Shown: positions 1-64,000 of the stretch, one piece after another
Position numbering within the stretch: position 1 is the stretch's first letter
Layout: the number at the start of each line of letters is the position of its first letter
NCBI GenBank assembly: GCA_947631925.1
Contig: CANRNE010000005.1
Span: 1 to 64,000 of the forward strand
Source: an uncultured Clostridia bacterium
Lineage (GTDB): Bacteria; Bacillota; Clostridia; Christensenellales; Borkfalkiaceae
DNA: 64,000 bases
Reading direction: 5' to 3'
Made by a program: the position numbers and the translations under genes
Notes under the pieces: model-generated
The model's input: the letters and a program-made list of their open reading frames with translations, nothing else
Databases searched by the model: none
What the model was told of the DNA's origin: nothing

Positions 1-36
1 ATTTTGCATGATTTCGTGTACAATAAGAGAGCTGAT

Positions 37-127
37 GCAGAGATGTCCGAGTGGCTTAAGGAGCACGATTGGAAATCGTGTGTAGGTCAAAAGTCTACCC
101 GGGGTTCAAATCCCCGTCTCTGCGCCA
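37..127 (+). tRNA. tRNA-Ser (anticodon GGA)
   Basis: Acceptor GCAGAGA/TCTCTGC, anticodon context ATTGGAAATC, long variable arm, T-loop GGTTCAAATCC, encoded CCA at 125-127. Confidence 0.95.
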
Positions 128-595
128 AACAAAGGGAGTGACTTTTGTCACTCCCTTTGTTTGTGGACTTGAAAATAGACGGGGATTTGAGGGTGGAGGC
201 GATTGCGGGAGCAATCGGTTTGCGGGCGAATAGCAGGGTTACAGATAAGATTGCCGCAAACTCGACAATTGATAATTGTCGACCGGGGCGCGCCGCTAAA
301 GGCGCAAATCCCCGTCTCTGCGCCAAACAAAGGGAGTGACTTTTGTCACTCCCTTTGTTTGTGGACTTGAAAATAGACGGGGATTTGAGGGTGGAGGCGA
401 TTGCGGGAGCAATCGGTTTGCGGGCGAATAGCAGGGTTACAGATAAGATTGCCGCAAACTCGACAATTGATAATTGTCGACCGGGGCGCGCCGCTAAAGG
501 CGCAAATCCCCGTCTCTGCGCCAAACAAAGGGAGTGACTTTTGCCACTCCCTTTGTTTGTGGACCCGAAGATTGACGGGGAGTTGAGGGTGGAGC
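107..595. repeat. 198-bp tandem repeat (2 near-identical units plus a diverged partial third), each beginning with the last 21 nt of tRNA-Ser
   Basis: CAAATCCCCGTCTCTGCGCCA recurs at 107, 305 and 503; identical 64-aa shadow ORFs at 145 and 343 confirm the 198-bp period. Confidence 0.95.
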
Positions 596-687
596 GCTAC
601 AATTCTCGCTCAGCAGCGCAGTGCGCTGTGAGCGGTAGCGCGACAGGCGAGCCGGTAGCGAGGCGGGTGCGGCAGTCCCTGCCGCGC
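591..687 (+). repeat. Dispersed ~95-bp structured intergenic repeat R1, copy A
   Basis: GGAGCGCTACAATTCTCGCTCAGCAGCGCAGTGCGCTGTGAGCGG...GCGGCAGTCCCTGCCGC; matches 10193-10287 and the reverse complement of 12668-12768. Confidence 0.85.
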
Positions 688-882
688 GCAATAGTTCGCT
701 TCATCCATTTTTTTTCGTTGCAAAATTTTTTCATCGGGCGGGCAAGAGAAGAAAAATTACATTTGATACATTTTATCAACTAAAAAATTTGAGTCATAAC
801 CAGATTTATTTTATGTTTACACAGTTTTTGTATCGTTCATTTCATTTTTTTGTTGAAAATCGAAAATAATTTCAAAAAGCTA

Positions 883-912
883 TTGACAATGCACGCGGAA
901 ATGTGATAAAAT
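883..912 (+). promoter_or_regulatory. Predicted sigma-A promoter with extended -10
   Basis: TTGACA (883-888), 18-nt spacer, TGaTAAAAT (-10 at 907-912). Confidence 0.6.
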
Positions 913-1022
913 GTTGTTGCGAAATGAAAATATATAAAAAATATTGTGCGATTTTGAAATTATAAATGCGGATTTCTGATAAATAATCACACGCAAAAAC
1001 TTTCAAATCGCATCGCTTTGCG

Positions 1023-1112
1023 TAAGGGGTATACCCCTTATTCGTGCGCTTTTTTGCGCACGAATAAAACCTTTATCCGAGGAAGGGAACAATCTGCCGA
1101 AGGCAGTTGTCA
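1023..1112 (+). promoter_or_regulatory. 5' leader with three consecutive hairpins upstream of the surface lipoprotein gene
   Basis: TAAGGGGTATACCCCTTA (1023-1040), ATTCGTGCGC-TTTTTT-GCGCACGAAT (1040-1065), ACAATCTGCC-GAA-GGCAGTTGT (about 1090-1112). Confidence 0.55.
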
Positions 1113-1135
1113 AATAATCAAAAGGAAGGAGTTAT

Positions 1136-4100
1136 ATGAAGAGAAGAGCTTTGTGGATTCTCACGGTTCTTGCCTGTCTCTCTCTCGCCCTGTGCGGCAT
1201 CGTTGCATGCGCGCCCGAGGGCGGGAAGCATGAGGCGACAGGTATCGCCATCACCACAGCGCCTACAAAGACGGCTTACACCGTAGGGGATACATTCGAC
1301 CCGACGGGAATGGTCGTCAAGGCGAATTACAGTGATGACACCAGCGAAGTGGTCACCGACTACACTTATGCCCCCACAGGCGCGCTGAAGAAGACCGATG
1401 CGAAGGTCGTCGTCACGTGGAACGGGTTCACGGCGACGCAGAAGATTACGGTCACCGACCCGCCCGCCAAGGAGGTCTCGTCCATCGAAGTCACGCATAT
1501 GCCGAATAAGACTTCGTACTACGTGGGCGACACCTTCGACAGGGCGGGCATGGTAGTCACGGCGCACTACACAGACAACACGAGCGAAGTCGTGACCAAT
1601 TACAACCTCAACGTGACGGTGCTCGAAACTGCAGGCAAGCAGGATATCGTCGTGACCTACGAAGGCATTACGACGAAGTTCACCGTCGACGTGGCGAAGC
1701 CTCTGCTGGTTTCCATCGTCATCTCCGAACAGCCGACGTGGACGCTCTACAACGTGGGCGAGAAATTCAACCCGTCGGGCATGAAGGTCGTTGCGAACTA
1801 TGAGAACGAATCTCATAAGGTGCTCGCCGATACCGACTACACCTACGATGACAAGGACCTCGCCGAGACGGACACCGAGATAGTCATCTCCTACACGGAG
1901 GACGGCGTCAAGAAGGAGGCGTCGGTCACCATCGAGGTGAAAGCGCTCACGCTCACGGGTATCACGGTCAAGCAGGCGCCCTATAACACCGAATACAGCG
2001 CGGGCGACTACTTCGACGTCAGCGGGCTCATCGTCTATGCCGTATACAATAATAATGAATCCATCGCGAGAGAGATTACGGGCTGGGAGATTGTTGACCT
2101 CAACAAGGCGCTCGGCGATGACACCACGAAGGTCATTGTCCGCTATGAGACCTTCACGGCGGACATCAACATCATCATCCTGCCCAAGTACATTTTCGAG
2201 GCGGAAGCGGTGGATTTCGAAGTTCAGCAAGGGACAGACACCACGAAGCTCGCCATCAGCCGCGGCATGGAATACGGAAACGTCAAGAGCGTTCCTACGT
2301 CGCTTCCCGAATATGTTAACTGGAATTTGGTCAGCGGCACGGGATTCTTGAATGCGGCGTACTCCGATGTGGATGTCAGTGCGTTCGTGCTCAATGTGAC
2401 TGCCGCATCTGCAGGTAAGGCGACGATTTTGTTCCGCGTTGCCGCGCGTCCCGACTTGCTCACGGCTGGAGAGCAAATTCCGCTCTCGGAAGTTCTCACC
2501 ATGCTCTCCGTCAACGGTGCGGAAGTTGCCGTCGACGAGCACAGCATGTACGGTGCAGACTTCGCGAAACCCGTCCATTTCGACATGAAGGAACTTGTTG
2601 CAGTGCGCAATGTCGACCTGAAGGCGGGCGAGAACGTCATCAAATTCAACTACGCGCTCAAAGCGGTCAACGTGGACTACATCGCCATCCGTTCGGCCGT
2701 CGAAGTTGAGCTCACCGCGGAAAAGGAGAGCGGGCACAACTGGTCGGATTGGCTGGTTACCTCCGTTCCCACCGCAACCAAAGCGGGCGAAATGTACCGC
2801 TACTGCCCGACCTGCTTCTCCCGTGAAGTCGTCACGCTTCCCGCCAACCTCGAGGGGAGCAGCTATACTAAGGGCGCAACCAGAGCCGCAACAACCTATC
2901 TTGCCGGCACGCAGACTTACACCTACGAGGGCAAGGAGTTCACGATTGTGACCGAGCCCGCAAAGGGGACGAAGGCAAACAACGTGTTCGACCTCGAAAA
3001 TGCCGTCTTCGACAGCACCTTCAACACCGAGATGGGAATCCCCGTGCCCGGTATCGACTCTGCAGTCAACGCAAAGGGCACGGGCGCTCACAAGTTCAAC
3101 GTCGGCGGTGGCGGCGACAACGGTGGCGGAAGATTTACCTTCACGGTCTACTCCTCCATTGCGGCGACGACGAATTTCGGCGTCCATGTCGCGAGAAACA
3201 ACACGAGAGTGCTCAACGCCGCATTCAACTTCCGCATCAGCGTAAACGGCAAGCCCGTCGCGCTCGACCCCAATATGCATTGCGGAACGGCGGACGGCAG
3301 CCACAACAGCACCGCCGAGGCGTACGCCAAGGCGAATGAGGGCTGGAAGAGCGAAGGCGGCAACTGGAAAAACTGGATTTACATCGTCTGCGGCACGTTC
3401 GACCTTGTAAAGGGCAAGAACACCATCGTCGTGGAAGTGCTCGGCAGCCCGTTCACCAACGTCGACGACATCCGTCTGCAGGCTCCCACCGAACTGGTGA
3501 CGGAGGAAGGGCAGATGGCGACAGATGTTACAATCGCTTCTCAGCCCGCGAAAATCAAATATTATGAGGGCGAACGCTTCGACCCCGAAGGGCTCAAACT
3601 CCAAGCCACGACGAAGAGCGGCGGCACGCGCGAGGTCAAGACGTATACCTATTCACCCACCGAAAAGCTCACGGTCGGCACCAACTCCGTGACGATTGAG
3701 GCAGAGGGGAAGACGCTCACGATTGACATCACAGTCGAAGAAGTCAAGGGCGAATTGTCCGCGCTCGAGATTAGCGGCGACTTCAAGAAGACGTATAAAG
3801 AGGGCGAAGATTTCGACCCGACGGGCATGATTGTCACGGCAATCTATTCGGAGGGCGGCTCCCGCGAGCTCGCCGCAGAGGATTACGAAGTCACGATGGG
3901 CGCGCCCGCAAACGGCAAGGCAACGGTTACCGTGACCAGCAGCGAAGTGGAAGAGACCTTCGAAGTCACCGTTCTGATGCGCAACATCTTCGAGGCCGAG
4001 GCTTTTGAGGCGGAGGGCACGGGGGATTTGCGCCGTGAGTATGAGTACAACGTCGACCATATTCCGAGCGGCATGGGCTATGCGGCACGGCCGCAAGAAA

Positions 4101-5128
4101 AGGGGACCTACACGTTCCATGTCTACAACCCCGAAACCAAGTCCGTGACCGCGGAAGTTGTCTTCAACTTCGGGCAGAAGAAGTCCGTCGCAGATACCTT
4201 TAAGGATATGACTGTCAATGGCACGAGCGTTTCGCTCAAGAACGAAACTGTCGATGTCAGTGGGTACTTCACTTGGACGGAGACGGGCACGCTTGCGACC
4301 ATTTCGCTGACCCCGGGCGACAACGTCATCGTACTCACGATTGGTAAATCTCGTGTCAACTTCGACTATGTCGCGCTCTACTCCGAGGCGACCCTTGTCC
4401 CCACGTCCTGCCAAGACGGCCATCACTTCTCTGCATGGAATCTCTATGAGATGCCGACCGCAACAAGCGCGGGCAGCATGTATCGCTTCTGCTCAGAATG
4501 CATGACACGCGAAGAGCTTTCGATTTCCTACAGCGAAGTTGCGGCTCTTCAGCCCACCGCAACTTCGGCGGCGACCGAATATGTGCGCGGCACCAAGACG
4601 TACTCCTATAAGGGGAACACCATAGTTGTGACGAGCGACAAGGCGACCGGCGCAGAAATAAAGAACGAATTCCTTGCGAATGACGTTCAGATTGATACGC
4701 CCGACGGAGAGAATATCTATTCGGCGTATAAGACATACACAAATGACGTCGGGACATTCGTTGCAGCGGACAACAAGGGCGTTCAGTTCACCTTGAAGGT
4801 CAATGCAAGCGAAGCGGCGACGGTTCGCTTGGTTATCCGTGCAGGCAGATCGAAAGATGACAGATATCCTGCAAGAACCTTCCAGCTTTCAGTCAACGAT
4901 AAGATGTTGGCTGTGAATTGGAACGTGAAGTTGGATAAAGACCCTGCGCTTACCAAGAACGACAAAGAAGAAAAATGGCTTACAGTTGGTGAAGTTGAAA
5001 TCGCGGAATTCGAGCTCGTAAAGGGCGAGAATACGATTGTCCTCACGAACCGCGGCGGCCAGTCGACAAACATTTTGGCATTCGACCTCTACTCTGCGGC
5101 GACTATCACCGCAACACCTCAGGCATAA
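1136..5128 (+). CDS. Secreted lipoprotein with repeated bacterial Ig-like domains and carbohydrate-binding-like beta modules
   Basis: Signal peptide with IVAC lipobox; repeats of the type 'YxxGDTFDPTGMVVxAxYxDxTSxEV'; SD AAGGAAGGAG upstream. Confidence 0.85.
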   Translation: MKRRALWILTVLACLSLALCGIVACAPEGGKHEATGIAITTAPTKTAYTVGDTFDPTGMVVKANYSDDTSEVVTDYTYAPTGALKKTDAKVVVTWNGFTATQKITVTDPPAKEVSSIEVTHMPNKTSYYVGDTFDRAGMVVTAHYTDNTSEVVTNYNLNVTVLETAGKQDIVVTYEGITTKFTVDVAKPLLVSIVISEQPTWTLYNVGEKFNPSGMKVVANYENESHKVLADTDYTYDDKDLAETDTEIVISYTEDGVKKEASVTIEVKALTLTGITVKQAPYNTEYSAGDYFDVSGLIVYAVYNNNESIAREITGWEIVDLNKALGDDTTKVIVRYETFTADINIIILPKYIFEAEAVDFEVQQGTDTTKLAISRGMEYGNVKSVPTSLPEYVNWNLVSGTGFLNAAYSDVDVSAFVLNVTAASAGKATILFRVAARPDLLTAGEQIPLSEVLTMLSVNGAEVAVDEHSMYGADFAKPVHFDMKELVAVRNVDLKAGENVIKFNYALKAVNVDYIAIRSAVEVELTAEKESGHNWSDWLVTSVPTATKAGEMYRYCPTCFSREVVTLPANLEGSSYTKGATRAATTYLAGTQTYTYEGKEFTIVTEPAKGTKANNVFDLENAVFDSTFNTEMGIPVPGIDSAVNAKGTGAHKFNVGGGGDNGGGRFTFTVYSSIAATTNFGVHVARNNTRVLNAAFNFRISVNGKPVALDPNMHCGTADGSHNSTAEAYAKANEGWKSEGGNWKNWIYIVCGTFDLVKGKNTIVVEVLGSPFTNVDDIRLQAPTELVTEEGQMATDVTIASQPAKIKYYEGERFDPEGLKLQATTKSGGTREVKTYTYSPTEKLTVGTNSVTIEAEGKTLTIDITVEEVKGELSALEISGDFKKTYKEGEDFDPTGMIVTAIYSEGGSRELAAEDYEVTMGAPANGKATVTVTSSEVEETFEVTVLMRNIFEAEAFEAEGTGDLRREYEYNVDHIPSGMGYAARPQEKGTYTFHVYNPETKSVTAEVVFNFGQKKSVADTFKDMTVNGTSVSLKNETVDVSGYFTWTETGTLATISLTPGDNVIVLTIGKSRVNFDYVALYSEATLVPTSCQDGHHFSAWNLYEMPTATSAGSMYRFCSECMTREELSISYSEVAALQPTATSAATEYVRGTKTYSYKGNTIVVTSDKATGAEIKNEFLANDVQIDTPDGENIYSAYKTYTNDVGTFVAADNKGVQFTLKVNASEAATVRLVIRAGRSKDDRYPARTFQLSVNDKMLAVNWNVKLDKDPALTKNDKEEKWLTVGEVEIAEFELVKGENTIVLTNRGGQSTNILAFDLYSAATITATPQA

Positions 5129-5149
5129 CTTTCCATCCTCCAATTGCGG

Positions 5150-5180
5150 TATCAGGGGGAGGGTCTCCCTCCCTCTGATA
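5150..5180 (+). terminator. Strong hairpin in the intergenic region (weak or no U-tract)
   Basis: TATCAGGGGGAGGG-TCT-CCCTCCCTCTGATA, 14-bp stem with one wobble. Confidence 0.45.
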
Positions 5181-5250
5181 TTCTAATGCCCGCGTCATGC
5201 GAAAGCGGCGATATTGAGGCCGCCGCAACATCCAAATCGGGAGTAATTTT

Positions 5251-8200
5251 ATGAATAAATTTTTGAAATCGCTCAGCCGGCTGCTTTGGTCGATTTTGTC
5301 CGTGACCTTCGCCCTGCTGCTCACCGTTTCCATCGTCGGTGACGTCATCGCAGACGAAAACAAGCGCACAATCAACGACTTTTTGGGGCTGGAAAACTAC
5401 CGAAAAGAGGTGAATGAGGATGCAGAACTTCTGCATTACTCCTCCGAATTCGAAAAGGAAGACGGCTCCTACGACGACAAGGCGCTGTGGGAAGAGGACA
5501 TTCGCGTCGCCGACCGCATCCAGCGGGAGGGGACGACAATTCTTTGGAACAACGACGCCGCGGGACACACCGGTCTTCCGCTCACAAAGGGGACGACGGT
5601 CAGCCTGTTCAGCCATTCCTCCGTGGACTTTGTCTATTCGGGAATGGGCTCGGGCAACTCCATCACGAAGAATTCCTCCAATCTCAAGCAGGCGTTCACG
5701 AACGCAGGGCTTCCGGTCAACGATACCCTCTGGCAGTTCTATTCCAAGGGCGAGGGCAGCGGGGACAAGTACGTCCGCAATGCCTACAGCGGCGTCAACG
5801 AGGTGCCTTGGAGCCTCGTGAAGAGCAACTGCGAGACAAGTTTTGACGGCACTGTGGGTGTCTTCGTCCTCTCCCGCCGCGCGGGGGAAAACGGCGAGAC
5901 CGACTCGACCATGAAGACGGCGGACACGCTGAATAAGGACTATTTCGAGCTCGCCAAGAACGAAAAGGACACCATCGAGGGCATGGTCGGCCTCAAAAAG
6001 GACGGCGTGCTCTCCAAAGTCATCGTCATGCTCAACACAGCGATGGGGATTAACTTCCGCTATCTCGAAGAGTATCGCGACGACATCGACTGCTGTATCT
6101 GGGTCTGCCAGCCCGGTTGGGAGGGCATCAACGAAATCGGCCGAATCTTCTCGGGCGACAGCGTGCCTTCGGGCCACCTCGTCGATACCTTCGCTTACGA
6201 CCACCAGTCCGCGCCCGCGGCGGTGAATGCCGACTTCTCGACGTACACAAACAGCAATGATGCGGGACTTCGCGACTTGCAGTTCCAAGCCAACTACATG
6301 ATTTATGCCGAGGACATCTACGTCGGCTATAAATACTATGAGACCCGCTATGAGGACGCCGTCATGGGGAATGGCAACGCGACGAGCAAGACGGGCGCCA
6401 AGAACTCCTCGGGGGACTGGAAGTATTCCGAGGAAGTCGCCTTCCCGTTCGGCCACGGCGAGAGCTACACCTCGTTCGAGTACGACGCATTCTCCGTCGA
6501 ACAGCAGGAGGACGGCTCCTACCTCGCCTCGGTGACCGTCAAGAACGTCGGCAATCAGCCGGGCGAGGACGCCGTGCAAATCTATTCGCAGAAGCCCTAC
6601 ACCGCGTACGACAAACAGCACGGCATCGAGCAGGCCGCCGTCAACCTCTGTGGCTATGAGCGGACGGAGATGCTCTATCCCGAATCGCAGACGGACGAAA
6701 CGCATCCCAATTCGCAGCGGGTGAAGATTGTCATCCCCGCCGACGTCTTCAAGACCTACGACGCGGACGGCTATAAGACTTACATCCTCGAGGAAGGGGA
6801 CTTCTACCTCACCGCTGCGGAGGATGCACACCAAGCGGTGAACAACATCCTCGCAAGGAAGGGATATTCGCCCGCTTCTACCGGGAACGTCATGGACGGG
6901 GCGGGCAAGAGCAGCCTCGTCTGGCTGTGGAACAACAAGACCACGGACGCCACGATGTTCTCCCGCTCCTCGACGGGGTATGCCATCACCAACCAATTCG
7001 ACGACACGGATTGGAACAAGTACAAGAACAAGACGGACGGGACGGTCGTCTATCTCTCCCGCAGTGACTGGGCGGGGACCTGGCCGAAGCCGCTCGCGCT
7101 CTCGCTGAGCGATGCGATGGTCGCCGACCTCGACTGGGATAAGCCCGTCACGGCCGACCCCAAGGACAAGATGCCGCTGTACGGTCAGGCGCACGAATTC
7201 GACATCATCGATTTGCGCGGAAAGGACTACAACGACGCCGCGTGGGACACTCTGCTCAACCAGACCACGCTCGAAGAGCAGATTCAGTTCCTCGGTAAGG
7301 CCTACCACGGCACGCCCGCAATCAATTCCATCACCTATATGGGCGAGCGCTGTCTCGACGGCCCGCTCGGCGTGCGGCAGAAATATCTCACCGACGACGA
7401 CGCCAGCCCCGCGGACAACCAAAACATGTCCTTCCCTTGCACGCCGCTGCTCTCTGCGAGCTTCAGCAAGAAGCTCGCCCTGCGCGCGGGTCAGCTCAAG
7501 GGGGAGGATATGCTTCACACGGGCGTGGCAGGTCTCTATGGCACGGGCGTCAACCTTCACCGCACCATCTGGGGCGGGCGGGCATATGAGTACTATTCCG
7601 AGGATGGCTATCTCTCGGGCATCATGTGCGCACAGGAGGTCAAGGGCATTCAGGAGAAGGGCGGCTATGTCAACCTCAAACACTTCGCCCTCAACGATCA
7701 GGAGGCCAACCGCCACGGCGTGAATATCTGGTGCAATGAGCAGGCGATTCGCGAAGTGTACCTTCTCGCCTTCCAGCCCGTCGTCGAGGATGCGCATGCG
7801 ACAGGCATGATGTCCTCCTTCACCCGCTTCGGCACGACGTGGAGCGGCGCACACTACGGCCTCACCACCGAAGTGCTCCGCAACGAGTGGGGCTTTGACG
7901 GCTTCGTCATCTCCGACTGCGCATGGCGCAACTACATGGGCGTCGTGGACGGCCTCGTCGGCGGAAACGACAACATTCTCTACGAATCCACCAACCTTGC
8001 GGCATACTACGAAGCGCAGACGAATGCGACGGTCGCGCAGCTCATCCGCCGCTCGACGCACCGCGTGCTGTACGTTCTTGCGAACAGTTCTGCGATGGAG
8101 GGCTACACGCCCGGGATGCACATCTTTCCCGTCACGAACTGGTGGCAACATGCCATCATCGCGATGATTGTCGTGTTCGGCATTCTGACGGCGGGCAGTG

Positions 8201-9771
8201 TGACGATGCTTGTTTTGAGCTGTGTCCTCAAGAAACGGCGTCGGGATGTCCTCATCCAAGAGGGCAAGATGAACGAAAAGGGACAGCGCCTCAACAAGAA
8301 AGGGGAGGTGGTGAATTCCGCCGTTCGCTATTCCATCGTCGGCGTCTCCCTCGGCGCAGTCGTGCTTGCGATTGTGCTCGTCATCGTCCTCGTCATCCTT
8401 CCGCTCGTGCAGAGCATCTTCGCGGGCGAAGATTACGAGAGTAAACCGGGCACCAACCAGGGCGCAACTCACACCTGCAGCCATGTCTGCGACTTCTGCG
8501 GCGCATGCCGTGATGCGAATTGCGAGGATCCCGTCTGCGCGAAAAAGTGCCCCGGGCACCTTGTCGACAATCTCCCCGCGGATTACGCCATCTATTCCTT
8601 CGAGGCGGAGTGCGCGAAGCTCGAAACCAACGCCCCCGGGACCTGCAACGCCACGAACGGCGGCAATCCCAGCGGCGGGCTGTTCATTCAGAACATGTCC
8701 AAAGTCTCTTCGGCGAAGTTGACGTTCGAGATTACTTCGGACAGCGCGCAGGATGCCGTGCTCATCCTTCGGATGGGACACCGCGAAAGCGAATACGCTT
8801 GGTCGGATATGTTCACCCTCACGCTCAACGGAGAAGCTGTGGAAGGCATCGAATACACCTTCCCCGTCATGCGCGCGGGAAGCGTCAAGTACTTCGATTG
8901 GCAGGACAACGAGATTTGCGTTCTCAAGCTGAAAGAGGGCAACAACACCATCGTTCTCTCCAAAGTAACCTATGGGCTCAATTTCGATACGCTCAAACTC
9001 GCCTCGTCGGCGGAGCTCGAATGGACGAGCGAGGCAGGCAAGGATGAGGCAACCAAGCATTCCTTCGGGAAGTGGGAAGTCATCACCGAGCCGACGCTCG
9101 AAAAGGGTGGCGTCCTCGGCAGCTACTGCACCACCTGTCGTGCCTACAAGGAGAGCAAGATTCCCGCGATTTCCGAGGATACGGGCTACCATAAAGTCGT
9201 CAAAAAGGAGGCGACCGCGACGTCCTTCGGCGAATCCTCTTGGGAATATGAATTCGAGGGCAACAAGTTCTCCTTCGACTCGCTCATCTATCCGACACAG
9301 GGCGAGACCAAGATGCAACGATTCGAATGCGAGGACATGATTGTCACAGGGGATGCGCACAGCGCACGCGAGGGCGGCTCCAACAACCCCAGCGGCGGCT
9401 ACTACATCGGCGGAATCTCCGGGAAGGATTACTCCCTCACGCTTACGGTGGAATCCGATATGGAGACGGAGGCAATCTTCTACATCGGGTTCGGCTGCCG
9501 CAACGACCGCTCGCTCACCTTCAACGGGATTTGCAAGCTCACTGTGAACGGAAAGGCCGTCTCCGTCAGCGACAACGTCGTCTTCAGACAGGCGGACAGC
9601 TCGTTCAACTACTTCAACTGGGAGAGCGTCATGGTCGTCACAATCAAACTGCAGAAGGGGACGAATACCATCGTCGTGGAGGACAACAGCAAGGCGACGA
9701 GCAGCAACATGGACTACTTCGAACTGCTCACCAACGCGACGCTCACCGTCCCCGAGGACGAGATAACCTGA
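5251..9771 (+). CDS. Membrane-anchored GH3 beta-glucosidase-like protein with permuted domain order and C-terminal exported beta modules
   Basis: GH3_C/FnIII-like segment precedes the GH3 barrel ('LDGPLGVRQ', 'NLKHFALNDQEANR', 'GFDGFVISDC'); N-terminal TM and two TM segments around residues 965-1050, then a Cys-rich stretch and modules with 'GxNTIVVxxxxxxxNxDYxxL'. Confidence 0.85.
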   Translation: MNKFLKSLSRLLWSILSVTFALLLTVSIVGDVIADENKRTINDFLGLENYRKEVNEDAELLHYSSEFEKEDGSYDDKALWEEDIRVADRIQREGTTILWNNDAAGHTGLPLTKGTTVSLFSHSSVDFVYSGMGSGNSITKNSSNLKQAFTNAGLPVNDTLWQFYSKGEGSGDKYVRNAYSGVNEVPWSLVKSNCETSFDGTVGVFVLSRRAGENGETDSTMKTADTLNKDYFELAKNEKDTIEGMVGLKKDGVLSKVIVMLNTAMGINFRYLEEYRDDIDCCIWVCQPGWEGINEIGRIFSGDSVPSGHLVDTFAYDHQSAPAAVNADFSTYTNSNDAGLRDLQFQANYMIYAEDIYVGYKYYETRYEDAVMGNGNATSKTGAKNSSGDWKYSEEVAFPFGHGESYTSFEYDAFSVEQQEDGSYLASVTVKNVGNQPGEDAVQIYSQKPYTAYDKQHGIEQAAVNLCGYERTEMLYPESQTDETHPNSQRVKIVIPADVFKTYDADGYKTYILEEGDFYLTAAEDAHQAVNNILARKGYSPASTGNVMDGAGKSSLVWLWNNKTTDATMFSRSSTGYAITNQFDDTDWNKYKNKTDGTVVYLSRSDWAGTWPKPLALSLSDAMVADLDWDKPVTADPKDKMPLYGQAHEFDIIDLRGKDYNDAAWDTLLNQTTLEEQIQFLGKAYHGTPAINSITYMGERCLDGPLGVRQKYLTDDDASPADNQNMSFPCTPLLSASFSKKLALRAGQLKGEDMLHTGVAGLYGTGVNLHRTIWGGRAYEYYSEDGYLSGIMCAQEVKGIQEKGGYVNLKHFALNDQEANRHGVNIWCNEQAIREVYLLAFQPVVEDAHATGMMSSFTRFGTTWSGAHYGLTTEVLRNEWGFDGFVISDCAWRNYMGVVDGLVGGNDNILYESTNLAAYYEAQTNATVAQLIRRSTHRVLYVLANSSAMEGYTPGMHIFPVTNWWQHAIIAMIVVFGILTAGSVTMLVLSCVLKKRRRDVLIQEGKMNEKGQRLNKKGEVVNSAVRYSIVGVSLGAVVLAIVLVIVLVILPLVQSIFAGEDYESKPGTNQGATHTCSHVCDFCGACRDANCEDPVCAKKCPGHLVDNLPADYAIYSFEAECAKLETNAPGTCNATNGGNPSGGLFIQNMSKVSSAKLTFEITSDSAQDAVLILRMGHRESEYAWSDMFTLTLNGEAVEGIEYTFPVMRAGSVKYFDWQDNEICVLKLKEGNNTIVLSKVTYGLNFDTLKLASSAELEWTSEAGKDEATKHSFGKWEVITEPTLEKGGVLGSYCTTCRAYKESKIPAISEDTGYHKVVKKEATATSFGESSWEYEFEGNKFSFDSLIYPTQGETKMQRFECEDMIVTGDAHSAREGGSNNPSGGYYIGGISGKDYSLTLTVESDMETEAIFYIGFGCRNDRSLTFNGICKLTVNGKAVSVSDNVVFRQADSSFNYFNWESVMVVTIKLQKGTNTIVVEDNSKATSSNMDYFELLTNATLTVPEDEIT

Positions 9772-9802
9772 GGCACAAAGGATTGAAACCGCATTGACAG
9801 CA

Positions 9803-9842
9803 AAAAAGAAGGGAACGGCAATTTGCCGTTCCCTTCTTTTTT
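9803..9842. terminator. Bidirectional rho-independent terminator
   Basis: AAAAGAAGGGAACGGCA-ATT-TGCCGTTCCCTTCTTTT between convergent genes. Confidence 0.9.
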
Positions 9843-9853
9843 GATGATTTGAT

Positions 9854-10147
9854 TTAATTGTGACCGTTGATGATTTGCCGCACGGCGGAAAGATGCGGAT
9901 AGCGGACGTACACGAGACGGCTCTCGAGCGGCAGGGCAAACTGCGAATGGACGCCGCTCCCGTAGGGCATGAGCACGCAGTCGATATCTTCGGCCGCCAA
10001 ATTATCCTTCAGATTTTCGCCGAAAATTCTGTCCACCTTTCCCGCCAGACAAAAATCGCTTTCCGTTACCGTACGAAGTTTTTTTCTCTCGCAGTTCGGG
10101 CACCGACTGTCTTCGGTTGCAATGTTACACCCTTCGCAAAAATTCAT
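9854..10147 (-). CDS. Small zinc-ribbon protein (possibly DUF2007-like)
   Basis: 97 aa 'MNFCEGCNIATEDSRCPNCERKKL...'; SD GGAGG upstream of the internal ATG; upstream extension of the ORF runs into repeat DNA. Confidence 0.7.
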   Translation of the reverse strand: MNFCEGCNIATEDSRCPNCERKKLRTVTESDFCLAGKVDRIFGENLKDNLAAEDIDCVLMPYGSGVHSQFALPLESRLVYVRYPHLSAVRQIINGHN

Positions 10148-10170
10148 TGTGCACCTCCCTCCTTGTTTTC

Positions 10171-10193
10171 GCGGTGGCGTTGCAAATTGTGTG
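10171..10193 (+). repeat. Dispersed repeat block R2, copy 1
   Basis: GCGGTGGCGTTGCAAATTGTGTG, recurs at 12562-12584 with one difference. Confidence 0.75.
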
Positions 10194-10287
10194 GAGCGCC
10201 GCAATTCTCGCTCAACAGCACGGAGTGCTGTGAGCGGCGGCGCGACATGAGCGCTCCGCGAAGAGGCGTGCGGCGGTCCCTGCCGCC
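10193..10287 (+). repeat. Dispersed structured repeat R1, copy B
   Basis: GGAGCGCCGCAATTCTCGCTCAACAGCACGGAGTGCTGTGAGCGGCGGCGCGACA...GGCGGTCCCTGCCGCC. Confidence 0.85.
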
Positions 10288-10293
10288 CACGCA

Positions 10294-10323
10294 AAAAAGC
10301 AAAAAGCGCGGTTTTTGCTTTTT
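10294..10323. repeat. Dispersed hairpin block R3, copy 1
   Basis: AAAAAAGCAAAAAGCGCGGTTTTTGCTTTTT; same arms at 12585-12614. Confidence 0.75.
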
Positions 10324-10493
10324 CCTTGATTCTAAAACCGTCATGCTGAGCGAAGCCGAAGCATATCCGCATTCATAATAAGGATACCCTTCGACAGGCT
10401 CAGGGTGACGAATTGGAACAAAAGGTACAGCGGAACATACTCCGCTGTACCCCTTAGGAGAAAATATTTTTGCGCTTTGCAGCGCGCCTATGA

Positions 10494-12134
<1,641 letters not shown>

Positions 12135-12419
12135 TTATTCGACAATCGCGAGAATGTCGCTCTGTTTGATGATGGTGAACTCCTTGCCGTCCACTTTGAA
12201 ATCGGTACCTGCATATTTGGAGCAGAGCACCTTGTCGCCCGGTTTTACCTGCATGACGACGTCCTTCCCGTCAATGACGCCGCCGGGGCCGACGGCCACC
12301 ACGACGCAGGTCTGCGGTTTTTCCTGTGCGGAAGAGGGGAGATAGAAGCCGCTCTTGGTCTTTTCTTCGACGGTGACGCTCTCGACGACCACCTTGTCGA
12401 ACAGGGGTTTGATATTCAT
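12135..12419 (-). CDS. groES: Co-chaperonin GroES (Hsp10)
   Basis: 'MNIKPLFDKVVVESVTVEEKTKSGFYLPSSAQEKPQ...' 94 aa, SD GGAGGC upstream; directly upstream of groEL. Confidence 0.97.
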   Translation of the reverse strand: MNIKPLFDKVVVESVTVEEKTKSGFYLPSSAQEKPQTCVVVAVGPGGVIDGKDVVMQVKPGDKVLCSKYAGTDFKVDGKEFTIIKQSDILAIVE

Positions 12420-12453
12420 AACGGAATGCCTCCTAAAAAAATTCACTTTGTTT

Positions 12454-12489
12454 CGAAGAAAATCTTTGCGTGCGCAAATATTTTCTTCG
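12454..12489 (-). promoter_or_regulatory. Long hairpin in the groES upstream region
   Basis: CGAAGAAAATCTTTGCG-TG-CGCAAATATTTTCTTCG, 17-bp arms with one mismatch. Confidence 0.6.
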
Positions 12490-12561
12490 AGCGGATAGGC
12501 GGTTGCGCCTTCTCCTGCTCGTAGCCGCGCAAGCGGTACTGTTTCATCGGACAATAAGCCT

Positions 12562-12584
12562 GCGGTGGCGTGGCAAATTGTGTG
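12562..12584 (+). repeat. Dispersed repeat block R2, copy 2
   Basis: GCGGTGGCGTGGCAAATTGTGTG. Confidence 0.75.
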
Positions 12585-12614
12585 AAAAAGCAAAAAGTGT
12601 GATTTTTGCTTTTT
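12585..12614. repeat. Dispersed hairpin block R3, copy 2
   Basis: AAAAAGCAAAAA-GTGTGA-TTTTTGCTTTTT, perfect 12-bp arms. Confidence 0.75.
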
Positions 12615-12667
12615 CCGTTATTTGGAAATGGCACCCCCTACCTGCCCGCGGTGCGGGCCTCCTCTTT

Positions 12668-12768
12668 GGGCGGCAGGGACCGCCGCAAAGTCCGTCGCGC
12701 CTGCCAGCGCTCCTGTCGCGCCGCCGCTCACAGCACCCCGTGCTGTTGAGCGAGAACTGCGGCGCTCC
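12668..12768 (-). repeat. Dispersed structured repeat R1, copy C (inverted relative to copies A and B)
   Basis: Reverse complement reads GGAGCGCCGCAGTTCTCGCTCAACAGCACGGGGTGCTGTGAGCGGCGGCGCGACAGGAGCGC...GCGGCGGTCCCTGCCGCCC. Confidence 0.85.
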
Positions 12769-13040
12769 ACCCTCAGGTATAAGGGGGGAGGTGAAAGACC
12801 GCCACCTTTTTCGAAGAAAAGGGGGGAGGATGTCACGAAGTGACAGGAAGGGGGTGATTCTAAAATCGTCATATCGAGCGTAGTACTTCGCCTGCGGCTC
12901 GTGGGCTTCGCCATCGAGACATCTCAATTCCCACCCGCTTGCTACCTTTATATTATAACCGCCCGCGGGGAGGTGTCAAACGAAAAAAGTAAAATTTTTT
13001 GGGAAATTTTGTAAGGCGCGCCCGCACTTTTCGGAAATCC

Positions 13041-13069
13041 TTGCAATTTATGCGGAAATGTGCTATAAT
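13041..13069 (+). promoter_or_regulatory. Predicted sigma-A promoter
   Basis: TTGCAA, 17-nt spacer, TGCTATAAT. Confidence 0.75.
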
Positions 13070-13088
13070 CAGCCTCGGAGGGAACAGT

Positions 13089-13532
13089 ATGGATAAATGG
13101 GACATTCGGTTTATGGAACTTACCGAACAGGTCGGCACATGGGCGAGCTGTCTCCGCCGCAAGGTGGGGGCGATTGTCGTCAAGGACAACCGTGTCATGA
13201 CGACGGGCTATAACGGCGCGCCTGCGGGCATCCAGTCGTGCATCGAGCGGGGCAAGTGTCTTCGCATCGAGAAGAACATCGAGAGCGGCACGCATGCGGA
13301 GCTCTGCTACGCCGCACATGCCGAACAGAACGCCATTATTCAGGCGGCAAAATACGGGGTGAATATCGGCGGTGCGACGCTGTACTGCACCCATCAGCCC
13401 TGCGTCATCTGCGCAAAGATGATTATCAATGCGGGAATCGAACGGGTCGTCTACAAGGAAGGCTATCCCGACGAATTCTCCATGGAACTCTTCCGTGAAG
13501 CGGGCACCAAAGTAGAAAAATTCGAGGAGTGA
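13089..13532 (+). CDS. Deoxycytidylate (dCMP) deaminase family protein
   Basis: Zn-binding motifs 'HAEQNAI' and 'PCVICAKMI'; SD GGAGGGA. Confidence 0.93.
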   Translation: MDKWDIRFMELTEQVGTWASCLRRKVGAIVVKDNRVMTTGYNGAPAGIQSCIERGKCLRIEKNIESGTHAELCYAAHAEQNAIIQAAKYGVNIGGATLYCTHQPCVICAKMIINAGIERVVYKEGYPDEFSMELFREAGTKVEKFEE

Positions 13533-13536
13533 GAAC

Positions 13537-14052
13537 ATGAATCCCATCGTAACATTCGAAATGCAGGACGGAAAGACCTTCAAGGCGGAACTCTATCCCG
13601 AGATTGCGCCCAATACGGTTGCAAACTTCCTCTCCCTTGTCAACAAACATTTCTATGACGGCATCGTCTTCCACCGCGTCATCCGCGGCTTCATGATACA
13701 GGGCGGCGACCCGCAGGGGATTGGCTCGGGCGGTCCGGGGTACCGTATCAAGGGGGAATTTGCCTCCAACGGATTTTCCAACCCCTTAAAGCATGCGCGC
13801 GGCGTCCTCTCGATGGCGCGCACGAGCGACCCCAATTCCGCCGGTTCGCAGTTCTTCGTCATGCACGGCGACGCGTTCTATCTCGACGGGCAGTACGCCG
13901 CCTTCGGGAAAGTGACAGAGGGGATGGACGTCGTCGATGCGATTGCGGGGACCAAGACGGACTTCCGCGACAGACCGCTCAGCCCGCAGCGGATGAAGTC
14001 TGTCACCTGCGAGACGTTCGGGGAAACGTATCCCGAGCCCGAAAAGTATTAA
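13537..14052 (+). CDS. Cyclophilin-type peptidyl-prolyl cis-trans isomerase
   Basis: 'YDGIVFHRVIRGFMIQGGDPQG...GPGY...SMARTSDPNSAGSQFFV'. Confidence 0.96.
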   Translation: MNPIVTFEMQDGKTFKAELYPEIAPNTVANFLSLVNKHFYDGIVFHRVIRGFMIQGGDPQGIGSGGPGYRIKGEFASNGFSNPLKHARGVLSMARTSDPNSAGSQFFVMHGDAFYLDGQYAAFGKVTEGMDVVDAIAGTKTDFRDRPLSPQRMKSVTCETFGETYPEPEKY

Positions 14053-14062
14053 GGAACTTGCC

Positions 14063-15499
14063 ATGACGGACAGGACAATTTACGAAAATCCGCTGACTTC
14101 CCGCTACGCAAGCCGCGAAATGCAGGAGAATTTCGGCGAAATCAAGAAAGTAAAGCTCTGGCGGACGCTCTGGACGGCGCTCGCCGAGAGCGAAATGGAG
14201 CTGGGACTTCCCATTACGCAGCAACAGGTGGAGGAGATGCGCGCGCATATCGACGACATCGACTTTGCGAGGGCTGAGGCGTACGAGCGCGAAGTGCGGC
14301 ACGACGTCATGGCGCACGTCAAGGCGTTCGGGGACGTCGCACCCTCGGCGCGGGGCATCATCCACCTCGGCGCGACGAGCTGTTTCGTCGACTGCAACGC
14401 AGACCTCATCATCCTCCGTGACGGGCTGGAAATTTTACTCAAAAAACTCGTCAATGTGATGGACAGGCTCCGCGCGTTCGCTCTGCGGTATCGGGAACTG
14501 CCCACGCTCGGCTTTACCCATCTGCAGCCCGCCCAGCTCACGACGGTGGGAAAGCGCGCCGCCCTGTGGCTGCAGGACCTCACGAGCGACTGCCTCGCGA
14601 TAGAAAATCTCCTCGAAAACTTCCGTCTGCGCGGCGTGAAGGGCACGACGGGGACGCAGGCAAGCTTTTTGGACCTCTTTGACGGGGACAAGGACAAGGT
14701 GGAGCGGCTCGAGGCGCTCGTGACGAAGAAGCTCGGCTTTGAGAAGGTTTACGCCGTCACGGGGCAGACCTATCCGAGGAAATTCGACTTTGCCGTGCTC
14801 TCCGTGCTCAGCGCCGTTGCGCAGAGCGCGTATAAATTCTCCAACGATATTCGCCTTCTTCAGAGCATGAAGGAGGTGGAGGAGCCCTTCGGGCGCAACC
14901 AGATTGGCTCTTCGGCGATGGCGTATAAGCGCAACCCGATGCGCTGTGAACGCATGGGCGGGCTCGCGCGCTATCTCATTACCCTGCCGCAGAACAGCGC
15001 CATGACGGCGGGCGTGCAGTGGTTCGAGCGCACACTCGACGACAGCTCCAACCGCCGCATCGTTAACGCACAGGCCTTCCTCGCCGCAGACGCCATCCTC
15101 GAACTCTATTTGAGCGTCGCGGAAAACCTCGTCGTCCACGAAAAGGTCATTGAAAGACACATCGCGGAGGAACTTCCCTTCATGGCTACCGAGAACATCC
15201 TCATGGAGTGCGTGAAGGCGGGAGGGGACAGGCAGGCGCTGCACGAGCGCATCCGCGTCCTCTCGCAGGAGGCGGCGTATGCCGTGAAGGAGGAGGGGAA
15301 GCCCAACGATTTGATTGCAAGAATTGAGGCGGACGAGACGTTTTCCGCCGTGCACGGACGTATCGACGAACTTCTCGATACGCAAAAATTTGTCGGATTG
15401 GCGCCCGAGCAGACGGAGAAATTTATCAAATGCGAAGTCGACCCGCTTCTCAAAAAGTATGAAAAATTGCTCGGATTGCACGGAGATGTGCGGTTTTGA
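14063..15499 (+). CDS. purB: Adenylosuccinate lyase
   Basis: 'NPLTSRYAS...HLGATSCFVDCNADL...QIGSSAMAYKRNPMRCE'. Confidence 0.96.
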   Translation: MTDRTIYENPLTSRYASREMQENFGEIKKVKLWRTLWTALAESEMELGLPITQQQVEEMRAHIDDIDFARAEAYEREVRHDVMAHVKAFGDVAPSARGIIHLGATSCFVDCNADLIILRDGLEILLKKLVNVMDRLRAFALRYRELPTLGFTHLQPAQLTTVGKRAALWLQDLTSDCLAIENLLENFRLRGVKGTTGTQASFLDLFDGDKDKVERLEALVTKKLGFEKVYAVTGQTYPRKFDFAVLSVLSAVAQSAYKFSNDIRLLQSMKEVEEPFGRNQIGSSAMAYKRNPMRCERMGGLARYLITLPQNSAMTAGVQWFERTLDDSSNRRIVNAQAFLAADAILELYLSVAENLVVHEKVIERHIAEELPFMATENILMECVKAGGDRQALHERIRVLSQEAAYAVKEEGKPNDLIARIEADETFSAVHGRIDELLDTQKFVGLAPEQTEKFIKCEVDPLLKKYEKLLGLHGDVRF

Positions 15500-15509
15500 G
15501 CGGTTTTGC

Positions 15510-15536
15510 GAAGTATTATGCGTGACATAATACTTC
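15510..15536 (+). repeat. CGTGA-loop palindrome, copy 1 (3' of purB)
   Basis: GAAGTATTATG-CGTGA-CATAATACTTC, perfect 11-bp arms. Confidence 0.9.
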
Positions 15537-15590
15537 AATTAAGGCAAAAATACGGGGGATTTGCACATCCTGCGGCATAGGAGGACTTCT

Positions 15591-16829
15591 TTGAATCGGA
15601 CGAGGTGCATTCTGCACAGCGATCTCAACAATTTCTATGCGTCCGTCGAGATGCTCAAACATCCCGAATTCGGCGAAAGGCCGCTTGCGGTGTGCGGAAG
15701 CATCAAGGACCGCCACGGCGTCGTGCTCGCCAAGAACATGCTCGCAAAGCGGGTGGGGGTCTCTACGGGGGAGCCGCTCTTTTCCGCGCGGAAAAAATGC
15801 CCCGACCTCGTGGAAGTCGAGGCGGATTTCCCATCCTATGTCGCTATGTCGCAGACGGTGCGCAAAATTTACGAGCGGTACACCGACCGCATCGAGCCCT
15901 TCGGCATCGATGAGTGCTGGCTGGACGTCACGGAGAGTGAGGCGCTCTTCGGCGACGGCGTAAAAATCGCGCACAACATCCGCGAAACCGTCAAAAAGGA
16001 GTGCGGCGTCACGGTGAGCGTGGGGGTGAGCTGGAACAAAATCTTCGCAAAACTTGCCTCAGACCTCAAAAAACCCGACGCGGTCAGCGTCATTTCCCCC
16101 GAAAACTATCGGGAAGTCGCTTGGAATTTGCCCGCCGCGGACCTTCTCTATGTGGGCCATGCGACGGCGAAGAAGCTGCGCTATCTCGGCGTGGAGACCA
16201 TCGGGGACCTTGCGAGGGCGGACGAGAGCCGCCTTGTCATGGAACTCGGCAAGTGGGGGCACGTGCTCTTCGAATATGCGAACGGCAGGGACACCTCCGC
16301 GGTGCGGGAAAAGGGCGAGACGCGGGATGTCAAGTCTATCGGCAACAGCCTCACCTGCTACCGCGACCTCTCGGAGGAGGATGAAATTTACATGCTCTTC
16401 CTGCTCCTTGCAGACAGCGTCGCCTCCCGCCTTTCGGAGAGCGGGCTCGGGCGGGCGCACACCGTGAAAATATCCGTCACGGACAGCGAGCTAAACCGCT
16501 TCGGAAAGCAGGGGCAGTGCGAGCCCACGCGCAACGCGAAGGAGATTGCCGATGTCGCGATGAAACTCTTCCGCGCGCTCCCCAAGCGGGGAAATCCCGT
16601 CCGTGCGCTCGGAGTAGCCGTCTCGGATTTCACCGGGCAGGAGCAACTCGACCTGTTCGGGGACGCAAAAAATGAGGAAAAACTCGAAAAAGCGGACGCC
16701 GCAGTGTCCAAAATTCGCGAAAAATACGGTAACAATGCCATCCGAAGGGCGACCGTTCTCACCGACGAGCGGCTGAAAGAGTTGGACATCAAGGGCGCGC
16801 ATATCATCCACCCCGAGGGCAAGAAATGA
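15591..16829 (+). CDS. dinB: DNA polymerase IV (Y-family)
   Basis: 'ILHSDLNNFYASVE...GIDECWLDVTES...VGVSWNKIFAKLASDLKKPD'; TTG start preceded by SD AGGAGG. Confidence 0.93.
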   Translation: MNRTRCILHSDLNNFYASVEMLKHPEFGERPLAVCGSIKDRHGVVLAKNMLAKRVGVSTGEPLFSARKKCPDLVEVEADFPSYVAMSQTVRKIYERYTDRIEPFGIDECWLDVTESEALFGDGVKIAHNIRETVKKECGVTVSVGVSWNKIFAKLASDLKKPDAVSVISPENYREVAWNLPAADLLYVGHATAKKLRYLGVETIGDLARADESRLVMELGKWGHVLFEYANGRDTSAVREKGETRDVKSIGNSLTCYRDLSEEDEIYMLFLLLADSVASRLSESGLGRAHTVKISVTDSELNRFGKQGQCEPTRNAKEIADVAMKLFRALPKRGNPVRALGVAVSDFTGQEQLDLFGDAKNEEKLEKADAAVSKIREKYGNNAIRRATVLTDERLKELDIKGAHIIHPEGKK

Positions 16830-16830
16830 T

Positions 16831-16858
16831 AAAAAAGAGCAATTTGAGCTCTTTTTTT
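16831..16858 (+). terminator. Rho-independent terminator
   Basis: AAAAAAGAGC-AATTTGA-GCTCTTTTTTT. Confidence 0.85.
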
Positions 16859-16907
16859 GTGTTTTTCGGCGAATTTTGCACGGCGAAACCAATTTTGCGC
16901 AAACGGA

Positions 16908-16937
16908 TTGACAACGGGCGCGTGCGTATATTATAAT
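16908..16937 (+). promoter_or_regulatory. Predicted sigma-A promoter
   Basis: TTGACA, 18-nt spacer, TATAAT. Confidence 0.7.
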
Positions 16938-16974
16938 GAAGAAAAATAAACTTTTGTGGGTATTGTGGGTATTT

Positions 16975-19900
16975 ATGAAAAAGAGACTTATTTTGTTGTT
17001 TGCTGCACTCACATCTCTGCTCCTCGCGCTCGGCATCTGTGCCTGCGCTCCCCGGGGCGGCGCTACGCACACGCACGAATGGAGCGATTGGTACGTCGTC
17101 GAGGAAGCTGGCTGCGAAAAAGTCGGGACGGAACGGCGCGACTGCTTGGCCGAGGGGTTTGAACACTCCGAAGACCGCGGAATTTCTGCGCTCGGGCACA
17201 AGGAATACACGACGGCGGAGCCGCGTGAAGCCGACTGCGAGACCCCCGGCTGGACGAAGGGGACGGCCTGCTCGGTCTGCCATGAGGTCCTCGAGGCGTC
17301 TGTGGAGATTCCCGCACTCGGGCACAAGTACGGCAAGCCGACTTACAATGCGGAGACGCACTCCCACACCGCCATCTGCGAGCGGGACTCGAACCATGTT
17401 CTCACCGAACTGTGCGATTTCGATGAGGACGTCCATGCGGCTACCTGCACCGCAGGCGGTTATACGATTTTCACCTGCAAAAACTGCGCGGGGAGCTACC
17501 GCGGCGCGGAAACTTCTCCGCTGGAGCACAACTATGAGGGTGCGACTTGGGAGCCTACGGAAAACAGCGCCGAGACGCACACCCACGTCCGTCTCTGCAA
17601 CACCTGCGGCACGCCCGACGTGAAGGATTGCTCCTTCCAATCCACGCCGCATGACGCCACCTGCGAAGACGACGCCTATACCGAGCACGTCTGCACGGTC
17701 TGCGGCGACCGACATACGCACGTGCAGGAGGGCTCTGCGCTCGGGCATGCGTATACAATCGTAAAGCCCGATGACAAAGACCCCGAAAACCACACCCTCG
17801 TCTGTGGGCACGACGGGACGCATACGAAGACGGAGCCCTGCTCCTTCTCGCCCGTGACGACGGATGCGACTTGCACCGCTGACGCCTACACGACATATAC
17901 CTGCGCCGTCTGCAAGGACTTCCACGTCGAGACGGAGAAGGACAGCAAGCTCGGGCATGATTTCGGCGGCTACACCTACAAGGGGAAAGTCGAAGGAGTG
18001 GATACCCATGAGCACAGCTGCCTGCGCACGGGCTGCGACGTCACCGAGAGCGCACCCTGCCAACTTGTGCCGATAGAGGATGTCCATCCCTGCACGCAGC
18101 CCCAAGGCATCGACCATGTCTGCAAGGACTGCATGCACACAGAAGAGGGCGAGGACTTGCCCCTTCAGCACGTTTGGGAAGAGACCTATACCCACTCCGA
18201 GGAGAACGACGTGCATCAACACACGCGCAAGTGCACGAAGTGCCCGGAAGAGGACGTCGCACCTTGTAACTTCGAGCATGTGACGACCGACCCCACCTGC
18301 CTTGCGAAGGGCTTCACGAAGCACACCTGCTCCACTTGCGGTTTTGTCTATCAGGACAGCGAGACGGACGAACTTACGCATGTCTGGAGCGGTTATACGC
18401 ATTCCGAGGAGAACGGCGTTCACAAGCACACGCGCACCTGCCTTTTGGACTGCGGCACGGAGGAGACGGACACCTGCGATTTCACGGAGACGGTGGTGGA
18501 GCCCACCTGCGAAGATGCGGGGAAGATTCTCCACCTCTGTAAGACCTGCAATCATTCCTATGAGGAAGAGGGCGAAGAGGCCAAGGGGCATTCCTACACC
18601 GTCTGGAAGCCCAACGGCGAGGGCAAGCACAGCAGTGTCTGCGGCAACGACCCGTCCCATGTCAAAATCGACGACTGCGAATACGAGGTGGAAACAAAGC
18701 CCGCGACCTGCACCGAGGACGGCGTCATCACGCACAGCTGCGATATCTGCCACGAAGTGCACACGCACAAGGGCGGCACCGCGAAGGGGCACGTCTGGGG
18801 CAAGCCCGTCTTTGACGGCGCCACGCAGTCGCATGTCAGCCACTGCGAGAACGGCTGCGGACAGACGCAGAGCACGGCGTGCGACTTCCACGAGAGCGAA
18901 AGAAAAGAGTCCACCTGCTCCGTCCCCGGTTGGGTGCGCTACACCTGCGACGTATGCGAGGGGACGTATGAAGTCAAGATGGACAGAAAGCCGCACGAAA
19001 TGGGTGATTGGCTCATTCGGAATTTGGGCGGAGACCTCTGGCACCATTACAGAAAATGCAACAACTGCAGCTACAATGAGGGCAGGACGTGCGTCTTCTC
19101 CTACCTCTCACAGGATGTCTCCTGCGAGGAGGACGGCTTTGAGAAGATGGTCTGCTCCATCTGCGGAAACACAGTAACCATCAGCACGACGCCCGCAACG
19201 GGGCATGAATATAACGCTTGGCATCATGACGACGCCAAAAACCAAGAGGGGAAGGACACCCATACGCATGAGTGCGTCCACTGCGGAAAGACGGAGACGG
19301 AGGTCTGCAACTTCGTGCCCGTCGCGGGAACGCACGCCTGCACCCCGTCCGAGGGAGTGGATACCGTCTGCGAGCAGTGCTATCACACCAACGACGTGCC
19401 CGACCTCGACCCCGTGCATACTTGGGGCACCTACACGCACAAGGTAGTGGGCGGGGTGCATTATCATGAGCATACCTGCTCGGTCTGCTCGGAGACGGAG
19501 AGCGAGCCCTGCGAACTCGAGGTGAAGACGAACGTTCCCGATTGCTTCACGCCCGAAGAGGTCACGACGAGCTGCCCCGTCTGCAAATTCTCCGACACCG
19601 TGGTCCACGGCGAAAAGCTCGGCCACGTCTGGGAAGAGGACAGCAGCAACGCCGCGGGACATACCCATCATTGCATTCTCTGCCAAACGGTGGAGACCGC
19701 GGAGCACGACTACGAGGACAGCAATATCTGTAAATATTGCAACTACGACGGCCTCACCTATAAACTCACGAGCGGCGGAAGGTCGTACGAAGTCGTGAGC
19801 GCAAGCAAGGTTCCCCATGCGGACCGCATCGTCATCGCCGAATTCTACGGCGACGAGGGACTTCCCGTCACCGCCATCGGCGTGCATGCCTTCTTCGACC

Positions 19901-21126
19901 ACGACCTCAAGGAAGTCGTCATCCCCGCGTCGGTGCTCACCATCGACCACGGCGCCTTCCGCAGATGTTCCAATCTCGAGACGGTCACCTTTGATGAGGG
20001 AGAGGAGGATGCCGAGGACCTCTCCGGGCTCGTCAGCGTGACTTCGATGGCATTTGAGAATTGCACAAAGCTCACGGAAATTCATCTTCCCGCAAAGGTG
20101 GAGAGCATCGGCGACAGCGCCTTCGACGGCTGTACGCTGCTTGCGACGGTCACCTTCCCCGCGGACCATGCGGTCTCGATGGGCGAGAACTGCTTCCGCG
20201 GCACGGCGCTCCTCGACAGCACGAAGTGGACGGGCGACACGCTCTATCTTTGCAACCATCTCCTCGGAGTCAAGAGCACGGTGAGCGGCAACTTTACTAT
20301 CCAAGTCGGTACGCACGGCGTTGCGGCAGGCGCGTTTGCGGACTGCAATCTCATCACGGGAATCGATATCCCGAGCAGTGTCCGCATCTTCGGCAAAGAC
20401 GCATTCAAGGGCTGCATTGGACTTGAAAATGTGGAATTCGAGGGCAAGATGGCCGATTGGTTCTCCATCGTCTTCGTAAGCGACCTCTCCAGCCCCATGC
20501 ACTATGCGAGCGGACTGCACCTTGCGGATGCGGTGGGCGACATCGTCATCCCGGACGGCGTCACCTCCATCCCTGCGGGCACCTTCAAGGGAACCGCCAT
20601 CACGAGCGTGGAAATCCCCGAGGGCGTGACGAGCATCGGCGCGCATGCGTTTGAAGATTGCCTGCAGCTTGCCACCATCAAACTTGCCGACAGCGTCCGC
20701 ACCATCGGAGAGGATGCCTTCACGGGTAGTCTCTTCTATACGAGGGAAAGCAGCTGGGACAAGGACGGTGCGCTCTACATCGGAAAGCATCTCATCGAAT
20801 TCAAGCAAGGCACGACATTTGAAAATAATGCCTACACCGTGAAAGAGGGCACGCTCACCATCGGTGCGTATGCCTTCCAAGGAACGGGAATTGTCAGCGT
20901 CACACTGCCCGTCTCCCTCGTCTACATCGAAAAAGAGGCGTTCGGGAACACGAGCAGCGGTACGCTCCAATACGCCGAATTTGCGGGCGGAAATTCCGCT
21001 TATTCGGGCGGAAGCTGGTTTGGACAGGGCATCATCGGCCGTCAGCTCTCGCCGCAATCGATGGTAAGAAATCAGTTTGCAAGCCAACTTCGGTTCTATT
21101 GCAATTGTTGGAGGCGGCTCGGATAA
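16975..21126 (+). CDS. Exported lipoprotein with about ten Cys/His-rich (CxxC) repeats and C-terminal BspA-type leucine-rich repeats
   Basis: Signal/lipobox 'LLLALGICAC'; repeats of 'C.F....ATC....Y..Y.C..C......E...LGH'; LRR_5-like 'AFxGCxxLxxVxxPxxVxxIGxxAF'. ORF start at 16936 overlaps the -10 box, so 16975 is preferred. Confidence 0.85.
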   Translation: MKKRLILLFAALTSLLLALGICACAPRGGATHTHEWSDWYVVEEAGCEKVGTERRDCLAEGFEHSEDRGISALGHKEYTTAEPREADCETPGWTKGTACSVCHEVLEASVEIPALGHKYGKPTYNAETHSHTAICERDSNHVLTELCDFDEDVHAATCTAGGYTIFTCKNCAGSYRGAETSPLEHNYEGATWEPTENSAETHTHVRLCNTCGTPDVKDCSFQSTPHDATCEDDAYTEHVCTVCGDRHTHVQEGSALGHAYTIVKPDDKDPENHTLVCGHDGTHTKTEPCSFSPVTTDATCTADAYTTYTCAVCKDFHVETEKDSKLGHDFGGYTYKGKVEGVDTHEHSCLRTGCDVTESAPCQLVPIEDVHPCTQPQGIDHVCKDCMHTEEGEDLPLQHVWEETYTHSEENDVHQHTRKCTKCPEEDVAPCNFEHVTTDPTCLAKGFTKHTCSTCGFVYQDSETDELTHVWSGYTHSEENGVHKHTRTCLLDCGTEETDTCDFTETVVEPTCEDAGKILHLCKTCNHSYEEEGEEAKGHSYTVWKPNGEGKHSSVCGNDPSHVKIDDCEYEVETKPATCTEDGVITHSCDICHEVHTHKGGTAKGHVWGKPVFDGATQSHVSHCENGCGQTQSTACDFHESERKESTCSVPGWVRYTCDVCEGTYEVKMDRKPHEMGDWLIRNLGGDLWHHYRKCNNCSYNEGRTCVFSYLSQDVSCEEDGFEKMVCSICGNTVTISTTPATGHEYNAWHHDDAKNQEGKDTHTHECVHCGKTETEVCNFVPVAGTHACTPSEGVDTVCEQCYHTNDVPDLDPVHTWGTYTHKVVGGVHYHEHTCSVCSETESEPCELEVKTNVPDCFTPEEVTTSCPVCKFSDTVVHGEKLGHVWEEDSSNAAGHTHHCILCQTVETAEHDYEDSNICKYCNYDGLTYKLTSGGRSYEVVSASKVPHADRIVIAEFYGDEGLPVTAIGVHAFFDHDLKEVVIPASVLTIDHGAFRRCSNLETVTFDEGEEDAEDLSGLVSVTSMAFENCTKLTEIHLPAKVESIGDSAFDGCTLLATVTFPADHAVSMGENCFRGTALLDSTKWTGDTLYLCNHLLGVKSTVSGNFTIQVGTHGVAAGAFADCNLITGIDIPSSVRIFGKDAFKGCIGLENVEFEGKMADWFSIVFVSDLSSPMHYASGLHLADAVGDIVIPDGVTSIPAGTFKGTAITSVEIPEGVTSIGAHAFEDCLQLATIKLADSVRTIGEDAFTGSLFYTRESSWDKDGALYIGKHLIEFKQGTTFENNAYTVKEGTLTIGAYAFQGTGIVSVTLPVSLVYIEKEAFGNTSSGTLQYAEFAGGNSAYSGGSWFGQGIIGRQLSPQSMVRNQFASQLRFYCNCWRRLG

Positions 21127-21150
21127 ATCCGAACGCCGGGGAGGGGAAGG

Positions 21151-22509
21151 ATGCCGTACGATATCTTCATATCCTTCAAAAATACCGATGCCTATGGCAG
21201 AGAGACGCGGGATGCCGCAATCGCCGAAGACCTGTTCCGTCGCCTGACGGAGCAGGGGCTCAGCGTGTTCTTCTCCAAGACCATTCTCGTCGAACAGGGC
21301 GCCGCGGCATATAAGGCCGCCATCGAGACGGCGCTCGACGAAGCGAGAGTGCTCGTCGCCGTGAGCACGGAAGTGGAATATATCAATTCCGAATGGGTGG
21401 CTTACGAGCGGGAAAGTTTCCATAACGACATCCTCTCGGGCAGGAAGAAAAACGCGTGCATCGTTCCCTACCTCCAAAATATTCACGACCTCGACGTTCC
21501 GCGGTCTCTCCGGAACTATCAGACATTCCAGATTGACGCAAGCCCCGCAAGCGACGTAGTGGACTTCATCAAGCGCTTTCTGCATGCGGGGGAGGGGAAC
21601 GGACAAGCCGTCGCCGAGGAGAGCGAACTCAGCCTCGTGACGGGGAAGCACCTCTCCACCTATTCCGCACAGACGCGGGAGGAGTTCAAACGCCTCAAAA
21701 TTCAGTCCGTAAACACGCGGGAGGCCGACTTCAACGCCCTCCGCTATGTCACGGAGCGCTTGGGGACGGACAAGGGCCTGCGCATTCTCGACATGGGCTG
21801 TGCCTACGGATTTGTCACCAAGGACCGCTTCAGCCGCTATGCGGGCGCCACCGTTCTCGGCGTCGACAGGGGGGAGGAACTCATCAATTTTGCGCGCGAG
21901 AACAATACCTTCGACGGGGCGCATTACGACGTTCTCGACCTCGAGTGCGAGGACTTCGAGGAAAAGATCGAGGCGCTGATGGAGGCATACAACATCGAAG
22001 AATTCGACATCATCTTCGCCTCTTTGGTGCTCCATCATCTCAAAAATCCGCAAAAACTTCTCCGCCGCGTGCGCAGATACCTCTCGCGGGAGGGCTTTAT
22101 CATCATCCGCGGCTCGGACGACGGCTCCATCCTCACCCACAACGACGACGGGCTCATACAGAAGATTCTCGACATTCATCTGAGCGCGGACGGCATCTCC
22201 GACCGCATGAACGGGCGCAAAATTTATTCCCAACTCATCAGTTCGGGCTATAAAAACGTCGTCATGAAGAGTTGGATTAAGGACCTCTCTGGGCTCTCCC
22301 TCGACGAGCGGAACGACGTCTTCTTCGAGCGTTTTGCCTATCGCAAGAATTACATCAAAAAGTTGGCGGACAAGGACCCGTACGACGCGAAGAAGCGCGC
22401 CGACCTCAAAAACATCACCTTTTACTTGAACGAGCTCGAGAACAAGTTCGACGACGAGACGTTCTGGTATTGCGAAGTGGACTTTGTCGGCATTGCCCAG
22501 AAGCGGTAA
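21151..22509 (+). CDS. TIR domain fused to a class I SAM-dependent methyltransferase
   Basis: N-terminal 'YDIFISFKNTDAYGRETRDAAIAEDLFRRLTEQGLSVFFSK...YINSEWVAYERESF'; C-terminal 'LRILDMGCAYGFVTKD...VLGVDRGEELINFAREN...FDIIFASLVLHHLKNPQKLLRRVRRYLSREGFIIIRG'. SD GGGGAGGGGAAGG. Confidence 0.88.
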   Translation: MPYDIFISFKNTDAYGRETRDAAIAEDLFRRLTEQGLSVFFSKTILVEQGAAAYKAAIETALDEARVLVAVSTEVEYINSEWVAYERESFHNDILSGRKKNACIVPYLQNIHDLDVPRSLRNYQTFQIDASPASDVVDFIKRFLHAGEGNGQAVAEESELSLVTGKHLSTYSAQTREEFKRLKIQSVNTREADFNALRYVTERLGTDKGLRILDMGCAYGFVTKDRFSRYAGATVLGVDRGEELINFARENNTFDGAHYDVLDLECEDFEEKIEALMEAYNIEEFDIIFASLVLHHLKNPQKLLRRVRRYLSREGFIIIRGSDDGSILTHNDDGLIQKILDIHLSADGISDRMNGRKIYSQLISSGYKNVVMKSWIKDLSGLSLDERNDVFFERFAYRKNYIKKLADKDPYDAKKRADLKNITFYLNELENKFDDETFWYCEVDFVGIAQKR

Positions 22510-22530
22510 CGTTGGAGTGGAGGGGCTGAT

Positions 22531-23397
22531 TTGGCGGAAGATGTGGAAAAAGCAGCAGAGGACGGGCTCGCTCTGCAAATCGAAGAGGGGCTGAGAAAGC
22601 GGTTCGCGCGGCGGCTCTTCACGCCGTTTGCGCGGGCAATCGTGCAGTACAAACTGGTGGAGCCGAACGACAAAATCGCGGTCTGCATCTCGGGCGGGAA
22701 GGACAGCTTTCTCATGGCGAAGCTCTTTCAGGAGCTCAAGCGGCACGACAAATTTCCGTTCGAGCTCGTCTATCTCGTCATGGACCCCGGCTACAGCGAA
22801 GAAAACCGTGCGCGCATTCGAAAAAATGCCGAACTTCTCAACATTCCGATTGAGATTTTTGAAACGAATATCTTCGAGAGTGTCGTCCATGTGGACAAAT
22901 CTCCCTGCTACCTCTGCGCGCGCATGCGGCGGGGGAGCCTGTACCACAGGGCGCAGGAGCTGGGGTGCAACAAAATTGCGCTCGGGCACCACTTCGACGA
23001 CGTCATCGAGACCATTCTCATGGGCATGCTCTACGCGGGGCAGATGCAGACGATGATGCCGAAGCTGAGGAGCACGAATTTTGCGGGGATGCAGCTCATC
23101 CGTCCGATGTATTTCGTGCGGGAGAAGGACATTCTCGCATGGCGGGACGCGTACGGGCTCGAATTCTTGCGCTGTGCATGCAAGTTTACCGAGGCCGCCT
23201 CCTGCGGGAGTGCGGATTCCAAGCGTCAGCGCGTGAAGGAGCTGATTGCCGCGCTCAAAAAGGAGAACCCGCAAGTTGAGCAGAACATCTTCAAAAGTGT
23301 GGAAAATATCAGTTTGAACACCGTTCTCGCCTACAAGGACAAGGATGGTGTGCGGCACGCGTTTGAGGATGAATACGACCTCGATTTCGACGAATAA
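22531..23397 (+). CDS. TtcA-family PP-loop ATPase (tRNA 2-thiocytidine biosynthesis-like)
   Basis: 'AVCISGGKDSFLMAKLF', 'CYLCARMRRG', 'LGHHFDDVIETILMGMLY'; TTG start with SD GGAGGGG. Confidence 0.9.
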   Translation: MAEDVEKAAEDGLALQIEEGLRKRFARRLFTPFARAIVQYKLVEPNDKIAVCISGGKDSFLMAKLFQELKRHDKFPFELVYLVMDPGYSEENRARIRKNAELLNIPIEIFETNIFESVVHVDKSPCYLCARMRRGSLYHRAQELGCNKIALGHHFDDVIETILMGMLYAGQMQTMMPKLRSTNFAGMQLIRPMYFVREKDILAWRDAYGLEFLRCACKFTEAASCGSADSKRQRVKELIAALKKENPQVEQNIFKSVENISLNTVLAYKDKDGVRHAFEDEYDLDFDE

Positions 23398-23421
23398 TCG
23401 ATACCATATTGGGGGTAATTG

Positions 23422-23916
23422 ATGAAACGCACAAAATTTTTTGTTCCGATTCCCATACTGCTCACTCTTCTTTTGAGCGGGTGCGTCTTCGATCCCTCCG
23501 AATTTTATTTCGAACGGGAGGAACTCTCGCGCGTCGTGCAGGTGCAGCTCGTCGACTATGAAAATCCCGCGCAGAAGGAGTTTTCGTCGTGGGTGCCCGA
23601 CCACATGGATGACCTCAAACCCGTCGATATCTCGAAATTCACGGTAAATAAGACCCTCGACGGGGGCAAACTGGACGACTTTTGCGACAAGCTGTGCGAA
23701 CTTCCCATACTGTATCGGTATTTTGCCTATGATTCGCCGAAGGGGGAAGCTATTCGGCTCAACTGCTCGGACGGGAATTTTTATCTCATCAACAGCGATG
23801 AAAATTCTTATATCGGCTACATCGGCAAGTACTCCGCGAGTGGCGAGGTCCTCGACTTCTACGGCTGTTTTGTCTCTGCAGAATGCACCGCAGAGCTGAT
23901 GAAATATTTCGAATAA
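23422..23916 (+). CDS. Hypothetical lipoprotein
   Basis: Signal peptide with lipobox 'LLLSGC'; no recognised domain. Confidence 0.75.
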   Translation: MKRTKFFVPIPILLTLLLSGCVFDPSEFYFEREELSRVVQVQLVDYENPAQKEFSSWVPDHMDDLKPVDISKFTVNKTLDGGKLDDFCDKLCELPILYRYFAYDSPKGEAIRLNCSDGNFYLINSDENSYIGYIGKYSASGEVLDFYGCFVSAECTAELMKYFE

Positions 23917-23932
23917 TCGCAAATTTTCCAAG

Positions 23933-23960
23933 AAAAAAGCGCCCGATCGGGCGCTTTTTC
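23933..23960. terminator. Bidirectional rho-independent terminator
   Basis: AAAAAAGCGCCCGATCGGGCGCTTTTT. Confidence 0.9.
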
Positions 23961-24006
23961 ACGTTTATGACGGATTTTTTTATGATATAAAATTTGGCGA
24001 AGGCGG

Positions 24007-24795
24007 TTAAAATCCGAGGCCAATGAGCTCGTCGCAGAGGGCGAGATAGAATTCGTAGACCCGCCGACGCTGCTTCTTTTTCAGGCTGTAGCCAATTATT
24101 TCGCTGTGGGAGAGGGAGCCGTCCAAACAGTCCCCGCGGTAGTGCGCGAATTTTGCGGATTCCACGGAGACGAGCCCGTCCGTCGGCCCGTCGCCCGCAC
24201 GGCGGGAAATGAGAAGGGGGATTGACATCAAGAAATCGTCGCGGCAGCGCTCGAGCGTGGCGGAAAAGCTCTGGCAGTAGATGGGCGCGGGCACGGTGAG
24301 AGAGTCAATCTCCTCGTTGGGCGAGGTGCAGAGCTGACGGCAGACGGTGAGCGCATCGGGATGGCGGTCGCCGAAGAGACGGTACCAGAAATTCAGCCAA
24401 AACGCGATGAATTTTTTGAGAAAGGGAGGAAGTCCGAACAGCCAAGTTGCGACGTCGGACCCCTTGTGCGGGGTCGAAAGGGTGGTGAGAGAGGCGACGC
24501 GGTCCGCCATTTCCAGCCGTGAAATCATGTATTTCGCATCCAAACCGCCCTTGGAATGGGCGATGAGGTTGATTTTCTCGGCGCCTTCCTCGGCGAGGAT
24601 GCGCGCTATCTGCTCCTTCAGCTGTGCGGCATTCCCCTCGATGGTCCCGAACCCGTCGGTATCGGCAAAATAGACACGGTGACCCGCTTCGCGCAAAATC
24701 TTTCCGATTCGCCCGAAGGACCGCACGACGGCGCTCTCCTTGACGGCGACGCCGTGGATGAGCAGGATGGGGTATTTTGTCTTTCGCTCGCGCAT
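24007..24795 (-). CDS. Alpha/beta-hydrolase, triacylglycerol lipase-like
   Basis: 'PILLIHGVAVKE...INLIAHSKGGLDAKYMIS...STPHKGSDVA'. Confidence 0.85.
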   Translation of the reverse strand: MRERKTKYPILLIHGVAVKESAVVRSFGRIGKILREAGHRVYFADTDGFGTIEGNAAQLKEQIARILAEEGAEKINLIAHSKGGLDAKYMISRLEMADRVASLTTLSTPHKGSDVATWLFGLPPFLKKFIAFWLNFWYRLFGDRHPDALTVCRQLCTSPNEEIDSLTVPAPIYCQSFSATLERCRDDFLMSIPLLISRRAGDGPTDGLVSVESAKFAHYRGDCLDGSLSHSEIIGYSLKKKQRRRVYEFYLALCDELIGLGF

Positions 24796-24928
24796 GGCAG
24801 TTTGATTGTATCACACTCTCAGCAAAAAATCAAGTCCGCGCGGAGAGAAAATCATGCCCGGCAATCGGGCGGGGTGGTTTATTTCGGAAAAGGACTTTCG
24901 CGGCATAAACCGTCGCGCCTTTCCGACA

Positions 24929-24977
24929 TAAAAATCAACCTAACCCAAACCACTTCATCATGGTTCGAATTAGGTTG
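24929..24977 (-). terminator. Terminator of tRNA-Leu
   Basis: Minus strand CAACCTAA-TTCG-AACCA-tgatgaag-TGGTT-TGGG-TTAGGTTG-ATTTTTAT. Confidence 0.6.
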
Positions 24978-24981
24978 AGGT

Positions 24982-25068
24982 TGGTGCCGGTGGTGGGGGT
25001 CGAACCCACACGGTATTGCTACCACTGGATTTTGAGTCCAGCGCGTCTGCCAATTCCACCACACCGGC
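24982..25068 (-). tRNA. tRNA-Leu (anticodon CAA)
   Basis: Minus strand GCCGGTG...CTGGA-CTCAAAA-TCCAG...GGGTTCGACCC...CACCGGC-A-CCA. Confidence 0.94.
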
Positions 25069-25130
25069 GCAGTTGCAAAAAAAATTATATCCGAAATTTC
25101 AAGAAAAATCAAGTGATTTTCCCGATATTC

Positions 25131-25159
25131 TTGCAAAAATTTGCAAGGCGTGTTAAAAT
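25131..25159 (+). promoter_or_regulatory. Predicted promoter ending 6 nt before the polA ATG
   Basis: TTGCAA, 17-nt spacer, TGtTAAAAT; ATG at 25166. Confidence 0.6.
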
Positions 25160-25165
25160 GTACTT

Positions 25166-27700
25166 ATGGACAAACTCATTCTCATCGACGGCAACAGCCT
25201 TCTCAACCGCGCATTTTACGCCATGAGCGTCTTTTCCACGAAGGACGGCCTGCCCACGAACGGCATTTTCGGCTTCGTAAAGTTGCTCTTCAAGATTCTC
25301 GACGACGAAAAACCGCGCTATATGGCGGTCGCGTTCGACGTGCATGCGCCCACCTTCCGCCACAAAATGTACGGCGCCTATAAGGCGGAGCGCAGACCGA
25401 TGCCCGAGGAGCTCGTCCGTCAGGTTCCCGTCCTCAAAGAACTTCTCGCGGCGATGAAAATTTGCACGGTGGAGCTCGAGGGGTATGAGGCCGACGACAT
25501 TCTCGGAACGCTCACGCGGCGCTTTGACGGCGTGCATGCGCTCGTCTACACGGGCGACCGCGATGCCTATCAGCTCGTCAAGGAGAACGTGGATGTCTGC
25601 TTCACCAAGCGGGGCGTGAGTGACCTTGACAGGCTCACACAGGAAAATTTCTACGAAAAAGTCGGGCTCAATCCTCCGCAGATTATCGATTTGAAGTCGC
25701 TGATGGGGGACCACTCCGACAACATCCCCGGGGTGCATGGCATCGGAGAAAAGGGCGCCATCGACCTTCTGCACCGCTTTGGCAGCCTCGACGGTGTCTA
25801 TTCGCATCTCGAGGAAATCAAGGGTGCGCTGAAGACCAAACTCGAAGAGGGCAGAGAGAGCGCGTATTTTTCCTATCGGCTTGCGACCATCGACACGAAT
25901 GTCCCGCTCGCCCTCACCCTTGCCGACTGCGAAGTCACCCTTCCCTTCCCCGACGAGGCGCGCACCTTTTTCGGAAAGCTCGAATTTCGTTCCCTCGTCG
26001 ACAGCGCCTACTTCACCGCAGCCCGCCCCGCAGAGGGCGTCATAAACGTATACGACCTCTCCGCGCTTTTCGACGCCGCAAAGGGGGAGCATGCGTTCTC
26101 CGTCTGCCTCGAAGAGGAGGGGCTGTATCTCGCCTTCGGGGGGAAACAGTACTTCGTGCGGCTAAGGAAGAACTTCCTCGAGCCCGGGTACTTCCTCGAG
26201 GAGACAAAACAACTGCTTGCGCAAGTCTTCGCGACGGGAAACGAGGTGACGGTCGTCGACTACAAGGCGTTTCTGCACCTATTATGCGACCTCGGGATTT
26301 CCTTCGACGCCACCCCGAAGGATGTGACCCTTCTTCGCTATCTCTGCGATTCCAACCTTCGGCCGTCCTCCGCAAAGGAGCTCACCAAGGACTACGCGCT
26401 GCCCGAAGACCAATGCGCGCTGGCGCTTGGGCAGGCTGCGCAAGATGCCGAGCGCAAGATGTCGGGCTCCAACGAGGAGGCGCTCTACCGCGACCTCGAA
26501 CTGCCGCTTGCCCGCGTACTGTTCGATATGGAGCGGACGGGCGTGCGCGTCGACATCAACAAATTCCCCGAATTCTCCGAAAAATTCCGCGTGGAGCTCG
26601 AGGAGCTCTCCGCGCGCATCTACGCGCTCGCGGGCATGGAATCCTTCAATCTCAATTCTCCCTTCCAGCTCTCCGAGGTGCTCTTCGGCAAACTCGGCTT
26701 CGAGACAAAGGGCATCAAGCACAACTCGCGGGGGGGATATTCCACGAATGCGGACGTGCTCGAAAAGCTCGCGGAGGACCATGAAATTGCGCGGCTCATT
26801 CTGCGCTACCGTGAGATTCAGAAACTTCGCTCCACCTATATCGACGGCATCCGCCCCCTCGTCGTGGGCGGGATTGTGCATACGACGTACAACCAGACGA
26901 TGACGACGACGGGGCGGCTCTCGAGCGCCAATCCCAATCTGCAGAATATCCCCGTGCGCACGGAGTCGGGACGGGAACTGCGCCGTCTCTTCATCGCGCG
27001 GGAGGGCAACATCCTCGTGGATGCCGACTATTCGCAGATAGAACTTCGTCTTCTTGCCCATTTCTCGGGCTGTAAGTCGCTGATAGAAGCATACCGGTCG
27101 GGGGCGGACATTCATGCCGCCACCGCAGCGCGCGTCTTCGGCGTACCGCTTGAAGAAGTTACGACGCCATTGAGAAGGCGCGCAAAGACCATCAACTTCG
27201 GCATCATTTACGGGATTAGCGCCTTCGGACTTGCCAAAGACCTCGGCTGTACGTCCTCCGAGGCGAACAGCTACATCAAAAAATATTTCGAAGAACACCC
27301 CGAAGTCAAGGCCTACATGGACGAAAACGTGCGTCGGGCGCGGGAGGACGGCTATGTGACCACCGTCCTCGGCAGGAAGCGGTATATCCCCGAAATCAAG
27401 TCGTCCAACTACAATCTGCGCGGATTCGGCGAGCGCGCCGCCATGAACATGCCGCTTCAGGGGAGCGCGGCGGACATCATCAAACTCGCCATGCTGCGGG
27501 TTGCAGACCGCCTGAAACGGGACGGATTCAAGTCCAAACTCGTCCTGCAAGTGCACGACGAGCTCGTGCTTGACAGTCCCGAGGAGGAGGCGGAGCGCGC
27601 CGCGGCGATGCTCAAAGAGGAGATGGAGGGGGCAATCTCCCTCGACGTTCCGCTGATTGCGGAAGTTGCGATGGGGAAGAGCTGGTATGATGCGAAGTAA
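25166..27700 (+). CDS. polA: DNA polymerase I
   Basis: 844 aa; 5'-nuclease domain 'LILIDGNSLLNRAFYAM...'; polymerase motifs 'DADYSQIELRLLAHFSG', 'RRRAKTINFGIIYG', 'QVHDELVLD'. Confidence 0.97.
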   Translation: MDKLILIDGNSLLNRAFYAMSVFSTKDGLPTNGIFGFVKLLFKILDDEKPRYMAVAFDVHAPTFRHKMYGAYKAERRPMPEELVRQVPVLKELLAAMKICTVELEGYEADDILGTLTRRFDGVHALVYTGDRDAYQLVKENVDVCFTKRGVSDLDRLTQENFYEKVGLNPPQIIDLKSLMGDHSDNIPGVHGIGEKGAIDLLHRFGSLDGVYSHLEEIKGALKTKLEEGRESAYFSYRLATIDTNVPLALTLADCEVTLPFPDEARTFFGKLEFRSLVDSAYFTAARPAEGVINVYDLSALFDAAKGEHAFSVCLEEEGLYLAFGGKQYFVRLRKNFLEPGYFLEETKQLLAQVFATGNEVTVVDYKAFLHLLCDLGISFDATPKDVTLLRYLCDSNLRPSSAKELTKDYALPEDQCALALGQAAQDAERKMSGSNEEALYRDLELPLARVLFDMERTGVRVDINKFPEFSEKFRVELEELSARIYALAGMESFNLNSPFQLSEVLFGKLGFETKGIKHNSRGGYSTNADVLEKLAEDHEIARLILRYREIQKLRSTYIDGIRPLVVGGIVHTTYNQTMTTTGRLSSANPNLQNIPVRTESGRELRRLFIAREGNILVDADYSQIELRLLAHFSGCKSLIEAYRSGADIHAATAARVFGVPLEEVTTPLRRRAKTINFGIIYGISAFGLAKDLGCTSSEANSYIKKYFEEHPEVKAYMDENVRRAREDGYVTTVLGRKRYIPEIKSSNYNLRGFGERAAMNMPLQGSAADIIKLAMLRVADRLKRDGFKSKLVLQVHDELVLDSPEEEAERAAAMLKEEMEGAISLDVPLIAEVAMGKSWYDAK

Positions 27701-28271
27701 AAAAATTGCCATCACGGGCGGAATCGGCAGCGGGAAGAGCGAATTTCTCGCCATTCTGCGAAAAAAGGGGCTCCCCGCCTTCTCGTGCGACGAAATTTCC
27801 CGCGCGCTGATGGGGGAGAAGGACTACCGCGCGGGGCTATGCGACCTCTTTCCCGCTTGCAGTGAAAGAGGAGAACTTGACAAAAAACGGCTCGCGGAGT
27901 TGGTCTTTTCGGACGGCGACGCGCTCGCAAAGCTGAATGCGTATTCGCACCCGAAAATCATGAAAGCGTTGCTCGCGGAGATGGAAAAATTCCCCCTGTC
28001 CTTTGCCGAAGTGCCCCTTCTCTATGAGGGCGGATATGCGCCGCTCTTTGACAAAGTCATCGCCTTGGTGCGGACGGAGAGCGACAGAATCGCGGGCGTC
28101 ATGGTGCGGGACAGCTTGTCTGAAGAGGCTGTGCGCCTCCGCATGGCGAGCCAAATCGACGCAAAAAGTTTGCGTGGCCGCGACTGCATTCTCGTCGAAA
28201 ACGACGGCACGCTCTCCGACCTCGAAAAACGGGCAGACGAGATACTTACTCTGCTTCAATCTGACGGTTAG
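27687..28271 (+). CDS. coaE: Dephospho-CoA kinase
   Basis: 'KKIAITGGIGSGKSEF...FSCDEISRAL...EVPLLYEGGY'; overlaps the polA 3' end. Confidence 0.92.
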   Translation: MMRSKKIAITGGIGSGKSEFLAILRKKGLPAFSCDEISRALMGEKDYRAGLCDLFPACSERGELDKKRLAELVFSDGDALAKLNAYSHPKIMKALLAEMEKFPLSFAEVPLLYEGGYAPLFDKVIALVRTESDRIAGVMVRDSLSEEAVRLRMASQIDAKSLRGRDCILVENDGTLSDLEKRADEILTLLQSDG

Positions 28272-28275
28272 AACG

Positions 28276-28306
28276 AATTCCGCGGAAATCCGCGGAATTT
28301 TTGTTT
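28276..28306 (+). terminator. Rho-independent terminator
   Basis: AATTCCGCGGA-AA-TCCGCGGAATTTTTGTTTT. Confidence 0.85.
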
Positions 28307-28391
28307 TAACAGCTTTATCATCGGGTATATAATGTGTGTTGTATCACGGGGAAAATTTGCCCCGTAAAAGGAGTACGGAAGGAGTAATATT

Positions 28392-29489
28392 ATGGTTATC
28401 GGCATTATTTTGGGAGTCGTGTTCTTCCTCCTGCTTGCAGCCGGGGTGGCGTTTACGGTCGTGTCCGTCAAGCGTCATAGGCCCGCGCACATGAAGTGGA
28501 TAGGAGTTGGCGTCTCGATTGTTTCGGCGCTGCTCTTTTTGTTCATCCCCTTCAGTCTGCACACCGTGGATACGGGCGAAGTGGCTGTCGTCAAGCATCT
28601 CGGGCGGGCAACGGCTATCCGCACCCCCGGCACCTATTTCAACTTCTGGATGACGGACGAGTACGCGACGTATGACGCCAAGGTCCAGAACCTCGAGATG
28701 GATGCAAATACCTATTCCAAGGACGCGCAGACGATGGATATCGCCATGGTCGTGCAGTTCTCCATCCAACAGGAGAAGGCGCTCAACATCGCCGAGCAGT
28801 ACGGAACGCTCGACGCGCTCGGCAACCGTATCGCGTCGGTCGCGGAGGCGACGACGAAGTCCACGCTGTCGAAATATTCGGCGATGGAAATCATCGAACA
28901 GCGCGCGCAGATTTCCGTGGAAGTGGAAAACGAGGTAAAGTCGGTCATCGACGAGACCTTCTTCGTCAACATCGAGAAGGTCGTCCTGACCAATATCGAC
29001 TTCTCAGACGCATTCGAACAGACGGTTGAAGACAAGATGATTGCCGAGCAGGAAAAGTTGAAGGCGGAGTACGAGAAGGAGACGGCGCTCGTCAAGGCAG
29101 AGCAGGAGCTCGAGGTCGCCAAACTCAACGCGGAGGCGCGCATTGCCTCGGCGGAGGGCGACGCACAGGCCACCCTTCTCATCGCGCAGGCGGAGGCGAA
29201 CGCGCTCAAGCTGAAGTCCGTAGAGATTGCGCGCGCGCTCGGCTTCTCCATCCTCGAAAAGGATGTCTTCGAGACGGACGAAGAGGGGAATGAAGTCAAG
29301 GCGGGCGTGGAGTACTCCATCGACTTCGAGGGGAAGAGTGACGCGCAAATCGCGATGATTAGCGACTATCTCAAGTACATCGCCTATCTCGAGGCGTGGG
29401 ACGGCAAACTTCCCGAGACCTTCGTCGGCGGCGAGGGCGCAAGTTTCATCCTGCCCCTTCCCTCCGTGCCCGAAGAGACAAATCCTTAA
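28392..29489 (+). CDS. SPFH/Band 7 (prohibitin/stomatin-like) membrane protein
   Basis: N-terminal TM segments, SPFH-type 'TVDTGEVAVVKHLGR', Ala/Glu-rich coiled coil. Confidence 0.88.
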   Translation: MVIGIILGVVFFLLLAAGVAFTVVSVKRHRPAHMKWIGVGVSIVSALLFLFIPFSLHTVDTGEVAVVKHLGRATAIRTPGTYFNFWMTDEYATYDAKVQNLEMDANTYSKDAQTMDIAMVVQFSIQQEKALNIAEQYGTLDALGNRIASVAEATTKSTLSKYSAMEIIEQRAQISVEVENEVKSVIDETFFVNIEKVVLTNIDFSDAFEQTVEDKMIAEQEKLKAEYEKETALVKAEQELEVAKLNAEARIASAEGDAQATLLIAQAEANALKLKSVEIARALGFSILEKDVFETDEEGNEVKAGVEYSIDFEGKSDAQIAMISDYLKYIAYLEAWDGKLPETFVGGEGASFILPLPSVPEETNP

Positions 29490-29501
29490 AGGCATCAAAG
29501 G

Positions 29502-29533
29502 TGCCCCCGCCGCAGATTGCGGCGGGGGCTTTT
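29502..29533 (+). terminator. Rho-independent terminator
   Basis: GCCCCCGCCGC-AGATT-GCGGCGGGGGCTTTT. Confidence 0.88.
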
Positions 29534-29627
29534 CAAACCGCTTGACAAGCGGGCAAAAACGTGGTATGCTGAAATCGTTCGAAAGTGGAAATGAAGTAAA
29601 TATTTCGTAAATATGTTTTCATTATCC

Positions 29628-29662
29628 AAAGCAGCCCATAGCAATGGGCTATGGGCTGCTTT
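29628..29662 (-). terminator. Hairpin immediately 3' of tRNA-Trp
   Basis: AAAGCAGCCCATAG-(7 nt)-CTATGGGCTGCTTT, 14-bp perfect stem. Confidence 0.6.
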
Positions 29663-29736
29663 GGCAGGGGAGACGCGACTCGAACACGCAACAGACGGTT
29701 TTGGAGACCGTTGCTCTACCATTGAACTACTCCCCT
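29662..29736 (-). tRNA. tRNA-Trp (anticodon CCA)
   Basis: Minus strand AGGGGAG...ACGGT-CTCCAAA-ACCGT...TGTTCGAGTC...CTCCCCT-G-CCA. Confidence 0.94.
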
Positions 29737-29816
29737 GTACGATTGATATTATAAACCTTTCTCCGCGTTTCGTCAAGAACTTTTTCGCGGAAATTGCAAG
29801 AAAAAAAGGAAGCGGC

Positions 29817-30257
29817 ATGAAAAAGAGGGTGACATTATATACAGACGGCGCCTGTTCGGGCAATCCCGGCGGGGGCGGATGGGGCGCGGTGCTCCTCTAT
29901 GGGGAACATCGGCTCGAGCTCTCGGGCGGCGAGGCGGAGACGACGAACAACCGCATGGAACTGCTTGCCGTCATCTGCGGGCTCGAACGGCTCAAATACC
30001 CCTGCGCGGTGGATGTGTACAGCGATTCCGCCTATGTCGTGCGCGCCTTCGAAGAGGGTTGGCTTGCGGAGTGGGAAAGCTCCGACTGGAAGAAGGCGGA
30101 CAAAAAGCCCGTTCTCAATGCCGACCTCTGGCAAAGACTGCTTGCGCTCACCCGCGTCCATGAAGTAACCTTCCATAAAGTAAAGGGGCATGCGGACGAC
30201 GAACTCAACAACCTCTGCGACAAGCTCGCCCGCGCGGCAATCCCCAAGGACTTATAA
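29817..30257 (+). CDS. rnhA: Ribonuclease HI
   Basis: '[20 protein letters not shown]...[12 protein letters not shown]...VYSDSAYVV...[11 protein letters not shown]'. Confidence 0.96.
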
Positions 30258-30304
30258 ATCGGCAACGAAGCGCATATACTGATTAACAAATCCGTGGACT
30301 TGTT

Positions 30305-31333
30305 ATGAAGAGAAAACACCTCGTCATCCTGCATATTCTTCTCATTACGCTTGCCTGTCTTGCGACGGAGGCCTTTGCCGTGCTCTCCCTTCTGCATTTC
30401 CGCGCGCCGTGGGGAGAGGGGTGGTTTCTTGCCGTGATTTTGGGCTTTTCCGCCCTCAATCTCGGGGTCTACGTCACCGACATCGTCTGCTATCTCCGGC
30501 AAAAGCAAGTCATCTACAAGGTCTGCATCACAATCTATGCGATGGCGGTCGTCTTCGGCGCCATTTTATATGCCCTCATCGAGACGGGGTTCTTCGAAGT
30601 TCTTCGCAATCAGGAGGAGCTCGAAGAATATCTGCAGCGCTCGGGGAAGTGGATGGGCGTGGTGTTCGTCGTCCTGCAATTCTTGCAAGTCGTCATCCTT
30701 CCCATTCCGAGCACGGTGACCGTCGTCGCGGGTGCATTTCTCTTCGGGCCGCTCGTGGGGAGTCTTCTGAGCTTGCTCGGCATCGTGCTCGGCTCCCTCG
30801 TCGCCTTCCTCGTCGGGAGATACGGCGGGACGCGGATAGGGTATTGGCTCGTCGGGAAAGAGACCCTCGAAAAGTGGCTGAAGAAAATCAAGGGAAAGGA
30901 CAAACTGCTGCTCACGGCGATGTTTCTTCTGCCCGTCTTCCCCGACGACGTCCTGTGCTTTGTTGCCGGCATGAGCTCGATGTCCCTCGTCTACTTCCTC
31001 GTCACCATCACCGTCTCCCGCGTCCTTGCCATCTTTGCGACGAGCTATTCCATCTCCCTCATTCCCTTCGACACATGGTGGGGACTGCTCATCTGGGGCA
31101 TCTTCGGGGTGCTCGTCATCCTGCTCTTCGTCGTTCTTTATAAAAAGTCAGACGAAATTCTCGGCTGGTTTGAGAAGAAGTTCCGCCCGAGCCGCATCAA
31201 AGAGGAGAAAAAGACGGGAGAATTCACCGTGGACATCGTGGGCCCCGACGGCTCCCTCGTCACCAAAGGGGTCAAACGGGAGGGGGAGGACCCGCCAAAC
31301 AGCGAAAACAGCGACACAGAAAGCCGCCCTTAA
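30305..31333 (+). CDS. TVP38/TMEM64 (VTT-domain, DedA-like) membrane protein
   Basis: 'LPIPSTVTVVAGAFLFGPLVGSLLSLLGIVLGSLVAFLVGRYGG' and 'FPDDVLCFVAGMSSMS'. Confidence 0.88.
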   Translation: MKRKHLVILHILLITLACLATEAFAVLSLLHFRAPWGEGWFLAVILGFSALNLGVYVTDIVCYLRQKQVIYKVCITIYAMAVVFGAILYALIETGFFEVLRNQEELEEYLQRSGKWMGVVFVVLQFLQVVILPIPSTVTVVAGAFLFGPLVGSLLSLLGIVLGSLVAFLVGRYGGTRIGYWLVGKETLEKWLKKIKGKDKLLLTAMFLLPVFPDDVLCFVAGMSSMSLVYFLVTITVSRVLAIFATSYSISLIPFDTWWGLLIWGIFGVLVILLFVVLYKKSDEILGWFEKKFRPSRIKEEKKTGEFTVDIVGPDGSLVTKGVKREGEDPPNSENSDTESRP

Positions 31334-31347
31334 AGGGCGGTTTTCTC
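31321..31347 (+). terminator. Rho-independent terminator
   Basis: GCCGCCC-TTAAA-GGGCGGTTTTCT. Confidence 0.75.
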
Positions 31348-31395
31348 TATCTTGTGTCGGGGAGAAATTTTCTCCCGAAAATCTTGTAAATTTTC

Positions 31396-31423
31396 TTGCT
31401 TTTTTGTGGGTTTTGTGTATAAT
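31396..31423 (+). promoter_or_regulatory. Predicted promoter of the decarboxylase operon
   Basis: TTGCTT, 16-nt spacer, TATAAT. Confidence 0.6.
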
Positions 31424-31467
31424 GATATGTGGTAGAAATTGGTGTTTTTTTCTGAATCGAGGTAACT

Positions 31468-32811
31468 ATGAATCGGATTGAACAGCTTAGCAGCAGGCGG
31501 GAAGCGCTGCGCCGTGCGGAAAATTCCGTGCGGGCGCGCATTGCCGCGCTTGTGGATGAGGACAGCTTCGTCGAACTCGCCGCCTTTGCCTATTCCAAGA
31601 GCGAAATTTGGCAGGAGGAGGCGCACGGCGAGGGCGTCGCGGTGGGGTTTGCGACGGTGGGGGGATATCCCTTCTACATCGTCGCGCAGAACTTCGACAC
31701 CTCCTTCGGCGGTCTCTCCAAGGCCAACTGCGACAAAATTTGCAAGGCGCTTGCCGCCGCAGAGAAGAGCGGCACGCCCGTTATCTATCTTCTGCATTCC
31801 TATGGCGTGCGCATCGGCGAGGGCGTCAACGTCCTCGAGGGCATCGCGGAAGTTCTCGCCGCGGCAAACCGTCTCAAGGGGTGTGTGTTGCAATTTGCCA
31901 TCCTCGACGGGGAAGTATACGGCTCCTCCGCCGCCCTTGCCGCGCTCTGCGACGCCGTTCTCTTCACGGAGAAATCGGCGCTCGCGCTCACGTCGCCCTT
32001 CGTGCTCTCCGCGAAGGCGGGAAAAAATCTTCCCGCTGCCGAAGTGGGGGGATATGAGTCGATGGGGAGGGCGAATCTTGCCGCAATCTCCGTCAAAAAC
32101 ATGCGGGACGCCGCAACGGCAATTCTCGCCGTCTGCGACCTCGTGAAAATCGGGACAGTGGATGCCGACCTCAACACGCCCCTGCCCGCGCTCAACAAGG
32201 TTGCGGATGCGAAGTCGCTCCGTACGCTCTTCGAGGGCGGGGTGGAGCTCGGTGCAAACGCCTATCCCGAGGTCTCTACACACCTTACGAGACTGGGCGG
32301 AATTTCGGTTGCCGCCGTCCTCATGGATCGTGTTCGCCTGCATGCGGGCAATCTTGCCAAGATTGCAAAATTTGCAGAATTTGCCGCCGATTACGGCCTG
32401 CCGCTCGTCCTCTTTGTGGACTGCAAGAGCTGTGAGGAGTCGCTCGAAGTTCAAAACAGCGCCCTCTATGAACAGCTCGCCCGTTGCATCGCCGCCCTCG
32501 ATGCGGCGGCAAGCAAGATCTCCGTCGTGACGGGCAGCGCAATCGGGCTCGGCTACTCCCTCTTTGCGGCAAAATCCATGGGATTTGACTACACCTTCGC
32601 GCTCGCCACGGCAAGCGTTGCCCTCTTTGAGGATGAAAAGGGCGCGCAGATTGCCTTCCACGGACGGGACGAAGGGCAAATCGGGGAAAGTTACGGCGGG
32701 GAGGTCTCCGACCCCGTCAACGCCGCCAAGGGCGGATACCTTGACGACATCGTCGAGCCGCAGTTTGTCAAGCAATATCTCATCGCCGCGCTCGAGACGC
32801 TTGTGAGGTAA
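31468..32811 (+). CDS. Carboxyltransferase-domain subunit (divergent MmdA/GcdA-like)
   Basis: Crotonase-fold carboxyltransferase signature 'GVRIGEGVNVLEGIAEVLAAANRLKGCVLQFAILDGEVYGSSAALAALCDAVLF'; first gene of a decarboxylase operon. Confidence 0.8.
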   Translation: MNRIEQLSSRREALRRAENSVRARIAALVDEDSFVELAAFAYSKSEIWQEEAHGEGVAVGFATVGGYPFYIVAQNFDTSFGGLSKANCDKICKALAAAEKSGTPVIYLLHSYGVRIGEGVNVLEGIAEVLAAANRLKGCVLQFAILDGEVYGSSAALAALCDAVLFTEKSALALTSPFVLSAKAGKNLPAAEVGGYESMGRANLAAISVKNMRDAATAILAVCDLVKIGTVDADLNTPLPALNKVADAKSLRTLFEGGVELGANAYPEVSTHLTRLGGISVAAVLMDRVRLHAGNLAKIAKFAEFAADYGLPLVLFVDCKSCEESLEVQNSALYEQLARCIAALDAAASKISVVTGSAIGLGYSLFAAKSMGFDYTFALATASVALFEDEKGAQIAFHGRDEGQIGESYGGEVSDPVNAAKGGYLDDIVEPQFVKQYLIAALETLVR

Positions 32812-32814
32812 ACA

Positions 32815-33132
32815 ATGAACTTGTTGGACAGTTGGTTCAAAATGGATGTGGGCGAGGGGGCGTTCTATGCCGTTTTCGGGCTGGTGTTCGTCTTCTTGGG
32901 CATCGTGCTTCTCATCCTGATTTTGTCGCTCATCGGACTTGTCATGCGCAAAATCGAGGAGGCGCGAAGAAGGCGCCACGAAAAGAAGATTCCCGCGGCG
33001 CCCGCGCTTCCCGATGCGGAGGAGGGAATCCCTCTCGAGGTGGTTGCGGCCATCTCCGCCGCCGTCGCGGTTTGTCTCAGGGAAGAAAATGCAAAGTGCG
33101 AATTTGTCGTTCGCAGGATTAAACGAATTTAA
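32815..33132 (+). CDS. OadG-like gamma/delta subunit of Na+-translocating decarboxylase
   Basis: Single N-terminal TM, charged C-terminal tail 'EVVAAISAAVAVCLREENAKCEFVVRRIKRI', operon context. Confidence 0.75.
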   Translation: MNLLDSWFKMDVGEGAFYAVFGLVFVFLGIVLLILILSLIGLVMRKIEEARRRRHEKKIPAAPALPDAEEGIPLEVVAAISAAVAVCLREENAKCEFVVRRIKRI

Positions 33133-33146
33133 GGCAGAGGTCAACT

Positions 33147-33491
33147 ATGCGTAATTTTATCATCACAGTGGACGGAAGACAGTATGAAGTGAGCGTGGAA
33201 GAAGTGGGCACTGGCGAAACTTCCCCCGTGACGGCACAGAATGTGGCGGCGCCCGCTCCCTCTCAGAGTGCGCCCGCAAAGGGCGTCAAAGTGCTCTCGC
33301 CCTTCCCCGGGCTCATCAAAAATCTGCTCGTCGCAAACGGGACGGCGGTGAAGAAGGACCAGCCCATTCTCGTGCTCGAAGCCATGAAGATGGACAACGA
33401 CATCGCGGCGCCCTGTGCGGGGGTCGTGACATTTCAGGTGACGAAGGGCTCCAACGTGGAGTCCGACGCGGTGCTTGCGGTCATCGGATAA
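33147..33491 (+). CDS. Biotin carboxyl carrier subunit
   Basis: Biotinylation motif 'VLEAMKMDNDI'. Confidence 0.93.
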   Translation: MRNFIITVDGRQYEVSVEEVGTGETSPVTAQNVAAPAPSQSAPAKGVKVLSPFPGLIKNLLVANGTAVKKDQPILVLEAMKMDNDIAAPCAGVVTFQVTKGSNVESDAVLAVIG

Positions 33492-33500
33492 GGGAGCAAC

Positions 33501-34694
33501 ATGCTGACGAATTTCCTCGGACTCAATTTCGGTGACATCTTCACCAAATTGTGGAACAACATGGGAGCCTCGCAGTTCGACTGGCATAACTATGTGATGC
33601 TGGCCATTTCCGCCGTGCTCTTCTTCCTCGCCATCGTGAAAAAGTACGAGCCGATGCTCCTGCTGCCCATCGCCTTCGGCATGTTCCTCATCAATCTGCC
33701 CGGCGCGGAGTCCGTCCTCTGGGGGACGTATGCGGAGGGAGCGGAGCATACTTACGAGGCGGTGGAACCAGCCTCCCGCGGGCTCCTCTGGTATCTCTAC
33801 TACGGCGTGGATAAAGTCATCTACCCGCCCCTCATCTTCCTCGGAATCGGCGCGATGACCGACTTTGGGCCCCTCATCGCAAACCCCAAGAGCATGCTAA
33901 TCGGCGCAGGTGCGCAGCTCGGCATCTTTGTTGCGCTCTTCGGCGCCGTCCTTCTCGGGTTTTCGGGCGCGGAGGCCGCAGCCATTGCCATCATCGGCGG
34001 CGCGGACGGCCCGACTGCCATCTACGTCTCCAAGATGCTCGCCGAGAACTTGGTGCCGACGATTGCCATCGCCGCTTATTCGTACATGGCGCTCATTCCC
34101 GCCATTCAAAAGCCCGTCATGCGGCTGCTCACGACGAAAAAGGAGCGCGCCATTCGCATGAAGCCGCTCCGCACCGTCTCCAAGGCGGAGAAAGTCATCT
34201 TCCCGATTGCGGTAACTCTCGTCGTGGGGCTGCTTCTGCCCGATGCCATTCCGCTCCTCGGCATGCTCATGCTCGGAAATCTCTTCCGCGAATCGGGCGT
34301 CGTCGAGCGGCTGTCCTCGCAGGCGCAAAACGGGCTCATCAACACCGTCACCATCTTCCTCGGCATCGCCGTCGGCTGTAAGGCGAAGGGGGACATCTTC
34401 CTCACGACGCAGACGCTCGGGATTCTCGCCATCGGCATCTTTGCCTTCTACTGCGGGACGATTGGCGGACTTCTCACCGCAAAGTTGATGTGCAAGGTGA
34501 CGAAGGGGAAGATAAACCCGCTCATCGGTTCTGCGGGCGTCTCCGCCGTGCCCATGGCGGCGCGCATCTCCGAGGATGTCGGCAGGGAAACGGACCCCAA
34601 CAACCATCTCCTCATGCACGCGATGGGACCCAATGTCGCGGGCGTCATCGGCTCCGCGCTTGCCGCGGGCATGCTGCTCGCCTGCTTCGGATAA
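33501..34694 (+). CDS. Na+-translocating decarboxylase beta subunit (OadB/MmdB/GcdB family)
   Basis: Polytopic; 'GIGAMTDFGPLIANP', 'IIGGADGPTAIYVSKMLA', 'GSAGVSAVPMAARISEDVGRETDPNNHLLMHAMGPNVAGVIGSALAAG'. Confidence 0.95.
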   Translation: MLTNFLGLNFGDIFTKLWNNMGASQFDWHNYVMLAISAVLFFLAIVKKYEPMLLLPIAFGMFLINLPGAESVLWGTYAEGAEHTYEAVEPASRGLLWYLYYGVDKVIYPPLIFLGIGAMTDFGPLIANPKSMLIGAGAQLGIFVALFGAVLLGFSGAEAAAIAIIGGADGPTAIYVSKMLAENLVPTIAIAAYSYMALIPAIQKPVMRLLTTKKERAIRMKPLRTVSKAEKVIFPIAVTLVVGLLLPDAIPLLGMLMLGNLFRESGVVERLSSQAQNGLINTVTIFLGIAVGCKAKGDIFLTTQTLGILAIGIFAFYCGTIGGLLTAKLMCKVTKGKINPLIGSAGVSAVPMAARISEDVGRETDPNNHLLMHAMGPNVAGVIGSALAAGMLLACFG

Positions 34695-34746
34695 ATGCGA
34701 TTAGCCGTACTCGGCGCAATCAATCAGAGAATAATAGGGTAAATAT

Positions 34747-36165
34747 ATGGCAAAGAAAGTAATGATTATGGATACCATCCTGCGGGACGCGCACCAGTCG
34801 CAGGCCGCGACGCGCATGCGCACCGAGCAGATGGTCCCCGTCCTCGAACAGCTCGATGAAGTGGGGTACTATTCCCTCGAGGGATGGGGCGGCGCAACCT
34901 TCGATACCTGTATGCGCTTTTTGAATGAGGACCCGTGGGAGCGCCTGAGAACGCTCAGAAAATACCTCAAAAAGACGCCCATACAGATGCTTCTGCGCGG
35001 ACAGAACCTGCTCGGCTACCGCAACTATGCGGACGACCTCGTCGACAAACTCGTCGAGAAGTGCTTCGAGAACGGTATCGGCGTCATCCGCGTCTTCGAT
35101 GCGCTCAACGACCCGCGCAACCTCGAGGCCTCCATGCGCGCCATCAAGAAGTATGCGGCGCCCGTGGGCGGCGTGTGCGAGGCGGCCATCTCCTATACGA
35201 CGGGACCCGCCTATAACCTCGATTATTTCGTCAACCTCGCCAAGACGTATGAGGGCATGGGCGCGGACAACATCTGCATCAAGGACATGGCAAATTTGCT
35301 CCTTCCCTTCGATGCGTATGAGCTCGTCACCGCGCTCAGAAAATCCCTCCGTCCCGAGACCAAACTTCACCTTCACACCCACAACACGACGGGAACGGGG
35401 GACATGGTCAACCTCATGGCGATACAGGCGGGCGTGGACATCGTCGACTGCGCGCTCTCGCCGCTCGCCAACGGGACTTCCCAGCCCGCAACGGAGGCGC
35501 TCGTCGCAACGCTGAAGGGCACGGAGTACGACACGGGCATCGACCTCGAAAAACTCCTTCCCATCGCCGCGCATTTCAAAAAAGTTGCGGCGGATTTGGA
35601 GAAAGAGGGCTCTCTCAACCCCAAAGTGCGGCAGGTCGACGTCAACACGCTCATCTATCAGGTCCCCGGCGGTATGCTCTCCAACCTCATGAATCAGCTC
35701 AAAAAGGCGGGCAAGGAGGACAAACTTCCCGAAGTGCTCGCCGAAGTTCCCAATGTGAGACGGGACTGCGGCTATCCGCCTCTCGTCACGCCTTCCTCGC
35801 AGATTGTCGGCACGCAGGCCGTGATGAACGTCGTCATGGGCGAGCGGTACAAGATGGTCACCAAGGAGACGCGCGACCTCTTCGCGGGAAAGTACGGGCG
35901 CGTTCCCATGCCCATAAACGAAGAAGTTGCCGAAAAAGTTCTCAAAGGAGAGAAGCGCATCGATTACCGTCCCGCCGACGACCTCGCCCCCGAATACGAG
36001 AAACTCAAGGCGGAAGTCATGGAAAAGGGGTTCTATACGCAGGAGGAGGACGTCCTCTCCTATGCTTCCTTCCCCGAAGTTGCGGAGAATTTCTTTAAGT
36101 GGAGAAAGGCACAGCGCGAGGGCGTCGACTGCGACCTTGCAAAGACGGGCGTCTACCCCGTATAA
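34747..36165 (+). CDS. oadA: Oxaloacetate decarboxylase alpha subunit / pyruvate carboxylase subunit B-like carboxyltransferase (no biotin domain)
   Basis: 'IMDTILRDAHQSQAATRMRTEQM', 'EGWGGATFDTCMRFLNEDPWERLR', 'LHLHTHNTTGTGDMVNLMAI'. Confidence 0.94.
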   Translation: MAKKVMIMDTILRDAHQSQAATRMRTEQMVPVLEQLDEVGYYSLEGWGGATFDTCMRFLNEDPWERLRTLRKYLKKTPIQMLLRGQNLLGYRNYADDLVDKLVEKCFENGIGVIRVFDALNDPRNLEASMRAIKKYAAPVGGVCEAAISYTTGPAYNLDYFVNLAKTYEGMGADNICIKDMANLLLPFDAYELVTALRKSLRPETKLHLHTHNTTGTGDMVNLMAIQAGVDIVDCALSPLANGTSQPATEALVATLKGTEYDTGIDLEKLLPIAAHFKKVAADLEKEGSLNPKVRQVDVNTLIYQVPGGMLSNLMNQLKKAGKEDKLPEVLAEVPNVRRDCGYPPLVTPSSQIVGTQAVMNVVMGERYKMVTKETRDLFAGKYGRVPMPINEEVAEKVLKGEKRIDYRPADDLAPEYEKLKAEVMEKGFYTQEEDVLSYASFPEVAENFFKWRKAQREGVDCDLAKTGVYPV

Positions 36166-36167
36166 CG

Positions 36168-36893
36168 ATGAAGATTCTGTTGACAAACGATGACGGGATT
36201 TGCGGCGAGGGACTTCGTACCCTCGCTTCCGCATTGAAAAAAGCCGGACACGACGTGTTTGTATGCGCCCCGCACGAGAACAATTCCGCCGTCTCCCACA
36301 AGCTCACCATGCGCGAAAAGCTGCAACTTTCCCGCGAGGATTTCGACGGAATCCCCGCCTATGCCGTCAGCGGAACGCCCACGGACTGCGTGCTTGTCGC
36401 CGTCAATCATCTGAATTTTTCGCCCGACCTCATCATTTCGGGCATCAACGCGGGGCTCAACCTCGGCATCGACACGCTGTACAGCGGGACGGTCGCGGGA
36501 GCAACGGAGGGTGCGCTTGCGGGAATTCCCTCCCTTGCGCTCTCCCAAAGACTGCGCGGGCGGTGCGATGCGGATGTGTTTGCGCGCGCCGCAATGCTCA
36601 CCTGCTCCCATCTTGAAGAGTGGCTCGCGCTGGCAAGAGAGGCGGGCGCCGTCAATATCAACTTCCCCGACGGCATCGAGAAGGGAATAAAGTTTTGCCG
36701 CGTGATGAAATCCAAGTACCGCACGCGCTATGAGGAGACGGCGGAGGGGCTGCGCTTCCTCGAATGCGTGCCGGAATACGACGGCGAGGGGGACGTCTCT
36801 CTCCTTCTCGACGGCTATATCACCGTCTCGCCCCTCAGATGCGACATGACAAACGACGAGATTCTCGCCCGCTGGAGGGGGGAAGATGCGTAA
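36168..36893 (+). CDS. surE: 5'-nucleotidase SurE
   Basis: 'MKILLTNDDGICGEGLRTLASAL...VSGTPTDCVLVAV...ISGINAGLNLGIDTLYSGTVAGATEGAL'. Confidence 0.96.
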   Translation: MKILLTNDDGICGEGLRTLASALKKAGHDVFVCAPHENNSAVSHKLTMREKLQLSREDFDGIPAYAVSGTPTDCVLVAVNHLNFSPDLIISGINAGLNLGIDTLYSGTVAGATEGALAGIPSLALSQRLRGRCDADVFARAAMLTCSHLEEWLALAREAGAVNINFPDGIEKGIKFCRVMKSKYRTRYEETAEGLRFLECVPEYDGEGDVSLLLDGYITVSPLRCDMTNDEILARWRGEDA

Positions 36894-38100
36894 AGCGGTC
36901 ATCGGCGGGGGCGCCTCGGGGCTGATGGCGGCGTATTCTGCCGCCGCGGCGGGACATGAAGTTGTCCTTCTCGAAAAGAACGAAAAACTCGGGAAGAAGA
37001 TTTACATCACAGGGAAGGGTCGGTGCAACCTCACCAACGACTGCCCGCCCGACGAATTTTTGGAACACGTCATGCGCGGCGGAAAGTTTTTGCGCGGGGC
37101 TATCTATCGCTTCCCGCCTGCCGCCACGATGAAATTTTTCGAAGAGCACGGCCTGCCGCTCAAAGTGGAGCGCGGAAATCGCGTGTTTCCGCAATCGGAC
37201 AAGGCGAGCGACGTCACCAAGACGCTCGAGCGGGCATGCAGGGAGCGCGGCGTGGACATTCGCTTAAACACCGCCGCGACGGGCATTCTGACGGAGAACG
37301 GGCATGTGCGCGGCGTGCAAACGGACGGCGGGACGGTGGAGGCCGACTGCGTCATCGTCGCGACGGGCGGGCTTGCCTACCCCTCGACGGGTTCGACGGG
37401 GGACGGCTATCGCTTCGCAAAGGAAGCGGGCCACTCCTTAGACAGCTTGGCGCCCTCCCTCGTGGGGCTGGAGACGGACAAAAAAACGTCCTCGGCGCAG
37501 GGAATTTCCCTCAAAAACTGCGTTTTGACCGCGCGGCGCGGGGGAAAGGTTCTGTTTTCGGAGATGGGGGAGCTGCTCTTCACCCACTACGGCGTCTCCG
37601 GGCCGCTCGTCCTGTCGATGTCGTCCGTCTGCTGTTTTGTTCGGGTGGAGGAGATGCAAATCACCATCGACTTCAAGCCCGCGCTCGACGAAAAGACCTT
37701 GGACGCAAGGCTCGTTTCCGACTTTTCGGAACGGTGCAACGAGCAAATCAAGAGCGTCATGCGCGGTCTGCTCCCCGCAGGGCTCGTGGCGCCCGTTTTG
37801 GAGGCGGCGAAACTTTCTCCCGAAAAACGGGCAAATTCGGTGACGAGAGAGGAGCGTGCAAATTTGCTCCGCGCGCTCAAATCGTTTGAAATCGGAGGAA
37901 AGCATTGGCGCGGATTCGAGGAAGCGGTCGTGACTGCCGGCGGCGTATCCCTATCCGAGCTCGACCCCAAGACGATGCAGTCGAAAAAAGTGGGGGGACT
38001 GTACTTCTGCGGGGAGGTCATCTCCGCCGATGCGCTCACGGGGGGATTCAACCTGCAAATCGCCTTTTCCACGGGATTTTTGGCAGGAATTGCGCATTAA
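36886..38100 (+). CDS. NAD(P)/FAD-dependent oxidoreductase (HI0933/YhiN-like)
   Basis: 'AVIGGGASGLMAAYSAAAAGHEVVLLEKNEKLGKKIYITGKGRCNLTN...GGLAYPSTGSTGDGY'. Confidence 0.92.
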   Translation: MRKAVIGGGASGLMAAYSAAAAGHEVVLLEKNEKLGKKIYITGKGRCNLTNDCPPDEFLEHVMRGGKFLRGAIYRFPPAATMKFFEEHGLPLKVERGNRVFPQSDKASDVTKTLERACRERGVDIRLNTAATGILTENGHVRGVQTDGGTVEADCVIVATGGLAYPSTGSTGDGYRFAKEAGHSLDSLAPSLVGLETDKKTSSAQGISLKNCVLTARRGGKVLFSEMGELLFTHYGVSGPLVLSMSSVCCFVRVEEMQITIDFKPALDEKTLDARLVSDFSERCNEQIKSVMRGLLPAGLVAPVLEAAKLSPEKRANSVTREERANLLRALKSFEIGGKHWRGFEEAVVTAGGVSLSELDPKTMQSKKVGGLYFCGEVISADALTGGFNLQIAFSTGFLAGIAH

Positions 38101-38111
38101 ATGAACTTTTG

Positions 38112-38140
38112 CGAAGTAATATGCGTGACATAGTACTTCG
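38112..38140 (+). repeat. CGTGA-loop palindrome, copy 2
   Basis: CGAAGTAATATG-CGTGA-CATAGTACTTCG, one mismatch in 12-bp arms. Confidence 0.88.
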
Positions 38141-38157
38141 ATAATCGGCAAATTTCT

Positions 38158-38186
38158 TTGACAAATTCGGCGAAAACGCCTATAAT
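38158..38186 (+). promoter_or_regulatory. Predicted sigma-A promoter
   Basis: TTGACA, 17-nt spacer, TATAAT. Confidence 0.75.
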
Positions 38187-38206
38187 ACTTTCGGAGGACA
38201 CGGCTT

Positions 38207-39214
38207 ATGGTGGTAGTGCGCGGCGCGACGACAATTGCATGCGACGAACAAGAGGAAATCAAGCGGGCAGTCAAAGAGCTCCTCGATCAAATTTCGAGTT
38301 GCAACGGATTAAATAAAGATGAATTTGTCAGTATCGTGTTTTCGAGCACGTCGGACATTCATTCGTATTATCCCGCAAAGGCGGCGCGGGAGGCGGGGTA
38401 TCAGAGCTGTTCGCTCTTCTCCGCAACCGAGCCCGACATCGTGGGGGGATTGAAGCTCTGCATCCGCGTGATGGTCTTCCTCGAGAAGAACATTTTGCCC
38501 CGTCATATCTATCTCCGCGGCGCAAAGGTGCTGCGGAGAGACCTCTCCTCCGTCTATGACGTCGCCATCGACGGCCCCGCGGGGAGCGGAAAATCCACCG
38601 TTGCCCGCCGTCTTGCCGAGGACCTCGGCATTCTCCACCTCGACACGGGTGCGATGTACAGGGCGTGTGCCCTGAAGGTGCTCGACTGCGGGGTGGACGT
38701 CAACGATGAGCGCGCCGTCGTGGATATTCTCCGCTCCGCGACCCTCGACGTCAAGTACGAAAACGGCGTCCAGCGCACCTTTGTGGATGGGGAAGACGTC
38801 TCCGAACGCATCCGCGAGCCCCACGTCTCGATGGCTGCCTCCTCCGTCTCCAAGCACCCCAGTGTGCGCATTCATATGGCGGAAAAACAGCGGGAGATTG
38901 CGCTCAAGATGTCCTGCGTGCTCGACGGACGGGACATCGGGACGTTCGTCCTCCCCGATGCAGACTTCAAATTCTTCCTCACCGCGTCGCCCGAAGTGCG
39001 CGCAAAGCGGCGGTATGACGAGCTCGTCGCGAAGGGACACAAGATTGATTTCGAGGCGCTGAAAGCCGAGATTGTTGCGCGGGACGAGCAGGACATGGGC
39101 CGTGCCGTCGCTCCCCTCAAGTGCGCCGAAGACGCCATTCTCATCGACACATCCAATCTGACGATTGACGAAGTCGTCGCCGCCGTCAAGAGTAAAATGC
39201 AGGAGCAAATCTGA
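38207..39214 (+). CDS. AroH-type chorismate mutase fused to cytidylate kinase
   Basis: N-terminal 'VVVRGATTIACDEQEEI...STSDIHSYYPAKAAREAGY...GGLKLCIRVMVFL...RHIYLRGAKVLRRDL' (AroH) followed by 'YDVAIDGPAGSGKSTVARRLAEDLGILHLDTGAMYRA...VLDGRDIGTFVLPDADFKFFLTAS' (Cmk). Confidence 0.92.
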   Translation: MVVVRGATTIACDEQEEIKRAVKELLDQISSCNGLNKDEFVSIVFSSTSDIHSYYPAKAAREAGYQSCSLFSATEPDIVGGLKLCIRVMVFLEKNILPRHIYLRGAKVLRRDLSSVYDVAIDGPAGSGKSTVARRLAEDLGILHLDTGAMYRACALKVLDCGVDVNDERAVVDILRSATLDVKYENGVQRTFVDGEDVSERIREPHVSMAASSVSKHPSVRIHMAEKQREIALKMSCVLDGRDIGTFVLPDADFKFFLTASPEVRAKRRYDELVAKGHKIDFEALKAEIVARDEQDMGRAVAPLKCAEDAILIDTSNLTIDEVVAAVKSKMQEQI

Positions 39215-39948
39215 TGGAACGGCTCACTTGCAGACAAAAGCGGGAAATCCGCAAGGAAGCAGTCCGCAAAAAGCGGCTGGAAGCCAATAAAAAGGTGCGC
39301 CTCTTCCCCGAGAACAAGCGGGGCATGCACGTCATGCACTTCGAGCGCTTTCTCAAAGTCTTTTTGACTCCCATTCATTTCCTGATTTATCCCTACCGCC
39401 TGCACGGCAACACCAAGGCGCCCAAGGGTGCGTGCGTGTTCGTCGGCAACCACTACAGCATGTTCGACGTGTTTTACCCCGTCCAGACGACGTGGGAGGG
39501 CGTCCACTATATGACCAAGCAGTCCGTTCTCGAGAAGCCCGTCCTCTGGAAGTGGGGGGTGCGCATCGGCGCCATCGGCGTCGCACGGGACGGAACGGAC
39601 GCGCGGGCGGTGATGGACTGCATCCGCGTGCTGAAGGGGGGCGAAAAGCTCTGTCTCTTCCCCGAGGGGACGAGAAACAGGCTGGAAAACGGCGAATTTC
39701 TTCCGTTCAGAAACGGCGCGGCGATGCTTGCCGTCAAGACAAAGTCGCCGATTGTTCCCTTCGTCAGCATCAAGCGGCAGAAGCCCTTCCGCCTCACGCA
39801 CGTCGTCTTCGGCGATCCCATCGAGCTCACCGAATACTACGACAAGAAGCTCACCGCAGAGGACTACGAGGTGCTCGACAACATGCTCCGCGACAAGATG
39901 TACAAGCTGCGGGACGACTTTCTCGCCCGCAAGAAGAAAAAGAAATGA
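39214..39948 (+). CDS. plsC: 1-acyl-sn-glycerol-3-phosphate acyltransferase (PlsC family)
   Basis: 'GNHYSMFDVFYP' (HX4D-like), 'LCLFPEGTRNRL'. Confidence 0.9.
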   Translation: MERLTCRQKREIRKEAVRKKRLEANKKVRLFPENKRGMHVMHFERFLKVFLTPIHFLIYPYRLHGNTKAPKGACVFVGNHYSMFDVFYPVQTTWEGVHYMTKQSVLEKPVLWKWGVRIGAIGVARDGTDARAVMDCIRVLKGGEKLCLFPEGTRNRLENGEFLPFRNGAAMLAVKTKSPIVPFVSIKRQKPFRLTHVVFGDPIELTEYYDKKLTAEDYEVLDNMLRDKMYKLRDDFLARKKKKK

Positions 39949-42152
39949 AAATTCTTCTCTCCCAATACAGAGGATTTTGTGCGGGGGTGAAGCGGGCGGT
40001 GGACACCGCGCTCTCCGAGCCGAAGGGGACGTATGCCCTCGGCGAACTCGTCCACAACGAACGGGTTCAAAAAGAGCTCGCGGAGAGGGGAATTGTCACC
40101 GTCACGACGCCCGAGGGAGTTCCCGACGGCGCCCGCCTTCTCATCCGCTCCCACGGCGCGCCGCCCGCGGTCTTTGAGGATTGCAAGAGGCGGGGCATCG
40201 AGGTCGTCGACTGCACCTGCCCATTCGTCAGGCGCACGCAAGACATTGTGGAGAAGGCAAGGCGGGAGGGGAAGAAGGTTGTCATTGCGGGGGACGCTTC
40301 CCACCCCGAAGTCGAGGGACTTGTCGGATGGGCGGGGGAGGCCTTTGTCACCCAAAACGGGGAGAATCTCTCCCGATTTTGCGGCGAAGAGGTGGTTTTG
40401 GTCGCCCAAACGACCTTTTTACGGGAAAAATTTTCTCAAATCGAGGAAAATCTTCGAAAAGTCTACCCCAAAACACTTGAAGTTTTTCCAACAATTTGTT
40501 ATACTACTGGTGAGAGGCAACGGGATGCGGCTCGCCTCGCGCGCGAATCCGATGCCGTCGTCGTCATCGGGGGCGGCCACAGCCGCAACACCGAACGCCT
40601 TGCGGAAATTGCGTCGCGGGAGGGCGCGTACGTCGTACGAGTCACCGATGCGGACGATTTCGAATATGAAACAATAAAAAATTTTGGTAGAGTCGGCGTG
40701 ATTGCCGGGGCGAGCACCCCGGAGATGCAGACTCGGGAGGTTCTTTCAAAAATGGTGGAAAACAACGCGGAAGTACAGGAGACCGAAGCACCCGTCGAGG
40801 CAACAGCCCCCGTCGAAGAGACGCCCGTAGCAGTGGCGCCCGAAGCTTTGGTCGAAGCAGAAAGCCCCGCAGAGGTTGCGGCGCCCGAACAGCCTGCATC
40901 TGCAATGGCGCAGGTTCTCGACGACATCGACAAGGAGGAGAGCTACAAGAAGGGTCAGATTATTCGCGCCCGTATCGTCTCCGCCACCGATGAGGAGATT
41001 TTCGTCTCCGGTTCGGGCAAGCTCGAAATCCGTATCCCCAAGACGGAGCTCGACTGCGAAGTCTACGACCGCAAGGTATATGAGGAAAAGGCGAAGGCCG
41101 GGGAAGAGATTGAAGTGATGGTGACGGCAGTCCGTCCCACCGTTCTCTCCGAGAAGATGGTCAAGCGCCTCAAGGAAGAGGAAGCGCTCCTTGACGGCAT
41201 CAAGGACGGCAGCGTGTTCTCCGTCGTCTGCACGGATACCAACAAGGGCGGCCTCACCGCACAGCTCGGCACCTATCTCGTCTTCGTGCCCCGCAGAGAA
41301 ATCCGCATGGGCTATGTGCAGGACCTCGAAAAATACAAGGGCAAGACGCTCCGCCTCAAGCTCATCGAGATTCGCAACGAACGCAGAAAGGAAATCATCG
41401 CCTCCCAGCGCCTCGTTCTCGAGGCGGAGAAGGCAGAGCGCGACGCCGCAAGGGCCGCGAGAGAGGAAGCGTTCTTCTCGAGCGTCAACGTCGGCGACGT
41501 CGTCGAGGGCAAGGTGGAGCGCATCACAAGTTTCGGCGCCTTCGTCTCCGTCAATGGGTTTGACTGCCTTGCGCACATCTCCGATCTCTCTTGGTCGGGC
41601 GTGAAGGAAGTCACCGACGTCCTCGAAATCGGCAAGAAGTACAACTTCAAGGTCCTCAAAATCGACCGTGACAATAAGAAGGTCTCTATCGGCTACAAAC
41701 AGCTGCAGCCCCAGCCTTGGGATCTCGCCGCCGAAAAATATGCCGAGGGCGACATCGTCCACGGAAAAGTCGTCCGCATCGTTCCCTTCGGCGCATTCGT
41801 CGAACTCGAGCGCGGCATCGACGGCCTCGTCCACGTCTCCCAGATTTCCCACGAGTGGCTGGAGAATCCCACAAGCGCACTCACCATCGGGGAAGAGGTC
41901 GACGCGCAGATTATCAAGTTCAGCCCCGCAGAGCACAAGATTACGCTCTCCATCAAGGCGCTTCAGCCCCGCGACTTCGAGCCGCGCGAAGAATCCGAGC
42001 CCCGTCCCGCAAAAGTGAGAAAGGCTCGCCCGAGCCGCGGCGGGAATGCTGCTTCTTCCGAGGATGAAGAGGAGTACAGAGAGTGGAAGGAAGGCACGGG
42101 CTTCGGCGCGTCCATCTTCGAGCTCACCGGCGGCAGCGACGACAAGAACTGA
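39945..42152 (+). CDS. Bifunctional 4-hydroxy-3-methylbut-2-enyl diphosphate reductase (IspH) / S1-domain protein (RpsA-like)
   Basis: N-terminal IspH 'FCAGVKRAVDTAL...LGELVHNERV...RSHGAPP...CTCPFVRR' plus about four S1 domains after an Ala/Glu/Pro-rich linker; ATG overlaps the plsC stop. Confidence 0.93.
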   Translation: MKILLSQYRGFCAGVKRAVDTALSEPKGTYALGELVHNERVQKELAERGIVTVTTPEGVPDGARLLIRSHGAPPAVFEDCKRRGIEVVDCTCPFVRRTQDIVEKARREGKKVVIAGDASHPEVEGLVGWAGEAFVTQNGENLSRFCGEEVVLVAQTTFLREKFSQIEENLRKVYPKTLEVFPTICYTTGERQRDAARLARESDAVVVIGGGHSRNTERLAEIASREGAYVVRVTDADDFEYETIKNFGRVGVIAGASTPEMQTREVLSKMVENNAEVQETEAPVEATAPVEETPVAVAPEALVEAESPAEVAAPEQPASAMAQVLDDIDKEESYKKGQIIRARIVSATDEEIFVSGSGKLEIRIPKTELDCEVYDRKVYEEKAKAGEEIEVMVTAVRPTVLSEKMVKRLKEEEALLDGIKDGSVFSVVCTDTNKGGLTAQLGTYLVFVPRREIRMGYVQDLEKYKGKTLRLKLIEIRNERRKEIIASQRLVLEAEKAERDAARAAREEAFFSSVNVGDVVEGKVERITSFGAFVSVNGFDCLAHISDLSWSGVKEVTDVLEIGKKYNFKVLKIDRDNKKVSIGYKQLQPQPWDLAAEKYAEGDIVHGKVVRIVPFGAFVELERGIDGLVHVSQISHEWLENPTSALTIGEEVDAQIIKFSPAEHKITLSIKALQPRDFEPREESEPRPAKVRKARPSRGGNAASSEDEEEYREWKEGTGFGASIFELTGGSDDKN

Positions 42153-42169
42153 ATTTCATGAAAATGCAA

Positions 42170-42198
42170 AAAAATCCGCTTAAAGGCGGATTTTTTTG
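42170..42198 (+). terminator. Rho-independent terminator
   Basis: AAATCCGC-TTAAA-GGCGGATTTTTTTG. Confidence 0.85.
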
Positions 42199-42241
42199 TT
42201 GATATAAATGGGTGACAAACGATTGGTTTCGGGAGATTATT

Positions 42242-44044
42242 ATGGCTAAACAGGGAAATATCAAAATTTCAAGCGAAAACATGATGCCCATCATCAAGAA
42301 GTGGCTGTATTCGGACAAGGACATCTTCCTGCGGGAGATTGTCGCGAATGCCGCCGACGCCATCACCAAGCACAAGAAGCTCGCCTCGCTCGGGGAGACG
42401 GCGGAAGCGCCCGCGTACCGCATCGACGTGACGACGGACGCCAAGGCGGGGACGCTCACCGTCGAGGACAACGGCATCGGCATGACGGAAGAGGAAGTGG
42501 AGAAGTACATCACGCAAATCGCCTTCTCGGGCGCCGCCGACTTTCTCGAAAAGTACGAAAAAGCGGGCGGGGAGGGCATCATCGGGCACTTCGGCCTCGG
42601 GTTCTATTCCGCCTACATGGTCTCAGAGGACATCGAAATCTTCACGAAGTCCTATATCGGTGACGCAAAGGCCGTGCGGTGGGAATCCGACGGCGAGAGC
42701 GTCTACACCATCGAGGAGACGCAAAAAGAGGGGCACGGCACGAAGATTGTCATGCACCTTGCCAAAGAGGAGAAGGAATTCGCAAAAGAGGAACGCGTGC
42801 GCGCGCTGCTCGCCAAGTACTGCTCCTTCATGCCCTATGAAATCTATCTCAACGGCGGGGAGAAACCCGTCAACACGCCCGTGCCGCTGTATGCGCGCCA
42901 GCCCAAGGACTGCACGGAAGAGGAGTACAAGACCTTCTACCGCGAGACTTTCGCCGACTACAGCGAACCGCTCTTCTGGATTCATCTGAATATGGAATAT
43001 CCCTTCCGCCTCAAGGGGATTTTGTACTTCCCCAAGGTCAGAAAGAAGGTGGAGCTCGAGCGCGGGCAGGTAAAGCTGTACTGCAATCAGGTGTACGTCG
43101 CAGACAACATCAAGGAAGTCATTCCCGAATTTTTGATGCTCCTCAACGGCGTCATCGACTGCCCCGACATCCCGCTCAACGTCTCCCGCTCCTTCCTGCA
43201 GAACGATGCGCAGGTGCAGAAGATTGCAAAGCACATCACCAAGAAGGTGGCGGACAAGCTCACGGGACTCTTCAAAAACGACCGCGAGCGCTTCGACAAG
43301 TGCTGGGAAGACCTCGCAACCTTTGTCAAATTCGGGTGCATCAAGGACGATTCCTTTGCGGAAAAGGTCCTCGACACCGTCGTCTTCAAGAATTTGGCGG
43401 GCGAATATGTGCCGATGACGAGCAAATTCGGCGCGGAAGTTTCCGAAGAGGACGCAAAGGCGGGCAAGGAGCCCGATGCCGTCTACTATGTCTCCGATGT
43501 CAACAAACAGGCGCAGTACATCCGCATGTTCAAGGACGCGGGGCTCGACGCGCTCGTCTGCGACGGGGAAATCGACCCGCACTTCCTGAACTATGTCGAG
43601 TATAAGCATCCGCACAAGGTGCGCTTCCTGCGAATCGACGCAGACGTTGCGGGCGCGCTCAAAGAGGAGGCGACGGGGGATGAGGAGCTCGAGAAAATAT
43701 TTTCTGCCGCCCTCGAGGGGAAGGACGTCACCGTAAAATCCGAGCGGCTGAAGAATAGTGACGTGCCCGCCGTCATCAACGCCAACGAGCAGATGCGCCG
43801 CATGTCCGAGCTGAATGCCTATTACCGCATGGGGGACTTCCCCGTACCGCTCACGCTCGTTGTCAATACGGGCAGTGACGCCGTCCTCGCCGTCAAGGAT
43901 GCGGAGGGGGATGCGCAGAAGAGCGCCGCGGAGTATCTCTACCTTCTCGCGCTCATGAACTTCCGCCCGCTCACGCCCGAGGAGCTCGCGACGTTTACGG
44001 CGGCATCGGGGAGCTATCTCGCAAGTTCCCTGAAAAAAAGTTAA
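42242..44044 (+). CDS. htpG: Molecular chaperone HtpG (Hsp90)
   Basis: 'IFLREIVANAADAITKHK', 'DNGIGMT', 'IGHFGLGFYSAYMV', 'NVSRSFLQND'. Confidence 0.96.
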   Translation: MAKQGNIKISSENMMPIIKKWLYSDKDIFLREIVANAADAITKHKKLASLGETAEAPAYRIDVTTDAKAGTLTVEDNGIGMTEEEVEKYITQIAFSGAADFLEKYEKAGGEGIIGHFGLGFYSAYMVSEDIEIFTKSYIGDAKAVRWESDGESVYTIEETQKEGHGTKIVMHLAKEEKEFAKEERVRALLAKYCSFMPYEIYLNGGEKPVNTPVPLYARQPKDCTEEEYKTFYRETFADYSEPLFWIHLNMEYPFRLKGILYFPKVRKKVELERGQVKLYCNQVYVADNIKEVIPEFLMLLNGVIDCPDIPLNVSRSFLQNDAQVQKIAKHITKKVADKLTGLFKNDRERFDKCWEDLATFVKFGCIKDDSFAEKVLDTVVFKNLAGEYVPMTSKFGAEVSEEDAKAGKEPDAVYYVSDVNKQAQYIRMFKDAGLDALVCDGEIDPHFLNYVEYKHPHKVRFLRIDADVAGALKEEATGDEELEKIFSAALEGKDVTVKSERLKNSDVPAVINANEQMRRMSELNAYYRMGDFPVPLTLVVNTGSDAVLAVKDAEGDAQKSAAEYLYLLALMNFRPLTPEELATFTAASGSYLASSLKKS

Positions 44045-44064
44045 ATAAACTTTCGCATGGGGTA

Positions 44065-44093
44065 TTGACAACTGCCCGCGAGACTGGTATAAT
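44065..44093 (+). promoter_or_regulatory. Predicted strong sigma-A promoter
   Basis: TTGACA, 17-nt spacer, TGgTATAAT. Confidence 0.8.
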
Positions 44094-44147
44094 TTTAGAA
44101 GACCTGCACATCGGACATCCCGATGCGACAATTTAGGAGGTGTTACT

Positions 44148-44360
44148 GTGACTGGAACTGTGAAATGGTTCAATGACGGAAAGGGCTACGGCTTTATTTC
44201 CAATGACGATGGCGGAGACGACATCTTCGTCCACTTCTCGGCAATTCAGACGGAAGGTTTCCGTACCCTCAAAGAGGGACAGAAAGTGACGTTCGAGACC
44301 GAACCCGATCCCAAAGATGCCGGAAAGCTCCGCGCCGTCAACGTCGTGCCCGTTTCGTGA
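44148..44360 (+). CDS. Cold-shock protein (CspA family)
   Basis: '[31 protein letters not shown]'. Confidence 0.96.
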
Positions 44361-44377
44361 CCGAAATCGAACGACAA

Positions 44378-44410
44378 AAAGAGGACCGCACTGTGTGTGC
44401 GGTCCTTTTC
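44378..44410 (+). terminator. Rho-independent terminator
   Basis: AGGACCGCAC-TGTGT-GTGCGGTCCTTTT. Confidence 0.88.
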
Positions 44411-44442
44411 CGATTGTTTTGCGCCGCCGAAAGGCGGCGTTC

Positions 44443-44724
44443 TCATTCTCCATCCGTCGCCGCAGTCTTGAGGACTTCGGCATATCTCGCGAGGATGATA
44501 TCCTGCAGGCGCGATCTTGTCTCCGAGTCGATGGGGTGCGCGATATCCTTATAGTCGCCGTCGGGCGTCTTGCGGCTGGGCATTGCGATGAAGCATGCAC
44601 CGTCCCGTTCGAAGATCTTGATATCGTGTACGACAAAGCAACCGTCGATTGTGATCGACGCAACGGCACGGAGCAGACCCTCCGTGCGATGTACGAGCCT
44701 GATACGCACGTCTCCGATTTCCAT
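44443..44724 (-). CDS. spoVG: Septation regulator SpoVG
   Basis: 'MEIGDVRIRLV...LRAVASITIDGCFVVHDIKIFERDGACFIAMPSRKTPDGDYKDIAHPI'; SD GGAGGTAA. Confidence 0.96.
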   Translation of the reverse strand: MEIGDVRIRLVHRTEGLLRAVASITIDGCFVVHDIKIFERDGACFIAMPSRKTPDGDYKDIAHPIDSETRSRLQDIILARYAEVLKTAATDGE

Positions 44725-44756
44725 AGAACTTACCTCCGTTTATTTGCTTATTCACT

Positions 44757-44785
44757 ATATTACCATATTTTTTTGCCTTTTGCAA
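44757..44785 (-). promoter_or_regulatory. Predicted spoVG promoter
   Basis: Minus strand TTGCAA, 17-nt spacer, TAATAT. Confidence 0.55.
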
Positions 44786-44860
44786 TTTATTTAATAAATA
44801 AAATATAAAATTTTTCGAATATTTTCTCACAAATTTTCCTAAAAATGCATAATATGGCGT

Positions 44861-46180
44861 ATGGACTGCATAAATTCGTGCATATCCTTTTATTTTGTCG
44901 GAATCGGCGGCGTGAGCATGAGCGCCCTCGCGATGCTGCTTTTTCGCCGCGGAAAGAGGGTGCGCGGCAGCGATTTTGCCGAGGGAAGATATACCCGCAT
45001 GCTGAAAGAGGCGGGCATTCCCGTCACCGTCGGCGATGAGGAAGAAATTTTTGAGGACGCCGTCGTCTACACGGGTGCAATTCCCGATTCCCATCCACAG
45101 CTCGCGGCGGCAAGAAAGGCGGGGAAACGCCTGATTGCGCGCTCGGAGCTCCTCGGAGAGATTGCGAAGGAATATCCGCAGGTTCTCTCCGTGGCGGGCT
45201 GTCACGGAAAGACGACGACTTCCTGCATGCTCGCGCACATCTTTCGCGCCGCAAATCTTCCCTTCACGAGCCACATCGGGGGAGAGGACGAGACGCTCGG
45301 CAACTTCTTTTCGGCGGGCGGGGAGACCTTTATTACCGAGGCGTGCGAATTCAAGCGCAGCTTTCTCGCCCTCCACAGCTCGGTTGCCGTCATTTTGAGC
45401 TGTGACCTCGACCACACCGACTGTTACAGGGATGAGGAAGACTTGTTTTCCGCCTACCTGCAGTTTGCGTCGCAGGCGAAAGAGGTGGTAGTCAATGCCG
45501 ACGACGTGCGCGCAAGGATCATTCCGCATGCGCTCTCCTTCGGGCTGTATGCGGGAGACGTTCGGGCGGAGAAGCTCTCCGAGGACGGCGAGCGGTATGC
45601 CTTTACCGTCGTCGAGGGGGGAAATCCCGTCGTGCGAATCTCATTGCAGGCGGTGGGGCGGGTGCATGTCTACAACGCCCTCGCGGCGTATGCGGCTTCC
45701 CGCCTTGCGGGCAGGACGGGGGAGGAGATTAAGCGCGGATTGGAGCAGTTCCGCGGCGTCAGAAGAAGGTTCGAACGCGTCGGAACAATCGGCGGCGTGC
45801 CCGTCATCTGCGACTATGCCCATCACCCGCGGGAAATTGCGGCAACGCTTGCGACGGCGGAAAAGCTGTGCCGCGGGACGGTGCGGGTGGTCTTTCAGCC
45901 TCATACCTACACCCGCACGCGCGACTTAATGGAAGAATTCTGCGAAGTGCTCGGGCGGGCGGAGAGTCCCATTCTTTATCAGACGTACTCGGCGCGGGAG
46001 GCCTTTGACCCCGCGGGGAGCGCGATGATGCTCACGGCGCACATCAAAAGCGCGCGCTACGTGCAGAGTCCCCGCCAGCTCAAGCGGCGCCTCCTCGAGG
46101 GGCTCAAAGGGGACGACCTCGTGCTTGTTCTGGGCGCGGGAGACATCTATGACATCGCATGCGGCATCGTGGAGCCGTGA
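44861..46180 (+). CDS. murC: UDP-N-acetylmuramate--L-alanine ligase
   Basis: 'YFVGIGGVSMSALAMLL', 'VAGCHGKTTTSCMLAHI', 'CDYAHHPREIAATL'. Confidence 0.94.
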   Translation: MDCINSCISFYFVGIGGVSMSALAMLLFRRGKRVRGSDFAEGRYTRMLKEAGIPVTVGDEEEIFEDAVVYTGAIPDSHPQLAAARKAGKRLIARSELLGEIAKEYPQVLSVAGCHGKTTTSCMLAHIFRAANLPFTSHIGGEDETLGNFFSAGGETFITEACEFKRSFLALHSSVAVILSCDLDHTDCYRDEEDLFSAYLQFASQAKEVVVNADDVRARIIPHALSFGLYAGDVRAEKLSEDGERYAFTVVEGGNPVVRISLQAVGRVHVYNALAAYAASRLAGRTGEEIKRGLEQFRGVRRRFERVGTIGGVPVICDYAHHPREIAATLATAEKLCRGTVRVVFQPHTYTRTRDLMEEFCEVLGRAESPILYQTYSAREAFDPAGSAMMLTAHIKSARYVQSPRQLKRRLLEGLKGDDLVLVLGAGDIYDIACGIVEP

Positions 46181-46250
46181 GCGTCGCCCTGCGGGGGGGC
46201 GCTTTTTCAAAAAAAATCACAAATCGTAAGGAAAAATTTGCCGCGAAGTA

Positions 46251-46279
46251 TTGAAACCTTCCGACAAATATAGTATAAT
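46251..46279 (+). promoter_or_regulatory. Predicted promoter of the glycogen operon
   Basis: TTGAAA, 17-nt spacer, TATAAT. Confidence 0.65.
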
Positions 46280-46332
46280 AATAGAAGATAACAATTTGTC
46301 GCGCCCGCGCAACGGGCGCACGCGAGGGGCTC

Positions 46333-48246
46333 ATGAAGCAACAGGAAAAGAAACCCATGGAACGGGAGACCGATTTCCCGCTCTATCTCTACCACCACGG
46401 CAAGAGCGACAGGGCGTATGAACTGTTCGGCGCGCACAGGGCATGTGTGGACGGCGAGGAGGGATATCTCTTCCGCGTCTGGGCGCCGCATGCCGCCGCG
46501 GTCTCCGTCGTCGGAGACTTCAACGGATGGGACAAGGCCTCCAACGTTATGCACCGCATGGTGGACGGCGAGAGCTATGAATGCTTTATTGCGGGGCTTC
46601 ATGAGTACGACACCTATAAATATCTCATCGAGACGGCAGACGGAAGGGAACTTCTGAAGGCCGACCCGTTTGCCTTCCATGCGGAGACGCCGCCCGCCAC
46701 TGCCTCCAAACTCTACGACCTCGAAGGCTACAACTGGGGGGACGGGGAATATACCTCGCACAGGACGGAGAACATCTATGCTTCGCCCGTCAACATCTAT
46801 GAAGTCAACCTGCTCTCCTGGAAACGGCATGAGGACGGGAGCTATCTCTCCTACCGCGAACTCGCGGACGAGCTCGTCCCTTACGTCAAGCGGATGGGGT
46901 ACACGCACGTGGAGTTCATGCCCGTCACCGAATATCCCTTCGACGGGTCGTGGGGGTATCAAGTCACGGGGTATTTTGCCGTGACGAGCCGCCTCGGCAC
47001 CCCCAAGGACTTCATGCACCTCGTCGACCGCTTCCACAATGCGGGGATTGGGGTCATTCTCGACTGGGTGCCCGCGCACTTCCCCAAGGACGGGCACGGG
47101 CTGTGCGAATTCGACGGTCAGCCGCTCTACGAGAGCGGACAGTGGGACCGGATGGAGCACAAGAGCTGGGGGACCCGCCGCTTCGACTACGGACGGGCGG
47201 AAGTCGTCTCCTTCCTCGTCTCCTCTGCATGTCTCTTCTTCGACAAGTTCCATATAGACGGCATCCGCGTGGACGCCGTCGCCTCCATGCTCTATCTCGA
47301 CTATGACAAGCGCCCGGGGGAATGGGTGCCCAACATCTACGGCGAGAACAAGAATTTGGAGGCAATCGCCTTCGTGCGAAAGCTCAACGAGGCGGTGTTT
47401 TTGCGCTTCCCGTACGCGCTCATGATTGCGGAGGAGTCCACGGCGTGGGGGCTCGTCACCAAGCCCGCGTCGATGGGGGGACTCGGCTTCAACTTCAAGT
47501 GGAACATGGGCTGGATGAACGACATGCTCTCCTACCTCTGCCTCGACCCCATCTACCGCCGCTACAACCACAACAAGCTCACCTTCTCGATGATGTATGC
47601 CTTTTCGGAGAACTTCGTCCTGCCCATCTCGCATGACGAAGTCGTGCACGGGAAGTGCTCGCTCATCAACAAGATGCCGGGGGAATATGAGGAGAAATTT
47701 GCGGGCGTGCGCGCCTTCCTCGGCTATCAGACGGCGCACCCCGGAAAAAAGCTCAACTTTATGGGGTATGAGTTCGGGCAGTTCAAGGAGTGGGACTACA
47801 AGGAAGAGCTGGAATTCTTCCTGCGGGACACCTACGAGCAGCACGGAAAGCTCTCCGTGTTTGTGCGCGACCTCAATGAGTTCTACAAGACGCATGCGCC
47901 GCTCTATGAAATCGAGGACAGCTGGGACGGCTTCGAATGGATTGCCCCCGACGACGCAGACAGCAACGTGCTCGCCTTCATCCGCCGCAGTACAGGCGGA
48001 GAGGAGATTATCTCGGTGACATCGTTCTCGGGTGCCGACGCAGATTATCGCATCGGCGTGCCGCGCAAGGGAAAATACAAGATTGTCTTCTGCTCAGACG
48101 ACAAGAAGTACGGCGGGAGAGGGGTTATCACCCGCAAGTCGCTCAAGGCGGAAAAGACGCTCAGTCACGGCAGGCAGTACTCGTTGCATCTCGTTCTTCC
48201 CAAACTTACGACAATCTATATCGTCTATGAACCCGAAACCAAATAG
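46333..48246 (+). CDS. glgB: 1,4-alpha-glucan branching enzyme
   Basis: CBM48 'RVWAPHAAAVSVVGDFNGWD', GH13 'DGIRVDAVASMLYLDY', 'LPISHDEVVHGK'. Confidence 0.97.
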   Translation: MKQQEKKPMERETDFPLYLYHHGKSDRAYELFGAHRACVDGEEGYLFRVWAPHAAAVSVVGDFNGWDKASNVMHRMVDGESYECFIAGLHEYDTYKYLIETADGRELLKADPFAFHAETPPATASKLYDLEGYNWGDGEYTSHRTENIYASPVNIYEVNLLSWKRHEDGSYLSYRELADELVPYVKRMGYTHVEFMPVTEYPFDGSWGYQVTGYFAVTSRLGTPKDFMHLVDRFHNAGIGVILDWVPAHFPKDGHGLCEFDGQPLYESGQWDRMEHKSWGTRRFDYGRAEVVSFLVSSACLFFDKFHIDGIRVDAVASMLYLDYDKRPGEWVPNIYGENKNLEAIAFVRKLNEAVFLRFPYALMIAEESTAWGLVTKPASMGGLGFNFKWNMGWMNDMLSYLCLDPIYRRYNHNKLTFSMMYAFSENFVLPISHDEVVHGKCSLINKMPGEYEEKFAGVRAFLGYQTAHPGKKLNFMGYEFGQFKEWDYKEELEFFLRDTYEQHGKLSVFVRDLNEFYKTHAPLYEIEDSWDGFEWIAPDDADSNVLAFIRRSTGGEEIISVTSFSGADADYRIGVPRKGKYKIVFCSDDKKYGGRGVITRKSLKAEKTLSHGRQYSLHLVLPKLTTIYIVYEPETK

Positions 48247-48270
48247 AAACCTTCAAGGAGGATGTCTTAT

Positions 48271-49467
48271 ATGATTCGCAAAAAGGAATGTGTCGCCATG
48301 CTGCTTGCGGGCGGACAGGGGAGCAGGCTGTACGCGCTCACCAACAACATCGCAAAACCTGCGGTGGCGTTCGGGGCGAAGTACCGCATCATCGACTTCC
48401 CGCTCTCCAACTGCATCAACTCGGGAATTGACACCGTGGGCGTGCTCACCCAGTATGAGCCGCTCGAACTCAATGAGTATATCGGGAACGGCCAGCCGTG
48501 GGACCTCGACCGCGTCTACGGCGGCGTGCACATCCTCTCGCCCTATCAGGCGAAAAAGAAGCAGAGCTGGTTCGAGGGGACGGCGAATGCCATCTACCAG
48601 AATCTCCACTTCATGAAACAGTACGACCCCGACTATGTCCTCATCCTCTCGGGCGACCACATCTATAAGATGAACTATGCGGAGATGCTCCGCGCGCACA
48701 AGGCGACGGGGGCGGACTGCACCATCGCCGCCATCGAGGTCCCCATGAAGGAGGCGTCCCGCTTCGGCATCCTCAACACCAATCCCGACGGCTCCATCTA
48801 TGAGTTCGAGGAAAAACCCAAGAATCCCAAGAGCAATCTCGCCTCGATGGGCATCTACATCTTCACGGCGGACAAGCTCTTCTCCTATCTCGAGGCGGAT
48901 GACGCCAACCCCAATTCCTCCAAGGACTTCGGCAAAGACGTGCTCCCCGCCATGCTTGCGGGCGGCGAGAAGATGTTCTCTTACCGCTTCCAAGGGTACT
49001 GGAAGGACGTCGGAACCATCTCCTCGCTGTGGGAGTCCAACATGGATTTGCTCGGCAAGGATCCCGCCTTCGATGTCAACGACCCCGACTGGAAGATTCA
49101 CTCCCGCAACCCGCTCGCCCCGCCCGAATATGTGGGGAAGGGCGCCGTGCTCGAGAACTCGCTCATCGCGCTCGGCTGTGAGATTGAGGGGACGGTGGAA
49201 AATTCCGTGCTTGCTGCGGGCGTCGTCGTAGAGCAGGGCGCGACGGTAAAGGACAGCGTCATCATGGCGAACTGCGTCATAAAGTCGGGCGCCACCGTGC
49301 AATATTCCATTCTCGACGAGCATGTCACCGTCGAGAGCGGAGCCGTGGTGGGGGACCCGAGGGAGAAAGCGGGCGGCATCGCCGTGCTCGGCAGGAACAT
49401 CACCATCGGCGCAAATTGCACCGTGGAAGGCGGAAAAATTCTCGATAAAGATTACAAGGGGGAATAA
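48271..49467 (+). CDS. glgC: Glucose-1-phosphate adenylyltransferase
   Basis: '[40 protein letters not shown]'; SD AAGGAGG. Confidence 0.97.
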
Positions 49468-49471
49468 GAAC

Positions 49472-50584
49472 ATGGCAATCTCAACCGTTGGCGTTATCTT
49501 TTCGCACATCAACGACGGGAATCTTCCCGAACTTTCCCGCCATCGCACCATGGCATCCGTTCCCTTCGGGGGCAGATACCGCTTCATCGACTTTGCGCTC
49601 TCCAACATGGTGAACGCGGGCATCACGACGGTGGGCCTCGTCACGAAGAACAACTATCAGTCCCTCATCGACCATCTCGGGAGCGGAAAGGATTGGGACC
49701 TCGCGAGAAAGGACGGCGGGATTATTTTGCTTCCGCCCTATTCGGATGAGACGGAGGCGCTGTACACCACCCGCCTCGAGGCGCTCATGGGCATCACGGG
49801 CTTCCTCAACCACAGGACGGAGGACTATGTCGTCATCTCCGACTGCGACGGCATCGCCCGCTTCGACATCTCCGACATCGTCCGCTTCCATGAGGAAAAG
49901 CAGGCGGACATCACGATGGTCTACCATGAGGAGACGAGGAAGGTCAATTCCTCCTACTTCATCACGCTCTCGCCCGATGAGACGGGCCGGGTGCGCGAAC
50001 TCAAAATCAATCCCAAGACGCGCGGCAAGTTCAACCTCTACGTCAACGTCATGGTGATGAGCAGGGAATTCCTCATCAACACTATTCAGGATGCGGTGAC
50101 GCGGGGCTTTTCGAGCTTCGGCAGGGACATCCTCGCGAAGAACGTCGACACGCTGCGCATCTTCGGCTACAAGCATGGCGGCTACTATGCCGCGGTCAAC
50201 AGCATTCAGGACTACTTCGCCCACAGCATGGAACTGCTCGACAAGAACGTGCGGGACGAGCTCTTCGGCGCGCGCGACATCTATACCAAGGTGCGCGATT
50301 CCGCCCCGACCAAATATCTTTCGGGCGCGAAAGTCGAAAATTCCCTCATCTCGGACGGCTGTCTCATTGAGGGAAGGGTGGAGAACAGCATTCTCTTCCG
50401 CGGCGTAAAAATCGGCAAGGGCTGCGTCATCAAGAATTCCGTCATCATGCAGGACAGCATCATCGGCGAGGGCGCACAACTCGACTACGTCATCACGGAC
50501 AAGAACGCCGTCGTGCGTGACAAGCGGGTACTTGCGGGCTGTGCGGAACTTCCGTACTTCATCCCGAAGGGCCGCATGCTCTGA
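49472..50584 (+). CDS. glgD: Glucose-1-phosphate adenylyltransferase regulatory subunit GlgD
   Basis: 'GVIFSHINDGNLPELSRHRTMASVPFGGRYRFIDFALSNMVNAGI'. Confidence 0.94.
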   Translation: MAISTVGVIFSHINDGNLPELSRHRTMASVPFGGRYRFIDFALSNMVNAGITTVGLVTKNNYQSLIDHLGSGKDWDLARKDGGIILLPPYSDETEALYTTRLEALMGITGFLNHRTEDYVVISDCDGIARFDISDIVRFHEEKQADITMVYHEETRKVNSSYFITLSPDETGRVRELKINPKTRGKFNLYVNVMVMSREFLINTIQDAVTRGFSSFGRDILAKNVDTLRIFGYKHGGYYAAVNSIQDYFAHSMELLDKNVRDELFGARDIYTKVRDSAPTKYLSGAKVENSLISDGCLIEGRVENSILFRGVKIGKGCVIKNSVIMQDSIIGEGAQLDYVITDKNAVVRDKRVLAGCAELPYFIPKGRML

Positions 50585-50612
50585 GGAGCAAACAGTATAG
50601 AGAGGGGACATC

Positions 50613-52136
50613 ATGGCAACAAAGAGTAAAAAAGCAACGAAACCCGTGGAGACCGTACCCTGCGAGGCGATGCCCGCCCCCGAGGCGCCCGCCGAGATTA
50701 CGGTAGAGACGAAAAAGAAGATTCTCTTCGTCGCGTCCGAGGCCGCGCCCTTTATCGCAACGGGCGGACTTGCGGAAGTCATCGGCTCGCTCTCCAAGGC
50801 GCTTGGCGCAAGCGGACACTATGACGTGCGCGTCATCATTCCGCTCTATCAGGATATCCGCAAGGAATACCGCAAGGATTTGCGCTACATCGGCAATCTC
50901 AACGTCCGGCTCGCATGGCGCAACCAGTACTGCGGCATCTTCGAATATCGTGCGGACAATGTGACGTACTACTTCGTGGACAACGAATATTACTTCAAGC
51001 GTCCCGGGTGCTACGGCTACTATGACGACGGCGAGCGGTTTGCCTTCTTCTGCCGCGCCGTGCTCGAAATTCTCGGCTACATCGGCTTCTATCCCGACAT
51101 TTTGCACTGCCACGACTGGCAGGCGGCGCTTGCGGCCATTTATCTCAAGACGGGATATTGCTATCGCCCCGAATATCAGTTCATCCGCAGCGTTTTCACC
51201 ATCCACAACATAGAATATCAGGGGAAATACTCCCTCGATATCCTCGGCGACCTCTTCGGACTCGGGGAGGAGCACCGCCACTTGGTGGAGTATGACAACT
51301 GCATCAACCTCATGAAGGGCGCTATCGAAGTCTCCGAAGCGTTTTCGACCGTGTCGCCCTCCTATGCGGACGAGATTAAATATCCCTACTACTCGCACGG
51401 GCTTGACCCCATCATCCGCAGGAACGAATTCAAGCTCCGCGGCATTCTCAACGGCATCGACCCCGATTACTACAACCCCGAAACGGACACCGCGCTCTTT
51501 GCCAACTATTCGGCGGAGCATCCCGAAAACAAGGCGGTCTGCAAGGAAGAATTGCAGAAGATGTTAGGGCTTCCCGTCCGCGCAGATGCGCCCATCGTCG
51601 CGATGATTTCCCGCCTCGTCGGGCACAAGGGGTTCGACCTCGTGAAGGGCGTCATCGAACAGGCGCTGCAGCGCGACATGCAGTTCGTCCTGCTCGGGAC
51701 GGGGGATTCCGCCTACGAGAACTACTTCTCCGACCTCGCGCGCCGCTACCCCGGGAAGGTGGTCTCCGTCATCTCTTTCAATGCCGACCTCTCCCGCAAG
51801 ATTTACTCGGGCGCGGATATCTTCCTCATGCCCTCCAAGAGTGAACCCTGCGGGCTGTCCCAGATGATTGCGAGCCGCTACGGCACCATTGCCCTCGTGC
51901 GCGAAACGGGCGGGCTCAAGGACAGCATCACGCCGTACGGCGCGGGCGGGAACGGATTTACCTTCCACGACTACAACGCAAACGACATGCTCTACGTCTT
52001 GAATGAGGCATTCGGCGTGTATGCGTGCAAGGAAGAATGGAAAAAACTTGTTAAAAAGGCGATGGAGACCGATTTCACCTGGTCGACTTCGGCAAGCTAC
52101 TACGAAGGGCTCTATCGCGACGTACTCAAATCATAA
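50613..52136 (+). CDS. glgA: Glycogen synthase
   Basis: 'ILFVASEAAPFIATGGLAEVIGSL', 'HCHDWQAAL', 'PSKSEPCGLSQMIASRYGTI'. Confidence 0.97.
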   Translation: MATKSKKATKPVETVPCEAMPAPEAPAEITVETKKKILFVASEAAPFIATGGLAEVIGSLSKALGASGHYDVRVIIPLYQDIRKEYRKDLRYIGNLNVRLAWRNQYCGIFEYRADNVTYYFVDNEYYFKRPGCYGYYDDGERFAFFCRAVLEILGYIGFYPDILHCHDWQAALAAIYLKTGYCYRPEYQFIRSVFTIHNIEYQGKYSLDILGDLFGLGEEHRHLVEYDNCINLMKGAIEVSEAFSTVSPSYADEIKYPYYSHGLDPIIRRNEFKLRGILNGIDPDYYNPETDTALFANYSAEHPENKAVCKEELQKMLGLPVRADAPIVAMISRLVGHKGFDLVKGVIEQALQRDMQFVLLGTGDSAYENYFSDLARRYPGKVVSVISFNADLSRKIYSGADIFLMPSKSEPCGLSQMIASRYGTIALVRETGGLKDSITPYGAGGNGFTFHDYNANDMLYVLNEAFGVYACKEEWKKLVKKAMETDFTWSTSASYYEGLYRDVLKS

Positions 52137-52160
52137 AGCAGTTTGCAGGAGAAACAATTC

Positions 52161-54581
52161 ATGAACTATACCGAAACGGAGGCAGAACGGCTGATTGCGG
52201 GGAAACTTTCGCGCTACTTCGGCGTGACCCCGCAGGAGGCCGCACGGGACCAGATTTATAAAGCCGTCGTGTTGAGCGTGCGCGACATCATGCTCGAAAA
52301 GCGGCAGAAATTCCACAAGAAAGTCAAGGCGGCAAAGGCAAAACGCGTCTACTATCTCTGCATGGAATTCTTGATGGGGCGGTCGCTGAAGAACAGCGTC
52401 TACAACCTCGGCATCGAGGGGGCGCTCTCGGGCGCTCTTAAAAAGTACGGGCTGACGCTCGAAGACTTGTACGAAGAGGAACCCGACGCCGGGCTCGGCA
52501 ATGGGGGACTCGGACGGCTCGCCGCCTGCTTTTTGGACGGGCTCGCCTCGCAGAACTATCCCGCGATGGGCTTTTCCATCTGCTATCAGTACGGGCTCTT
52601 CAAACAAAAAATCGTGGACGGCTGGCAGATTGAGCTGCCCGACGTCTGGCTCCCGGGAGGGGAGGCGTGGCTCACCCAGCGCACGGACAAACAGTTCATC
52701 GTCCGCTTCGACGGCGAAATCGAGGAGCGCTGGACGGACCACGGCATGGAGATTGTCTACCACAACGCCAAGGAAGTCGAGGCTATCGCCTATGACATGA
52801 TGGTGTCGGGGGCGAATTCGGAGGCCGTGAGCGTGCTCCGCCTGTGGCGTTCCCGCGCCGCGCAGGAATTCGACATGCAGCGCTTCACGCAGGGGGACTA
52901 CAATGCCGCCATCCGCGCGGACAACGAGGCCCAGCTCATCTCCAAGGTGCTCTATCCCTCCGATAACCACTACGAGGGCAAGTCCCTGCGCCTGAAACAG
53001 CAGTATTTCCTCGTCTCGGCGTCCCTGCAGTGCATCGTCGCCGACCACAAGCGCCGCTACGGACCGCTCACCCTTCTGCCCGAGATGGCCGCCATCCACA
53101 TCAACGACACCCATCCCGCGCTCGCCATCCCCGAACTCATGCGCATCCTCATCGACGAGAACGCATTTTCGTGGGACGAGGCATGGAACATCACGACGGC
53201 GACTTGTGCCTACACCAACCACACCGTGCTCGCCGAAGCGCTCGAGACTTGGGCGGAGGATTTGCTCGCCCGCAGGCTTCCGCGCATCCATTCCATCCTC
53301 AAGGAAATCAACAGGCGGTTCTGCGACGACCTCTGGAATGCCTTCCCCGGGGACTGGAATAAGATTTCGCGCATGGCGATTCTCTCGCACAACACCGTGC
53401 GGATGGCAAATCTCGCCGTCATGGGCTCGCACAGCGTCAACGGCGTCTCGGGTCTGCACAGCGAAATCATCAAGGAGAGCATTTTCCGCGACTTCTACGA
53501 CTACACGCCCGAAAAATTTACCAATGTCACGAACGGCATCGCGCACCGCCGCTGGCTCAACCAGTCCAATCCCGAGCTCTGCGCCCTCCTCGACGACTGC
53601 ATCAGCACGGGGTATGCGAAGAATTCCGAAAAACTTGCGGAATTTGCCAAATTCAAGGACGACGAGAGCGTGCTAAAACGCCTTGCCGAGATAAAACGCA
53701 TCAAAAAACAGCAGTTTGCCGACTACGCATGGCGGGAGCAGGGCATTGCCATCGACCCCGACACGCTCTTCGACGTGCAGGCAAAGCGCATGCACGAGTA
53801 CAAGCGGCAGCTTCTCAACGTGCTCAACATCATCGGGCAGTACATTCTCTTAAAGGAAGACCCCGACCTCGACGTCGTGCCCAAGACGTATATCTTCGGC
53901 GCAAAGGCGGCCGCGGGCTATGACATGGCCAAGCAAATCATGCGGCTCATCTGCTTCCTTGCGGAGGATATCAGGAAAAATCCCAAAATTTCCCGTAAGC
54001 TCAACGTCGTCTACATGGAGAACTACAACGTCACGATGTCGGAAAAACTCATGCCGGCCTCCGAAATCTCCGAACAGATTTCCCTCGCAGGCAAGGAGGC
54101 AAGCGGCACGGGCAACATGAAGTTCATGATTAACGGCGCCCTGACGGTGGGCACCTTGGACGGCGCAAACGTCGAAATGGCGGAGCGCGTGGGGGAGGAG
54201 AACATCTTCATCTTCGGTCTGCGTGCGGGCGAAGTCAAGGAAATCTGGGAGCGCGGCTACAACTCGAGCGCCTACTACAACCACAATCCCTTCCTGCGCC
54301 GCATCATCGAATCCCTCATCGTGGGCTTCAACGGGCATTCGTTCTCGGATATCTCCAATTATCTTCTGCGCGGAGCGCCCGTCGCCGACCCGTATATGTG
54401 CCTTGCCGACTTCGATTCCTATGCGACGACGCAAACTGCCGTCTCCGAACTCTACAGAAACGATTGGATGGCGTGGAACAAAAAGTCGCTCATGAACATC
54501 GCCGCTGCGGGGTACTTCTCCGCCGACCGCGCCGTCCGCGAATATGCGGAGCGCATCTGGAACTTGAAATCACTCAAATAA
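52161..54581 (+). CDS. glgP: Glycogen/starch/alpha-glucan phosphorylase
   Basis: 'EEPDAGLGNGGLGRLAACFLDGLAS', 'VQAKRMHEYKRQLLNVL', 'EASGTGNMKFMINGALTVGTLDGANVEM'. Confidence 0.97.
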   Translation: MNYTETEAERLIAGKLSRYFGVTPQEAARDQIYKAVVLSVRDIMLEKRQKFHKKVKAAKAKRVYYLCMEFLMGRSLKNSVYNLGIEGALSGALKKYGLTLEDLYEEEPDAGLGNGGLGRLAACFLDGLASQNYPAMGFSICYQYGLFKQKIVDGWQIELPDVWLPGGEAWLTQRTDKQFIVRFDGEIEERWTDHGMEIVYHNAKEVEAIAYDMMVSGANSEAVSVLRLWRSRAAQEFDMQRFTQGDYNAAIRADNEAQLISKVLYPSDNHYEGKSLRLKQQYFLVSASLQCIVADHKRRYGPLTLLPEMAAIHINDTHPALAIPELMRILIDENAFSWDEAWNITTATCAYTNHTVLAEALETWAEDLLARRLPRIHSILKEINRRFCDDLWNAFPGDWNKISRMAILSHNTVRMANLAVMGSHSVNGVSGLHSEIIKESIFRDFYDYTPEKFTNVTNGIAHRRWLNQSNPELCALLDDCISTGYAKNSEKLAEFAKFKDDESVLKRLAEIKRIKKQQFADYAWREQGIAIDPDTLFDVQAKRMHEYKRQLLNVLNIIGQYILLKEDPDLDVVPKTYIFGAKAAAGYDMAKQIMRLICFLAEDIRKNPKISRKLNVVYMENYNVTMSEKLMPASEISEQISLAGKEASGTGNMKFMINGALTVGTLDGANVEMAERVGEENIFIFGLRAGEVKEIWERGYNSSAYYNHNPFLRRIIESLIVGFNGHSFSDISNYLLRGAPVADPYMCLADFDSYATTQTAVSELYRNDWMAWNKKSLMNIAAAGYFSADRAVREYAERIWNLKSLK

Positions 54582-54582
54582 C

Positions 54583-56403
54583 ATGAGTTTCTATTACAAT
54601 CCCACCGACAGGCGCTGCAAATCCATCGTCGGCGCATGCAAGCGGGGAAGTACGATTACATTTCGCATTTTTACGAGCGGAGAGGGCAACTTCTCCGCCG
54701 ATGTCTGCTATTTTGTTCTCTATCAGGACGGGCAGGCAGAGAATGTCATCCCGATGACGAGGACGAAGGACGGCTTTGAAGTTGCGCTCCAATTCCATGA
54801 AATCGGGCTGTACTTCTACTATTTTGCCTTCCCGGAGAACATCTTCCTCGGACGGAGCAAGTTCCGCCTTGCCGCCGTCACCCGTCACCCCGCGAGCTGG
54901 CAGGTGACGGTGTTTGACGAGCGCTACGTTACGCCCGACCGCATGAAGGGCGGGGTGATGTACCAAATCTTCCCCGACCGCTTTGCAAAATCGGGGGAAG
55001 GGAGCGTTCCGCCGCACAAGCGGCTGCGCAGTGATTGGGGCGGCTGTCCGTCCTACCTCCCCGATGAGTACGGAAAGGTCCGAAATTGCGACTTTTTCGG
55101 CGGGAATCTGCGCGGAGTCACCCAAAAACTCGACTATCTCAAGAGTTTGTCGGTAAATCTCATCTATTTCAATCCCATCTTCGAGGCGTACTCCAACCAC
55201 CGCTACGACACGGGCGACTACCGTAAAATCGACGGGCTTCTCGGCACGCTCGAGGACTTTGACGAGCTGATTTCAGAGGGAAATCGGCGCGGCATCGGGG
55301 TAATTTTGGACGGCGTCTTCAACCACACGGGCGACGACAGCCGCTATTTCAACAAATACGGAAGATATGACTCTCTCGGCGCCTACCAGTCCCCGCAGTC
55401 GCCGTATGCGAGCTGGTACACCTTCCGCGAATTTCCGACTTCCTATGAGAGCTGGTGGGGAATCGAGACCCTGCCCGCCGTCAACGAGCGGGAGGACAGC
55501 TACCGCGATTTCATCTGCGGCGAGGGCGGCGTGCTCAAATATTGGCTCTCGCACGGCATCGCGGGCTACCGTCTCGACGTCGCCGACGAACTTCCCGACA
55601 GCTTCCTCGAACTTCTCCGCACCTCTGTAAAGGAGGAAGACGGGGACGCCGTCATCATCGGCGAAGTCTGGGAGGACGCCTCTAACAAAATTTCCTACGG
55701 CGAGCGGCGCAAATATCTGCAGGGAAGAGAGCTCGACAGCGTGATGAACTACCCGCTCAAGGACGGGATTATCGACTTCATGCTCTCGGGAAGATGCGAC
55801 CAGCTGCGCGAGACCGTCTTCATGCTCCTCGACAACTACCCCAAGGAGACGCGCAATGTGCTCATGAATGTGCTCGGCACGCACGATACGCCGCGCATTC
55901 TCACCGTTCTCGGCGGAAAACACTGCAAAACCAAGGACGAAATGGCGGAGACCGTTCTTTCCGAGGATGAAAAAGCGCACGCGAAGGAACTTCTCAAGGC
56001 GGCCGCACTGCTTTCGTACACGCTCTTCGGCGTTCCCTGCATCTACTACGGCGACGAAGTCGGCATGGAGGGCTATGGCGACCCGTTCTGCAGGCGGTGC
56101 TTCCCGTGGGACGACATGGACGAGGAATTGCTCGGCTATTTCAGACTGCTCGGAGAAATACGGACAAAAAGATTTTACGAAGTGTTTCGAGACGGAGACT
56201 ATCGGGAAATCTTTGCCGACAGCTCCTGCCTCATCTTCGAGAGAAGAAAGGAGGGTCATGCCGTGTATGTCTTCTGCAACCGCTCGCCGTCGCAGTACAA
56301 TCTTTCGTTCGACGGCACGTTTGTCGAAGAGCTGACGGGAAAATGCTACACGGGAAGTTTCACCGTCGGGGCGTACTCCTACGGAATTCTTGCAAAAAAG
56401 TAA
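54583..56403 (+). CDS. GH13 alpha-amylase / neopullulanase-like glycosidase
   Basis: 'VMYQIFPDRFAKSGEG', 'GVFNHTGDDSRYF', 'GYRLDVADELPD', 'NVLGTHDTPRIL'. Confidence 0.93.
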   Translation: MSFYYNPTDRRCKSIVGACKRGSTITFRIFTSGEGNFSADVCYFVLYQDGQAENVIPMTRTKDGFEVALQFHEIGLYFYYFAFPENIFLGRSKFRLAAVTRHPASWQVTVFDERYVTPDRMKGGVMYQIFPDRFAKSGEGSVPPHKRLRSDWGGCPSYLPDEYGKVRNCDFFGGNLRGVTQKLDYLKSLSVNLIYFNPIFEAYSNHRYDTGDYRKIDGLLGTLEDFDELISEGNRRGIGVILDGVFNHTGDDSRYFNKYGRYDSLGAYQSPQSPYASWYTFREFPTSYESWWGIETLPAVNEREDSYRDFICGEGGVLKYWLSHGIAGYRLDVADELPDSFLELLRTSVKEEDGDAVIIGEVWEDASNKISYGERRKYLQGRELDSVMNYPLKDGIIDFMLSGRCDQLRETVFMLLDNYPKETRNVLMNVLGTHDTPRILTVLGGKHCKTKDEMAETVLSEDEKAHAKELLKAAALLSYTLFGVPCIYYGDEVGMEGYGDPFCRRCFPWDDMDEELLGYFRLLGEIRTKRFYEVFRDGDYREIFADSSCLIFERRKEGHAVYVFCNRSPSQYNLSFDGTFVEELTGKCYTGSFTVGAYSYGILAKK

Positions 56404-56404
56404 A

Positions 56405-56423
56405 TAGTATGTCTGACATACTA
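56405..56423 (+). repeat. Palindrome related to the CGTGA-loop family
   Basis: TAGTATGT-CTG-ACATACTA. Confidence 0.7.
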
Positions 56424-56442
56424 TACTATGCGTGACATAGTA
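56424..56442 (+). repeat. CGTGA-loop palindrome, copy 3 (3' of the GH13 gene)
   Basis: TACTATG-CGTGA-CATAGTA. Confidence 0.85.
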
Positions 56443-56616
56443 CTAATAAAAATTTTCGATAAAAAAGCAGAAAAAACAATAGTCCAACGGGCGGGAAATT
56501 TCCCGAAAAATTGGCGAAAAAACAAAAAAGACGAAATATCGACAAAACGGGCGGATTGCAAGAAATGGCAAAAAATAAGAAGTTACACCCCTATTTTCGC
56601 AAAAAATCCCTATAAC

Positions 56617-56644
56617 TATTCGTAAAACAATGATTTTACGCATA
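56617..56644. other. Candidate dif-like recombination site (11+6+11)
   Basis: TATTCGTAAAA-CAATGA-TTTTACGCATA; arms match at 10/11 positions; lies directly upstream of the tyrosine recombinase gene. Confidence 0.5.
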
Positions 56645-56737
56645 ATTTGATATTTCCCCACCGCATGAATTTTTTCTTTGGCGGGGAATTTTTTTGCCCT
56701 TTTTTCAAAAATTTTTCTCCCCTAACTATTCGTAAAA

Positions 56738-56767
56738 TTGACATCTCTCCCCCAAGTCTGCTATAAT
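56738..56767 (+). promoter_or_regulatory. Predicted promoter of the tyrosine recombinase gene, -10 ending 6 nt before the ATG
   Basis: TTGACA, 18-nt spacer, TATAAT; ATG at 56774. Confidence 0.65.
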
Positions 56768-56773
56768 AATCTC

Positions 56774-57829
56774 ATGAAAGATTCGGGAAACTTCCATCAG
56801 GACAGAAACTTCAGCAACCTGCAGAAAATCGACGAGCTCCTCGGCGAGCTACCTTACTGCTGTGAAGATTTTTTCCGCGGCGTCGAGCCGAACACCAGCA
56901 CGCTCACCCGCCTCAACTACTGCTACGACCTTCGCATCTTCTGCGACTTTCTGTGTAAGAAGAAATTCCGCGGCAAGAAGGACGTCCTCTCCCTCACCCT
57001 CGAGGACTTCGAGCAGGTGACCGAGACGGACATGGAGATTTTCCTCTCCTATCTCTCCCGCTACGAATTCCGCGGGCGGATGCTCTCCTGCGACGAGCGC
57101 GCCAAGGCGAGAAAGCTCTCCACCGTCCGTTCCTTTTATAAATACTTCTTTAATAAGGGCCTCATCGAGGTCAACAACACGGCGAAGGTCTCCACGCCCA
57201 AGCTGCATGAAAAGGAGATTATCCGCCTCGAGGACGACGAGGTGGAGCATATTCTCGGCGTTGCGGAGTTCGGCAGCGGCATCTCTCACCACATGGAGGG
57301 CTACCACGAGCGGACGAGCCTGCGCGACACAGCCATCCTCACCGTCTTCCTCGGCACGGGAATCCGTATCTCCGAGCTGGTCGGGCTCAACAACGACAGC
57401 ATCGATTTCAAGACAAATTCCTTTGTCATCACGCGAAAGGGCGGCAACAAGGCAATTTTGTACTTCTCGGAGGAGGTCGGGGACGCCATCGCCGCCTATC
57501 TCGCCCAGAAGGAGAACGACCAAAAGGTCCCTGCGGACGAAAAGGCGCTCTTTTTGTCCCTGCAATACAAGAGAATCTCCGTGCGCGCCGTGGAGAATCT
57601 CGTAAAAAAGTACGCGCGCATTGTCTCCCCTCTCAAAAAAATCACGCCGCACAAGCTGCGCTCGACGTACGGCACCGCCCTCTACCGCGAGACGGGAGAT
57701 ATCTTCATCGTCGCCGACGTTCTCGGACACAAGGACGTCAACACCACCCGCAAGCACTACGCCGCCATCACGGAGGACAGGCGAAAATCGGTCGCGGGCA
57801 AAGTAAAACTCCACAAGGAGGATGATTAA
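56774..57829 (+). CDS. Tyrosine recombinase (Xer family, XerS-like overall layout)
   Basis: Catalytic 'TGIRISELVGLNNDSIDF', 'PHKLRSTYGTALY', 'VLGHKDVNTTRKHYA'; SAM-like N-terminal core-binding domain. Confidence 0.9.
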   Translation: MKDSGNFHQDRNFSNLQKIDELLGELPYCCEDFFRGVEPNTSTLTRLNYCYDLRIFCDFLCKKKFRGKKDVLSLTLEDFEQVTETDMEIFLSYLSRYEFRGRMLSCDERAKARKLSTVRSFYKYFFNKGLIEVNNTAKVSTPKLHEKEIIRLEDDEVEHILGVAEFGSGISHHMEGYHERTSLRDTAILTVFLGTGIRISELVGLNNDSIDFKTNSFVITRKGGNKAILYFSEEVGDAIAAYLAQKENDQKVPADEKALFLSLQYKRISVRAVENLVKKYARIVSPLKKITPHKLRSTYGTALYRETGDIFIVADVLGHKDVNTTRKHYAAITEDRRKSVAGKVKLHKEDD

Positions 57830-59029
57830 GTGGAGGAAATCTTCGTCATCCAGCCCGTCTTCGGCGCGGAGGCGGAAGTTCTGCATGCGGAGGCGGTCTC
57901 CCTCATCGAGAGCGCGGGAGCAGCCTATTCGGGGAGCATCTTCCAGAATATCCGCGAGATAGACCCCGCAACCTTCATCGGCAAGGGAAAACTTGAGGAA
58001 GCGGCGGAACTGCTTGCGGAAAAAGATGTCACCGTCCTCTTCAACGGGGACCTCTCCCCTTCCCAGACGCTGAATATTTCCAAGGCGCTCGGCGGAAAAA
58101 AGGTCATCGACCGCACGACGCTCATCCTCGACATCTTCGCCCTGCGCGCGGAGAGCAGTGAGGGAAAAATTCAGGTGGAACTCGCCCAGCTCAAATATCT
58201 CTATCCACGCCTCAAGGGCAAGGGCGAGGCGCTCTCCCGACTTGGGGGCGGAATTGGCACGCGCGGCCCCGGGGAGACGCAGCTCGAGACGGACAGGCGG
58301 CACATTCGCTCGCGCATTCATGCCCTCGAAACGAGGCTGGAAGGCATCGCAAAGCGCAGGACGCTGCTCTCCGAACGCAGAAAAAAAGAGCGGACGATTA
58401 CCGTCGCGCTCGTCGGATATACCAATACGGGCAAATCTACCCTTTTGAACGCCCTCACGGGCGCAGATGTCTTCGTCAAGGATGCGCTGTTCGCAACTCT
58501 CGACCCGACTTCCCGCGCCTTCGAGATAGAGGGCGTGCCCTTTTTGCTCGTGGATACGGTGGGATTTCTGCAGAATCTCCCCCATCACCTCATCGACGCC
58601 TTCCGCTCCACCCTCGAGAGCGCGCTCTCCTGCGACCTTGCGCTCATCGTCTGCGACGCCGCGGGTCAATATGAAATGCAGCTCGAAACCACCCTTTCGA
58701 CGCTCAACGAATTGGGCTTTTCCGCGCCCTATCTCGTCGTCATGAATAAATGCGACGCCGCGCAAAATATCCGCCTTCCCAAGGACTGCGTCGCCGTCTC
58801 CGCAAAGACGGGCGAGGGCCTCTCCCTTCTCAAGAGCCGCATCTTCAGCGCCGTGAAGGACAAATTCGTGCGGGCGGAGCTCTTCGTCCCCTACGCCGAG
58901 ATGGGCGAATTCGGCGCCGTTCGCGGCCTTCTCAACGAGCGAGCCGTCTTCTACACCGACGACGGGGCACGCATCCTCGCCATCATTCCCGCCGTCTATT
59001 CGGAGCTATTCAAGCGCTACCGCACCTGA
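57830..59029 (+). CDS. hflX: GTPase HflX
   Basis: 'GGGIGTRGPGETQLETDRR', 'VALVGYTNTGKSTLLNALTGADVFVKDALFATLDPTSR', 'DTVGFLQNLPHHLIDAF'. Confidence 0.96.
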   Translation: MEEIFVIQPVFGAEAEVLHAEAVSLIESAGAAYSGSIFQNIREIDPATFIGKGKLEEAAELLAEKDVTVLFNGDLSPSQTLNISKALGGKKVIDRTTLILDIFALRAESSEGKIQVELAQLKYLYPRLKGKGEALSRLGGGIGTRGPGETQLETDRRHIRSRIHALETRLEGIAKRRTLLSERRKKERTITVALVGYTNTGKSTLLNALTGADVFVKDALFATLDPTSRAFEIEGVPFLLVDTVGFLQNLPHHLIDAFRSTLESALSCDLALIVCDAAGQYEMQLETTLSTLNELGFSAPYLVVMNKCDAAQNIRLPKDCVAVSAKTGEGLSLLKSRIFSAVKDKFVRAELFVPYAEMGEFGAVRGLLNERAVFYTDDGARILAIIPAVYSELFKRYRT

Positions 59030-59215
59030 TTATTCCCGATAATTTTCGGGGTCGGTAATGATTTTGTCGATTTTGATGGTGGCGTAGTCCTTGATTTCGA
59101 GGCACTTGCCGCAGTTGTCGCAGACCTTGGACGGGTCGAGGTCGCAGACCTCGCACTCCATGCAGCCGTCGCATTCCTTTCCGTCATAGAGAACACATTC
59201 TTTGCCGAGATTCAT
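59030..59215 (-). CDS. 61-aa cysteine-rich putative metal-binding protein
   Basis: 'MNLGKECVLYDGKECDGCMECEVCDLDPSKVCDNCGKCLEIKDYATIKIDKIITDPENYRE': eight Cys in CxxCxxCxxC and CxxCxxC arrays. Confidence 0.75.
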   Translation of the reverse strand: MNLGKECVLYDGKECDGCMECEVCDLDPSKVCDNCGKCLEIKDYATIKIDKIITDPENYRE

Positions 59216-59292
59216 TTGGTTCACCTCATCGGATATTATAGTCCCCTCGCCGGAAAAAATCAAGAAAAAATCAAAAAAATATGCAAAATCAT

Positions 59293-59307
59293 GGAACAAA
59301 TGTTTGC
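59293..59307 (+). promoter_or_regulatory. Candidate SOS (LexA) box overlapping the lexA promoter
   Basis: GGAACAAATGTTTGC resembles the Gram-positive SOS consensus CGAACnnnnGTTCG and abuts or overlaps the -35 TTGCAA (59304-59309); -10 TATAAT 59327-59332. Confidence 0.6.
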
Positions 59308-59353
59308 AATCTGTTTGGAAATATGATATAATGGGACAAAAGGGGGTGTACGA

Positions 59354-59962
59354 ATGCTGAACAAGAACAAGCTGATGGATGTGCTCGAGTATATCAACCG
59401 CTTCTCGGAGAACAACGGATTCCCGCCCACGGTGCGCGACATGTGCCGCGACCTCGGCATCAAATCCACCGCGACGGCGTATGACTACATCAACCGTCTG
59501 CGCGATATGGGCTATCTCGAAAAGGCGAGCAACAAAAAGCGCGCCGTTGCCGTCCGCAGCGACGGTTCTGTCCGCGTTCCCCTTCTCGGTACGGTAACTG
59601 CCGGTCAGCCCATCCTCGCCGCGGAGAACTTTGAGGGCTATTATCCCCTTCCCACGGCAGAATTTCGCGGGGACGACCTCTTTTTACTGCGCGTCAAGGG
59701 CGACAGTATGATTGAGGCGGGTATCTTCGACGGAGATAAAATTGTCGTACGCAAGCAGGAGACGGCGCAGAACGGCGACATTGTCGTAGCGCTCTTCGAC
59801 CCCGACGGCCTCGGGCAGGGCGCAACCGTCAAGCGGTACTTCCGTCGGGACGGAAAAGTCATTCTCCACCCCGAAAATTCCGCCCTCTCCGACTTTGTGC
59901 TCGACTCGGACAGCGATGCGATGATTATCGGCAAAGTCGTGGGACTGATGAGAAGTTTTTGA
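59354..59962 (+). CDS. lexA: LexA repressor
   Basis: N-terminal wHTH 'PPTVRDMCRDLGIKSTATAYDYINRL'; peptidase 'VTAGQPILAAENFEGY', 'GDSMIEAGIFDGD'. Confidence 0.95.
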   Translation: MLNKNKLMDVLEYINRFSENNGFPPTVRDMCRDLGIKSTATAYDYINRLRDMGYLEKASNKKRAVAVRSDGSVRVPLLGTVTAGQPILAAENFEGYYPLPTAEFRGDDLFLLRVKGDSMIEAGIFDGDKIVVRKQETAQNGDIVVALFDPDGLGQGATVKRYFRRDGKVILHPENSALSDFVLDSDSDAMIIGKVVGLMRSF

Positions 59963-59969
59963 GCGATAC

Positions 59970-60001
59970 GAAAATCGCCGCCAGCAGGCGGCGATTTTTT
60001 A
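59970..60001. terminator. Bidirectional terminator between lexA and rluB
   Basis: AAAATCGCCGCC-AGCA-GGCGGCGATTTTTT. Confidence 0.9.
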
Positions 60002-60709
60002 TAGATTTTTGAGGTAAAAGACTTCCTCGGGGGTGAGTTTTCTCACCTGCCCGCGGTCGAGGCCCGCGAGCGTGAGGTCGCCCACCTTCGTGCGCTTCAA
60101 GAAGACGACCTCCTTGCCGAGCGCCCCGAACATGCGGCGAATTTCGCGATTTTTCCCCTCGGTGAGCACCATTTGGAGCTTCGTGTAGGCCTTGTCCGTC
60201 TCCACGACGGTCACGCGGCACTTCTTCGTGACGACGCCCTGCTCGATTTCCACGCCCGAACGCAGGCGATTGAGCTGATTTTGGGTGAGCGTGCCCTCCA
60301 CTTTCACCGAATAGGTCTTGGGAATCTCGTTTTGCGGCGCGGTGAGGCGGTACGCGAGGGCGCCGTCGTTGGTGAGAATGAGCAGACCCTCCGAGTTGTA
60401 GTCGAGGCGGCCGACGGGGACGACGTGCGTGCCTGCGGGGAGAAAGTCCATCACCGTCTTCCTCGGGCGCTCCGTCTTTTCGTCGTGCACCGTGCACACA
60501 CAGCCCTTCGGCTTGTTGAGAAGGTAGTATTCATAGTTGACTTTGTGGGAGAGCATCTTGCCGTCCAAAAGCACGGTGTCGCTTTCCCCGACGTCCGTCC
60601 CTGCCACGGCTACTTTCCCGTTGACAGTCACCCTTCCCTCGGCGATGATGGCATCTGCACCGCGGCGGGACGCCACGCCCTGCTCCGCAAGAAACTTGTT
60701 GATTCGCAT
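59999..60709 (-). CDS. rluB: 23S rRNA pseudouridine synthase (RluB/RsuA family)
   Basis: S4 domain 'MRINKFLAEQGVASRRGADAIIAEGRVTVNGK' and 'VVPVGRLDYNSEGLLILTNDG'. Confidence 0.93.
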   Translation of the reverse strand: MRINKFLAEQGVASRRGADAIIAEGRVTVNGKVAVAGTDVGESDTVLLDGKMLSHKVNYEYYLLNKPKGCVCTVHDEKTERPRKTVMDFLPAGTHVVPVGRLDYNSEGLLILTNDGALAYRLTAPQNEIPKTYSVKVEGTLTQNQLNRLRSGVEIEQGVVTKKCRVTVVETDKAYTKLQMVLTEGKNREIRRMFGALGKEVVFLKRTKVGDLTLAGLDRGQVRKLTPEEVFYLKNL

Positions 60710-60727
60710 ACTATGTCACGCAGAGTA
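60709..60727 (-). repeat. CGTGA-loop palindrome, copy 4 (3' of the carboxypeptidase gene)
   Basis: Minus strand TACTCTG-CGTGA-CATAGTA, one mismatch. Confidence 0.78.
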
Positions 60728-60767
60728 CTCTGCACCTCGCGATTTTTTCGGGAGTTTGTCCCCTTTC

Positions 60768-61757
60768 CTATTCCATAATATACAAATTTGCGGAAAAAAT
60801 CAAGCTGTTTTCGAGGAAAATCTCCAATTGCCCCGCAAGTTCTCCTTTTATTTCGGGCGCGGGCGAGAGAAGGTTCGTATGAAAACGGAGACTTCTGAGC
60901 TCCGTCTTTTTGAGCGGATAGGCGAAATTCCCCTTCACCGCGTACCCCTCCCAGCCGCAGGAGACGTCGAGAATGGGATAGAGATTGTATTCGTCGAACG
61001 CCTGCGAAAGGAGCTCGGCGGAGCGCTCGTACATCTCGGGACAGTTGAGAACGACGCTGACAAGGCGCATCCCCTCCCGTTCTGCTGCGGTGACGAGACA
61101 GCGGCCCGCCTGCAGCGTGAAGCCCGTTTTGACGCCGATGGCGCCTTCGAAGCTTTCGAGCATCTTGTTTTTATTCTTCCAGCCCCGCGGCGCGTAGTAG
61201 GCGCAGGAGACGATTTCGCAAAATTTCTCATTCCCCATACAATAGGCCGCGATGAGGGCGAGGTCGCGCGCCGTCGTGTAGTGCCCCTCCGCGGGCAGGC
61301 CGTGCGGATTGCGGAATGCGCTGTTTGTTGCGCCCATTTGGGCGGCGCGGGCGGTCATCTCAGCCGCAAACGCCGGAATGCTCCCGCTGCGGAAGAGGGC
61401 GAGGGCGGTGGCGCAGTCGTTTCCCGAGCGGAGCATGAGGCCGTAGAGCAGGTCGCGGACGGTGTAAATCTCCCCGGCGCGCAGATAGACGCTCGACCCC
61501 TCCACGCCCTCGGCGGCCGCGGGAATTTCCACTTCGGCATCCAAGTCGCAGTCCTCGAGAATGAGGATGGCGGTGAGAATTTTCGTCGTGCTTGCCATGG
61601 GAAGGCGCACCTCCGCATTCTTCTCATGGAGAAAGCGCCTGCTCGAGACTTCGATGACGCACTCCCCGCGCGCCGCGCCCGCTGTGGCATGTGCGGGAGC
61701 GGCGCGCGGGACAAAGAGGAGCAGAAATGCCATCAAAAGCAAGGAAATTTTACGCAT
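60768..61757 (-). CDS. D-alanyl-D-alanine carboxypeptidase (DacF/PBP5 family)
   Basis: 'LPMASTTKILTAIL' (SxxK), 'LMLRSGNDCATALA' (SGN), 'IGVKTGFTLQAGRCLV' (KTG); signal peptide. Confidence 0.94.
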   Translation of the reverse strand: MRKISLLLMAFLLLFVPRAAPAHATAGAARGECVIEVSSRRFLHEKNAEVRLPMASTTKILTAILILEDCDLDAEVEIPAAAEGVEGSSVYLRAGEIYTVRDLLYGLMLRSGNDCATALALFRSGSIPAFAAEMTARAAQMGATNSAFRNPHGLPAEGHYTTARDLALIAAYCMGNEKFCEIVSCAYYAPRGWKNKNKMLESFEGAIGVKTGFTLQAGRCLVTAAEREGMRLVSVVLNCPEMYERSAELLSQAFDEYNLYPILDVSCGWEGYAVKGNFAYPLKKTELRSLRFHTNLLSPAPEIKGELAGQLEIFLENSLIFSANLYIME

Positions 61758-62124
61758 TTTCCCCCTTTTGCAGCTTGGAAAGCACCTCGCCCGCCTTCTC
61801 GATGAGCCCGTCCAAGGGGTCTTCCGTGATGCGGATGACGCGGCACTCCTTTCCGTCGTCGATGAGAAATCCCGCGGGCTTGATGTTGACCACCGTCCCC
61901 GCGCCGCCCGCGAACGGGAAGCTCTCGTCGTCCTTTATCGCCTTGACTTCGCCGTACTCGCCCCCTCCCGAGAGGTACCCCATCGTCACCTTGGTGAAGG
62001 GAATGACTTGCGTGCCGCTTGCCGAGATGACGGGTTTTCCGATGACCGTGTTGACGTCTATGAGGCTGACGAGGCGCTCTGCCGTCTTCTCCATGATGCC
62101 GTCGATTTGTGTTTTCTTATCCAA
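61750..62124 (-). CDS. ytfJ: GerW/YtfJ-family sporulation protein
   Basis: 'DGIMEKTAERLVSLIDVNTVIGKPVISASGTQVIPFTKVTMGYLSGGGEYG...FAGGAGTVVNIKPAGFLI'; start (TTG 62124 or ATG 62094) uncertain. Confidence 0.88.
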   Translation of the reverse strand: MDKKTQIDGIMEKTAERLVSLIDVNTVIGKPVISASGTQVIPFTKVTMGYLSGGGEYGEVKAIKDDESFPFAGGAGTVVNIKPAGFLIDDGKECRVIRITEDPLDGLIEKAGEVLSKLQKGENA

Positions 62125-62651
62125 TTTATCAATGCCTCCAGAATTTTTTTTGAAATTGCCACGAGCAGAACGAGCTGGTTGAACACAAGCGCCGCCTCCG
62201 CCGTCACGCGCACGGCGGGGCGGTCCGACAGAATCAACCTGCTCCGCAGGGAAAGGAAGGGATGGCGCGTCAAGAGAACAGAGCACGCGCTCCCCGAAAC
62301 GGCGGAGAATGCCGCGCCGACGAGGGCGGAATACGGGGCTTCGGCGCCGCCGCATTCCAAGGTCTGATGCAGCCGAAGGAGCTGGAATCCCTTGAAAATT
62401 TCAAACTTCTTGCGCGCCTTGCTCATGTCTGCATATGGAACGAGCAGGGCGAATTTTTCTGTGAGATGCACGGCAATTCCCTCCTGTCTCGGCTCTGCAT
62501 AGCCGCCGATTGCGGGCAGAATGCGGTAGAGACTGACGGAAAACCACACCTTCGCCTGCCCCGCATCCGCATAGAAGTAGATTTCGACGAACACGGGAAA
62601 GAGCAAAAAGATTGCGAGCGCGAAGGCGGAATACACAAAAAAATCGCCCAT
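62058..62651 (-). CDS. DUF2953/YtfI-like membrane protein
   Basis: N-terminal TM, position between scpB and ytfJ; 3' end overlaps the ytfJ start. Confidence 0.65.
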   Translation of the reverse strand: MGDFFVYSAFALAIFLLFPVFVEIYFYADAGQAKVWFSVSLYRILPAIGGYAEPRQEGIAVHLTEKFALLVPYADMSKARKKFEIFKGFQLLRLHQTLECGGAEAPYSALVGAAFSAVSGSACSVLLTRHPFLSLRSRLILSDRPAVRVTAEAALVFNQLVLLVAISKKILEALINWIRKHKSTASWRRRQSASSAS

Positions 62652-62693
62652 ATCAGTAATATGGGCGAAGACCTGAAAATTATTTGAACGAAG

Positions 62694-63416
62694 TCAGGAA
62701 ATTTTGACGATGTTGGTGCCGTCCAACCCCTTGAGGAAGTCGGGAATCTCGAATCCGTCCTCGACGGCCTCCTTGGGCTCCTCCTTGCGCTTGGGCGCGG
62801 GACGGGTCTCGTCGGAGCCGAGCGTGCTGTCCTCGGAGGCGTCGATGGTGTCCCACGCCTCGCGGTTGTAGAGGTAGTTGTCGCGCTCCTCGTCGGGGGT
62901 CGCAATCTTCTGCATCAGCTCCTCATAGTCGGGCAAATCGTCGAGGGAGTTGAGCTTGAAGCGCTTGAGAAATTCATCCGTCGTGCCGAAGAGCACGGGA
63001 TGTCCGATGGCGTCCTTCCTGCCGCAGGGGTAGATGAGTTTGAGCTCGAGAAGGGCGTTGACGCCGTAGTCGCTGTTGACGCCGCGCAGAAGTTCAATCT
63101 CCGAGCGCGTGATGGGCTGTTTGTAGGCGATGATGGCGGCGCATTCGAGAATGGTGCGGGTGAGCTCCTTCTCGCGGATGGGATTGAGCACGGCGGCGAC
63201 CCCGTCCTTATAGGCGGGATTGGAGGCGAACTGCGCCTTCTTGTTGAATTCGAGCAGTTGAATCCCGCTCTCTTCGCCATATTTTTCCTTAATCTTTTCG
63301 AGGCTCTTTTTCACGGCGTTCTCCGTGACGGAGAGCTTGTCCGCGATGTCGGCGATGGCGACCGCCTTCCCGGATGCAAACAGAACTGCCTCGATGATAT
63401 TCGTCAGATTCTCCAA
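62694..63416 (-). CDS. scpB: Segregation and condensation protein B
   Basis: 'NIIEAVLFASGKAVAIADIADKL...RTILECAAIIAYKQPITRSEIELLRGVNSDYGVNALLELKLI...GHPVLFGTTDEFLKRF'. Confidence 0.96.
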   Translation of the reverse strand: MENLTNIIEAVLFASGKAVAIADIADKLSVTENAVKKSLEKIKEKYGEESGIQLLEFNKKAQFASNPAYKDGVAAVLNPIREKELTRTILECAAIIAYKQPITRSEIELLRGVNSDYGVNALLELKLIYPCGRKDAIGHPVLFGTTDEFLKRFKLNSLDDLPDYEELMQKIATPDEERDNYLYNREAWDTIDASEDSTLGSDETRPAPKRKEEPKEAVEDGFEIPDFLKGLDGTNIVKIS

Positions 63417-63431
63417 AATGTAAGTCCCCCT

Positions 63432-64000
63432 TTATTCGTATTCGTCGATTTGCCGGCCGACCCAGACGTGCGTGGATTCGGGGTTGAAGCGGATGATGAT
63501 TTGCCCGAACTCCTCCTCCTGCCGCACCTGCAGATATTGGTGCTTGAGGAGCTCGAGAAGGGCCTGAAACGTCGTGACAATCTCCGAACGGGTGTAATCC
63601 TTGGTGAAGAGTTCCTCGAAGCGGACCTGCTCCTCGCTGTCAAAGACCTGCAGGATGAAGATAATCTTCTGCTCCACCGTGTACTCGTCGCGGGGAATTT
63701 CGCGGACTTCATCCTCGATGATGGCGCGCTCGCGCTCCACCAACAGGGCGGAAAAGGCAGCAATGAGCCCGTTTAAGGTGAGATTTTCGAGGGAGAACAC
63801 CGTCTTCGTCTCGCCGACGTCCTTATCGGGCTCCTTGAAGTAATACCCTACCGTCTCGAGCTCTTTCAGTTTGGTCATCTCCTCTTTGATGAGGCGATAT
63901 TCCTCGAGGGCGCGGATGAGTTCCGCCTTGTCGTCCTCGATCTCCTGCTCAATCTCGGGGTCTTCCTCGAGGTTGGGAACGAGGGACTGCGCCTTGATTT
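63432..64000 (-). CDS. scpA: Segregation and condensation protein A, C-terminal part (runs off the window edge)
   Basis: 'EEMTKLKELETVGYYFKEPDKDVGET...EQKIIFILQVFDSEEQVRFEELF...TFQALLELLKHQYLQVRQEEEFGQIIIRF'; the frame stays open to position 64000. Confidence 0.88.
   Translation of the reverse strand, partial: IKAQSLVPNLEEDPEIEQEIEDDKAELIRALEEYRLIKEEMTKLKELETVGYYFKEPDKDVGETKTVFSLENLTLNGLIAAFSALLVERERAIIEDEVREIPRDEYTVEQKIIFILQVFDSEEQVRFEELFTKDYTRSEIVTTFQALLELLKHQYLQVRQEEEFGQIIIRFNPESTHVWVGRQIDEYE

Follow-up and report, generated by a model that had tools for sequence, protein, structure and literature searches.

The window, a stretch of 64,000 nucleotides from an uncultured Clostridia bacterium, contains a 28-base palindrome upstream of a gene for a single Xer-type tyrosine recombinase. 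The genes hflX and lexA follow the recombinase gene, and an amylase-like gene lies on the opposite side of the palindrome (Table 1). The original prediction, made from the letters of the window, described two 11-base arms with 10 complementary positions around a 6-base centre, about 130 bp upstream of a tyrosine recombinase gene. Both statements are confirmed: the arms pair at 10 of 11 positions around CAATGA, shuffles of the window gave 0 matches to the site at up to three mismatches, and 129 bp separate the end of the site from the ATG of the recombinase gene, which is complete. A scoring matrix made from relatives finds no second site within the window. The genome assembly is fragmented (75 contigs, 1.9 Mb, with the site on a contig of 84 kb); across it the whole site occurs once (core pattern defined below, at most one mismatch), and the exact arm TATTCGTAAAA occurs three times, at 56617, at 56727 and on another contig. 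In relatives, the conserved sequence reaches about 3–4 bases past each 11-base arm.

Table 1. Features of the locus and of phage-like elements at equivalent sites in relatives
Feature	Coordinates	Strand	Basis
Amylase-like gene, opposite side of site, conserved neighbour	54583..56403	+	Open reading frame; synteny
Dif-like recombination site, 11-6-11	56617..56644	+	TATTCGTAAAA CAATGA TTTTACGCATA
Extended conserved form of the dif-like site	about 56613-56648	+	Conservation in relatives
Extra half-site TATTCGTAAAA abutting the -35 box, putative autoregulatory operator	56727..56737	+	Sequence; shuffles
-35 box TTGACA	56738..56743	+	Sequence; layout in relatives
-10 box TATAAT, 6 nt ahead of ATG	56762..56767	+	Sequence; layout in relatives
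Single Xer-type tyrosine recombinase, 351 aa	56774..57829	+	NCBIfam, Pfam, alignment
hflX (GTPase), conserved neighbour	57830..59029	+	TIGR03156 above cut-off; synteny in relatives
lexA, conserved neighbour	59354..59962	+	TIGR00498 above cut-off; synteny in relatives
Filamentous-phage-like prophages at the site	G066:C4:85961-93559; G061:C22:22577-29536; G054:C57:25160-29454
Gokushovirus-like genomes carrying or abutting the site	L327:263-4690; L344:1-5318		IMG/VR

A second type of palindrome, the dispersed TATGTCWGACATA, lies nearby at 56408–56439, where two copies (one imperfect) directly follow the amylase gene. It is also found on other contigs of the same genome (G000:C3, C5, C12, C18 and C56), with 16 genome matches at up to one mismatch and 8 exact, versus 3 for the reversed control. 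It may serve as an operator, or it may be a repeat element.

The recombinase carries the Pfam domains PF00589 (Phage_integrase) and PF02899 (N-terminal SAM-like). Residues R198, K222, H293, R296, H319 and Y329, which we take to be the catalytic set (RKHRHY) expected of the recombinase family, are invariant in an alignment of 17 orthologues. An AlphaFold model (mean pLDDT 83, pTM 0.58) matches Xer-type recombinases in the PDB with TM-scores of 0.4–0.5 because domain placement is uncertain, and the model was therefore left out of the classification.

Site and recombinase are conserved in relatives. Among 121 genomes of the organism's family, 102 have an orthologue of the recombinase, exactly one each. 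A site pattern with three mismatches allowed was dropped because in many genomes it did no better than its reversed control, and we adopted TNCGTAAAA-N6-TTTTACGNA as the core pattern, allowing no more than one mismatch. This pattern is present in 99 of the 121 genomes, mostly as a single copy, with few matches to the reversed pattern. Both elements occur in 90 genomes, the recombinase without the site (at this stringency) in 12, the site without the recombinase in 9 and neither in 10 (Fisher p = 1.8e-4), an association partly confounded by assembly quality, to which missing contigs contribute. Conservation upstream of orthologous genes, a check proposed with the original prediction, is borne out: the site precedes the gene by 65–2925 bp in 69 of the 80 named loci, several of the others having no upstream sequence, and is found upstream in 69 of the 74 with at least 300 bp of upstream sequence. 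Where records carry a name, they belong to uncultured Clostridia of gut origin; one is Candidatus Scatosoma pullicola.

The consensus of the site across relatives is about AACTATTCGTAAAA-GCTGTG-TTTTRCGAATAGTT. Its 6-bp centre is conserved and polar, mostly GCTGTG or GCTGCA, and the gene-proximal outer arm is the better conserved one. The surroundings are conserved as well. The order glgP-amylase-site-xer-hflX-lexA is common to G042, G055, G099 and G117, and G066 has the same order save for an inserted block; the amylase-like neighbour is across the site in G042, G055, G066, G099, G117, G002 and G088. In other families of the class, 31 of 148 genomes have an orthologue (E <= 1e-60). Many of these carriers have a recognisable site with the centre ACAAG, and some have altered arms at the same place (e.g. 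TATCGGATAAA-TATCTG-TTTTTCCGATA), as expected if enzyme and arms drift together.

We also looked for an XerC/XerD pair, a canonical dif and FtsK, as the original prediction had suggested. The Firmicutes (Bacillus subtilis-type) dif consensus has 0 matches at three mismatches in 61 genomes. The strict XerD cut-off is uninformative by itself because just 4 of the 14 control genomes reach it. In several genomes of 90–99% completeness (e.g. G027, G002, G007, G016, G036, G046, G049 and G057), the sole match to the XerD model is this recombinase. The window's genome has further tyrosine recombinases, mostly integrase-like, on short contigs and apparently mobile; none of them scores above the XerC or XerD cut-off. 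A conventional XerCD/dif system, which has two recombinases and an asymmetric 28-bp dif, does not describe the locus. FtsK with a gamma domain (PF09397) is encoded in the window's genome and was found in 19 of 21 genomes.

The position of the site relative to the replication terminus was assessed from GC skew. In G064, examined over 800 kb, the maximum of cumulative GC skew is 303 bp from the site, and the plus-strand coding share over 20 kb on each side falls from 1.00 to 0.16. By a change-point fit, G064, G099, G055, G088 and G002 have their skew switch no more than 4 kb from the site. In G066, where 7.7 kb separate site and gene, the switch falls 133 bp from the former and 7.9 kb from the latter, following the site rather than the gene. 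Overall, the switch falls 0.1–4 kb from the site in the six relatives with contigs long or skewed enough; skew is weak in G117 and G042. The original prediction that the terminus lies here thus stands for these relatives, whereas the window's own 84-kb contig has almost no skew and its best change-point is 10 kb away. The plus-strand coding share on that contig drops from 0.83 to 0.22 across the site. Since gene order is shared with the relatives, we infer by synteny that the site marks the terminus in the window's genome as well. Known KOPS-like motifs (GAGAAGGG, GGGNAGGG) are few and polarised only in part; octamers with a skewed distribution, GAAGAGGA among them, change strand at the site, and no KOPS candidate exceeds the general strand bias.

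We interpret the palindrome as the probable dif site of a one-enzyme Xer module for chromosome-dimer resolution at the terminus, and put the probability of this reading at roughly 0.93. The evidence is wholly computational: the site itself, its conservation and single copy, its terminus position in relatives, the one recombinase, the FtsK gamma domain and the prophage ends described below. The original prediction had proposed a one-recombinase dimer-resolution locus, and the conservation, the skew in relatives and the lack of matches to a canonical dif support it. In this scheme, a pair of recombinase molecules made from the neighbouring gene would occupy the arms. FtsK would bring the two sites of a chromosome dimer to the division septum, where they would synapse, and would probably also activate recombination. 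Strand exchange across the 6-bp centre would then give two monomers, in the manner of XerS/difSL and XerH/difH.

Among the closest known systems is XerS/difSL of streptococci and lactococci, which has one recombinase of ~350 aa, a site directly upstream of the gene, a terminus location and FtsK (PMC5357621). The present locus resembles it in having one ~350-aa recombinase, an adjacent upstream site, a terminus position as judged from relatives, and FtsK. It could belong to the streptococcal XerS/difSL family proper, with the same enzyme and type of site, inherited or transferred, which we consider unlikely. XerS (NF003462) is the best NCBIfam model for the recombinase and the top model by E-value for all 17 orthologues tested, the lengths are close (351 versus 356 aa), and the gene adjoins the site. 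However, the score is 181.6 bits versus a curated cut-off of 267; the XerC, XerA and XerD models rank after XerS, each match being under its own cut-off. The sites differ too: difSL is 31 bp long with an 11-bp centre and the unequal arms TTTCCGAAAA and TTTTCTTGAAA (PMC5357621), whereas the present site has a 6-bp centre and near-perfect, near-symmetric arms of another sequence, in a lineage of uncultured Clostridia. Because the protein falls below the cut-off and the site architecture differs, we do not class the system as XerS, a comparison based on the NCBIfam model and the review PMC5357621 rather than on a tree. The resemblance to XerS noted in the original prediction accordingly holds for the best-matching model and stops short of its cut-off.

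The promoter of the recombinase gene shows a further recurrent feature. Outside the dif site and no more than 130 bp from the start, 44 of 76 loci have an additional half-site of matching orientation, where shuffles predict 1.1; half-sites in the opposite orientation near the start number 12 in the same count. The layout of -35 box, -10 box and start recurs in 46 of the 76 loci, versus 0.4 in shuffles, and in all 46 the gap from -10 box to ATG is 4–9 nt and holds no Shine-Dalgarno-like motif. In the window, the -10 box is so close to the ATG that the mRNA should have little or no leader. The simplest reading is that the recombinase mRNA would be leaderless and its promoter occluded by the recombinase. 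A half-site copy adjoining the -35 box and recurring among loci suggests autoregulation, in which the recombinase may bind this half-site in addition to the dif site and so limit its own transcription. As an alternative to dimer resolution, the palindrome could be a transcriptional operator only, for recombinase autoregulation or for control of a neighbour, in agreement with its upstream position, its symmetry and the matching half-site on the promoter. We find this highly improbable: the site can lie anywhere between 65 and 2925 bp from the gene, and up to 7.7 kb away, the GC-skew switch of G066 tracks the site instead of the gene, the 6-bp centre shows both conservation and polarity, and mobile elements insert at the site.

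A filamentous-phage-like block of 4–8 kb separates site from gene in G061, G054 and G066. As in filamentous phages, the blocks encode Rep proteins (PF01446 or PF01719) together with small membrane proteins. They also encode Zot-like ATPases (PF05707), above cut-off in G066 and below it in G054; G061 has none by Pfam. In G066, each end of the block (85961 and 93559) carries AAATTATTCGCAAAATCATTGTT, which comprises the arm, the centre and two further bases; this duplication up to the centre is the footprint of strand exchange by a tyrosine recombinase. The block of G054 is flanked by two sites with the right arm in common. On the IMG/VR contig L327, a gokushovirus-like genome (major capsid, Rep) stops 21 bp before the site, and the contig runs on into the host chromosome with serS and an orthologous xer. 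A separate microvirus contig, L344 (Phage_F capsid), has a high-scoring site. We propose that single-stranded DNA phages of related bacteria, of filamentous type and gokushovirus, integrate through the same site and enzyme. Also highly improbable as an alternative is that the site is a phage attachment site only and the recombinase a domesticated integrase with no role in dimer resolution: the filamentous-phage-like blocks and the gokushovirus are located there, but site and gene are kept in nearly all genomes without any phage, the site is a single copy per genome at the terminus, retained in the family and in other families of the class, and several genomes have no other Xer.

Other phage-related matches were seen in the same searches. 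High-scoring dif-like palindromes (39–48 bits) occur on the IMG/VR contigs L313, L316, L330, L334, L336–L339 and L347, in L339 and L347 near terminase genes; these contigs possibly come from larger phages that borrow the host Xer. Many other IMG/VR pattern matches have low site-matrix scores and probably arose by chance. Zot (PF05707) matches are mostly distant from the site, in loci that lack it. The window's genome itself encodes a Zot-domain protein away from the dif site (G000:C6:70220-70417), which probably marks a filamentous prophage, or what is left of one, integrated at another place.

The proposed dimer-resolution module can be compared with other single-recombinase systems. Like XerH/difH of Helicobacter and Campylobacter, it has a site-linked single recombinase of similar size and arms with inner AAAA/TTTT. 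Unlike in that system, the arms differ from AGTTATGAAAA and AAAAGTTTGA of difH and the protein is only weakly similar to XerH (PDB 5jjv, phmmer E = 5.7e-5); a close relationship was rejected, as 5jjv ranks behind XerA and XerD chains. XerL/dif of Legionellales is alike by description, with a single recombinase, a perfect or near-perfect dyad site and discovery through integrating mobile elements (PMC9765430). In Legionella pneumophila, however, xerL is more than 400 kb from dif, whereas site and gene are adjacent here.

Small single-stranded DNA phages that lack an integrase, namely CTXphi-type filamentous phages and gokushoviruses, are known to be integrated at the host dif. They use XerCD for this, as integrative mobile elements exploiting Xer (IMEX; PMC5357621 for CTXphi, PMC7062461 and PMC3091885 for Microviridae at dif). 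A mobile element at a one-enzyme dif is also already known, Legionella LME-1 (PMC9765430). The phages described here are similarly small single-stranded DNA phages at a host dif; they differ from the XerCD cases in that their hosts, uncultured Clostridia, would have a system with a single recombinase. Our search of the open-access literature found no paper on this system. The chances are about even that these loci form a class-wide, previously undescribed single-recombinase Xer/dif family that combines a leaderless gene and half-site autoregulation and serves as the integration machine for at least two unrelated kinds of single-stranded DNA phage (filamentous and gokushovirus).

Single-recombinase Xer systems are known mainly from streptococci and lactococci, epsilonproteobacteria, Legionellales and archaea. 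The present system would extend this list to a large assemblage of uncultured Clostridia from the gut, and it has a site sequence of its own. In metagenome-assembled genomes, the site would mark the terminus precisely; as a natural attB, it would also be a means of finding integrase-less single-stranded DNA prophages and tying phages to their hosts. With near-symmetric arms, a polar centre and a promoter half-site, it may also offer a compact model of ordered strand exchange and dose control by one recombinase.
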